Source of the DNA: a virus
DNA length: 41,136 nucleotides
IMG/VR virus record: IMGVR_UViG_3300020421_000053
Span: 1 to 41,136 of that record
Strand: one strand, 5' to 3'
Under the pieces are notes generated by a model. The model was given only the letters and a program-made list of their open reading frames with translations. It did not search any database and had not been told where the DNA came from. A program made the position numbers and the translations under genes. This document shows, piece by piece, positions 1 through 41,136 of this stretch. The number at the start of each line of letters is the position of its first letter. The stretch's first letter is position 1.

Positions 1-3
1 CAT
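1..3 (-). CDS. start codon of next gene, cut by window edge (possibly gp19 tail tube)
   Basis: The first three bases are an ATG on the minus strand. It is preceded by a strong ribosome binding site (AAGGGGAG, then AATAAAAA) in the 14 bases between it and the tail-sheath stop codon. In T4 the gene after 18 is 19 (tail tube), so that is the natural guess, but no coding sequence is visible to test it. Confidence 0.5.
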
Positions 4-17
4 TTTTTATTCTCCCC

Positions 18-1937
18 TTAACCTGCAACTTCATCAAAACTGACACCAGTTCTGGTTGCGATAAATTGTAAAGTAATGAAGTTAATGCTTCTAGCAGGTT
101 TCACAAAGATTTCTGCTATGAATTCATTTCTATCAATTACTTCACCTGTGTTGTTAGTTTCATCACATACTACTAAAAAGTCTGTGATACCTCTTCGACC
201 TTGTACTTCTCTTAGGAAAGGTTCTACAATGTTTCTAAAGTTTGCTCTTGTAAATTCATCATTGAATTCAAACAATTGAAATTTAGAAGCAGTAGCGATT
301 GCCTTCTCTAAAGTGATGAACAGTCTTCTAACATTGATTCTATCAAATGCTGAAGGCGCTGTCAAACCAGTTTTATCTCCGAATAATACAGTACCTTGTC
401 CTGGGAATGTTGTCACAGGATTTACTCTAGCTCTGTATAATTCATCTCTTTGAGCTTTGTCTGGATTGAAAGCAAGTTTAACTGCTCCTCTGATAATACC
501 TCTGTTAAGACCTGCTGGTGAAAACCAACTGTCTGCAACTAAATCAGTTCTTGCTGATAAACCAGCAAGGTCACCGTTTAAAGGTACATATCTGTATAAG
601 TCATTATATCTGTCATACTGATATTTGTAACCACTATCAAACATTACATAAGAAGAAGAACGAATAGTATTAAAGAATCCTATAATGTTGTTCTTTTGTG
701 TGTTTGCGTCTGATATACCTACAACATCACTTCTTTCTGGAGAAGCAAATACAACTGCGTCTTTTCTATTTTCAGCAATCGTAATTAAGTTGTCGATATG
801 TGTTTGGCCACCGTTACCAGCCATTATTAGACCTACATCAACAGTTTCAGCGTCTGCAAATTTTTGATAAGCAGATAGTTTCTGTGCTGTTGTTGCAGCT
901 GTTCCGTCTGCACCACTTTGAAGTGATACATTACTTACATTTGTTACATCTGTAAATGTAGTTCCAGAAGCCGCACTACCCCAGTTTGAACCTGAAGCGT
1001 TGTGGTCCATCCAGTAAATGTAATTTGAAGAATTGTAAATTACATCTGGATAATAGTTAACAGAACCTTGAGGTGTTTTTGCGTCTGAAGCTTTTGATAC
1101 AGCAGCGTATGTTTCTAATACACTACCTTTAATGCCTGAGATTGCGCCGTCTTCGTCAATGACTGCAATATGCAATTCGTCATTTGACCCACCTAATGAT
1201 GTTGCAAAAGGTGATGTACCTGGTGCTTTATCAAATAAATCGTAATGTCTCCATCTTCGTCTTACAGCTGCACCGTTTGTGATGATTGCATGTAAACCTG
1301 AAGAGTCTGAAACTCCGAAATATTGAGGTTCGTCTTTTCTTACTATGTTTAAGTCGTTAGTTGATATACTAACTACTCTATACTCGTACTCGTCACCAAA
1401 ATTTACGATATCGCCAACACTTATGCCGGATGCTGAAGTAACAGTAACTACTGTGTCGCCTACAGTTGTAGAGGCGTCATTTACAGTTGTCTTACTAGCT
1501 TCTTCATAAACAGTAGCAGATGGACAAGTAGAAATAGATAAACTATTTCCAAATGCGCCAGCTGTTCTAGCTGCCCATAATCCAACAGAGGCTGAGCCGT
1601 CTGCGTAATTATCTTGGTAATCAGTAGTATTTTTTATTACAAATGCACTACCACTTTCGGTAGCATTTGATACAGATGAATTCTGTACACGAACCACTCT
1701 TAAAGAATTAGAGTATGCTAAGAAGTTAGCAGCTGTGAAAAATCCCTCAAATGTTGTTGAGTTAGGTTTTCCAAACTTGCTTACTAATTCTTGCTCGCTA
1801 GATATACTAACTACTTCGTCTAACGGTCCTTGCGTTGCTTGGAATGCAACAGCACCGATAGAAGTCGAAACAGCCGGTATAATTCTTGTAAGGTCTTTTT
1901 CCTGTACGAGAACACCTGGTGATACTTGAAATGCCAT
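18..1937 (-). CDS. 18: contractile tail sheath protein gp18
   Basis: At 639 residues this is close to T4 gp18 (659). It forms the contractile sheath around the tail tube. The N-terminus (residues 1-90) has the sheath opening PGVLVQEKDLT, then the GPLDEVV and SEQELVSKFGKP stretch common to myovirus sheaths. The C-terminal 130 residues carry the conserved tube- and sheath-contact domain (NDEFTRANFRNIVEPFLREVQGRRG at start, then FLVVCDETNN and VKPARSINFITL). The middle (about 130-350) is the variable, surface-exposed part. The start ATG has AAGGAG upstream, and a late promoter lies about 110 nt upstream. It follows the terminase gene as in T4. Confidence 0.96.
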   Translation of the reverse strand: MAFQVSPGVLVQEKDLTRIIPAVSTSIGAVAFQATQGPLDEVVSISSEQELVSKFGKPNSTTFEGFFTAANFLAYSNSLRVVRVQNSSVSNATESGSAFVIKNTTDYQDNYADGSASVGLWAARTAGAFGNSLSISTCPSATVYEEASKTTVNDASTTVGDTVVTVTSASGISVGDIVNFGDEYEYRVVSISTNDLNIVRKDEPQYFGVSDSSGLHAIITNGAAVRRRWRHYDLFDKAPGTSPFATSLGGSNDELHIAVIDEDGAISGIKGSVLETYAAVSKASDAKTPQGSVNYYPDVIYNSSNYIYWMDHNASGSNWGSAASGTTFTDVTNVSNVSLQSGADGTAATTAQKLSAYQKFADAETVDVGLIMAGNGGQTHIDNLITIAENRKDAVVFASPERSDVVGISDANTQKNNIIGFFNTIRSSSYVMFDSGYKYQYDRYNDLYRYVPLNGDLAGLSARTDLVADSWFSPAGLNRGIIRGAVKLAFNPDKAQRDELYRARVNPVTTFPGQGTVLFGDKTGLTAPSAFDRINVRRLFITLEKAIATASKFQLFEFNDEFTRANFRNIVEPFLREVQGRRGITDFLVVCDETNNTGEVIDRNEFIAEIFVKPARSINFITLQFIATRTGVSFDEVAG

Positions 1938-1985
1938 TAGGTTTTCTCCTTTTAATTAGCTAATTATTTTAAAATATTCAATACT

Positions 1986-2001
1986 CATAAGTTTTCTTAT
2001 G
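1986..2001 (-). other. small hairpin in gp18 mRNA leader
   Basis: CATAAG-TTTT-CTTATG is a perfect 6-bp stem with a 4-nt loop, inside the roughly 110-nt leader between the late promoter at 2048-2055 and the sheath start. A second palindrome, TTAATTAGCTAATTA, lies closer to the ribosome binding site. No U-tract follows, so it is probably not a terminator. Any role in translation or mRNA stability is speculative. Confidence 0.35.
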
Positions 2002-2047
2002 CCCATATTCAAAATTCGCCCTTAAAGGTATATTACAACCTTATTGA

Positions 2048-2055
2048 TATTTATA
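2048..2055 (-). promoter_or_regulatory. T4-type late promoter for tail sheath gene
   Basis: The minus strand reads TATAAATA, a perfect match to the T4 late -10 element recognised by the gp55 sigma-like factor. It lies in the 134-bp gap between gp17 and gp18 and would start a separate sheath transcript with an unusually long leader. Confidence 0.8.
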
Positions 2056-2071
2056 AGATACCAAAACTTGA

Positions 2072-3700
2072 CTAAAATCCTTTGCGTACAACCGGATGCC
2101 AAACTGTACCATACTCATCAACTTCGGGCTTTTCGTGGTCTGGAGTACCATCATCTACGAAACCAAATGGCGCCATATCCTGTTCAATTAATGCCTGTTG
2201 TTCTTCATATAACATTTGTCTTGCGTTAGTATCTGTCATCTCCTTAAAGAAAGGTTGATTGGACAACCAACCAAATATGACTAAACACATCATTAAATCG
2301 TCTGTACAACCATCTTCAGCCTGCCAAGATTGTCCTTTTCTAACAAAGGTACTCATCTCTTCAATAATATTAAAATCGTTTACAAAAATCTTATCAGATT
2401 CTACAAGTGTTTTAATATTAGCACAACCTATTTTCTTAATTTGTTTGGTCATCTTAACACCAAAACCAGAACCTCTACCACTAAATCCGGCACCTAGTAT
2501 TTGACCAGCACGACCTCTTTGTGTTGTCATCAATAGATTATCATACTCTAATTCAAATTGTAATGCCTCTGCAATTTGTTGACCTAAATCATTTGTCTCT
2601 ACCATTATATGTGCGTGATTATAAGCCTTTGCAACTCTATCAATTGTATGAGGAAATAGTAAAGGTTTAATATCATTGTTTCTATATTTGGCCACAATTT
2701 TATATGGCATTTTACTAACATCTAACATCACAAAAGCCGAGTAATCTTTTTGTACACCTCTTGCTACGTCAACGGTACAAACATATGTATTACCTTTAAT
2801 AGGTTGTTCATATACATCTAAACCACCACTTGATTGAAGAGGAGTTTGAAAGGCCATTTGTTTAATTTTTGCTGGACTAATAAGTGTATTTACAGAACCT
2901 AAAAACTCACACTCAAACTCTTGTTGAAACTGCTCAGGTGAGGTGTTTCTAATTGTTCTTTCTTTCCATTCTTCGTCACGACCAGGTACTTCTGACCAAT
3001 GTACTTCAATAGGAATATAATCGTTTCGTTTATTCTCTGCGTCATTCCATAGTTTATAAAACATATTCATACCCATTGGTGTGGATACGATAATCATTTT
3101 AGTTTTTTGTCCAGATGAAATTGTAGGATAAACTGAGCTAAAAAATGCCTCGGCAATATTAGCCGGTACGAAAGCAAACTCGTCAAGGAAGATGATGTTA
3201 AATGAACCACCTCGAATCGCACTTGATGATGTAGCAGCTGCCACAATGACTGACTTGTTTTCTAGTTCAATGTTACCTTTGTTCCAATTGATTACACCTT
3301 GTTGTAACCATTTTGGTAAATTTTCATAGGCAAGTTGTACTCTTCCAAGTATGTCTCTGGCAGTTGAAGATTTGTTAGCAAGTATAGCAATATTAGAATT
3401 AGGATTGAATAAGGCATAATGCAATAAGTAAGATACTGTTGTTGTAGATTTACCTGATTGCCTTGGCAATTTACAGATAGTAAATCTGTTATCGTGTATT
3501 GTCTGTACAATATGTCTTTGAAAGTCATACATTTTAAAAGGCACAAGACCATCATCTAACGATACAATACGGATATAATTTTCCATAAAGTATAGAGGGT
3601 CGTTAGCACACTTTTGATATTCTAAAATTTGTTCTTTAGTAAACTCTACTGGTGTGTTAATCTTTTTAAGATTAGGATTTCCTAGATATGCGTCTGTCAT
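2072..3700 (-). CDS. 17: terminase large subunit gp17
   Basis: This 542-residue protein is the DNA-packaging motor ATPase and nuclease (T4 gp17 has 610). The ATPase domain shows Walker A at 79-86 (PRQSGKST), Walker B at 168-174 (NIIFLDE, D173 and E174) and the coupling motif VSTPMG at about 205-210. The RNase-H-like nuclease domain shows TVDVARGVQKDYS (D311), the ETNDLG stretch near 368-373, and EDGCTDDLMM near 462-471 with the final acidic ligands. It acts with gp16 and the portal to cut and pump concatemeric DNA. The ATG overlaps the preceding gene's stop by 4 nt, implying translational coupling. Confidence 0.97.
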   Translation of the reverse strand: MTDAYLGNPNLKKINTPVEFTKEQILEYQKCANDPLYFMENYIRIVSLDDGLVPFKMYDFQRHIVQTIHDNRFTICKLPRQSGKSTTTVSYLLHYALFNPNSNIAILANKSSTARDILGRVQLAYENLPKWLQQGVINWNKGNIELENKSVIVAAATSSSAIRGGSFNIIFLDEFAFVPANIAEAFFSSVYPTISSGQKTKMIIVSTPMGMNMFYKLWNDAENKRNDYIPIEVHWSEVPGRDEEWKERTIRNTSPEQFQQEFECEFLGSVNTLISPAKIKQMAFQTPLQSSGGLDVYEQPIKGNTYVCTVDVARGVQKDYSAFVMLDVSKMPYKIVAKYRNNDIKPLLFPHTIDRVAKAYNHAHIMVETNDLGQQIAEALQFELEYDNLLMTTQRGRAGQILGAGFSGRGSGFGVKMTKQIKKIGCANIKTLVESDKIFVNDFNIIEEMSTFVRKGQSWQAEDGCTDDLMMCLVIFGWLSNQPFFKEMTDTNARQMLYEEQQALIEQDMAPFGFVDDGTPDHEKPEVDEYGTVWHPVVRKGF

Positions 3701-3966
3701 TTTTCGTTAAACGTACTTTCCGGTATACTACTTGGTTTTTTCAAAATATACACCTCTTTAAACCATTTATAAAAGTCCTTATCTCCAAACATGTCAATAA
3801 GGTCTGCAACACAATATTCATCTTTCCATATTTCATCACCAATTATTCTATAATCAGTAACGTCTACCTTTAACCTGTTGCGTGGTGGAAAGGTAGCACA
3901 TAACTCTAAATGATTAATTCTATCATGTTCATAACCATCAGCGAACATAATAGTTGTCTTTATCAC
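3697..3966 (-). CDS. conserved small protein of unknown function
   Basis: An 89-residue acidic protein that I do not recognise. It has no signal peptide, membrane segment or cysteine motif; the C-terminal half (WKDEYCVADLIDMFGDKDFYKWF) looks helical. It sits between gp16 and gp17 and overlaps both neighbours by 4 nt, so it is almost certainly translated with the terminase genes. T4 has nothing at this position. A packaging-related role is suggested only by location. Confidence 0.75.
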   Translation of the reverse strand: MIKTTIMFADGYEHDRINHLELCATFPPRNRLKVDVTDYRIIGDEIWKDEYCVADLIDMFGDKDFYKWFKEVYILKKPSSIPESTFNEK

Positions 3967-4247
3967 TTTATAACTATTGCCTCTATATGCGTATAACCTA
4001 ACTGTATAGCTGCATTTACTCTCTGACTGCCTCTAAAGGTAGCGTATGGATAATGTTTATACGTGGCACCATTGACACCACGTTTCTCGCCTGTGCCTTC
4101 TTTATATTCCCATACTTCAATCGGATTTCTTAATTCTTCGCCATCTAGTAATTCTTTTAGAGGCGTCATTTGTTTGATGTACTTTATATTGTCTAAAGGT
4201 ACAACAATCTTTTGGTCACTACTTAGCTTTGCCTTCAATAGTTTCAT
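3963..4247 (-). CDS. ParB/sulfiredoxin-like domain protein
   Basis: This 94-residue protein has a layout like the small ParB/Srx-fold proteins of phages. It begins with a beta segment, KIVVPLDNIKYI, then an LLDGEELRNPIEVWEY segment, and ends with a G-S-Q-R turn (YATFRGSQRVNAAIQLGYTH) followed by IEAIVIK. That end resembles the 'D-G-xH-R-v-A-a-lGy-ipaiv' pattern of the family, with SQR replacing the usual HR. ParB-fold proteins bind DNA, and some are nucleases or CTPases. The gene starts 29 nt inside gp16 and overlaps the next gene by 4 nt. The assignment is by pattern only. Confidence 0.6.
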   Translation of the reverse strand: MKLLKAKLSSDQKIVVPLDNIKYIKQMTPLKELLDGEELRNPIEVWEYKEGTGEKRGVNGATYKHYPYATFRGSQRVNAAIQLGYTHIEAIVIK

Positions 4248-4713
4248 TTTCTAAACCTTTCTCCATTCTTGACTCTGGTGTTTCTTTTCTATTCAACATC
4301 TTTTGTAATTCTGCTGTTGAACCAACAAACAAAGCATTCTGAATTTTAGTGTCGGCATTTTTAGTCTCTGACTTTAAATCTTTTAGTTTCTTTTGTAAAT
4401 CTTGTAACTTATCTACAGTACCAGCAACGTTGGCTATAAGTTGTCCTGCAACCTCATATGCTCGTGGGTGTTGGCCTTCTTTTGCAATCTCTAATATACC
4501 TTCAATTGCTTCGTTACCTTTATCAATAAGGTTGTAGTAGTTCTCTCTACTATTCTGATAATCGTTATCTATATCAGTGTCTTTAGGGTCGTTTATTCTA
4601 GGTACGGCTGGTGTTTCTTTAACAACCATTTCCATTGCATTTTCAGTTTGTTCTTCTGCAACAGGATCCAAACCTAATATTTCATTAACTGAATTCTCTA
4701 ATTTTTTGTTCAT
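4219..4713 (-). CDS. 16: terminase small subunit gp16
   Basis: At 164 residues this matches T4 gp16 in size. The central helical hairpin is typical: DYQNSRENYYNLIDKGNEAI, then LEIAKEGQHPRAYEVAGQLI, a coiled coil (VDKLQDLQKKLKDLK) and the conserved NALFVGSTAELQKMLNR near the C-terminus. gp16 assembles as rings, recognises or regulates the DNA to be packaged, and stimulates the gp17 ATPase. It lies between gp15 and gp17 as in T4, although two extra small genes separate it from gp17. Its 3' end overlaps the next gene by 29 nt. Confidence 0.9.
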   Translation of the reverse strand: MNKKLENSVNEILGLDPVAEEQTENAMEMVVKETPAVPRINDPKDTDIDNDYQNSRENYYNLIDKGNEAIEGILEIAKEGQHPRAYEVAGQLIANVAGTVDKLQDLQKKLKDLKSETKNADTKIQNALFVGSTAELQKMLNRKETPESRMEKGLENETIEGKAK

Positions 4714-4718
4714 AATTT

Positions 4719-5519
4719 TTACTCATCATTTCCACTGCTCGGGTTAAAACTCTTACCATCTTTAAAGTTCAATATTTGTGTTGTAAAACCAAAATCATCA
4801 TCAGCGTCTGCCGTTGTAGGATTTGGTGTAATTATAATTCTTTCTTCTCTACTTGCGTCTGGTAAATCAGTATGTAAATCATCTTGTACTTTTTTAATAA
4901 CTTTCTGATTACTCATAGGACCAAATAGATAAGTCTTAGCAGTAAAGTTTAATGTATAGATTACTGCTCTTCTTTGTGTGAACGTACCATTATAACTGTC
5001 TTCGTAATTTACAGTATTTAAAATAATAGGTATATCTCTTTTGATATTCATATCAGGAACCATGTTAACTGTTACTGTTAAGTCTGGTTGAAAGTATGGT
5101 AATATTTGTTCAATAATCATTAGACCATTTTCAGCAGTTGCTGTAAAAGAATATAGTGTAAAATCTATATTATATGGTACTGGTGTATAGTTAAAGTTTA
5201 GAGTCTTACCATCATCCGTCTCTTTAACAATTCTATGTTTTTGTGTTCTAGTTAATTTTCTACTTGCGTCATAAGTCAAACCTGTAATTTCAAAACCCAT
5301 TCTAGGTAATGTGGTTGCAAATGCTCTGTCATCTAAATTTGATTGTTCGTCAAGTCTAACTAAAAACTTTTCTTTTGGCGCATATGCCAAAGGCACTCTT
5401 ATTCTTGAGGTTACTGCACCTGTAGATGATTTGTTTTGTATAATAATATTATTAAAAATTTGACCAAATGCAATAGTCAATCTTCTTAACGTCTCGTTAT
5501 AATAGTGATTACCAAACAT
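4719..5519 (-). CDS. 15: tail sheath stabiliser and completion protein gp15
   Basis: At 266 residues this is close to T4 gp15 (272). gp15 caps the tail terminus as a hexamer and forms the joining surface with the neck. The N-terminus MFGNHYYNETLRRLTIAFGQIFNNI is the family signature, followed by a beta-rich body (RVPLAYAPKEKFLVRLDEQ, the LPRMGFEITGLTYD segment, and LNTVNYEDSYNGTFTQRR). It overlaps the gp14 stop by one base (TAATG type), so translation is coupled. The order gp13-gp14-gp15-gp16 is that of T4. Confidence 0.93.
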   Translation of the reverse strand: MFGNHYYNETLRRLTIAFGQIFNNIIIQNKSSTGAVTSRIRVPLAYAPKEKFLVRLDEQSNLDDRAFATTLPRMGFEITGLTYDASRKLTRTQKHRIVKETDDGKTLNFNYTPVPYNIDFTLYSFTATAENGLMIIEQILPYFQPDLTVTVNMVPDMNIKRDIPIILNTVNYEDSYNGTFTQRRAVIYTLNFTAKTYLFGPMSNQKVIKKVQDDLHTDLPDASREERIIITPNPTTADADDDFGFTTQILNFKDGKSFNPSSGNDE

Positions 5520-6349
5520 TATTCGTCAACCTCCCCAAATGGATTTCTTTCTGTAAAGTCAAGTATGTCGTCTGATAAATTACCTACTGTGTCATAACCT
5601 GCTTCAGCATTTAAATCTAAATTACTTGCATATGGCGATTGTGTCTGAACGTTTGAACCAGTCGTATCAGTATAAGTTTCTAACATCATTAATGCTGGTT
5701 GACCTGTTGAAAAATTGTGATAAGATTCTAATTGAATTGAACCATCGCCTGTTAATACAGTTTGACCACTTTCTAATTTTTGTTTATGTAACAACATATC
5801 AAGACTATGGTCATCTTCATATTGGTCTAATACTTCGTTACCTGTATCAATCTTTTCGTTAGAATATTCCCAACGTGTAACTCTTAATTTGTAAACCGGT
5901 AAAGCACCTAATTGAAAGAATGGTTCCTGGTCTTCTACAAATAAAATTTCAAAGAATGATTGCATTAGAGGAACATATAAAATATCTCCCTCGTTTGGTC
6001 TGCCTGAAGCAATTAAGTTAGCACTATTGGCTACTTGTGCCTCAAAGGCTCTTTTAGTGACAACCAATGTAGTGTCGTCTCTAATTTCTAAACCGAATTT
6101 GTTTATGATTTCTTGCTCGCCTGCAAATCCCTCATTAGTTTCAAAGTACATTTCTGTTAGGTATGAGTCATCAAACCTACTAGAAGTATCTTCTCCTAAT
6201 ACAAGGTCTCTATTAACTAGTGTTCTCGGTAGGTAGTATATGTCTTGTCCAAAGATTTTAATACTTTCAACAATCAGGTCTTCTTGTAATCGCTTCTCTG
6301 CTTGATTACCAATCCCTCTACCACCTTGAAAATAGTGATTTACAGTCAT
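5519..6349 (-). CDS. 14: neck protein gp14
   Basis: At 276 residues this compares with T4 gp14 (256). It forms the neck with gp13 after DNA packaging and joins head to tail. Family features are the N-terminal NHYFQGGRGIGNQAEKRLQEDL, then ESIKIFGQDIYYLPRT, FGLEIRDDTTLVVTKRAFE, and the IASGRPNEGDILYVP stretch. The C-terminal tail (about 215-276) is acidic and low in complexity. It starts 6 nt after the gp13 stop and ends in a one-base overlap with gp15. Confidence 0.93.
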   Translation of the reverse strand: MTVNHYFQGGRGIGNQAEKRLQEDLIVESIKIFGQDIYYLPRTLVNRDLVLGEDTSSRFDDSYLTEMYFETNEGFAGEQEIINKFGLEIRDDTTLVVTKRAFEAQVANSANLIASGRPNEGDILYVPLMQSFFEILFVEDQEPFFQLGALPVYKLRVTRWEYSNEKIDTGNEVLDQYEDDHSLDMLLHKQKLESGQTVLTGDGSIQLESYHNFSTGQPALMMLETYTDTTGSNVQTQSPYASNLDLNAEAGYDTVGNLSDDILDFTERNPFGEVDE

Positions 6350-6355
6350 GCTTTA

Positions 6356-7162
6356 TTATCCTATAAGCATTGCTGGATTTAGTTCAAATGTGCTTCTAAT
6401 TTCAGTTTCTAACTTTTCTACGTCTTGTAAAGCTTCTGTATAAATTTGTTGCCCATTCAATGTAACTCCACCAATCATTGCAATGCCATTAAATTTTGCA
6501 AGATTAGCACCCCATTGTTTTTTAAACAAAGCAGTAACATATCTCTTTAAGTAAATGTCGTTATACACATCTGTGTACACGGTCGGATCCATCTTTCTAT
6601 AACACTCAATTACCAAGTATTCATCTACTTGTAAATCATTCTTCCAGTCCATATCAATGTACAGTCTGTTGTCGTGTTGATTATATCTTAATGGTTTTTC
6701 ACCAACTAGAATATGGTCCAAGAAGTCTAACTGTCTCATTACCACATCATAGTTAACTACAGAAGTTGAAGAAAAATCATAAAGGTCATTAAGTCTTAAT
6801 TGATATCTAACATCAAATAAATTTAAAGAACCTTTACTTGAAAAAGGAAAGATATTAACAACTGAAACAACACTATCAGGTACAACGATATATCCTTGTC
6901 CTTCTTCCCAAGCAGTAGTAACACCGTTTTTGGTTACCGACTCACTTGAATTTGTTGTTACTCTGTCTTTATCTGCTTGTGTGTATTTGTACTTTAGGTA
7001 AGTTCTACGAATTCCATCATAGTGGTACTGTGCGAAATATTGCAATGCTTCATCAATTCTATCTTCTAATTGATTATCGTCTGCGTTTATTTCAATAACA
7101 GGCTTACCTAATGCTCTTAAAGCATACTGTTTTAACTGTTCTCTACTTGCTGGTTCTGCCAT
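6356..7162 (-). CDS. 13: neck protein gp13
   Basis: At 268 residues this is somewhat shorter than T4 gp13 (309). Features of the head-completion/neck family include EQLKQYALRALGKPVIEINADD at the N-terminus, then DRIDEALQYFAQYHYDGI, and a C-terminal helical segment, YVTALFKKQWGANLAKFNG, followed by GGVTLNGQQIYTEA. It helps close the packaged head and provides the tail attachment site. The ATG has AAGGGA upstream and a perfect late promoter at 7182-7189, so it heads the neck-terminase transcript. Confidence 0.93.
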   Translation of the reverse strand: MAEPASREQLKQYALRALGKPVIEINADDNQLEDRIDEALQYFAQYHYDGIRRTYLKYKYTQADKDRVTTNSSESVTKNGVTTAWEEGQGYIVVPDSVVSVVNIFPFSSKGSLNLFDVRYQLRLNDLYDFSSTSVVNYDVVMRQLDFLDHILVGEKPLRYNQHDNRLYIDMDWKNDLQVDEYLVIECYRKMDPTVYTDVYNDIYLKRYVTALFKKQWGANLAKFNGIAMIGGVTLNGQQIYTEALQDVEKLETEIRSTFELNPAMLIG

Positions 7163-7181
7163 AAATTAGTCCCTTTTGGTA

Positions 7182-7189
7182 TATTTATA
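7182..7189 (-). promoter_or_regulatory. T4-type late promoter for neck/terminase operon
   Basis: TATAAATA on the minus strand, 20 nt before the gp13 start, followed by the ribosome binding site AAGGGA. It would drive gp13-gp14-gp15-gp16-(two small genes)-gp17. Confidence 0.82.
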
Positions 7190-7223
7190 AGAACAGGAAT
7201 ACGTTAAAACAGTATGTGTTCAA

Positions 7224-8246
7224 TTAAAATTTATACTTAATACTTGCTAATACCTGTTGAGTATCAGTGTAATCTGCACCAGTAAACGTTGATACACCAC
7301 CTTTGTCGTGGAAATATAACCCTACTTCTGTAACTTTATTGTCGTAAACTGCACCAAAATAATTACCTGTATAACCTAGGTCATCATTCTCTGTTCTATG
7401 TGCTGTCAAATAAGTATTATCAGTTGTGTTCCACATCATACCATAATCGTATCTGTTTTTGCCTGCCTGAGCGCCTGTGTCTTTGTCGTCCCACATTTCA
7501 GCACCCCATTGAACAGGAACACCCCAACGTCTTAATGAACCACCAACGGCAAATCCTTCTTGTTTAGTATCTTTAGAATAACCAGCTGCGTCACTCGGTG
7601 TTTCAATCACCATGTATGAAGCGTCTGCTAATCCTAAAAGACTAACGGTACCGTTGTAATAATATGTATCTCTATCGTTATCAAAACCAACTACAATACC
7701 CCAAGGTTTATCTTTTTGTAGTCTATATGATTCCATTTGAAACTCATCATTCCAAACAAAACCACCGACTGCAAGAACAGTCTTCTCGTTGTGGTCTAGT
7801 CTGTTATTTGGTTTTGTAATAATAATAGGAGCACCAATTTTAGAAGTCTTAGCAAATCCTAATCTTTGTGCGTCTGTTTCTCCCGTAAACAATCTAAAGT
7901 TATCGTTTCCGAAAAACATTTGTTTTTCAACTAAAGTATTGTTTTTAGTTGTATCTAAAGCATAGTGTGAATCAAACGATACACTTGCTCCAGCTTTGTT
8001 AATCAATGGCATGTCTAGGTCTGTACTAGCGCCTACTTGTAACTCTGCTCTACTATCCCAACCTGAGTCGTAAGTCTTATCATCATAAAATCCTTCAATT
8101 TCTCCGTTAAAGTATAGTCCGTTTGGTAAACTTAAACTCTGGTTTTCAAGTGCTGTCAGTCTATCATCAACCGACTTTGCTGTGCTGTCTGCAAAGGCAA
8201 CAGTAGTTACCATCAACAACATGAATGTTGTAAGTGTTTTTAACAT
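7224..8246 (-). CDS. outer-membrane porin-like beta-barrel protein
   Basis: This 340-residue protein has a clear signal peptide (MLKTLTTFMLLMVTTVAFA, cleavage expected after Ala19). A short coiled-coil segment follows (SVDDRLTALENQ), then a barrel of alternating polar and aromatic strands with many Tyr, Trp and Gly residues (for example GLYFNGEIEGFYDD and YDYGMMWNTTDNTYLTAHR). The chain ends VLASIKYKF, with the C-terminal phenylalanine that outer-membrane proteins use for BAM-dependent insertion. This matches trimeric Gram-negative porins in length and architecture. It has its own late-promoter variant and AGGAG site and is flanked by late genes. Replacement or supplementation of a host porin during infection is inferred from the fold. 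Which solute it passes cannot be read. Confidence 0.85.
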   Translation of the reverse strand: MLKTLTTFMLLMVTTVAFADSTAKSVDDRLTALENQSLSLPNGLYFNGEIEGFYDDKTYDSGWDSRAELQVGASTDLDMPLINKAGASVSFDSHYALDTTKNNTLVEKQMFFGNDNFRLFTGETDAQRLGFAKTSKIGAPIIITKPNNRLDHNEKTVLAVGGFVWNDEFQMESYRLQKDKPWGIVVGFDNDRDTYYYNGTVSLLGLADASYMVIETPSDAAGYSKDTKQEGFAVGGSLRRWGVPVQWGAEMWDDKDTGAQAGKNRYDYGMMWNTTDNTYLTAHRTENDDLGYTGNYFGAVYDNKVTEVGLYFHDKGGVSTFTGADYTDTQQVLASIKYKF

Positions 8247-8268
8247 ATTTTCTCCTATTTGATATGTC

Positions 8269-8276
8269 TATTTATG
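8269..8276 (-). promoter_or_regulatory. late promoter variant (CATAAATA) for porin gene
   Basis: CATAAATA on the minus strand, one base from consensus, overlaps the end of the bilin reductase gene. It lies 22 nt before the porin ATG, with AGGAG in between, so the porin can be expressed late independently of the upstream operon. Confidence 0.65.
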
Positions 8277-8955
8277 TTTTAGGAAACAAGTTGTCCGTGC
8301 AAAATGTCTTTACATCTTCCTCTGGTAATCCTAGTGTTAACATAACCCTCGGTGTATGAGGATTTTGTTGTTGGTGTTCACAATAATAATTTTGTGCCTT
8401 GATAATTTCTTCCTCATTGCCTGTATTATTGTATTCTACAATATCATCTAAGTATTCTTTAAGTTGTCTTTCTACAAGTCCACATAGAGTATTGATTTCT
8501 TCCTCTGTATTAATATTTCCAGCAGCTATCATGCCTGGTGAAAATATTTTCAGAGCCCAATCTGGCAACTCTCGTTGTTTAATTGGTTTAAACTTCTCAT
8601 TTATTCTAATAAATTTTTTAGTCATGTCATGGTCTTTAACTAACATAGGCGACCAATCATAAAATGCTCCGGTCACTTTATTCTTACCTGCAATTACGTC
8701 CCAACCGAAAATTGGTCCGTCATTGTGTTTGTCTGGAAAAATACATACATGCATCATCCAAAGCCCTTTGGTATTTCTAACGTCAACTATATCAACATGA
8801 GCTCTACGTACACTTTCATTATGCCATGTACGATTAACCCAACCTAACTCTTCATTATTAAATCTTTCCATACCCTCTTCAGCGTATTCTTCACAATGAA
8901 AATTTAATGTCTTAATTATCTTTTCGCTGTTGAGTAATAATCTTTCCCAAATCAT
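8272..8955 (-). CDS. pcyX: ferredoxin-dependent bilin reductase, PcyX-like
   Basis: A 227-residue member of the ferredoxin-dependent bilin reductase family (PcyA, PebA, PebB, PebS, PcyX), which reduces biliverdin IX-alpha to phycobilins. Visible family motifs are RRAHVDIVDVRN (51-61), the WMMHVCIFP strand (66-74) and GPIFGWDVIAG (80-90). By my alignment His69 and Asp86 match PcyA His88 and Asp105. FSPGMI follows at 138-143, and NPHTPRVMLTLG near the C-terminus. The Met1 chosen has GGAG 7 nt upstream; a longer reading to 9015 lacks this support. The gene overlaps the heme oxygenase by 44 nt, so substrate supply and use are coupled. PcyX enzymes known from uncultured marine phages make phycoerythrobilin in a four-electron reduction. 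Assignment to PcyX rather than PebS rests on this context and needs a phylogeny. Confidence 0.87.
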   Translation of the reverse strand: MIWERLLLNSEKIIKTLNFHCEEYAEEGMERFNNEELGWVNRTWHNESVRRAHVDIVDVRNTKGLWMMHVCIFPDKHNDGPIFGWDVIAGKNKVTGAFYDWSPMLVKDHDMTKKFIRINEKFKPIKQRELPDWALKIFSPGMIAAGNINTEEEINTLCGLVERQLKEYLDDIVEYNNTGNEEEIIKAQNYYCEHQQQNPHTPRVMLTLGLPEEDVKTFCTDNLFPKT

Positions 8956-9505
8956 ACATTTCTCCAAATAATCTTGTTGCAAAGATAAAACAATTCTGTG
9001 TTTCAGTACGTACATCTTCCTCGTACAAACTTAAATAAGAATGTATTACTTCTCTAACAATTGGTTTATAAGTCTTGTGTGCTACATCTTTAAACGTGTA
9101 AAATCTATTAGGACCAGGTGTTCTTTTTTTAATCATCTGGCCACCAGATAAATCTCCTAAATGTCTTACATATATATGTGAATAGAGTTTGTGAGCGTCT
9201 TCTTTCATACCCTCAACATGTCTAATATAGTCTTTTGTACTTTGTGTAATAATAGGTAATTCTTTATCATCTTTCCACAATGCTTTAAAATCATACAATA
9301 AATGCTCTGTTCTTTCTATACCTGGTGTATGTCTAAACAAAGAATTTTCTTGTGCGTATTTTTCTAATACAGCATAACATTGTGATTGATTGTAAAGGTA
9401 AGTAGCGTATACCTTTTCATCTATCTCACCACTCATTAATACTTTTACAAACTCTTTACGTTCAGCAGCCTTATGCCACTCATGTGTTATGTCTTTTATA
9501 TCCAT
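8912..9505 (-). CDS. ho1: heme oxygenase (biliverdin-forming)
   Basis: A 197-residue soluble heme oxygenase, which opens heme to biliverdin IX-alpha, CO and Fe2+ using reduced ferredoxin. The N-terminal helix DITHEWHKAAERKEF places the proximal heme ligand at His11 (the HxxAE pattern). The distal helix carries the family signature HLGDLSGGQ at 115-123. ATG at 9505 is preferred over the in-frame ATG at 9544 because AGGAG sits 7 nt before it and the HO fold starts right there. It overlaps the permease end by 10 nt and the bilin reductase by 44 nt. It lacks the C-terminal membrane anchor of animal HO-1 and is close to bacterial and phage forms in length. Confidence 0.94.
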   Translation of the reverse strand: MDIKDITHEWHKAAERKEFVKVLMSGEIDEKVYATYLYNQSQCYAVLEKYAQENSLFRHTPGIERTEHLLYDFKALWKDDKELPIITQSTKDYIRHVEGMKEDAHKLYSHIYVRHLGDLSGGQMIKKRTPGPNRFYTFKDVAHKTYKPIVREVIHSYLSLYEEDVRTETQNCFIFATRLFGEMYDLGKIITQQRKDN

Positions 9506-10527
9506 AATAAAACTCCTGCTGTTGCGATTAATAGTGTTGACCAACCTGTCAAAATCATACCATATGTAGATAGTTTGGTACCAAAATACATCTTACCAAT
9601 CGCTACGCATTTGTGCATAGGTGACATAACATATCCAGCAAAGTCAACTGCAAAAAACCATGGTAAATATTCCATACCATATATTGATGTAAGTAATACT
9701 GTAATTGCTCCAAATCTACTTGATGAACCTAAAGCAAAGGCACCAAGAAATGATAGTAAACTGATTGCAATAAAACCAAATGTTGTTGTTATGTCTAAAC
9801 CTGTAGATTGTAAGAAAGAGTTAATCTCGCCTGTGTGTGTTCTTACAACGTTAGATAGAAAAATAATACCTGCGACCCAAGCCACAATTTTCCAATCAAC
9901 ATAACCTATTAGTTTTTTGAAATCAAATGTCTGTGTAACAATCATGTAATATGCTGTTAATAGACCAAATGCCCATAAGAAGTTTACACCAGCAATAATA
10001 GCTGCGACACCTAGTAAATATGGTAAAACGTATCGTGTAATTCTACTTATTTTAATTTTTTGTTTACTATTCTTTAATGCAATGTCTTTATCTTTTACTG
10101 CAAAAATAAGATAACTTAAAACATATACAACCGTCATTGCTAACAACGGCCAAATTATTCCTATAAAAGCACCATATGATAAACCAAATGCAGCCATAGG
10201 TAAGATAACAGTCTTTTCTAAAGGAGACCAGAAATAATAATGGTGTGTTGACATGAAATCAATAGGTCCAAACTTCTCTCTACTCTTTTTATTTTTAGGT
10301 GCCATTGTGTCTAATAGTCCAGCAGATACAGTCACACGACCTTTGATAGGTAATATTCCTGTCAATGCACTGAACATTGCTACAATAGCTCTGTTACTTT
10401 TAATACTTCTTTTTAGAAATGTAAATACATCACTAAACAAATTGTTGTCTTTAATCATACCTGCTATCATCATCACAAAGACAATAAGAAACAAATAGAC
10501 TTGTCCTTTTAAAATTAAATCAATCAT
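9496..10527 (-). CDS. DUF401-like polytopic membrane permease
   Basis: A 343-residue integral membrane protein with about ten hydrophobic segments, beginning at residue 10 (VYLFLIVFVMMIAGMI) and ending with the last 20 residues. Two re-entrant-like motifs fit the DUF401 family, relatives of gluconate/anion permeases: TGILPIKGRVTVSAGLLDTMAP (about 56-77) and, near the C-terminus, FAGYVMSPMHKCVAIGKMYFGT, like the family's 'LSPvHLC..eYF' motif. The substrate is unknown. It overlaps the upstream oxygenase by 4 nt (ATGA) and the heme oxygenase by 10 nt, so it belongs to the bilin operon. Transport of a tetrapyrrole, precursor or anion connected with that pathway is a hypothesis from position only. 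Confidence 0.75.
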   Translation of the reverse strand: MIDLILKGQVYLFLIVFVMMIAGMIKDNNLFSDVFTFLKRSIKSNRAIVAMFSALTGILPIKGRVTVSAGLLDTMAPKNKKSREKFGPIDFMSTHHYYFWSPLEKTVILPMAAFGLSYGAFIGIIWPLLAMTVVYVLSYLIFAVKDKDIALKNSKQKIKISRITRYVLPYLLGVAAIIAGVNFLWAFGLLTAYYMIVTQTFDFKKLIGYVDWKIVAWVAGIIFLSNVVRTHTGEINSFLQSTGLDITTTFGFIAISLLSFLGAFALGSSSRFGAITVLLTSIYGMEYLPWFFAVDFAGYVMSPMHKCVAIGKMYFGTKLSTYGMILTGWSTLLIATAGVLLWI

Positions 10528-11117
10528 ATTGTTAACTCCGTTAAATCGTTATAGTCGCCAAACTTACCTTTAATAAAAGTATTAAAAGAAATGCTGTGTC
10601 TGTCGCTATTACCTCTATTTGTATCCACATCATGTGTCAATGAAGAAGGAAACAATACCAATCTTCCAGATTGATTCTTTATACCAACTTTGTTTGCTGT
10701 GAAGTGGTTGCCTTTTTGTTTATCATAAAATGTGAAGTTGGCAAATGCTCCACTATTATAAAAGAAAGTAGGACAATCAGGTCCATCTACATATAATACT
10801 GCTGAAAAAATACTGTTAGGGTGCATATGAGAATGGTGTGATTCGTGAGGTTTACTTTTATTATACCATGAATTTGTTATATAAAAATCTACATCCTTTT
10901 CTTTACCTAATTGTTCAGCAAAGTTATTGACATTTGCCAAACACCAGTTTTTTAAATCAGATAGTACAGGATTATTAAAAATATTTTTATCTTTAGTTAC
11001 AGTATTGCCTCTGTTTGGCATAAATTCTAAACCATTTAGAAAATGTAATTGTTCTTTAGTAAACTCATAACAAGTATCAGATTTGTATATAGGTGTGGCG
11101 AATATTCCTTCAATCAT
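10524..11117 (-). CDS. 2OG-Fe(II) oxygenase family protein (copy 1)
   Basis: A 197-residue protein of the small phage/cyanobacterial 2-oxoglutarate and iron dependent oxygenase type. The N-terminus has the recurring GIFATPIY opening. The iron-binding strand is SHHSHMHPNSIFSAVLYV (His97 and His99 candidates). The distal motif is GRLVLFPSSLTHDVD (His162), followed by RHSISFN with Arg173 as the likely 2-oxoglutarate ligand. The substrate is unknown; relatives hydroxylate proteins or small molecules. It overlaps both neighbours by 4 nt. It shares its layout with the oxygenase two genes upstream (11826-12425), though sequence identity is low. Confidence 0.82.
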   Translation of the reverse strand: MIEGIFATPIYKSDTCYEFTKEQLHFLNGLEFMPNRGNTVTKDKNIFNNPVLSDLKNWCLANVNNFAEQLGKEKDVDFYITNSWYNKSKPHESHHSHMHPNSIFSAVLYVDGPDCPTFFYNSGAFANFTFYDKQKGNHFTANKVGIKNQSGRLVLFPSSLTHDVDTNRGNSDRHSISFNTFIKGKFGDYNDLTELTI

Positions 11118-11851
11118 TGAAAATATCTCTCATATAATTCTTTCACTTTGTTTCTAACTGGACTAAAAGAAAAACTATTAAAGTATCTTCTTTTTTTCAT
11201 CCACATAATTTCTTTTTCAGTTGCGTCTCTACATGTCATTTCAAATTTCTCTTCTGATATAGGTAACATGTACATAAGTGGTGTACCTGCTTTAATCAAA
11301 GTATCTCCATCTTCCACATTCCAATTCAACTGTATATTTATCTCACTAGATTCTGCTGGGTCTAAAATGCCTGTCGTACTTTCATAATCAAATGAATCAG
11401 GATAAGGTATAGGCATACATAAAAACTTAACACCTTTTGGTGCTATCACATGATAAGGTGTAGTAATCTTTACAATATTCTCAATCGTACCTTTTCTTTT
11501 AGGAATAAATTTTGTTATGTTATCAGAGTGTGTGTCTATTATATTTTGTCCAGAGTTTTGTAATAAATCTCCATCAGCAACTCTCCACTTAAATCCTTTT
11601 TCACCTTTCTTTGTACTAACAACAACATCATACCATGCTGATACTATGTAACCTGTTTTAAACAAACTAAAAATACCTGGACATTGCATAATGTGAGTAG
11701 TCTTTTTAGTCTTATCTAAATTCTTTTTATAATCCAGCATTGCCACTGACAACCACTTTGGTGTATAATCACTGGTGTCCTTAACCATGAATAGGTCAGC
11801 TACTCCAGGTAATGTAGAAACAAACTCAATTTTTCTCATATGATTGTCCAT
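11114..11851 (-). CDS. conserved phage protein, unknown function (DUF6065-like)
   Basis: A 245-residue protein without signal peptide or membrane segment. The body looks like a beta-sandwich or cupin-like fold: KWRVADGDLLQNSG, then ITTPYHVIAPKGVKFLCMPIPYP, and INIQLNWNVEDGDTLIKAGT followed by PLMYMLPI. The phrase 'I-x-AGTPLMYMLPI' resembles the small DUF6065 family as I remember it, but I cannot confirm this. It lies between the two 2OG oxygenases with overlaps at both ends (26 nt upstream, 4 nt downstream). A second ATG at 11839 is an alternative start that would shorten the upstream overlap to 14 nt. Confidence 0.75.
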   Translation of the reverse strand: MDNHMRKIEFVSTLPGVADLFMVKDTSDYTPKWLSVAMLDYKKNLDKTKKTTHIMQCPGIFSLFKTGYIVSAWYDVVVSTKKGEKGFKWRVADGDLLQNSGQNIIDTHSDNITKFIPKRKGTIENIVKITTPYHVIAPKGVKFLCMPIPYPDSFDYESTTGILDPAESSEINIQLNWNVEDGDTLIKAGTPLMYMLPISEEKFEMTCRDATEKEIMWMKKRRYFNSFSFSPVRNKVKELYERYFQ

Positions 11852-12425
11852 TAAATGCTATTGTAATTCTTTTGTCATTTCCCTTAAACTGCGATACACT
11901 ATGTTTTAGATAACTTGGAAATAATATCAATTTGCCGGTCTGCGCCGGCGAAACAAAGATACTTTGTTTGTTAATAAAATCATTACCATCATCCATAAAC
12001 ATACTATCTATAGGACTTAAAAATTTAGTTTGACCACTATCTAAACTACCACCATCATCTACATAATATATTCCACACCAACTACAATTAGCATGATAGT
12101 GTGCTTCGTGGTAACCGTCTTTTTCTGTAATATGATACCATGACTCAGGTATAAAGTAATCAAAGTTTACATCTTTTTTATGTACAGTTTCTATAGTTAG
12201 TTTCCAACATTCTAAAATCCACTGTCTTAAATCTTGTATGACCTTATCTTCCTTATGAAGAAAATCAAATTTAGACTCTTTTAAATTATGTTTTAAACTA
12301 ACTGCAACTCCAGAATCAATGTCTTCTTTTTGTTTATCAGAATATGAAAGTATTGTTTCTTTTAAACCTTCAAATTTTTTATTATAAACACTTATTGGTG
12401 TTGCAAAATATCCTGATGTACTCAT
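11826..12425 (-). CDS. 2OG-Fe(II) oxygenase family protein (copy 2)
   Basis: A 199-residue protein of the same family as copy 1 at 10524-11117. Its opening is GYFATPISVY. The iron-site strand is HEAHYHANCSWCGIYYV (His109 and His111 candidates). The distal motif is GKLILFPSYLKHSVS (His175), then KRITIAFN with Arg186 as the likely 2-oxoglutarate anchor. Two copies of the fold in one operon suggest either two successive oxidations or two targets. It overlaps the upstream U32/methyltransferase gene by 4 nt (ATGA) and the downstream gene by 26 nt. The substrate is unknown. Confidence 0.83.
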   Translation of the reverse strand: MSTSGYFATPISVYNKKFEGLKETILSYSDKQKEDIDSGVAVSLKHNLKESKFDFLHKEDKVIQDLRQWILECWKLTIETVHKKDVNFDYFIPESWYHITEKDGYHEAHYHANCSWCGIYYVDDGGSLDSGQTKFLSPIDSMFMDDGNDFINKQSIFVSPAQTGKLILFPSYLKHSVSQFKGNDKRITIAFNGQSYEKN

Positions 12426-14104
12426 TGTTGGTTTATAACAAAAACGCCTACTCCATTCCAGTAATCGTCTTTGTCTTCTCCTTTCGTCATAATCTCTTCT
12501 TTAAATAATACTTTCATACCGTTATCATTAATGGAACGTTCAGTCATAGCCTTAACATGTGGCCAATTCCAGTCATCCATTATTAATATGAAAGTATCGT
12601 CAATAGCGTCTCTATAGTGTCCTAAAAATTGGTAATGTGCCTGTGGTGTATGGTCACAATCATAGAACACTATATTAGCTTTTGTTTTAATATCTCTAGG
12701 TTTTACTTTGAATAAATCTTCATCAATTATTTGTACTCTTTTATCTTGTACATGACTACGAATATTCTCTAAAAATATTTGTTTATCCTTACCTCTCTCA
12801 ACGTCAATTTTTACCTTATCATCTGCTGGTACATTTTGTGTATTTGACCAATTGTCAACAGCACAAGCAATGATATTATTTCTTTCTAATGCACTTGTAA
12901 ATATAGCGCCTTGAAAAACACCAACTTCCAAGTAACTAGGGTCTGGTGTATTTCTACAAATATTGTTAACTAGGTGTTTAACTTTATCAGAAGTAAGGCC
13001 ACCTATTGCCTTTGTAGTATCAGTTATCCCACTAAAACCTCTACCACTATTTGTTATAGCTTGTTTTACTACCTTAATGTACTCTGCACTATTATTTTTT
13101 TCTACTATTTTATCACATACATTACAGTCCCAACAATTAAACTGGCAATTCTTAATAGTCTCACGCCATACTTTAATTCTTTTTTCAGCAAACTTTTGTT
13201 TATTAATAAACTCTTCAAACTCTGGAAATAATATTTCCTTTCCTTCTCTAAATCTATCAATGATATTCATACTCTCAAATAGTCTTTGAGAACTTTCTCT
13301 ACCATGCATTTTAATTACATCAATGTAAGTAAGTAATCTATCCCACTCTTCTTTCCAAGGTGGAAAATTTGCGATACGCCACTGATATGCTGGGTCTTGT
13401 TCTTCCCATTTAGGACATGAGAAGTAACTAATTTTAGTTTTGAAATATGTTGGTTCTAAACCCGTTTTTCTTGTGTTGTTATATAAAAAATGTTCATCTT
13501 GTACAGGACAATTACCCCAACAACCCTCGTTTGCAAGTAAACTAATCTTTACATCTACACCAAGTTTAGTCTTACAGTGTTCTTTAACCTTTGTTAATGA
13601 TTTTAAAAAGTCTTCATTACGCATTAAGTCTCGGTCTAAATTAATATAATCAAAACCGGCCTCTACTTGTTTAACTATTTCATTAAGTCTTTGTGTATTT
13701 CGGAGAATAGTATTCTTTACAAGTACGTCTGGATATGCACGTTGGAACTTACCAGACAGCATCCAAAGAGTGTGTGGTATAGTTACGATACGAATACCCT
13801 TGTCATACAGATTCTTAAAATTTTTTATGAATAAGTCTAAATTTGCGTCTGTTGGTGGTACTTCTATATTATTAAATGTGGCAGACAAAGGAATACCTGT
13901 CTGTTTAGGAATGATATATGCGTTTTCTGAAATTAAGTTTTGTTCTAACTCTGGAAATACATCACCCATTGCGTCTTGTTCAAAGGGTGCCATCCTTGAT
14001 GTATAATAAACATCATAGATATATTTTTTATTTCGTTTGAGGAACTCCAGAAAAGTATCAAACTGTTCCGGAGTTAATTTGGGATTTAGTGGTACACTAA
14101 ACAT
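12422..14104 (-). CDS. U32-peptidase-like domain fused to SAM methyltransferase
   Basis: A 560-residue two-domain protein. Residues 1 to about 335 resemble the U32 family (UbiU/UbiV, RlhA, YhbU types): a TIM-barrel-like start, SLLANEGCWGNCPVQDEHFLYN at 188-209 with Cys195 and Cys199, FSCP with Cys230, and IKMHGRE at 264-270, like the 'K-I-E-G-R' U32 motif. A CX3CX2CX2C cluster (Cys320, 324, 327, 330) closes this part and may bind Fe-S or zinc. Residues from about 365 form a class I methyltransferase: YLEVGVFQGA (391-400) is motif I, VDNWS follows, and FYDCDHT and LIMDDWNW lie further on. U32 proteins assist O2-independent hydroxylations via Fe-S clusters. Fusion to a methyltransferase is unusual. 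It heads the seven-gene operon; no late promoter is visible upstream. Confidence 0.72.
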   Translation of the reverse strand: MFSVPLNPKLTPEQFDTFLEFLKRNKKYIYDVYYTSRMAPFEQDAMGDVFPELEQNLISENAYIIPKQTGIPLSATFNNIEVPPTDANLDLFIKNFKNLYDKGIRIVTIPHTLWMLSGKFQRAYPDVLVKNTILRNTQRLNEIVKQVEAGFDYINLDRDLMRNEDFLKSLTKVKEHCKTKLGVDVKISLLANEGCWGNCPVQDEHFLYNNTRKTGLEPTYFKTKISYFSCPKWEEQDPAYQWRIANFPPWKEEWDRLLTYIDVIKMHGRESSQRLFESMNIIDRFREGKEILFPEFEEFINKQKFAEKRIKVWRETIKNCQFNCWDCNVCDKIVEKNNSAEYIKVVKQAITNSGRGFSGITDTTKAIGGLTSDKVKHLVNNICRNTPDPSYLEVGVFQGAIFTSALERNNIIACAVDNWSNTQNVPADDKVKIDVERGKDKQIFLENIRSHVQDKRVQIIDEDLFKVKPRDIKTKANIVFYDCDHTPQAHYQFLGHYRDAIDDTFILIMDDWNWPHVKAMTERSINDNGMKVLFKEEIMTKGEDKDDYWNGVGVFVINQQ

Positions 14105-14126
14105 AATATAAATCTCATCATTTCAA

Positions 14127-14141
14127 GCCATCAAAGATGGC
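14127..14141. other. GC-rich hairpin between fibre gene and accessory operon
   Basis: GCCATC-AAA-GATGGC is a perfect 6-bp inverted repeat with a 3-nt loop, in the 43-bp gap between the chaperone-like gene and the U32/methyltransferase gene. It is unusually GC-rich for this DNA. On the minus-strand transcript only TTG, not a U-run, follows it, so it could be a weak terminator, a processing site or a stabiliser of the 3' end of the fibre-side message. Confidence 0.4.
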
Positions 14142-14147
14142 GATTAA

Positions 14148-14888
14148 TTAAAACTGAATTATCAGTGGTGCGTCAGCTAAACCTGGTTCATCAGTTGCTT
14201 GTGCTGTAGAAACGGCCGAGATACCTTTTGAATGTCTCCATCTATGTAACTCTGCAATTGTTGTACATGCGTCAACTTCATCCTCTAGGTCTTTTTGTTC
14301 ACCTAGTAAAGTTGCTACTGAACTGTTGTATGCTGTAACTTTCGCATTAATTTTTGATACTAATGCTGATACTGTTAAACCTCTTGCTGTTGCTAAAGTA
14401 GAAAGTGTCGGTGTTGAAGCAGTATTATCTGCTGTCCACGCCTCTGCTTCTGCTTGTTGAGCAGCCCAAGATTGTTTTTCTAATGCGCTTGCTTGAGTTA
14501 ATGCCAAGAAGTGTTGATTGTATCTGTCTCTAATAATTCTTTTGAATAATACCTTATTGAATAAAACTGCTTGTGCTGTGTCATCACTATCCAATGTATA
14601 TGTTGTTTTTGCAGCTTCACCAGAACCTACTATTTGAGGAAATTCATCTCCTACTGTAGTACCTGGTTTGATTGAAATTGTTCCTTCATATGCGTCTGCA
14701 AACAAAACACCTTTAGCAGTTGAATAAGGAATAATTTCCGCATTAATATGGTCTAATTCTACTCTTAAATCCTGCATGTCATCTGTAACAACACCTACTC
14801 CATAATTGCAATAATTATGGTAATCAGTTATCCAGCCTGGTTTCTGTTCTATAGAATTCTTTTTAAATAAAACGTATTGATTTGCCAT
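14148..14888 (-). CDS. tail-fibre assembly/chaperone-like protein
   Basis: A 246-residue protein. The segment from about 125 to 225 (LEKQSWAAQQAEAEAW, then PTLSTLATARGLTVSALVSK and LLGEQKDLEDEVDACTT) resembles the C-terminal helical domain of phage tail-fibre assembly proteins (DUF4376-like: W, a helix, 'tP.l..lA..RG.tv..l...I'). The N-terminal part (about 1-100) is beta-rich and unrecognised. It lies at the end of the fibre cluster, as chaperones often do. An assembly chaperone is the best guess, a structural protein the alternative. A late promoter lies 75 nt upstream, inside the preceding gene. Confidence 0.65.
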   Translation of the reverse strand: MANQYVLFKKNSIEQKPGWITDYHNYCNYGVGVVTDDMQDLRVELDHINAEIIPYSTAKGVLFADAYEGTISIKPGTTVGDEFPQIVGSGEAAKTTYTLDSDDTAQAVLFNKVLFKRIIRDRYNQHFLALTQASALEKQSWAAQQAEAEAWTADNTASTPTLSTLATARGLTVSALVSKINAKVTAYNSSVATLLGEQKDLEDEVDACTTIAELHRWRHSKGISAVSTAQATDEPGLADAPLIIQF

Positions 14889-14897
14889 TTGCTATTC

Positions 14898-15773
14898 CTA
14901 TTTTTCTGTTGTCCATTCGCCTGTATTTTGTGACGGCGATTGTTCGTCATTGTTATACTTATTATTTATAAGAGTATTATTGTCAGGTTGGTGGTTTTCT
15001 TCTATATTTTTAAGTAGATTAGGGTCTTCAACACCTTGTGAAATACCAATACTCTTCAATGCTTTTTGTCTCTGTTCATTAACGTAACCAATACGTAAAT
15101 CACTTACTGCTTGATTTGTCAATTGATTCATGTTAATATCAAATCTTACTGTATAATCAGTAGCAATCTTTAATATTTCTTTTTGTTGTGGTGGTGGTAA
15201 CATAGCGATTGCGTCAATGTTTCCTGTACCAATTTTACCATATGCTAACATTTCTGTAGCACATTGTTTCGCCATTCTCAAAGTCCAATACTCTTTTTCT
15301 AACTTTTCTTCTAATTCTTTATTACCAAATACATCCATAATAGGTGTACCGTCTTCAAGTTTACCGTCTGGACTTTCATTCAATTCTCGTATTAACTCTA
15401 AAGTATCATCTTTTTCTCTGAGAGCTTGTTTCATTCTCTCTCTATATTGTTTACAGTCTTTACGAATATTCAATAAATCTAATTCAATATATTGTGCTTC
15501 TAATTCATCTACATTTGAATCTTTGGCTCTTTTATATTTCTTCTCTTCAATTAGTAATTCAATTTCTTTTTTCTTTAATTCCCATTCACAATGTAAAAAC
15601 GAATCTTGTTTTGTTCTTAATTCAACTAGGTATTGGTGCATCCTTTTAAATGGCGTAAGCATAGAACCGCCTACGAAATGTTCCATTTTAAATTTAGGAT
15701 TGTGGTGACTTACTTCACCATTGGCGTATTCTATAATAGCCGTGTCGTCATTCATGTCAACTCTTTTACTCAT
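14898..15773 (-). CDS. coiled-coil virion-associated protein, unknown function
   Basis: A 291-residue highly charged protein. Residues about 55-170 are almost continuous charged helix (KKKEIELLIEEKKYKRAKD, then REKDDTLELIRELNESP and KELEEKLEKEYWTLRMAK), predicted coiled coil. The C-terminal 40 residues are Asn/Gln-rich and probably disordered. I do not recognise a family. It lies among fibre genes with its own late promoter and AAGGAG site, so a structural or assembly role is likely. Confidence 0.7.
   Translation of the reverse strand: MSKRVDMNDDTAIIEYANGEVSHHNPKFKMEHFVGGSMLTPFKRMHQYLVELRTKQDSFLHCEWELKKKEIELLIEEKKYKRAKDSNVDELEAQYIELDLLNIRKDCKQYRERMKQALREKDDTLELIRELNESPDGKLEDGTPIMDVFGNKELEEKLEKEYWTLRMAKQCATEMLAYGKIGTGNIDAIAMLPPPQQKEILKIATDYTVRFDINMNQLTNQAVSDLRIGYVNEQRQKALKSIGISQGVEDPNLLKNIEENHQPDNNTLINNKYNNDEQSPSQNTGEWTTEK
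14963..14970 (-). promoter_or_regulatory. T4-type late promoter inside the preceding gene
   Basis: TATAAATA on the minus strand, within the 3' end of the 14898-15773 gene and 75 nt upstream of the chaperone-like gene's ATG. It would allow separate late transcription of that gene and possibly of the accessory operon beyond it. Confidence 0.65.
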
Positions 15774-15799
15774 AGTATCTCCTTAATATAATGTACTAT

Positions 15800-15807
15800 T
15801 ATTTATA
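15800..15807 (-). promoter_or_regulatory. T4-type late promoter
   Basis: TATAAATA on the minus strand, 26 nt before the ATG at 15773, with AAGGAG between. It lies in the short gap after the Gly-rich structural gene. Confidence 0.8.
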
Positions 15808-15816
15808 CGTCTTAAA

Positions 15817-17205
15817 TTAGCCTCTCCAAGCACAGTGACCTGAACTTTGGCCTGCGTTAGCAGTAGGACTTAATCCTGAAACGGTAGTACCTGTATCTGT
15901 AGCATAGTACAGTTTATGGTTTTCGTTATTCTGAGCACCATCATAGTTACCAATCATGTATTGCCAATCTTGACCTTGTCCATAATTTTCCTCACCCATG
16001 TTTTGCTCAATTTTACCAATTGTACCAATGTTAGTATCGTTTGTTAAATTCCATCTTCTATAGTTGTAACCAGCATTGTAACTACCCTCGTTACCACAAT
16101 AACCAATTCTATTTTTAGAGTTGATACCTTTTTGTTGTCCGTGAGCCGACCAATGAGTTGTTGAAGTGTGTGAAAAAGAATAGTAATTAATTTTACAACC
16201 ACTACCATCGTCCCAATGATAACCATTATCTTTATCAGCAAATCCAGAACCAGTTGATGTTAAGTTACCACCAAACTGTGTGAATTTTGTTTCTGTGCAA
16301 AGATTAAACACCTCAAAGTTAGATGAACCAGCACCTGTTTGAAATGCTAAATCTAATTCTTTTTGAGTAGAAGATAAATCTTGTCTTGAATTGTACAAGT
16401 CATAGTTACTATTATGTGACTTACCTGTATCAGTAAACATGTGAATTGCTGATGTTCTTGTTGAAGAAGTTGAGTTTGCGTTATCTGTAGGTGTAGACCA
16501 TAAGAAGAATGTAGTAGCATTATTTGCTCCAGCAATATAAGAACCTGCGTGGTCAGCAATAGTACCTAAATTTGTAGTTTGGTCTGTACTATGTAAACTT
16601 CTATGTACTTGTCTCCATGGCGAACCATCTTTATAACCACCACCAGTATAAGTTAAAGCAATAATTTGTCTGTATCTCCAGTTAGCAGCTGCTGAAGTCC
16701 TGTCTCTAAAACCTTGTGTACCATAACCACCGTATCCACCATTGTAGTATTCACTTGCTTTAGACCAGTTGTAATTTCCGTCGTGAAAATAAACCATAGC
16801 ACTAGCAGCTGATTCTGCATTAGCATTTGATTGATTTTTATTACCACTACCGTGACTGTACTGACTGTATGCGTTACTAGGACCTGAGTTTACGTCTCTA
16901 ACACCTTGTCCTCCACCACCACCAAAAGTTTCAGTAGTGTAATTTACTACGTTAGGATAAGTGTGGTGATTTATTGTAGAAGTTGTAGAAGTACCTTGAC
17001 CAAAAGGAATATAACCATCATTCATAGTCATAGACAATACTTGTCTCATGTCAAATAGTCCAGAGTGAGGCGCATAGCCGTCCGTACCATCCGTTCTATG
17101 AACATTTGATAATTTTCTGTGCCACGTGGAATGCATATGAGAACCAAGAATGGAACCATTCATTCTTCGTGACGATTTTCTGCCGTATATTGGTCCTGTA
17201 GCCAT
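15817..17205 (-). CDS. Gly/Asn/Ser-rich tail or virion structural protein
   Basis: A 462-residue protein rich in Gly, Ser, Asn, Tyr, Thr and His and poor in Leu and charged residues. It has a glycine run (FGGGGGQG, about 94-101) and repeated short W/Y-G turns (for example YYNGGYGGYG). The C-terminus contains NENHKLYYATDTGTTVSG. Composition and position among fibre genes suggest a beta-rich fibre, tip or adhesin. No enzyme motif is seen. It starts with ATG after AGGAGAG, 31 nt after the preceding gene, and no promoter is visible in that gap. Confidence 0.7.
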   Translation of the reverse strand: MATGPIYGRKSSRRMNGSILGSHMHSTWHRKLSNVHRTDGTDGYAPHSGLFDMRQVLSMTMNDGYIPFGQGTSTTSTINHHTYPNVVNYTTETFGGGGGQGVRDVNSGPSNAYSQYSHGSGNKNQSNANAESAASAMVYFHDGNYNWSKASEYYNGGYGGYGTQGFRDRTSAAANWRYRQIIALTYTGGGYKDGSPWRQVHRSLHSTDQTTNLGTIADHAGSYIAGANNATTFFLWSTPTDNANSTSSTRTSAIHMFTDTGKSHNSNYDLYNSRQDLSSTQKELDLAFQTGAGSSNFEVFNLCTETKFTQFGGNLTSTGSGFADKDNGYHWDDGSGCKINYYSFSHTSTTHWSAHGQQKGINSKNRIGYCGNEGSYNAGYNYRRWNLTNDTNIGTIGKIEQNMGEENYGQGQDWQYMIGNYDGAQNNENHKLYYATDTGTTVSGLSPTANAGQSSGHCAWRG

Positions 17206-17236
17206 TAATCTCTCCTCTAAATCTGTTTAACTTATA

Positions 17237-17596
17237 CTACGAAATGATTTCGTAAGAAACAAGCCAATCAAGTCTACTGTTAGTAGCTGCACCACCTCTA
17301 ATTTGGTCGCCTTCTTCCAGATAGAAACTAGAGTTTTTATCTGTTACGAAAACCACTGTATTAGCGGGACAGTTAACGTTGTAGGCTATAAATCTATCGG
17401 TAGAACCATCATAGAATGATACTCTGAATGTTGTGTCTGAACCAGCCTTATTAGTAATTGTTACATTATTAATTTTGTAAGACTTTCCAGAAGACCCAGC
17501 ATTTGTTACTAGTGAAGTTGTATATGTTGTATTCAATTCACCAGAATCAGTTTTACCATTAATGGTTGCTACGTTTACTATATTTGGAATTGCCAT
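17237..17596 (-). CDS. small beta-sandwich virion protein
   Basis: A 119-residue, Thr/Asn-rich protein with alternating beta segments: YKINNVTITNKAG, then FRVSFYDGSTDRFIAYNV, VVFVTDKNSSFYLEEGDQIRG and WLVSYEIIS. Its layout matches the 116-residue protein at 21409-21759 (a 'V-x-I-x-N' strand, a DGS turn, a 'gD-x-ir' turn, a final S/E strand), suggesting a common fold. It is probably a minor fibre or decoration protein. A late-promoter variant is just upstream. Confidence 0.65.
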   Translation of the reverse strand: MAIPNIVNVATINGKTDSGELNTTYTTSLVTNAGSSGKSYKINNVTITNKAGSDTTFRVSFYDGSTDRFIAYNVNCPANTVVFVTDKNSSFYLEEGDQIRGGAATNSRLDWLVSYEIIS

Positions 17597-17616
17597 TTGT
17601 TATTTTCCTCTGCTTA

Positions 17617-17624
17617 TATTTATT
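17617..17624 (-). promoter_or_regulatory. possible late promoter variant (AATAAATA)
   Basis: AATAAATA on the minus strand, one base from TATAAATA, 20 nt before the ATG at 17596 with GAGGA between. Spacing matches the clear late promoters, but the sequence is weaker. Confidence 0.45.
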
Positions 17625-17625
17625 G

Positions 17626-20600
17626 TTAACCAAAAACGATTGCCATTGCAATCCCTTTACCAGTTGAGAACGAGTTACCATCTACATAAGTCTTAACTGC
17701 TTGTTCCGTTGGAACAGCCGTATCAGAATTACCTGATAGTGTACCGTCTGTACTAAATTCGTTAATTGTTGCACCGATTTGAGCACCAATTGAACCAAGT
17801 TGTAACTCTGTCAAACCAGAAAGGTCAAATGCGTCTGCGTTTAGTGTAGCAGTACCAGTTGCCTGGTCAATCTTAAACTGCGAACCAACTCTAAAGTTAC
17901 CTAAGTGGTCAGTAGAAGTGTAGTACACACGACCACCGTTTTGTTCAGTAGTTTCTCTTGATTGGTCATAAGGTTGAGTATTACCTACACTATTTGGATA
18001 GTTGGTGTCTGTAAATGAACCAGTACCAATTGATAGGAAATCGTGACCTGTTAGACGAATGTTTGAGAATAGTTTTGTTACATCAGCCTCTGTGTTATCT
18101 GGCACTGGTGATGTTCTTTCAGGAGTAATTGCAACTAAAGCTCTTTTGTTAGTTGTGTCTTCTTCTGTCGCAGCCGTAACACGATAATATTGTGAATCAC
18201 CTGCAAACTGGAAGTTTTGTCCAACTCCTAATGCACCTGCTGTGCCTAGGAAATTAGATGTACTGTCAACATGGAAAAGATATCCTGTTTGACCTGTAAC
18301 TACATTTTTAGGAGTAATTACACCACCTGAAGTGTATGCTGTAAATGCTGAACTATCTACGTTAGTTGTAACTGTCGGGTCATCACTTGATGATAAACTA
18401 AATGTGTTTGTTGCTGTGTTTTGTACATAGTAAGTATTTGTGTTTACTTCTGTCATACCAACTACGCCACTAATAACAATTTTAGTACCGTTTTGTAATC
18501 CGTGACTAGCAGATGTTACTACTGCTGGGTTAGCAGATGTAATACCTGTAATTGTTTTCGTTGGCATATCAATCAAGTCAGCGTCAAGTTTTGCTGTTAC
18601 AAAATTATATGAACTTGAACCTGTTACGTTAACTGTTTCATTAGGTAAGAATGTGCCTGATAAGTTTTCAAATTTAAGTTTGAAAGTTGAAGCAACATGT
18701 CCTAATAAGGTAGCAGTTGCACCTGAAGTAGCACCTGTTAAACTATCGCCAGCTGCTGGTGTAGCAGAAGCAATATTACCTGATAATTTAACGTATTTAA
18801 GTTGATGACCTCTTGCTTGAACTTCACCTGGTGTTTCTGTTGAAGTAACACCGTCTGCAAGAGCACCATATTCTCCGTATGCGTTTGAACAGTTAAGCGC
18901 TCTAAGCGTACCACCTGTTGTTGCATGGAAACCTTTATCACAGTAGTAAGTAAATACTGATACTAACTCTGCACGACCACCGTTAGTCGCAAGGACTCCA
19001 GTACCGTCTGAGTTAATCTGTGTAAAGTCATTGGCAACCATTGATTTGTTACCACTTGCTTGTGCAAATCCGTCAATCAACATACCAGTTGTACCTGTGT
19101 TTACAGAAGTACAGTTGTGAATGTATGGAGAAGCAGTTGTAATTGAACCACTAGGGTCAAGTGAACAAACATTAGCGCCTGTTGTCATTCCTTGGAATGT
19201 CATAAATGAAATGTATGTACTGTTGTTAACAAGTAACATTGAACATGCATTGTTATTATGTAAACTTGCAACTTGGCAAGTTAAGTCAGCGCCACCACCG
19301 TTACCTAAAACTGTGTCTGCAATTGTAATAACTTCGTTATCTGCATAATTGGCACCACCATAAGTTACTGCTACTGTAATCGCTGATGAACCATCAACAA
19401 CTACTGTTACTTTTAATCCTGTTCCTGAACCTGCTGAAGTAGTAGCAACATTTGTATATGTTCCTGGTGTTCTACTTGCGTCATTAGCTCCCACTGTATC
19501 AATAGTTGCTACAGAAGTTGAACTACCAGCTGCCGGTTCAATTCTAGTACCTCTTAATGAGTCACCGAATAGAGTTGTACCTGCTGGAATAATAATTGGG
19601 AATACTTCTTCATAAGTACCACCTTGCATACGAATTGTATCACCAAATTGTACTGTTTCAACACTGAATGTTACGTCTGTTGCACCACCGATATTTGCAC
19701 CGGCGATTGTAGCAGTATTTCCTTCTGCCCAACCTGTACCGTTATTAACGATTGTAACTGAAGCTACAGATGAACCGTCTGTTACTACGTCTGCTGTAGC
19801 ACCTGAAGATGAACCACCTGTAATCGCAACATTTCTGTATGTGTTTGGAGTACCACCGGTACCGCCTGCAACACCTGAAATTTGAGAAATACCATTTGTC
19901 TGAGCAACTGAAGCTGCCTTTTTCAAAGTTTTGTAAGGTAGTGATTCTGTTCCTGGATTTGTATCTGAACCTGAAGGCGCAACGTAAATTTCGTTTGAAG
20001 CCGTAGGTGTTTGATACTCTAATTGATTTCCGTTAGCACTTACCACAAGTCTGTCACCAGCACGACCAATTCCTAATCTAGTTGCGCCAACGGCGTCCCT
20101 AATAATTAAGTCACCTTGTGTGGTTAAAATACCTGCTGGGTCACCTTGTGTAAACAGTTTCCAATAACCACTGTCGCCACCAACTACTGGCGTTTGACCG
20201 TTGTTATCAATTACTGCTAAGTATGAACTGTTTAAGTAAATTACTGATTCACCAATTTTATATGATGTGTTTACGTCCCAAACACCTTTTAGTGAAATAC
20301 CTTCAACTAGTAAATCAAAGTGTGATGTACTTGTTGGTAAATATTGACCTGCTGTTAATCCGTCTGCTTTACATACGTATGTGTTACCACCGTACTTAAC
20401 AACATCTCCAGTTTTATAGGCAGTTGAGGCAGAATAAACACCTGTAAGTTTGAAACCTGTTGTTAATGCTTCCCACTGAGCGCTAGCGTCTGTAGGAACT
20501 ACGTTTAAATTTTGTTGTTGAGCAACATAAGTGTAACCACCATAGTTTACAATATCACCTGATTGATATTGAGTAGAAGACGACCATGTGTCCTCAAACT

Positions 20601-20946
20601 CTAAACCTGGTACATAGATTGAAAATTTAGTTTCATCTAGTGTTGCACCACTTGTGTGTGCTGTTGTACATATCCATAAACTTGCTCCGTATTTTACTAC
20701 GTCATCTACTTTATAGTATGTTGAATTTGTGTATGTGCCTTTGTAGTCTTGACCAGAGACCATTTTTTCCCACCTAACAGGACTTGCTGTTAAATCGGAT
20801 TCGAATGTTGCACTTGAAGTATGGTTGAATTTACATACAAATGTATTACCACCGTATTTTACTACGTCATCAACAATATAAGCCGTTGACGTTGCCCAAT
20901 CACCTTTCCATACGAATTTAAGTCTACCTAATACAAAATCTGCCAT
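17626..20946 (-). CDS. long tail fibre with carbohydrate-binding repeats and beta-helix
   Basis: An 1106-residue receptor-binding type protein. Residues about 11-267 hold five tandem repeats of roughly 50 residues with the pattern W/Y-x-x-x-T-x-Y-x-x-x-D-x-V-x-Y-G-G-x-x-Y/W-V/I-C, starting near 14, 68, 118, 168 and 220. This is the pattern of chitin-binding (CBM5/12-like) modules. A GDLIIRDAVGATRLGIGRAGDR link follows, then IYVAPSGSDTNPGTESLPYK (320-339), the DUF1565-type entry of a right-handed beta-helix, and a long Gly/Thr-rich helix. The C-terminus has TDGTLSGNSDTAVPTEQAV, followed by KTYVDG, and ends IAMAIVFG, close to the end of the 143-residue protein at 21768. Glycan binding on the host surface is inferred. 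Confidence 0.83.
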   Translation of the reverse strand: MADFVLGRLKFVWKGDWATSTAYIVDDVVKYGGNTFVCKFNHTSSATFESDLTASPVRWEKMVSGQDYKGTYTNSTYYKVDDVVKYGASLWICTTAHTSGATLDETKFSIYVPGLEFEDTWSSSTQYQSGDIVNYGGYTYVAQQQNLNVVPTDASAQWEALTTGFKLTGVYSASTAYKTGDVVKYGGNTYVCKADGLTAGQYLPTSTSHFDLLVEGISLKGVWDVNTSYKIGESVIYLNSSYLAVIDNNGQTPVVGGDSGYWKLFTQGDPAGILTTQGDLIIRDAVGATRLGIGRAGDRLVVSANGNQLEYQTPTASNEIYVAPSGSDTNPGTESLPYKTLKKAASVAQTNGISQISGVAGGTGGTPNTYRNVAITGGSSSGATADVVTDGSSVASVTIVNNGTGWAEGNTATIAGANIGGATDVTFSVETVQFGDTIRMQGGTYEEVFPIIIPAGTTLFGDSLRGTRIEPAAGSSTSVATIDTVGANDASRTPGTYTNVATTSAGSGTGLKVTVVVDGSSAITVAVTYGGANYADNEVITIADTVLGNGGGADLTCQVASLHNNNACSMLLVNNSTYISFMTFQGMTTGANVCSLDPSGSITTASPYIHNCTSVNTGTTGMLIDGFAQASGNKSMVANDFTQINSDGTGVLATNGGRAELVSVFTYYCDKGFHATTGGTLRALNCSNAYGEYGALADGVTSTETPGEVQARGHQLKYVKLSGNIASATPAAGDSLTGATSGATATLLGHVASTFKLKFENLSGTFLPNETVNVTGSSSYNFVTAKLDADLIDMPTKTITGITSANPAVVTSASHGLQNGTKIVISGVVGMTEVNTNTYYVQNTATNTFSLSSSDDPTVTTNVDSSAFTAYTSGGVITPKNVVTGQTGYLFHVDSTSNFLGTAGALGVGQNFQFAGDSQYYRVTAATEEDTTNKRALVAITPERTSPVPDNTEADVTKLFSNIRLTGHDFLSIGTGSFTDTNYPNSVGNTQPYDQSRETTEQNGGRVYYTSTDHLGNFRVGSQFKIDQATGTATLNADAFDLSGLTELQLGSIGAQIGATINEFSTDGTLSGNSDTAVPTEQAVKTYVDGNSFSTGKGIAMAIVFG

Positions 20947-20965
20947 TTGTTATCCTTTAATTTTT

Positions 20966-21370
20966 TTACTCCGTCCAGTTTCTTGTTTGTCCAGCTGAAC
21001 CACTGTTATATGTATATTCAGCGAAATATCTTGCTACTAGAAAACCATCAGCGTTCATGTAGTATGTTAATTTATTACCATCAAATCTAGCACCATCATA
21101 TTTTCTACCACCTGGTGTTCTTCTATCATCTAATTCTGTTGAAGAACCTCTGATATATGCATTTGCTGTACCAGCATTTGCGTCATCAATTCCATTATAA
21201 GGTACACCGTAATCTGCTAGTGTAACTGATTCACCAGAAGAAAGTAGAACTTTACTGTATGTTAATAAGCCGTCCTTTGCACCCTCTCGGTCAACTCGTA
21301 AACCGTGAAAGGCTGCTTGGTCTGAACCAAAAATTGAAGTATCATTTTTCTTTGCAATTAAATAACTCAT
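20966..21370 (-). CDS. small structural protein, unknown function
   Basis: A 134-residue protein with a beta-rich, Tyr/Gly-rich composition (ADYGVPYNGIDDANAG, then RRTPGGRKYDGARFDGNKL and YNSGSAGQTRNWTE). No family was recognised. It is placed between fibre genes, with a perfect late promoter 26 nt upstream and a GAGGGA site before the ATG. Probably a fibre-associated or capsid/tail decoration protein. Confidence 0.65.
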   Translation of the reverse strand: MSYLIAKKNDTSIFGSDQAAFHGLRVDREGAKDGLLTYSKVLLSSGESVTLADYGVPYNGIDDANAGTANAYIRGSSTELDDRRTPGGRKYDGARFDGNKLTYYMNADGFLVARYFAEYTYNSGSAGQTRNWTE

Positions 21371-21395
21371 ACTTTTGTTCTTCCCTCTTACGTAT

Positions 21396-21403
21396 TATTT
21401 ATA
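21396..21403 (-). promoter_or_regulatory. T4-type late promoter
   Basis: TATAAATA on the minus strand, 26 nt before the ATG at 21370, in the 38-bp gap between two small structural genes. Confidence 0.8.
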
Positions 21404-21408
21404 ATAGT

Positions 21409-21759
21409 TTATACAGTTACTTCCAAAATACTTGCAAAACACTCAACATCCGGAGTTGAACTGTCAGAGTTTAATTCTGCAACTATTCTTAAAATATCGT
21501 TTTGTTCCATGTTAATTGGTTTATCCAACTGTAAAGTGTTCTCTGGTTCAATAATTAGAGACTTTCCTATGTGATGAAATGTACTACCACCGTCTGTGGT
21601 CACTTTTACATCAACGTTTGCATAGTTAGTTGGATGTTTATTTGAAATATATACAGCGTGAATAACTGCACCACCATTGGTACTTGCCGTATATACATTT
21701 GCTGAACTTGTGTCAACAGTTGCCACTGTCATTCCTGCGTTCTTAAATGATGAAGCCAT
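21409..21759 (-). CDS. small beta-sandwich virion protein (paralogue-like of 17237 gene)
   Basis: A 116-residue protein with strands VIHAVYISNKH, then VDVKVTTDGGSTFHHIGKSL, LQLDKPINMEQNDILRIVAE and FASILEVTV. The arrangement resembles T4-like marine phage small tail proteins with an immunoglobulin-like fold and matches the 119-residue protein at 17237-17596 in strand order. Its strong GGAGG site overlaps the stop of the preceding fibre gene, 8 nt away, so the two are translated together. Confidence 0.65.
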   Translation of the reverse strand: MASSFKNAGMTVATVDTSSANVYTASTNGGAVIHAVYISNKHPTNYANVDVKVTTDGGSTFHHIGKSLIIEPENTLQLDKPINMEQNDILRIVAELNSDSSTPDVECFASILEVTV

Positions 21760-21767
21760 AGTTTATA

Positions 21768-22199
21768 TTATCCTCCAAAGACGATTGCATAAGCAAGGGC
21801 GTCACCCTCACCTACTAATGCGTCTCCTGTTGTACTTCCGTCAGTTGTTAAATTTCCGGTTGTAATTACTGTTCCTGAAACGTTTGGTAAACTGATTACT
21901 CTATCAGAAGTTGGCTCAAGAGCCGTTAAATTTGTTTCAAATGCGTTTGCTAAATTACCTTCAAATACTAGGTCTGAACCGTTTAGAATAATATCTTGGT
22001 TGGTAATATTTCCGTTTGCTGTTACGTCATTTAGAATAGCAGAACCGGCACCACCCATTTCTTTGACAACGTTGCTTGATGTTTTAGTATAAAACTTACC
22101 ATCAGCAATGTTCATTGCCAATTCGCCGACTTCTAAATCACCAGTAGCAGGTAAACTTAAACTTGTTTCACTTCTTTTTGGTTTAAGAACTGTTGCCAT
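21768..22199 (-). CDS. short tail-fibre protein with VITTG module
   Basis: A 143-residue protein. The N-terminus MATVLKPKRSE, then LEVGELAMNIADGKFYTK, is the attachment-type head of phage fibres, where RSETSL leads to a 'GELA.N..dg..Y.k' turn. The same kind of start occurs in the 570-residue fibre just upstream. Residues about 72-116 carry FEGNLANAFETNLTALEP, then TSDRVISLPNVSGTVITTG, a module also found at 35787-36725. The protein ends ALAYAIVFGG. It looks like a minimal fibre or adaptor with most of the shaft missing. It starts 2 nt after the upstream stop. Confidence 0.72.
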   Translation of the reverse strand: MATVLKPKRSETSLSLPATGDLEVGELAMNIADGKFYTKTSSNVVKEMGGAGSAILNDVTANGNITNQDIILNGSDLVFEGNLANAFETNLTALEPTSDRVISLPNVSGTVITTGNLTTDGSTTGDALVGEGDALAYAIVFGG

Positions 22200-22201
22200 T
22201 G

Positions 22202-23914
22202 TTAATATGTTCCGCCGTCAACTGTTGAAATTGTAACTACACCAGATGTTACTGTGAAGTTGTCTGAATGAAATGAAGCAACACCTTTATTTGATGTACT
22301 TGCTAATTCACCAACGATTTGAATTGTGTTACCACTTGCGACTGTATTAATACCCTCGCCAGCAAGAAATTCTAAAGTGCCACCTAATCTTACATTACCT
22401 TGTGTAGAACTTTCGTCTGTAAAGTATAATGGGTCAGTTAGTTTAGCACTTGAAATTGAGCCTGCTAACATGGCGTCTGTAATACCTAATGCTTTAACTC
22501 TTAATGCGTCTGAATTAACTTCAATAGATGAGTTATCTGTTTCTACATTAAGTGTATTACCTGTTTTTGATAATGCGTCACCAGCAATAACTTGCCCAGC
22601 ACCTGAAAACTGTGATACATCTAATGCTGTTGTACCAAATGTAGGAGCGCCTGTGTGAGTAAATACATAACCGTTATTCCCACCAGCAGTACCTTCTTCA
22701 ACGAATACAAACGAACCACCTGATAATTCAGCAGGTTGGTCTTCTGGAGTTGCTCTTGTTAAAACCCAATTTGTTGAACCATCACCAACTGTTGTTACAG
22801 TATAGATACCGTTTTGAGCAGCTGCTGTTTGGTCTTTAATTAATATTCTATCATTAACAACTAAAGTTACACCGTCAAGTGTTAATGCAGCTTGTGAACC
22901 AGAGTTTGTTAATGTTGCGCCGACACCAGCAGTACCATTATCATATGTCGCTGATAAGTTTGCTGTAGAAGCCGCTTTAGCAGATGGTTTAGCGTCAAGG
23001 CCTTGAGCAACTTGGTCAACATATGCTTTGTTAGCAAGTGACTGTGATTGAAAACCTGCTCTGTCTTCGTAACCTGATGGTACAATTACTGTACCTGTTC
23101 CGTGTGGCGATAAATTAATATCTTTGTTACTTGCTGTTGTAGATATAGTTTGACCGTTTGTCGTAATATCATCAACAACTAATGAAGTTATACCTGCAAT
23201 GTCAGTTGTAGTTGCACCTAATGTTAATGTAGATGAACCTATTGTAGTTGAAGGATTTGCTAAGTTAGCATTTGATATAGCCGCACTACCAGATAAATTT
23301 GAATTTGTTAATGCTGTTGCATTGTATGTAATTGTATTGTCTGTTACAACTGCTTCAAGACCAGCACCACCGGCAAATGTTAAAGTTTCTGCCGTATTGT
23401 ATGTATCTGTTCCTGTGTCACCTGCTAAATCAATAAACTGGTTTACAGTTGCAAAATCTAAATTACCAGCACCATCTGTTTTTAAGAATTGTCCTGGAGA
23501 ACCATCGCCGTCTGGTAATACGAATGTTGTAGTAGCCGAAACTGCGTTAGGCGATTTAAGGGCAATAAAGTTTGAACCGTTATTTGTACCCTCGTTAAAT
23601 TTAATTGTACCACCGACTGTAGCAGAAGTACCAACAATAAATTGGTCAATCGCACTATTTGAATCTGCTATTAGAGCAGAGTTAGCCGTTAATGTTCCTT
23701 GAACGTGGTCTAATATAGATGTAAAATACTTACCACCGATAATATCAATACTTGTTGCGTCACCATTACCATCAACTGAACCTGTACCTAAAAATATTCT
23801 ATCACCGTTATTGGCTTGGGTACCTGAACCGTATGTGTAAGCTAATTCACCTTGTTTTAGAGTAGCGGGACTAGTAGTACCCGAACTTCTTTTTATCTGA
23901 ATTACTGTTGCCAT
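22202..23914 (-). CDS. tail fibre protein
   Basis: A 570-residue protein. The N-terminus MATVIQIKRSSGTTSPATL, then KQGELAYTYGSGTQANNGDR and IFLGTG, is a typical fibre attachment domain of marine T4-like phages. A Thr/Ala/Gly-rich beta shaft follows (SGSAAISNANLANPSTTIGS and similar). About residues 300-435 form a conserved module: QGLDAKPSAKAAS, then LTLDGVTLVVNDRILIKDQT, AAQNGIYTVTTVGDG and LSGGSFVFVEEGTAG. It ends TVDGGTY. Its role is host recognition. It forms a run with the short fibre genes downstream; the preceding gene ends 7 nt before its start region. Confidence 0.82.
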   Translation of the reverse strand: MATVIQIKRSSGTTSPATLKQGELAYTYGSGTQANNGDRIFLGTGSVDGNGDATSIDIIGGKYFTSILDHVQGTLTANSALIADSNSAIDQFIVGTSATVGGTIKFNEGTNNGSNFIALKSPNAVSATTTFVLPDGDGSPGQFLKTDGAGNLDFATVNQFIDLAGDTGTDTYNTAETLTFAGGAGLEAVVTDNTITYNATALTNSNLSGSAAISNANLANPSTTIGSSTLTLGATTTDIAGITSLVVDDITTNGQTISTTASNKDINLSPHGTGTVIVPSGYEDRAGFQSQSLANKAYVDQVAQGLDAKPSAKAASTANLSATYDNGTAGVGATLTNSGSQAALTLDGVTLVVNDRILIKDQTAAAQNGIYTVTTVGDGSTNWVLTRATPEDQPAELSGGSFVFVEEGTAGGNNGYVFTHTGAPTFGTTALDVSQFSGAGQVIAGDALSKTGNTLNVETDNSSIEVNSDALRVKALGITDAMLAGSISSAKLTDPLYFTDESSTQGNVRLGGTLEFLAGEGINTVASGNTIQIVGELASTSNKGVASFHSDNFTVTSGVVTISTVDGGTY

Positions 23915-23921
23915 ATCTTAT

Positions 23922-24170
23922 TTAAAAACTCCCACAGTTAAATAACAGCGTTCCTGTTGTTGTAACAATTTCTGTTCTTGTTACAAATTTACCATCGCTT
24001 GCTCTATATTGTAATAACGCACCATCATTCAATGTACTTGCGTCTACGTCACCCAACGACTTTAATTGTAAGGAACTGTTGGCTGCTGCCTGAGCCGATG
24101 GCAAAGTAACTGATACTTTATCTGGACCCGCTGATGTGTTAACGTTAATTTTTGCTGTAATATCAGGCAT
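23922..24170 (-). CDS. short fibre-like structural protein
   Basis: An 82-residue protein rich in Ala, Ser, Thr and Leu. KVSVTLPSAQAAANSSLQL, then GDVDASTLNDGALLQYRASD, are common in fibre shafts ('L-x-D-V-D-x-S-x-L-x-D-G-x-L-L-x-Y' repeat). It probably forms part of a fibre or of its attachment collar. A late promoter lies 20 nt upstream, so this gene heads the fibre transcript that continues through 22202 and 21768. Confidence 0.65.
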   Translation of the reverse strand: MPDITAKINVNTSAGPDKVSVTLPSAQAAANSSLQLKSLGDVDASTLNDGALLQYRASDGKFVTRTEIVTTTGTLLFNCGSF

Positions 24171-24189
24171 TATTGCTCCCTCTTTGTAC

Positions 24190-24197
24190 TATTTATA
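24190..24197 (-). promoter_or_regulatory. T4-type late promoter
   Basis: TATAAATA on the minus strand, 19 nt before the ATG at 24170, followed by AGAGGGAG as ribosome binding site. It probably drives the run 23922, 22202, 21768 and 21409. Confidence 0.82.
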
Positions 24198-24213
24198 ATG
24201 AAAAGGAGTTGTA

Positions 24214-24555
24214 TTATACTGAAACTTGTGGTCTAACTGTAATTATGCCTTCAATCACTCTAGTAACGTTTCCGCTACTGGTTTGTGTAATTTCTAAATC
24301 GTAAACGTATCTGGTATCATCTAATGCCTCGGTTTGAGTTTTAGATAACTGTAAGGAAACAATACCTGTAGTAGCGTCTGCGGCTACTGTAGTAGTGAAA
24401 GATACTCTAGTATTGACACTATTGTATCCTTTTGCTAATTTTGCTTGTGCTGTATAACCACTTAAATCAAAAGGATTACCATTAGCGTCTTTGACTGTTA
24501 CGTCAGAGGTAAATGTTGCCCCTTGGTCTACCGATAAGTTAGCTATAGCTGCCAT
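24214..24555 (-). CDS. small beta-sandwich structural protein (BppU-N-like)
   Basis: A 113-residue protein: LSVDQGATFTSDVTVKDANG, then NPFDLSGYTAQAKLAKGYNS, GIVSLQLSKTQTEAL and YVYDLEITQTSSG, ending IEGIITVRPQVSV. The pattern 'G-x-x-F-x-x-x-V-x-v-x-D-x-x-G-x-p-x-D-L-s-G-y' resembles the baseplate-upper-protein N-terminal type beta-sandwich. It is common in marine T4-like phages. Likely a baseplate or fibre connector; not proven. Confidence 0.68.
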   Translation of the reverse strand: MAAIANLSVDQGATFTSDVTVKDANGNPFDLSGYTAQAKLAKGYNSVNTRVSFTTTVAADATTGIVSLQLSKTQTEALDDTRYVYDLEITQTSSGNVTRVIEGIITVRPQVSV

Positions 24556-24561
24556 ATTTCT

Positions 24562-24780
24562 CTACTCTTCTGTTTTTTCTGCTGATTGAAAACCATCTGA
24601 TTCGGTCTTCAACAACTCTACGATTTTGTCATTGTAAAATTTTGTCAGTACGTCAGTTTTTTCCATTTCAATAGCAAGTCTCGTTTTACTTGTAACGACT
24701 TCTTGTCTTGCTGTGATATAGTTTCTCAATTCACTGCTAAATTTTGTTTCGTCATACTCTTTTCCATCTATTGTAATCAT
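24562..24780 (-). CDS. small conserved phage protein (DUF6447-like)
   Basis: A 72-residue protein. The start MITIDGKEYDETKFSSELRN, then an amphipathic helix (ITARQEVVTSKTRLAIEMEK) and YNDKIVELLK, fits the small 'T-I-D-G-K-E-Y-D' proteins common in marine phages. The function of the family is unknown. It stops 6 nt before the downstream gene and has a late promoter 20 nt upstream. Confidence 0.65.
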   Translation of the reverse strand: MITIDGKEYDETKFSSELRNYITARQEVVTSKTRLAIEMEKTDVLTKFYNDKIVELLKTESDGFQSAEKTEE

Positions 24781-24799
24781 AATATTCTCCTATTATTAC

Positions 24800-24807
24800 T
24801 ATTTATA
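24800..24807 (-). promoter_or_regulatory. T4-type late promoter
   Basis: TATAAATA on the minus strand, 19 nt before the ATG at 24780, followed by AGGAGA. It lies in the 36-bp gap after the 97-residue gene. Confidence 0.82.
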
Positions 24808-24816
24808 ATAAAAATA

Positions 24817-25110
24817 CTAGCTTTGTACAACATTCTCAGTAATATTATTATCACTGCAATATGTTTGTCTTCTAGTGTACTCTGCTTGTATCGCTTCGTT
24901 TGCTTTATAATCATCAAATGCTTCTTCACTATAGAAACTCAATACAGTTGTTTTGACCATTTGGTCTTCACTGATACTATCTACAACTGAACCAGACCTA
25001 CCTGAGTCTGTATATGTCTTTACAGCCGCTAAAAATTCCTCTGACGGCTCATAAAAAGGTGTATCAGTATATGCTCTAGTTTGTGTAAGTGTTCTAGTTA
25101 CCCACGCCAT
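24817..25110 (-). CDS. small conserved protein, unknown function
   Basis: A 97-residue protein. The N-terminal half is Thr/Tyr-rich (RTLTQTRAYTDTPFYEPSEE). The C-terminal half reads TTVLSFYSEEAFDDYKANEA, then IQAEYTRRQTYCSDNNI, a strand-then-helix order like one half of a dimeric alpha-beta barrel. I do not recognise a family. AAAGGAG precedes the ATG, which is 1 nt after the upstream stop, so it is translated with the oxygenase gene. Confidence 0.6.
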   Translation of the reverse strand: MAWVTRTLTQTRAYTDTPFYEPSEEFLAAVKTYTDSGRSGSVVDSISEDQMVKTTVLSFYSEEAFDDYKANEAIQAEYTRRQTYCSDNNITENVVQS

Positions 25111-25111
25111 C

Positions 25112-25897
25112 TTAATCTCCTTTTACAAATAATTTATTCTCAACAATCTCTTTGATTGATTTTCCAAATAACTCATTTTTACTATATTTATCCATTTCGG
25201 GGTCGTAGGTTAACCAAGGTGTTAGACCAATTACCAAGTTAATTCTAGGTTCTTTTGTCTCTACTTTTCGTGTGATAGTTGGTCTATGTTTAATTCTTGT
25301 ATTCCAGAGATATGCTTTTCCCACTTCTAGTTTGTAAGTGTTATCTTTCCACTGCATAACATATTCATCACTAGTTTGTAAAGGTATATTAACCCTTAAT
25401 AACATTTGTGGTGGTTCATCAATATGCCAACCTTTGTGATTTGGTTCTAAACCATAACCAAATACATAACCAACTCTACTACGTGAAACATGAAAGGCAA
25501 ATCTATCTAATAAAAAACCTAGATGTTTGTCAACCTCTGGTGTTCTCTTTCTAAAACCAAATGTATCATAATATGTATTTTCAAGTTGTTCATGTTCTTG
25601 GTCATCTTGTGCAAATGTTTGAGTAGATAATCTTGAGCCAAATACTTGATGGTGTGGATTTTCGTCTTTATGAAATGTAGGGTTATATGTAATACCAAAT
25701 CCTTTATAGTTTTCGTTTGTACTATCCTTTGTTCGCCAACCAATTAGACCTACTTCTTTCTCAATTGCCTTGACACCTTTTAATATATCTTCTGCTGGTG
25801 GTAAACCTAACTCTTCTAATGTAAACTCATGCCAACCAAAGTCTTGGTAATTATCATCACTAGCATTAAAAAACCTATTCGCTTCATTCTTAAACAT
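25112..25897 (-). CDS. 2OG-Fe(II) oxygenase, Asp/Asn-hydroxylase-like
   Basis: A 261-residue protein. The double-stranded beta-helix core is visible: NHKGWHIDEPPQMLLRVNIP with His158-x-Asp160 as iron ligands, GKAYLWNTRIKHRPTI with distal His204, and RINLVIG near residue 218 with the Arg that would hold 2-oxoglutarate. This matches the aspartyl/asparaginyl beta-hydroxylase type rather than the two shorter oxygenases at 10.5-12.4 kb. The start at 25897 is chosen over longer readings because the conserved part begins nearby; no ribosome binding site is visible. It is the last minus-strand gene before the divergent plus-strand cassette. Substrate unknown. Confidence 0.75.
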   Translation of the reverse strand: MFKNEANRFFNASDDNYQDFGWHEFTLEELGLPPAEDILKGVKAIEKEVGLIGWRTKDSTNENYKGFGITYNPTFHKDENPHHQVFGSRLSTQTFAQDDQEHEQLENTYYDTFGFRKRTPEVDKHLGFLLDRFAFHVSRSRVGYVFGYGLEPNHKGWHIDEPPQMLLRVNIPLQTSDEYVMQWKDNTYKLEVGKAYLWNTRIKHRPTITRKVETKEPRINLVIGLTPWLTYDPEMDKYSKNELFGKSIKEIVENKLFVKGD

Positions 25898-25902
25898 ACG
25901 TA

Positions 25903-25910
25903 TATTTATG
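25903..25910 (-). promoter_or_regulatory. late promoter variant (CATAAATA), minus-strand half of divergent pair
   Basis: CATAAATA on the minus strand, separated by 3 bp from the plus-strand TATAAATA. It ends only 5 nt before the ATG of the oxygenase at 25897, so its transcript would have almost no leader. It may be real with leaderless translation, or only the mirror half of an inverted repeat. Confidence 0.45.
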
Positions 25911-25913
25911 ACG

Positions 25914-25921
25914 TATAAATA
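25914..25921 (+). promoter_or_regulatory. T4-type late promoter for plus-strand cassette
   Basis: TATAAATA on the plus strand, 23 nt before the ATG at 25945. It is the only perfect late promoter seen on the plus strand and is well placed to transcribe all nine overlapping genes from 25945 to 33603. Confidence 0.82.
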
Positions 25922-25944
25922 GTAGTACATAATTGAGAAGTGAA

Positions 25945-26754
25945 ATGAACGTAACATATAATAATATTACTATACCATTCTATGACATGGAACAGATGAT
26001 GAACGCCTCGCCAACATCTAAAAAAGGCCTCGTTCTTAATTCAGAAGGCCTTCCAGAAAACATAATTGTATCACTTTCAGGTGGTGCTGATTCTGCCTCT
26101 GCATTATATCTTTCTTGTAAACATTATCCAAATTTACATTACTATCCTTTTACTGCAAGAGATATTGGTAACAATGCTCTTAAAGACGCCATCGCAGCTG
26201 ATAAGATAGTTAAGTATATTCAAAATAAATTTCCACATGCAAATCTACATGACATTGAAACTTTTGATTTCAATGATAGAGACGAAAAAGTTTGGATTGA
26301 AGCACAAAAGGCTATTGATGGTGTATCAGATGACCCTAAATTATCAAAAGATAAAGATGAATATAAAAAGTTAAATGTTATTCAAATGTCTAAGATAATC
26401 TTAATACATGAAATATGTGAACACATGGTTAAGAAGTTTGATAGACCTATGATGTTAGATGGTCTTACCGGTAATCCACCACCAGAGGCACTAGAAACTT
26501 TTGGTAATAAAGGAGAAGATAGACGTAATCATTATAGAGATAGAGTTAGATTAAAATACAACCGTTACAAACCATTTCTCAATGTAGATAAAAAGTTTGT
26601 AGCAGATATTTACAAACAAAATGACATTATGGATTTATTTGAAATGACACGTTCTTGTACAGGTACAGCAAAAGATACAGATAACTACACCAGAGAATGT
26701 CATAAATGTTTTTGGTGTTATGAGAGAAAATGGGCATTTGATTTAGTATGGTAA
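25945..26754 (+). CDS. QueC-like PP-loop ATPase
   Basis: A 269-residue N-type ATP-pyrophosphatase. SLSGGADSASALYL (43-56) is the PP-loop (SGGxDS, 45-50). The C-terminus has four cysteines spaced Cys238-X13-Cys252-X2-Cys255-X2-Cys258, followed by an ER pair, the zinc site of QueC (7-cyano-7-deazaguanine synthase). QueC adenylates a carboxylate and uses ammonia to make a nitrile; related enzymes form amides or thioamides. No queD, queE or folE homologue is in the window. The gene heads a glycan-type cluster, so a different substrate is possible. ATG at 25945 (GAGAAG upstream) is preferred to the in-frame TTG at 25933. Confidence 0.78.
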   Translation: MNVTYNNITIPFYDMEQMMNASPTSKKGLVLNSEGLPENIIVSLSGGADSASALYLSCKHYPNLHYYPFTARDIGNNALKDAIAADKIVKYIQNKFPHANLHDIETFDFNDRDEKVWIEAQKAIDGVSDDPKLSKDKDEYKKLNVIQMSKIILIHEICEHMVKKFDRPMMLDGLTGNPPPEALETFGNKGEDRRNHYRDRVRLKYNRYKPFLNVDKKFVADIYKQNDIMDLFEMTRSCTGTAKDTDNYTRECHKCFWCYERKWAFDLVW

Positions 26755-27764
26755 AAGTTAATATAGTATGTACTAGTAAACCTTGTGATGGACTATTGTA
26801 TTATAGTTATGAACATTGTACTTATTTAAGGTCAATTGGTATTGACGCTCAAGTTGTTTGTGTACCACATCCTAGAGGTATTGTTTCTGAATATAGAAAT
26901 GCACTGATACGAAAATATGGTCATGCAAATAACGTTATCGTAAATAACTATCTACCTAAAAATGATGAGATAACAATGATTATGGGTAGAAGTATGTTAA
27001 CTCTACCACATAAAGTTAGAAAAGAATATAAACGTAATCAGTTACTATCGTTACATTTATTATTCTCTAATAAAATTGTTGCCGTATATTCGGAAAATCA
27101 TCCTGTTGATTATCCTAGAGCAGTAGCATATTGGTCACCTAAAAAGATATGGGATTTATGTGATTATGATGTTTATCCAGAGGGCGAAGGAGAACACTTT
27201 AAAAAAGTAATCAACTTCTCTATGTACAAACCATGGAAAGATGAGATACAATATGATTATCTATTCAATGGTGTAAATGAAAATTACTATGCGTCAATTG
27301 AAAAGTATATACACCTGGAAAATCCAGACCACATTATGTTTGGCGAAAGAAAAGTTACCGAATTACCTTTTTATGAAGGCCAAGGCTTTGAATACAAACC
27401 TGTCTCCACAATTAAGAACTTTAAATCACATGCAATCTTAACGTTAAGTGATAAGTTAGTTAGAAATAACAACTATCACAATCCAGATTTAAATAACGTG
27501 ACAGTACCAGTTAAAAATATACTAGGTTCTTTTGATACGTATGTTTACGTTAAAGAAGGATTTGACCCAGCACCAAGACTAATGATGGAATGCAAATACT
27601 TCAAAAAGAAAATGATATTTCTCAGAGACGATAGTATAGTAGATGGTGGTAGTGCTTATCTAAAAAGAGAAAGTTACTGTCTAACATCACCAGAGAATAA
27701 AGAGAATAATGACGTATTAGTAAAAGCAATAGAGGAGGCAGCCAGTGAAAACGTTACTAGTTAG
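26748..27764 (+). CDS. probable GT-B-type glycosyltransferase
   Basis: A 338-residue protein. The N-terminal half looks like a nucleotide-binding alpha/beta domain (VNIVCTSKPCDGLLYYSYEH, then YLRSIGIDAQVVCVPHPRG). In the C-terminal half, VYVKEGFDPAPRLMMECKYF, then KKKMIFLRDD, resembles the GT-B donor-site helix and following strand ('E-x-x-p-x-l-x-E-a-x-x-x-x-k-p-v-i'). No signal peptide or membrane span. It overlaps the PP-loop gene by 7 nt and the SGNH gene by 20 nt. The family is not certain; a different alpha/beta enzyme is possible. Confidence 0.6.
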   Translation: MVKVNIVCTSKPCDGLLYYSYEHCTYLRSIGIDAQVVCVPHPRGIVSEYRNALIRKYGHANNVIVNNYLPKNDEITMIMGRSMLTLPHKVRKEYKRNQLLSLHLLFSNKIVAVYSENHPVDYPRAVAYWSPKKIWDLCDYDVYPEGEGEHFKKVINFSMYKPWKDEIQYDYLFNGVNENYYASIEKYIHLENPDHIMFGERKVTELPFYEGQGFEYKPVSTIKNFKSHAILTLSDKLVRNNNYHNPDLNNVTVPVKNILGSFDTYVYVKEGFDPAPRLMMECKYFKKKMIFLRDDSIVDGGSAYLKRESYCLTSPENKENNDVLVKAIEEAASENVTS

Positions 27765-28377
27765 TGGATGTTCTTGGACAGACCCTAATTTTGAATCTGT
27801 ACATCATCCAGAAATGGATACATCATGGAAAAAATGGCCTGAAATACTTGCTGAAAAACTAGAACTTAATTTAGTTAACGTAGCATGGTCTGGCTCAGGT
27901 AATCAATACATTTATACTTCATTATTAGATAAGATTGTAGAGTTAGATGTAAATGATATTGCTTTAGTTATTGCTGGTTGGTCAAAAGGTTGTAGAAGTG
28001 ACTTTGAGCAAGATGGCCGAAGAAAAAATATAATGCATGATAATAGAGGTGATGTTGATTATTTTATTAAAAGAAATTTAAGATATTTTTACAGTTTACA
28101 GACTGTGTGTGCATATCATAATTTGCCACTAAAACAGTTTCATATGTTACACCCTTTTAACAATCCAGGTGTAAACAAATTAGATGGTATAAAATCGTCA
28201 TTGAGTAATCATTACCAAGACAAACTTAATTTTATGGGTTATTCTGGCGAACCACAAATAGGTGGTTGGACTATGAGTGACTTAATACAACAAAGTGATT
28301 TTATATCTGAAATAGATAGGCACCCTAACAAAAAAGGGCAAGAAAAAATAGCAGGAATATTACATGAAAATATATAG
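27745..28377 (+). CDS. SGNH/GDSL-type hydrolase
   Basis: A 210-residue protein. Block I is LLVSGCSWTD (nucleophile Ser10). SGSGNQY gives the oxyanion Asn53, with a Gly just before it. Block V is DRHPNKKGQEKIA with Asp191 and His193 as the remaining catalytic residues. The family includes sugar O-acetyl esterases and acyltransferases. In this cluster, removing or moving an acyl group on a glycan is plausible. The start is GTG at 27745 with a strong AGGAGG site 6 nt upstream, inside the end of the preceding gene (20-nt overlap). Confidence 0.8.
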   Translation: MKTLLVSGCSWTDPNFESVHHPEMDTSWKKWPEILAEKLELNLVNVAWSGSGNQYIYTSLLDKIVELDVNDIALVIAGWSKGCRSDFEQDGRRKNIMHDNRGDVDYFIKRNLRYFYSLQTVCAYHNLPLKQFHMLHPFNNPGVNKLDGIKSSLSNHYQDKLNFMGYSGEPQIGGWTMSDLIQQSDFISEIDRHPNKKGQEKIAGILHENI

Positions 28378-29881
28378 CGTTGCACTAAATCTACATGACC
28401 AAAATACATATGATGGTGTCTTTCATAAACAAATGGAAAGATATACTAGATTTAAACACAACATACCTTATCATGTTGACGCATATGCTCATCATAATGA
28501 GGGCGATAAATTAAACGTTGATGATTACAGATTAAACTTTAATTTTGTTGAAGAATATTTTGAGAAATTTCCGAATAAAATTTTGGCGTTTTCCTACACT
28601 AATGGTGGTATCAGACACCTTAAAGATTCGTTGTTTAAAGGTATGCTTGTAGCTCATAAAGAGATACTTGACTATGAACCTAAAAAGTTGTTTGACAGAT
28701 ACTATAAAGATGAGATATACTATATTGACCACCACCAATCTCATGCCACTTATGCTTTCATAAACTCTGGTTTTGACAAGTCAGATATACTTGCCATTGA
28801 CGGAATAGGCGCTAAGTATAGATGTATCTTTGTAGATAAAGATGAGAATATAACAGACTTATCTAAAGAGTTACCACTTGGTTGGATATGGAATCAAATG
28901 TCTAAACTAACAGGTTTCGGTCCGTTAGGTGCAAGTAAACTTATGGGTTTAGTTGCATATGGTAAATATAGTGAATATTATTACAATGCATTTGAAATGA
29001 TAGCAGATGATAAGAGACGTGAGAAGTCAAATCATATGCATAAAGAATTGAATATTGAGAAGTATGGTAAAGAAGACTTGGCGTTTACACTACAGAAATT
29101 TACACTTGACAAAATCAAAGAACATGTATATCCACTAAAGACTTGTGAGAACATATGTCTATCTGGTGGTGTTGCATATAATGGTTATATGAATGAAGAG
29201 TTTACTAAACAATACCAAAATGTGTACGTTCCTCCTGCGATAGGTGATGAAGGACAGGCGCTGGGTACATATCAACACGCTGACTATACAATTAATGGTA
29301 ACCGACACAAAACAAACGTATTTGCTGGTAAAGAGTGGCCGTATAAACTATCAGATGAGAATGTTGACCTAACAGATATAGCACAATCTATTGCTGATGG
29401 CAAGATTGTTGGTTGGTACAATGGTAAGTCGGAAAGTGGTAATCGTGCCTTAGGTAATAGAAGTATTTTAGCAGACCCACGTAATCCTAATATCAAAGAT
29501 GTAATCAATCATACAATCAAAAAGAGAGAAGATTTTAGACCATTTGCACCTGCTGTATTAGAAGAACATTATAAAGAATACTTTGACACAAATCAACCTA
29601 GTCCATATATGTCTAGGATTTGTAAAGTAAAAACTGATAAGGTTCCTGGTGTTACACACTTGGATAATACTGCAAGAATACAAACAGTCAATAGAAAATT
29701 CAATCCTGATTTCTATGAATTAATCAATGAGTTTTATAAAGTGACAGGTATACCAATGTTATTGAACACTAGTTTTAATTGTAGAGAACCTATTGTTGAA
29801 ACACCACAACAGGCATTTAAAACGTTCAAAAAAACAGACCTAGATATATTAGTAATAAATGGTAAGGTGCTTAGAAAATGA
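28364..29881 (+). CDS. NodU/TobZ-family carbamoyltransferase
   Basis: A 505-residue protein with both domains of the family. The N-terminal Kae1/ASKHA-like domain shows DHHQSHATYAF (122-132, His123, His124, His127), AIDGIGA (144-150) and LSGGVAYNGYMNEEF near 266-280. The C-terminal YrdC-like domain shows GNRALGNRSILADPR near 363-377, IKKREDFRPFAPAVLEE, and NTSFN near the end. These enzymes make carbamoyl-AMP from carbamoyl phosphate and ATP, then transfer the carbamoyl group to a hydroxyl of a sugar, nodulation factor or antibiotic. O-carbamoylation of a glycan is the expected role here. It is somewhat shorter than usual (about 550-600). Overlaps are 14 nt upstream and 4 nt downstream. Confidence 0.9.
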   Translation: MKIYSVALNLHDQNTYDGVFHKQMERYTRFKHNIPYHVDAYAHHNEGDKLNVDDYRLNFNFVEEYFEKFPNKILAFSYTNGGIRHLKDSLFKGMLVAHKEILDYEPKKLFDRYYKDEIYYIDHHQSHATYAFINSGFDKSDILAIDGIGAKYRCIFVDKDENITDLSKELPLGWIWNQMSKLTGFGPLGASKLMGLVAYGKYSEYYYNAFEMIADDKRREKSNHMHKELNIEKYGKEDLAFTLQKFTLDKIKEHVYPLKTCENICLSGGVAYNGYMNEEFTKQYQNVYVPPAIGDEGQALGTYQHADYTINGNRHKTNVFAGKEWPYKLSDENVDLTDIAQSIADGKIVGWYNGKSESGNRALGNRSILADPRNPNIKDVINHTIKKREDFRPFAPAVLEEHYKEYFDTNQPSPYMSRICKVKTDKVPGVTHLDNTARIQTVNRKFNPDFYELINEFYKVTGIPMLLNTSFNCREPIVETPQQAFKTFKKTDLDILVINGKVLRK

Positions 29882-30492
29882 TAATGTTTGATGAAAAATA
29901 TTTCCAAAAAGTATTAAGAGAAATTAAGAATGATGGCCTAAATCAATCAAAAAGGTTATTAGATTCTTTAAGTCCAATACAGTTTGAATCTAAAAGTAAA
30001 CTATTAGAAATGGTTGATGAATATATTGAAAAGTATTCTACAGTCACAGTTATGGGTTGTTGGTTTATGTCTATAGTTGGTTATGTATTATCTCAAAAGG
30101 TTAAGTACGTACAAGGTATTGACTTTGACGATAGAGCTACTAGAATGGGAAGAAGATTGTTTGATGGTATTGACAACGTAGAATTTGTAAACAAAGATGT
30201 ATTTAAAATGCCTACTGAAAAGATGATACTATCTAATCTTATTATCAATACATCATGTGAACATATGCCACCAATGAAAGAATACCCTTATTGGGATAGA
30301 ATGAGTAAAGATACTTATTTTGCATTTCAAACTCACACAAACGATAATATAAATGACCACACCAATTGCGTTACATCTTTAACACAATTTAAGGAACAAA
30401 TACCAGACACATGGGAAATATTAAAACAGGATGTATTAGAAGACAAAGACAGAGGCGGTCACAGATATACTTTAGTAGGAAAGATAAAATGA
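29878..30492 (+). CDS. degenerate class I methyltransferase-like protein
   Basis: A 204-residue Rossmann-like protein. Where motif I should be it reads VTVMGCWFMSIVGYVL, without the usual G-x-G-x-G. The acidic motif II, QGIDFDDRATRMGRRLF, and DNVEFVNKDVFKM are kept, and the NLIINTSCEHMPPMKEYPYW stretch fits the motif IV region. It may bind a different cofactor, or be a methyltransferase with an altered loop. It overlaps the carbamoyltransferase and the next glycosyltransferase by 4 nt each (ATGA), so it is co-translated. An alternative ATG lies at 29884. Confidence 0.65.
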   Translation: MIMFDEKYFQKVLREIKNDGLNQSKRLLDSLSPIQFESKSKLLEMVDEYIEKYSTVTVMGCWFMSIVGYVLSQKVKYVQGIDFDDRATRMGRRLFDGIDNVEFVNKDVFKMPTEKMILSNLIINTSCEHMPPMKEYPYWDRMSKDTYFAFQTHTNDNINDHTNCVTSLTQFKEQIPDTWEILKQDVLEDKDRGGHRYTLVGKIK

Positions 30493-31307
30493 AACGTGTA
30501 ATATATAGTTTATATATTGATATACCTACAGACAAGTTAGACCAAGTTGTTGACTCTGAAACAAAGGCACAATTTAAAGAACACTATACACGTCTTATAG
30601 AATGTAAGAAAAAGTATGCCAAAGATATTGGTGTAGAATTTATCTTATTTGAGTATGATGAAAAGTATAAACAATTTGCAAAGACAATGCCACCAGAAAT
30701 TACAGATTATAATATTGTAAATTTCTATAAGTTACATTTATTATATGAACTTAATAAAGAATATGATGAGATATTATATTTAGATTTTGATGTTGTACCT
30801 ATGAAATCAATTAGTTTCTTTAATATATTTGATTTAAAAAAAGGTATTGCAATCAAACATAATAATGACCTAGTTAAAAAGATTGACCAAATAACAGATA
30901 CATCACAATCAATTAGAAGTCCTACATCAAAGTATTACAATGCTCAGGCCATGTTGATTGAAAAAGGATTTAGTCCAGAGAATGATGTAATCAATACAGG
31001 CATTATTGGTATTAATACAGAATGGTTAATTAGACTTAGATACTTCTATGGTTTTAAGAAAGACCTAGAACTAATGACAGAAGTTAAAAATGATAGTGAT
31101 ATATTTCCAGAGAGAATTAGAAACTTCTTTGGTTATGATAATGAAACATTGTTTGCTGTTAAATTGAAACAACATAAAATACCAATACAATTTTTACCTG
31201 AAGATTGGCATTATCATTTTGATAAACAAGGTTTTATACCAGATAATATACATTTAGTACATACAATTAATAAAGATTTTGATTCAGTCTGGAGAAAATA
31301 TGCTTAA
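30489..31307 (+). CDS. GT-A-type glycosyltransferase
   Basis: A 272-residue protein. ILYLDFDVVPMK holds the DxD metal/nucleotide-sugar motif (Asp99-x-Asp101), preceded by NIVNFYKLHLLYELNKEYDE, the usual helix before that motif in GT8-like enzymes. NTGIIGINTEW and a late WHYHFD/HLVHTINKD region fit the acceptor and metal-binding C-terminal parts. It is cytosolic with no membrane span. The ATG at 30489 overlaps the previous stop by 4 nt; a longer reading from 30411 lies inside the upstream gene and was not used. Confidence 0.8.
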   Translation: MKRVIYSLYIDIPTDKLDQVVDSETKAQFKEHYTRLIECKKKYAKDIGVEFILFEYDEKYKQFAKTMPPEITDYNIVNFYKLHLLYELNKEYDEILYLDFDVVPMKSISFFNIFDLKKGIAIKHNNDLVKKIDQITDTSQSIRSPTSKYYNAQAMLIEKGFSPENDVINTGIIGINTEWLIRLRYFYGFKKDLELMTEVKNDSDIFPERIRNFFGYDNETLFAVKLKQHKIPIQFLPEDWHYHFDKQGFIPDNIHLVHTINKDFDSVWRKYA

Positions 31308-32088
31308 GATTTGTTGTGTTTATTTTGGTGACCGATATTCTCCTGACTATGTGACAAAACTATACAATAGTATCAAAAGAAACTCAACTGTTGATTTTGA
31401 GTTTGTTGTTATATCTGATACTCAATACGGCAGTAGATTGATAGATACAAGGTCCAGTCAACATCATATAACACAGTTTGGAGATATTGCAACAGTATTA
31501 CCTTATAATCATTTAACAGATATTAAAAAACATTGGCATAAACTAAAATTCTTTGCACCTAACTTTGCCAATCAAAAACCTGGTGATGATATTATTGTTA
31601 TGGATATTGACCAGATTATTACAGGTAATATAGATGAACTATTGAATTGGCCTGTAAAAGAAAAAGAATTATTAACATACGGTGTGTGGTGGGAAAACAA
31701 ACTAGGTATTAATGGTGGGTTTTATAAGTTTAAATCAGGCAGTTTAAAGTTTGTGTGGGACGATTTTATTAAAAATCCTGAATTCTGGCAAATGAATTTT
31801 TATAATAAAGGTGATGTTCATGTACCACTATATGGCGAACAAAACTATGTCAAATGGAAAATACAAGAACATAATGCTACATTAACTAAACTTCCACCTG
31901 AATGGTTGGGAACATGGACAGATAGTTACAAAAAGAACTTACAATTGAATCAAATATATATGGAAAGATTTGATACAGATTATATGATAATGGATGATGT
32001 ACATAAAAATATTAAAGTCGTACACTTTGCTGGTGTAGGTAAAACTATAACAGGTAACGACAAGTTTATTAAGGATAATTGGAAATGA
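31300..32088 (+). CDS. GT-A-type glycosyltransferase
   Basis: A 262-residue protein. The N-terminus ICCVYFGDRYSPDYVTKLYN is a typical GT-A nucleotide-binding start. IIVMDIDQIITGNIDEL contains the DxD motif (Asp102-x-Asp104). INGGFYKFKSGS and the C-terminal VVHFAGVGK, with its His, fit the remaining pattern of GT8/GT24-like enzymes. It starts at ATG 31300 after a GGAG site, overlapping the previous gene by 8 nt; a TTG further upstream is less likely. It is the second glycosyltransferase of the tandem pair. Confidence 0.8.
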   Translation: MLKICCVYFGDRYSPDYVTKLYNSIKRNSTVDFEFVVISDTQYGSRLIDTRSSQHHITQFGDIATVLPYNHLTDIKKHWHKLKFFAPNFANQKPGDDIIVMDIDQIITGNIDELLNWPVKEKELLTYGVWWENKLGINGGFYKFKSGSLKFVWDDFIKNPEFWQMNFYNKGDVHVPLYGEQNYVKWKIQEHNATLTKLPPEWLGTWTDSYKKNLQLNQIYMERFDTDYMIMDDVHKNIKVVHFAGVGKTITGNDKFIKDNWK

Positions 32089-32714
32089 TACCACATGCTG
32101 AAAGAGGTGTTAACGTTGACCTATCTGCTAGGTGTACACTACAATGTCCTATGTGTAGTAGAACTAAAATACTAAAAAAAGGACTTAAAGTGCCTGGTGA
32201 AGATGTAACATTTGAACAGTTTAAAAAGATTGCTGATTACTTTGGTTATATTAATTTCTGTGGTCAAGTTTCTGACCCGTCAATGAACCATGACTTTATT
32301 AAAATGTTAAGGTATCTGGAAGAAAAAGGTCACAAGGTATCTATACATGTAGCTGCCTCTCATAGATTAGAGAAATGGTGGAACGAAGCCTTTGACGCAA
32401 ACACAAAAGCAAGGTGGGTTTTTGGGATAGATGGTTTACCAAAAGACAGCCACAAGTATCGTAAAAACCAGGATGGCGAGAAATTATTTCGTATGATGTT
32501 ACTTGCAAAAAGTAAAGGTCTTAATTGTGTATGGCAATATATTGTATTTAATTATAATGAGAATGATATAGAAGAGGCAAAATCAATCGCTAGAAAACAT
32601 GACATTAAATTTGATTTATTAGTTACTTCTAGGTTTACAGATGATGACCCTCTACTACCAACAAACAAAAAGTTTGTGATGAGCAGACCTAGTATAAGGA
32701 CACATAATGACTAA
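32085..32714 (+). CDS. radical SAM enzyme lacking its own SPASM domain
   Basis: A 209-residue protein. VDLSARCTLQCPMCSRTK gives the radical SAM CX3CX2C cluster motif (Cys17, Cys21, Cys24). The rest has the half-barrel pattern: FCGQVSDPSMNHDFIKML resembles the GGE-like region, then VSIHVAAS, FGIDGLPKDSH (a 'S-i-D-g' strand) and YIVFNYNEN. The chain ends where most relatives continue into a SPASM domain; that domain is encoded by the next gene. It overlaps the previous gene by 4 nt and the next by 8 nt. The reaction is unknown; epimerisation, dehydrogenation or peptide modification are all known for the family. Confidence 0.83.
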   Translation: MIPHAERGVNVDLSARCTLQCPMCSRTKILKKGLKVPGEDVTFEQFKKIADYFGYINFCGQVSDPSMNHDFIKMLRYLEEKGHKVSIHVAASHRLEKWWNEAFDANTKARWVFGIDGLPKDSHKYRKNQDGEKLFRMMLLAKSKGLNCVWQYIVFNYNENDIEEAKSIARKHDIKFDLLVTSRFTDDDPLLPTNKKFVMSRPSIRTHND

Positions 32715-33603
32715 AAAATTCAGACCAAAATGTGTACAGTTTGATAGACAAATGGCCTTTACATCAACCGGTTTTGTTGTACCTTGTTGTTGGATTGATA
32801 GTCCTGGTGGAAGAAAAGACGCAACGTTAAAACAATTCTATCAAAAAGATATGCATATTGACAACTTTGATTCAATAGATGATATAATAGATAGTCCTCT
32901 TTACAAAGATTGGTTTGATATGTTAGTAAATAAACCCGAACTAGCACCAAACTATTGTAAACATTTTTGTTCTACAACATCTTTAGATAAACACCCCACT
33001 AAAACTAGTCTATCAACCGAACAAGTGGACTTTGATAGAGTTATTGTTGCTAAATGGGGAGAAAAATATAATAGTTGGCATGTAAATAATCTTAAATTCA
33101 TGCTTGACAATTATTCAGGTATAAAGTATAATAACTTTGTTGTATTTGAAAAAGATACCTTTGGTAATATGTACAACAAATTAGAAATCTTTAATGACTA
33201 TAAAGATGGTACAAATCTATACTTAGATTTAGATATGGTAATTTATGATAAGTTGCCTAATTTAGTTAGAAAAGATTTTACTTTAATGTATGACTGGTGG
33301 CGAGAAGAACACCATACACCTCTAAACTCTTCTATGGTTTCTTGGACTGGCGATATATCTCATATCTATAAAAAGTTTGTAGATAACAAAGAGTATTATC
33401 TAAAGAAATATCCTACAAGTATTGATGAGTTTTATTATCACGAAATAGAATATAAGACTTTTGATAAAGTTTGTTATTCAATCAAAGAACATGAGTATGA
33501 CAAAGAACCTATGAAAGGTTTTGGTCTATGTACATTTGGTCAAATGCAACACTTATTAGAAGATGGTTGGTCTGGTTGGTGGTCTAAGTATCTAAACAGT
33601 TAA
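32707..33603 (+). CDS. SPASM-domain protein fused to a GT-A glycosyltransferase
   Basis: A 298-residue two-part protein. Residues 1-95 look like the C-terminal SPASM region of a radical SAM enzyme: RPKCVQFDRQMAFTSTGFVV, then PCCWID, the helix SIDDIIDSPLYKDWFDML and NYCKHFCS, with Cys9, Cys27, Cys28, Cys84 and Cys88 as Fe-S candidates. From about 108 it is a glycosyltransferase-like domain: RVIVAKWGEKYNSWHV, then NLYLDLDMVIYDKL (DxD at 174-176). The gene starts in a different frame from the radical SAM gene and overlaps it by 8 nt. The SPASM domain would act in trans or as a complex. It is the last plus-strand gene and overlaps the convergent minus-strand gene by 20 nt. Confidence 0.75.
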   Translation: MTKKFRPKCVQFDRQMAFTSTGFVVPCCWIDSPGGRKDATLKQFYQKDMHIDNFDSIDDIIDSPLYKDWFDMLVNKPELAPNYCKHFCSTTSLDKHPTKTSLSTEQVDFDRVIVAKWGEKYNSWHVNNLKFMLDNYSGIKYNNFVVFEKDTFGNMYNKLEIFNDYKDGTNLYLDLDMVIYDKLPNLVRKDFTLMYDWWREEHHTPLNSSMVSWTGDISHIYKKFVDNKEYYLKKYPTSIDEFYYHEIEYKTFDKVCYSIKEHEYDKEPMKGFGLCTFGQMQHLLEDGWSGWWSKYLNS

Positions 33604-34075
33604 TGGCGGCTTGAATTGCCTCAATCTTTGTTTTAGATTTTCTAATTGCTGTCTTCTGTTCCATATTATCGGAATCTCTAACATCATCAATTTCAAATAA
33701 GGCAAGTTTCAATGCAAACAAATGGTCTGCATTTCCTTTATCTTCAAATATAGATTTAACTAGATACGGATAAAACTTTGTATCAATTTTGTTTTGGTCA
33801 AAGATAAGTCCTTCTTTCTTTGCAATATCAACAATCTGTGCCTCAAATTCAGCACGGTCATTTTTTATTTTTTGATAAGTAATCTCATGTAGTTTATCAA
33901 GGTCAATATACTCTATTAAGTTTTTATAGTCTTCATTATCCTCGTTAAAAGGAATAATCATTGCATTTACTTCCTTTTTATCAGGTGTAGAAGTTAAAAC
34001 TTCAATGTTCTTTCTCTCATTGTCAATAAAGTATGCTGTAATAAGATTTGTTGATAATACTTCTTTAGTTAACAT
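33584..34075 (-). CDS. conserved phage protein, unknown function
   Basis: A 163-residue, charged, soluble protein. The N-terminal half is a small alpha/beta unit (ITAYFIDNERKNIEVLTS, then NAMIIPFNEDNEDYKNL). The C-terminal half is helical (EITYQKIKNDRAEFEAQIVD and ADHLFALKLALFEIDDV). No catalytic motif is recognised; small proteins of this kind recur in marine T4-like phages. It overlaps the epimerase gene by 11 nt and ends 20 nt inside the convergent plus-strand cassette. Confidence 0.7.
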   Translation of the reverse strand: MLTKEVLSTNLITAYFIDNERKNIEVLTSTPDKKEVNAMIIPFNEDNEDYKNLIEYIDLDKLHEITYQKIKNDRAEFEAQIVDIAKKEGLIFDQNKIDTKFYPYLVKSIFEDKGNADHLFALKLALFEIDDVRDSDNMEQKTAIRKSKTKIEAIQAAINCLDT

Positions 34076-34799
34076 TTCTATGTTCCTCTATATAATCATA
34101 TATGTTTGTTTTTGCTTCCCAGCCATAAGATTGTAATACGTCTGTATTGGCAAGATTATCTTCACGTTCATGTTCGTCACCTATAACTGGTGTATATTCT
34201 ATTTGAAATCTACTAACAATTTCAGAAAGTAAATTAGTTTGTCCTGTACCTACATCAATAACACCTCTTAAATCGGTGTCCATAACTGTAGTAATAGCGT
34301 CTAATACATCTTCAACATGAATAAAATCTCTACTGTGATTTGTATTAAGATATTCTATATTGTTATTTAATATTTTAGGTATTAACATAGTTTCTGGCGC
34401 ACCTCTACCATAAACTGTAGTAAATCTTAAACCTAAACTATCATAAGGTTCTGCTATTTGTTCTAATGAAAATTTACTCATTGCATATGGATTTCTCCAT
34501 GGTTCTGCAGCTGTACTAGAACTAGCGTAAATGATTTTTGTATCTTTAAAGTTTTCAAACAATCTTTGACTAACAATACAGTTTTGTTTCCAGTATTCAG
34601 TAGGATTATCTAAACTTTTTCTAACACCAGATAAACCTGCTAAATGTATTACTAAATCTACATGATAGTTTAATGGACAATCCATTAAATCATTACCAGA
34701 TTTAACATCTATTCCTGTTATGTTGTGATTGAGTTTTTTTAAATGTGAATGTAGGTGTGTACCTATGAAGCCATCACTGCCTGTTAATAATATATTCAT
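34065..34799 (-). CDS. NAD-dependent nucleotide-sugar epimerase/dehydratase
   Basis: A 244-residue extended short-chain dehydrogenase. TGSDGFIG (6-13) is the NAD-binding Gly motif. The active site has YASSS (91-95) with the catalytic Ser, and Tyr105-x-x-x-Lys109 in NPYAMSKFSLEQIAEPY. LRFTTVYGRG and RDFIHVEDVLDAI are sugar-nucleotide epimerase motifs. Length is short for GalE-like enzymes (300-340), mainly in the substrate domain. It probably converts a nucleotide sugar for the glycosyltransferases in the plus-strand cassette, although it is on the opposite strand with its own late promoter. Confidence 0.9.
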   Translation of the reverse strand: MNILLTGSDGFIGTHLHSHLKKLNHNITGIDVKSGNDLMDCPLNYHVDLVIHLAGLSGVRKSLDNPTEYWKQNCIVSQRLFENFKDTKIIYASSSTAAEPWRNPYAMSKFSLEQIAEPYDSLGLRFTTVYGRGAPETMLIPKILNNNIEYLNTNHSRDFIHVEDVLDAITTVMDTDLRGVIDVGTGQTNLLSEIVSRFQIEYTPVIGDEHEREDNLANTDVLQSYGWEAKTNIYDYIEEHRNVN

Positions 34800-34814
34800 A
34801 ATTTTCCATAATGT

Positions 34815-35768
34815 TTAACTTACTACTAATCGTAAGTAATAAGTATTTATAGTCGTAGGAGTACCGTTCGGAAACTCCTGTGCTCTGTAGTCATTTGTAT
34901 TCACGTATCTTGTTTGATAGTTACCAGAACCATTTAGTCTAGTATCTGCCATACCTGTTCCTTTTGTATAGTTAGATGTATTTGTACCTAAACTATATGT
35001 GATTTTTTTACCAGCAATATTAGTTACACTAATATTCATTAATTGTTTTGCCATTGCACCAAAGGTAGCAGTTGTAAATTCTTGTATATGTCCTGCACCT
35101 GTAATAAACATAGGTGGTGTATATGTTGGACTTGCCATTATATTTCTATGTAAATAATAATTTGAAATTGTACTAGGTTGGTCTAAAGCTTCAGGTATAG
35201 AACCTGCTGAATAAGCACCAAGATTTGCTCTCGTATCTACAAAACAAGGTGTAGCAGAAACAACTTCTTGTTCAGAGTTTGCGGCTGTTGAAGAAGATGA
35301 TAAAAAATAAGTACCTGCTTGAGTAACAGAATTGGTTGAAGAAGCTATTTCTGAAATAACTGGATTGACAAAAGTATCTCTCATGTCATCAACTGTCATT
35401 GCTTTAATGTCACCACCATCTTGATAAACAGGATATAAAATACCTGTATCTGTATCTAATGTTTCTGTACTAGGAATTATTTGTTGAAGATGATTATAGT
35501 TTACTGTAACAACAGAAGGCTCTGCCGTTGTTCCTTCACTTGGTGTTGAACTTACGTTTGTTGAATATGAACCTGCTTGAAGTCTTGTATCTGAAATGGT
35601 ACCTATAGTACCATTATTAGCATTTACAGCTAATTGAATAATACTTTTACTATTTGTTCCACCTACTTGAAATTGATATCTGAAAACATTTTTTATCTGG
35701 TCAACCATAACAGTTGACATTTCCTGCAAGTCGCCGGAATTATTGTAAAGTGGTGTTCTTACTGCCAT
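34815..35768 (-). CDS. virion/tail structural protein
   Basis: A 317-residue Thr/Ser/Asn-rich, Cys-poor protein. The start MAVRTPLYNNSGDLQEMST, then MVDQIKNVFRYQF, and a later repeat of the same idea, LYPVYQDGGDIKAMTVDDMR followed by DTF, suggest two related modules of 'Y-x-x-x-G-D-i-x-x-M-x-x-d-x-x' type. The C-terminal half is beta-rich (SLGTNTSNYTKGTGMAD). No enzymatic motif is seen. It stands in a row of structural genes and is probably a baseplate or fibre component of marine T4-like phages. It starts 18 nt after the preceding gene. Confidence 0.7.
   Translation of the reverse strand: MAVRTPLYNNSGDLQEMSTVMVDQIKNVFRYQFQVGGTNSKSIIQLAVNANNGTIGTISDTRLQAGSYSTNVSSTPSEGTTAEPSVVTVNYNHLQQIIPSTETLDTDTGILYPVYQDGGDIKAMTVDDMRDTFVNPVISEIASSTNSVTQAGTYFLSSSSTAANSEQEVVSATPCFVDTRANLGAYSAGSIPEALDQPSTISNYYLHRNIMASPTYTPPMFITGAGHIQEFTTATFGAMAKQLMNISVTNIAGKKITYSLGTNTSNYTKGTGMADTRLNGSGNYQTRYVNTNDYRAQEFPNGTPTTINTYYLRLVVS
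34844..34851 (-). promoter_or_regulatory. T4-type late promoter for epimerase gene
   Basis: TATAAATA on the minus strand, inside the 3' end of the structural gene at 34815-35768 and 44 nt before the epimerase ATG. It would drive the epimerase and the 163-residue gene. Confidence 0.75.
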
Positions 35769-35786
35769 TATCTATCTCTTTATTCA

Positions 35787-36725
35787 TTAACTACCAGCGC
35801 CGTACAGTGTTTTAACTGCAACGCCAGCAGAGTTATATATTACTAATGTTTGTACGGATTTTAATTCAGAAGAACCGATAGCGTCATTAGCCATCATTGA
35901 TTCTGTCACTGCGTCTGTAGAACCTGTTGTAATAACTGTACCTGATTCATCAGGAATTGTAATTGTTCTATCTGCTGTCGGGTCTGTAACTGTAATTGTT
36001 GTTTCATTATCGTCAGGTGTAGAACCTTCAAAAATCATATTTGTTTGCAAGATTGGTGTAGCTGTAATTGCTAAGAAACCACTTGCTTGTGTAGAACGTA
36101 ATCTAGGAAAACCAGAAACTTCATCTATTTGTAATAGACCTGTTGATGTTTCTAATGATGTTGCTCTTAACGTGTCATCAACTACAACTCTAGTTGAGTC
36201 TGTAGAACGAATTTCGTTACCTGAAATCTGTACTGTACCAAAAGTTGATGTTCCACCAGTAGCAGTAAAACCAGAACCTGTAATTGTACCTGTTGTTTCT
36301 AAATTGTCGTCTGCAAACTGAATAGTACCGGTACTGTCTGTAATATCATTATTTGAAATTGTTATTGTACCAACACCTATAGAGTTAGTAACTGTTAAGT
36401 CGTTTGCAATAGTAACATCATTTGGTAAACCAAGTGTTAATGTATCTGTAGCACTTACAACTGCGTCAACTTCATTAGCAGAACCTAATACTCGTAATAC
36501 GTTACCACCACCAATAATCTGTCTGCTTGAACTAGAGTCTTCTATTGTCCAACCAGCAGTTGATGTTGCAATAGAAATCGTTTCGTTCATGGCGTCAATT
36601 AGATTAGTCGCACTAATAGCCGCAGATAAATTTGCTTTATCTCCGAAATCGTTAGCCGCCAAATCGTTAAATGTGGTTCTAAACGTTTCTAAAGTATCTG
36701 TTTGATTTATAACCTTAACTGCCAT
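35787..36725 (-). CDS. tail fibre-like structural protein with VITTG module
   Basis: A 312-residue protein. The N-terminal 45 residues (KVINQTDTLETFRTTFNDLA, then ANDFGDKANLSAAI) are a helical attachment head. A Thr/Ile/Ser-rich beta shaft follows (ITDSTGTIQFADDNLETT and so on). Near 228-272 is FEGSTPDDNETTITVTDPTA, then DRTITIPDESGTVITTG, also seen in the short fibre at 21768. It ends VAVKTLYGAGS. Its ATG shares a base with the stop of the small coiled-coil gene upstream. Probably part of the fibre or baseplate. Confidence 0.72.
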   Translation of the reverse strand: MAVKVINQTDTLETFRTTFNDLAANDFGDKANLSAAISATNLIDAMNETISIATSTAGWTIEDSSSSRQIIGGGNVLRVLGSANEVDAVVSATDTLTLGLPNDVTIANDLTVTNSIGVGTITISNNDITDSTGTIQFADDNLETTGTITGSGFTATGGTSTFGTVQISGNEIRSTDSTRVVVDDTLRATSLETSTGLLQIDEVSGFPRLRSTQASGFLAITATPILQTNMIFEGSTPDDNETTITVTDPTADRTITIPDESGTVITTGSTDAVTESMMANDAIGSSELKSVQTLVIYNSAGVAVKTLYGAGS

Positions 36726-36964
36726 TATTCGCCTTTATTTCCTATTGCTTTGTTTAAAAGATTTTTTATTTCAAATAATTCTTTCTTTAAAGTATTTATC
36801 TCTTTTACTGCATGTCTAATTTCATCACCAGTTGATTTTCTATTCTTACGTCTTTCCATATACTCTTGGAATGATACTGTATTAGTGTTAATGATAGCTT
36901 TATTATATGTATCTCTAACTAGTGTAGTATGACCTTCAACTTTTTTAAAAAGAACATCACTCAT
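36725..36964 (-). CDS. small coiled-coil protein
   Basis: A 79-residue basic/acidic protein. MSDVLFKKVEGHTTLVRDTY, then NKAIINTNTVSFQEYMERRK, and a C-terminal heptad-like helix (HAVKEINTLKKELFEIKNLLN). It overlaps both neighbours by a single base, so its translation is coupled to the large virion gene and to the fibre gene at 35787. A connector or chaperone role is possible; no family was recognised. Confidence 0.68.
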   Translation of the reverse strand: MSDVLFKKVEGHTTLVRDTYNKAIINTNTVSFQEYMERRKNRKSTGDEIRHAVKEINTLKKELFEIKNLLNKAIGNKGE

Positions 36965-39900
36965 TATACTGCCAATGCTATGCCTCTCATGTCTCTAATC
37001 TTAGGTACATAAGCAGAGTTTGTACTCTTCATAACAATCTTAATTTGGAAAGTTGTAAACTCACTTAAATTTTCAGCACTGTATTTGTACTCTTTATAAC
37101 TTTCGTCACTTTCAGAAGGAGTGATTAAAATATCTTCTTCGCCATTTACATTAAATGGTGTCCAACTTAATTCATTAATATCTCTTGATTCTTCAGCAGA
37201 CGAATTTCTATAGAACAATTGTACACTTGCAACACTTCTAACATTTTGAGTTAATCTAACTTCTAATGCTGTTGAAGGATTTTCTAATACAATCGGTCTA
37301 GTTAAGTAAACAGCCGCACTTGATGTACCAGACGAAGCTGTGTCATCAACAAAGTTTGGTGTATTGCCTGTTGTTGGACTATTAATTCTATTTTGTACTG
37401 TAATTGCACTACATCTTTGTAAATCAATAACTGGAGATAATTTTTCACTAGTTGTTGATAATACTGCATTTACAAACAATGATTTACTACCTGCCATTTC
37501 ATTTGTTTCATTGGCAGTAGAAGCGACTAGTTGTGGTGATGTAAAGTAAATATTATCATTCGCTGATACTGAAACTGAACTATTTGCAGCCGTTAAACTA
37601 AACTCTGTTTCACTACCATGAACTGAAGCACCTGTAGTTGGCCTCATGTTATAAGTTAATCCTGTTCCTGGAACAGTCATAGTTTGAATATTTAAATTCA
37701 AAGTATCATACAATCTATTTTGAGTTGCTGTGACATCTGCACCACCAACATCACCTGTTGCTGTTGCTGTACCAGTTGTTGTAATCTCGTAACTATCTAA
37801 AGTGATATTTGAAATTGAGTTGTATGTTCCGTTAATATCACTGTGAGCAATACCATTGTATGTACCTGTTGGCACACCAGCGATAGTCACATTGTTATTT
37901 GAACCATGCATACCGTGATTAGGATGTGAAACTCTAATTACACCTGAACTGTTTGTTGTTCTTAATGCATTATTTTTTAACGTTCTAGCCGGTAGTGTAT
38001 CGTTTACAACCGTTAGTGTTCCGTTTGTACCAGTTGTAAACGAACACCTTTTTAGTTTGAATTTCATATCTTCATTTTGTTCAGCAGTCCATGTTGAACC
38101 GTTTTGTGATTTGAATAATACACCGGCATAAGGTTGTGCCGAGATTGTTCTATCTGAACCTAATTGTGTTTCACCAATTCTTGATACGAAAGCATTGTAC
38201 TCGTTTGTATTTGCTAATACTACGAATGAATATTCTACATTTTCTTGTATGTAAATCGGACTAGGGAAGTTAAACGTTGTAGCAACTGAACTATCAGCAC
38301 TTGTGTTTACTGCACTAGGATTTAATGTTACTTCACCAAATGGTAAAATAGTAGTTGACGGATAACCATTCTTAACTTCTCTAATTTGAACAGTAACAGG
38401 AATGTTAGCGTCTTTAGATTGGAAATATAAATCTATTGAAGATAAGAAAACACCACCTGGGTCATCAATTAAGAATGTTTGTGCCAAAGGATCCCACCAA
38501 CCAACTTGTACGTTTGTTTCTCTTGTTGATGTTCTTGTAATCTGTCTATTTTCTGTAACACTTTCTCTAACAACTCTAGGCTCTCTTGTTGATACAATAC
38601 TCTCTTGTACTGTTTCTAATGTACCTCTTGCTGTATAGTCTGCTTCACCAGCAGTAGCAATGTCCGAGTTTCTATCGTTAGTAGATGAACTTGTTAATCT
38701 GAATACTCTTGTACCTGTTCGCCATCTTGGATTTGCGTCAACAGTTGGGTCAGGTATAGTAAATGTTCCGTTGATTGCGCCATTAGCGTCTGCAACAATA
38801 TTACCACCCAATGTTCCACCATCTGGTGTAACGTATGTTGATACATCAATATTATCAAAGTATGGATATAATCTTGTATTAGGTTTAAATCTTGTACCGT
38901 TGAATGTGATTGTTCTACTTCTTACAAATGGAACAAATGCAACGTTGATAATTTTATCACCTAATGATTCTCTAACAACTTGTGGAACAATTGTACTTCT
39001 AACACCTGTTCTAGTTTGATTAACTTGTTGTGTAGTTGTAATTTGTTGTCTTTGTAATACTCTTCGGCCTCTACCAAAAATGTTTGGTACACCAAATGCA
39101 TGTTCTCTTACTCTACCACCAATATTAGTAGTTTGTTCAGTAGGTCTTCCAGTCCACATATCTTGCCACTCGTTCCAAACTGTACCAACTTCAATTGATT
39201 GAAGATTTGGATTTCCTAAGTTTGCAACCATAGTGTCAAAGGCACCTTGTTCATTTATAACTAATTCTGGTGCTCTTTCTGTTTCTTTCCATTCGTCTCC
39301 TGGAGGAGATAATTCTATTGAACCAACCCATGTAAATACGTTGAATGGGTTTACGTTAATAAATTTACTAGCGTAAGGTTGGTCAACTAATGTTGATTCT
39401 GTGTATGGTAATGTAATACAGTCACCAGTTTTTTGGTAACCTGCAGCTGTTCTATCTGCACTTGTAATAACTGTACCATCTTCGTCTGATTCAATTAGTT
39501 GTACTGAATCTTCCTTAAACGTAGGTCTTACTTCACCTACTGCCATGTCCATAGAACATTTGTAATCTAAATTACTTACGTCACCAATACCATGACCAGT
39601 AAAGTTATCTACGATAAATCCATTTTTAAATCTATCAAAACCATCTGCGTCTTGTATTTGTAATTGTTGTGTCTGTGTTTCTAATAAAGAAAGTTGTGTG
39701 TAGTATTCAACTGTCTCAATACGTTTTTCTAATCTACCAATATCTCTCATAGTATAACGTTTGTTATCTACTGTTTTAATATCAATATCGTCTGTAGTTA
39801 GTGTATAAGCAGGAATGTACAATGTATATAAATGCATTGCACCGTCTAATTGTTTAGGCGATTGAGGTATTTCAGAAGAAGCACCCTCAATTACTTTAAA

Positions 39901-41136
39901 TGAACCCTCTTTATCTAAAAAGATTTTATCAATTCTTGGTAAGTAGTATTCAAAATCTGTAGTAACATTACCACCAAATTTAATTACATCTACTGTAGAA
40001 GCACCAGCGCCATCAAAACTTCTGTCTTGACCACCTGAACTAATTGTACTTGCGTCATCAACTCTTGGTCTAAAGTCTAAACAATCTCTTAATTCAAAAC
40101 TGTCACCAGAAGTATCAGAAAGATAAGTTGGAATGTCTTCGTAATCTACAACACCTGAATAAGAGTCTACATCAAAGTAATCTCCTGAACCGTGTGAAAA
40201 GAAATCAAAGGTAATAAGTAATCTACCTGTTGGTGCTAATTCACCAGTTTTTAATTTAATTCTACCAATGTCATAGTAGTTATCTCTTTGACCTGTATCT
40301 AAAATAAATCTGTCTGTAATATCAGTATCGCCTGATATTGCATTTGTACTAAAGTCAGCGGCCATCTTAACACTCTTTAAAGCATAAACATCAGCTTTTG
40401 CTAACCCAATTGTACCGGATTGAATAATTGACTGTGAAGTTATTTGTACAGTTGAATCACTATTAAGTGTTTTTGTTTTACTATCTGCAACACTTCTAGT
40501 TACAGTAGCAAGAATTTTAATCTTAGCATTTGCATAAGCAGTACCAAAGTCTAACGTTAAAGTTTTACCTGTAGGAGAACCTGCAAGTGTGAATATGGCA
40601 TTACTGTTTGCATTGTTACCTGTCAAACTCATTACATCACCAGTTGCACCAGATGAAGCAGAAGCAATATCCATAATAGATACTGAATAATCTCCCTCAG
40701 CTAATGAACCAAAGACCTCGTTAGTACCAGCAGTGATTGTTGCCGAACCACTTGATAGTGTAACTGCAAAGTGTCTTCTAACTGTAAAGTTTGTATCGGT
40801 TAAAGATGAATTAGCCGCCGTCTTTAGTGTTTTGATTGTTGCGTGTGGTAATGGGAAGATAGAAACGTTTTTATTACTATCTTGTAATTTACCTCTATTT
40901 CTAGTCGCAATAGTTTTTGTTGATACGTCTGAACCACCAACATTAACTGTTACTGTTAATGAAGTATCTGAAAGAATAGCTCCTATAATTCTTGTTACTG
41001 AAGCACCAGCGTCTGTAGTAAATGTAATTTCATCACCAATTTTTAATTCAGTATTAAACGAAGTACCAAAACCGGTAACTTCTCTACCAGAATTGGCAAT
41101 TGATAAAGAACCTGTAATCTGTAAACTTTCTCCGTA
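36964..41136 (-). CDS. very large virion structural protein, 5' end outside window
   Basis: The reading frame stays open from the stop at 36964 to the right edge, giving at least 1390 residues. An internal ATG near 40674 is not the start, because coding sequence continues beyond it (for example HFAVTLSSGSA and RNRGKLQDSNKNVS). A conserved-looking stretch is YTMRDIGRLEKRIETVEYYT, then QLSLLETQTQQ, DGFDRFKNGFIVDNFTGHG and MDMAVGEVRPTF, typical of the giant structural proteins of T4-like marine phages (some labelled DUF4815). The middle is beta-rich with Arg/Thr repeats (RETNVQVGWWDPLAQTF). The C-terminus has LTQNVRSVASVQLFYRN, then FTTFQIKIVMKSTNSAYVPK. Likely a baseplate or tail adhesin component. 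Confidence 0.8.
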   Translation of the reverse strand, partial: YGESLQITGSLSIANSGREVTGFGTSFNTELKIGDEITFTTDAGASVTRIIGAILSDTSLTVTVNVGGSDVSTKTIATRNRGKLQDSNKNVSIFPLPHATIKTLKTAANSSLTDTNFTVRRHFAVTLSSGSATITAGTNEVFGSLAEGDYSVSIMDIASASSGATGDVMSLTGNNANSNAIFTLAGSPTGKTLTLDFGTAYANAKIKILATVTRSVADSKTKTLNSDSTVQITSQSIIQSGTIGLAKADVYALKSVKMAADFSTNAISGDTDITDRFILDTGQRDNYYDIGRIKLKTGELAPTGRLLITFDFFSHGSGDYFDVDSYSGVVDYEDIPTYLSDTSGDSFELRDCLDFRPRVDDASTISSGGQDRSFDGAGASTVDVIKFGGNVTTDFEYYLPRIDKIFLDKEGSFKVIEGASSEIPQSPKQLDGAMHLYTLYIPAYTLTTDDIDIKTVDNKRYTMRDIGRLEKRIETVEYYTQLSLLETQTQQLQIQDADGFDRFKNGFIVDNFTGHGIGDVSNLDYKCSMDMAVGEVRPTFKEDSVQLIESDEDGTVITSADRTAAGYQKTGDCITLPYTESTLVDQPYASKFINVNPFNVFTWVGSIELSPPGDEWKETERAPELVINEQGAFDTMVANLGNPNLQSIEVGTVWNEWQDMWTGRPTEQTTNIGGRVREHAFGVPNIFGRGRRVLQRQQITTTQQVNQTRTGVRSTIVPQVVRESLGDKIINVAFVPFVRSRTITFNGTRFKPNTRLYPYFDNIDVSTYVTPDGGTLGGNIVADANGAINGTFTIPDPTVDANPRWRTGTRVFRLTSSSTNDRNSDIATAGEADYTARGTLETVQESIVSTREPRVVRESVTENRQITRTSTRETNVQVGWWDPLAQTFLIDDPGGVFLSSIDLYFQSKDANIPVTVQIREVKNGYPSTTILPFGEVTLNPSAVNTSADSSVATTFNFPSPIYIQENVEYSFVVLANTNEYNAFVSRIGETQLGSDRTISAQPYAGVLFKSQNGSTWTAEQNEDMKFKLKRCSFTTGTNGTLTVVNDTLPARTLKNNALRTTNSSGVIRVSHPNHGMHGSNNNVTIAGVPTGTYNGIAHSDINGTYNSISNITLDSYEITTTGTATATGDVGGADVTATQNRLYDTLNLNIQTMTVPGTGLTYNMRPTTGASVHGSETEFSLTAANSSVSVSANDNIYFTSPQLVASTANETNEMAGSKSLFVNAVLSTTSEKLSPVIDLQRCSAITVQNRINSPTTGNTPNFVDDTASSGTSSAAVYLTRPIVLENPSTALEVRLTQNVRSVASVQLFYRNSSAEESRDINELSWTPFNVNGEEDILITPSESDESYKEYKYSAENLSEFTTFQIKIVMKSTNSAYVPKIRDMRGIALAV

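Follow-up and report, generated by a model that had tools for sequence, protein, structure and literature searches.

A heme oxygenase and PcyX-type bilin reductase gene pair in a marine virus genome related to the SAR11 phage Mosig

The gene pair and its neighbours

The window analysed here is the whole 41,136-nucleotide stretch, positions 1 to 41,136 of the marine virus record IMGVR_UViG_3300020421_000053. On its minus strand lie a heme oxygenase gene (hemO, 8912 to 9505, ATG at 9505, stop codon ending at 8912, 197 amino acids) and, downstream of it, the gene of PcyX, a ferredoxin-dependent bilin reductase (pcyX, 8272 to 8955, ATG at 8955, stop codon ending at 8272, 227 amino acids). The 3' end of hemO and the 5' end of pcyX overlap by exactly 44 nt (8912 to 8955, minus strand). 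The reading frames, the strand, the coordinates and the length of the overlap had been described in a first-pass annotation of this DNA, and all proved exact in the sequence. The overlap was also computed to be 44 nt in the five closest relatives (L002-L006), and over all loci 23 nt is the commonest length. The motif ggagaaa within the hemO gene (8959 to 8965, minus strand) is a likely ribosome-binding site for pcyX, and it also precedes pcyX in most relatives whose upstream sequence was viewed. The likely ribosome-binding site for hemO, aggag (9513 to 9517, minus strand), is located within the adjoining transporter gene. A longer, mechanically defined reading frame would start the reductase at 9015; this start was rejected, its extra part being hemO DNA in another frame. 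We prefer the start at 8955 because its column contains Met in 81 of 82 relatives, the remaining relative having a gap there, and because the extension only reads hemO DNA.

The two genes are confirmed as real and intact. Chance is excluded by the Pfam and PDB E-values given below, by the invariance of key residues in 82 loci and by the low ratios of nonsynonymous to synonymous substitutions. For those close pairs that allowed scoring, dN/dS (NG86) was 0.04-0.17 for pcyX and 0.02-0.17 for hemO, values that indicate strong purifying selection on both.

Upstream of hemO, a gene for a membrane transporter of DUF401/CitMHS type (TIGR00529-type; 9496 to 10527, minus strand; PF04165, E=4.3e-11; phrog_14035, E=1.5e-77) overlaps the start of hemO with its last 10 nt. 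Of the 15 loci with the transporter, 14 have heme oxygenase as the next gene, with overlapping ends. Distant homologues of the transporter occur in a few cyanophages; in the stretches viewed, from one ACG-2014j isolate and MbCM1, no pcyA was annotated beside the homologue. Further upstream, in the same island of auxiliary metabolic genes (AMGs), is a gene for a 2OG-Fe(II) oxygenase (10524 to 11117, minus strand; PF13759, E=7.2e-21). On the other side, between pcyX and gp13, the window encodes an outer-membrane porin with an apparent signal peptide (7224 to 8246, minus strand), recognised by AlphaFold2 modelling and Foldseek. The model, which is of modest confidence (pLDDT 61), has 16 strands, and the sequence ends in a C-terminal Phe. 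The top Foldseek match was the Rhodopseudomonas blastica porin (1.9e-11), and the best PDB matches were porins of that species; no match was found among the 50,697 phage records searched. In all 15 loci with the porin gene, it directly follows pcyX. The gene that is conserved to the right of the cassette encodes the gp13 neck protein (6356 to 7162, minus strand; phrog_211, E=1.5e-44; 81% identity to Mosig).

Across the 82 loci the transporter was found in 15, the porin in 15 and both in five, and neither was matched in 34 related gp13 loci lacking pcyX. The corresponding Fisher p values (0.005 and 0.002) are nominally significant but confounded by relatedness and by the missing AMG island; the absence from the 34 loci may mean little because in these it is mostly tail-fibre genes, not the AMG island, that stand beside gp13. 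The transporter and the porin are accessory, not universal, and an obligate transporter-hemO-pcyX-porin unit was rejected, as the two flanking genes coincide in only five loci.

Identity of the two enzymes

The heme oxygenase matched the Pfam family PF01126 (E=1.8e-20) and heme oxygenases in the PDB (E down to 1.4e-13); a search of NCBIfam gave no match. The first-pass annotation had recognised the HLGDLSGGQ motif and the proximal-His helix in one protein, and we found both: the proximal helix reads THEWHKAAE, with His11 invariant across the relatives, and HLGDLSGGQ is a distal-helix motif of GDxSGG type, of which GDLSGGQ is kept in the relatives. Profile, proximal His and distal GDxSGG helix, the features by which the family is recognised, are all present. 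A single-sequence AlphaFold model of the protein had a pLDDT of 36.5, and no conclusion rests on it.

The reductase matched PF05996 (E=2.5e-21), and its best PDB match was the crystallised PcyX, 5owg ('PcyX_EBK42635', E=4e-95). In NCBIfam it matched the PcyA equivalog with a score far below the cut-off. We built a tree of ferredoxin-dependent bilin reductases (FDBRs) with 35 rows, including PcyA, PebS, PebA, PEBB and PcyX references; the PDB-derived PcyA, PebA and PEBB rows consist of the protein core only, the program flagged long branches, and the tree contains no full-length cyanobacterial or alphaproteobacterial PcyA. In this tree the window reductase and 5owg belong to a clade with 100/100 support, which unites every PcyX row with three PcyX-like rows from metagenome-assembled genomes (MAGs), and the window reductase lies outside the PcyA, PebS, PebA and PEBB clades. 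It adjoins the protein of contig L005 (86% identical), within a sub-branch (93/99) that also contains L059 and L035. The protein had previously been called PcyX-like and a phylogenetic placement proposed; it falls among the bilin reductases, within PcyX together with 5owg and away from PcyA and PebS, which supports the earlier identification.

Asp55, His69 and Asp86 of the reductase are each invariant in 82/82 phage loci. The numbering of His69 and Asp86 in the first-pass annotation was correct and both residues are conserved; Asp55 is present, too. At alignment position 55 PcyX has Asp, and the PcyA rows have Glu (Glu76 of PcyA); Asp55 has been named the PcyX-specific catalytic residue (PMC11480375). 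Of the active-site positions suggested earlier for inspection, Asp55, His69 and Asp86 are kept, and the column of PebS Asp206 has Pro. This last position is not applicable to PcyX, because the other PcyX rows viewed also carry Pro there. Pro likewise stands in the window reductase where cyanobacterial PcyA carries its C-terminal Asp. We rejected identity with PebS (other clade, Pro at the Asp206 position) and with PcyA (Asp at the Glu76 position, placement in the PcyX clade).

The chemistry of the two families is established: heme is converted to biliverdin, CO and Fe2+, and biliverdin is then reduced to phycoerythrobilin. The reactions of the window enzymes would be those of their characterised relatives, and the expected product of the reductase is phycoerythrobilin, a pink pigment, because of its membership in the PcyX clade and the presence of Asp55. 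It is conceivable that the enzyme is instead of PcyA type and makes phycocyanobilin like the enzyme of the freshwater CB_2 phage. The sequences are similar, the reductase gene has a hemO neighbour in both cases, and the enzyme of the CB_2 cassette turned out to be a true PcyA (PMC11480375). The CB_2 enzyme, however, lacks Asp55, and its PcyA activity was attributed to that absence (PMC11480375), whereas the window reductase has Asp55 in place of the PcyA Glu and Pro in place of the C-terminal Asp, and groups with 5owg. We consider a PcyA activity quite improbable.

Phage type and distribution of the pair

The terminase encoded in the window is 89.5% identical to that of Mosig, 67% to that of Melnitz (an OM43 phage) and 65% to that of HTVC008M; gp13 and a tail fibre are 81% and 78% identical to their Mosig counterparts. 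The closest cultured phage is Mosig EXVC030M, which was obtained on Pelagibacter ubique HTCC1062 (SAR11) and has the same gene order. A SAR11 host is likely because terminase, gp13 and tail fibre are closest to Mosig, and the window virus, as judged from its genes, is probably a Mosig-like, SAR11-type T4-related myophage infecting SAR11. SAR11 is not known to make phycobilisomes, and the earlier suggestion of a host that may have none gains support from this nearest cultured relative. Marine hemO-pcyX contigs were already assigned to pelagiphages from a gp13 phylogeny in 2024 (PMC11480375). It must be noted that the final Mosig culture held two phages and that the completeness of the genome was estimated at 75.7% (PMC7892664); in host-range tests Mosig lysed HTCC1062 only (PMC9004378).

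Mosig carries the same hemO-pcyX pair (Mosig_00053/00054) in the same slot beside gp13, the pair being about 60% identical to that of the window (60% for the heme oxygenase). The surroundings differ: in Mosig 2OG oxygenases directly precede hemO, gp13 directly follows pcyX, and the cassette is without the DUF401 transporter and the porin, both of which are present in the window. Elsewhere in the window (25933 to 34799) there is an island of QueC-like, carbamoyltransferase, glycosyltransferase family 8, radical SAM, SPASM and epimerase genes, whose order is like that in Mosig; it probably serves surface or small-molecule modification.

The two genes are rarely seen apart. For this comparison the heme oxygenase loci were collected by an alignment-based scan (a query with a single protein had given five loci). 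pcyX was downstream of the heme oxygenase gene in 75 of 76 testable heme oxygenase loci, heme oxygenase was upstream of PcyX in 71/71 testable PcyX loci, and gp13 was downstream of pcyX in 72 of the 74 loci tested. The sole heme oxygenase locus without pcyX within 520 bases downstream was L217, where the available sequence ends shortly after. At two loci, L045 (6218-8106) and L072, a 2OG-Fe(II) oxygenase gene is inserted between heme oxygenase and pcyX. In a census of gp13 neighbourhoods, 30 of the 64 contigs with enough upstream sequence had pcyX, 34 had neither gene and none had heme oxygenase alone; the census drew on the 80 nearest gp13 sequences, which are not a random sample, and several of the contigs are near-copies of each other. 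Inspection by eye of twelve contigs without the pair showed tail-fibre-like genes directly before gp13 in most. The slot beside gp13 is fixed and the hemO-pcyX module in it is optional, both genes being present or absent together; we call it optional because roughly half of the contigs with the nearest gp13 proteins are without it. In one virus collection the oxygenase was confirmed in 521 stretches and the reductase in 433.

One genome scan for PcyX matched four MAG contigs; plasmids gave no match. One of the four, PBPT01000016.1 (L095, 335 kb), comes from a Neomarinimicrobiota MAG. It is viral, because a T4-type Gp23 capsid protein and a terminase share the contig with PcyX, and the presence of PcyX in a Neomarinimicrobiota bacterium was rejected: the contig belongs to a T4-like jumbo phage binned as bacterium. 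The remaining three matches are on contigs of only 7.7, 3.3 and 29.9 kb and may be bacterial or viral. The gene order in L095 (5564-8681) is small heat-shock protein, ClpS-like protein, heme oxygenase, nitrilase-like protein and PcyX; that in L098 resembles it, and L096 shows the L095 order without the nitrilase. A contig labelled 'Rickettsiales' is similarly arranged, with an extra ORF after the oxygenase and with pcyX cut by the contig end. The names of the small proteins and the nitrilase were assigned by eye from the sequences. The L095-type gene order is a second PcyX context.

It is instructive to compare the window pair with the systems described previously. With the PcyX EBK42635 (PDB 5owg) and hemO of uncultured marine phages it shares the family, the active-site residues, the hemO-pcyX order and the 100/100 clade; it differs in the sub-branch formed by the reductase with L005, L059 and L035, and in the flanking transporter and porin. 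With the hemO-pcyA/X-valaS cassettes (PMC11480375) it has in common a pelagiphage-type hemO and pcyX, but no alaS was recognised among the scanned window proteins. The cyanophage enzymes PebS (P-SSM2) and PcyA (P-SSM4) belong to the same FDBR superfamily, fall in separate clades and have other active-site letters, although PebS, like PcyX, makes phycoerythrobilin in one enzyme. The window pair is a well-supported further case of a published AMG pair, and its earlier description as the most interesting chemistry of this DNA was overrated: the pair, its enzymology and the link to pelagiphages are already in PMC11480375. The minor additions of our analysis are the coupling statistics, the flanking transporter and porin, and the second arrangement of the genes, on a T4-like phage contig of 335 kb. 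Taking identity, expected chemistry and phage type of the hemO-PcyX cassette together, we put the probability of this reading at roughly 0.87.

Possible roles of the pair

In the infected cell the heme oxygenase would open host heme to biliverdin IXalpha, Fe2+ and CO, and PcyX, with reduced ferredoxin of host or phage origin, would carry out a four-electron reduction of biliverdin via 15,16-dihydrobiliverdin to phycoerythrobilin. The overlapping genes and the internal ribosome-binding sites should keep the two enzymes co-expressed. Mosig has a gene for a 2Fe-2S ferredoxin (2701-3027; Fer2, E=1.4e-11) and so has an 86-kb relative. A phage ferredoxin was not found in a 177-kb relative or in the other contigs tested, i.e. 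in most of those tested; in many cases, therefore, the host must supply the electrons.

The benefit of these reactions might be that heme turnover frees iron for the many iron enzymes of the phage, while PcyX draws biliverdin away from the oxygenase. In several heme oxygenases the release of biliverdin is a slow step. The Mosig annotation lists many 2OG-Fe(II) oxygenases plus other iron enzymes. A 'putative ferrochelatase' of Mosig (Mosig_00059, L082:11357-12127) matches PHROG families of that name and no Pfam model at E 0.01, and the annotation looks doubtful. An iron-supply role was discussed previously (PMC11480375). We tentatively favour heme turnover for iron, with PcyX drawing off biliverdin, over light harvesting, at somewhat below even odds: iron supply would not of itself call for a four-electron reductase, and 2OG oxygenases also occur in other marine phages that do without hemO-pcyX. 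A heme oxygenase alone would suffice for the release of iron or CO, therefore the ever-present reductase needs explaining.

The same persistence of the reductase can be read to mean that the chemistry is as described and the bilin itself is the purpose, as chromophore, antioxidant or light signal for an unrecognised host or phage protein. In heterotrophs, pre-PcyA enzymes accompany bilin-binding globins (PMC10151467). However, a search of Mosig and eight other records, with controls that worked, revealed neither a CpeT lyase nor a phytochrome PHY domain, and no recognisable biliprotein was found among the window proteins scanned; we regard this possibility as serious but doubtful. Phage phycobilin genes were at first supposed to maintain the phycobilisomes of a cyanobacterial host, a proposal made for those of cyanophages (PMC11480375), and PcyX produced in Synechococcus made phycoerythrobilin that entered the phycobilisomes (PMC13197396). 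For the window pair such a role is very unlikely: the nearest cultured phage, to which terminase, gp13 and tail fibre are closest, infects SAR11, and the sampled cyanophage FDBRs fall in the PcyA or PebS clades. That roughly every second one of the closest gp13 relatives does without the pair would also be expected if the pair were decaying, or carried as a passenger, and had no function at present, but this is hardly credible in view of the dN/dS values, the invariant active sites, the intact frames and the fixed pairing over many contigs.

A more elaborate form of the favoured role, heme turnover for iron, would make the pair, in this branch, the core of a translationally coupled unit of inner-membrane transporter, hemO, pcyX and porin, in which heme or bilin is moved and degraded across the SAR11 envelope and the iron passes to the phage oxygenases. 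We think this improbable.

The window adds an intact example to an abundant and unexplained trait of marine viruses. Since the two genes almost always occur together, any account of this trait must cover the reductase and not only the release of iron or CO. With Mosig on HTCC1062 there is a cultured system that carries the pair, thus the use of a bilin in a host without phycobilisomes is directly testable.
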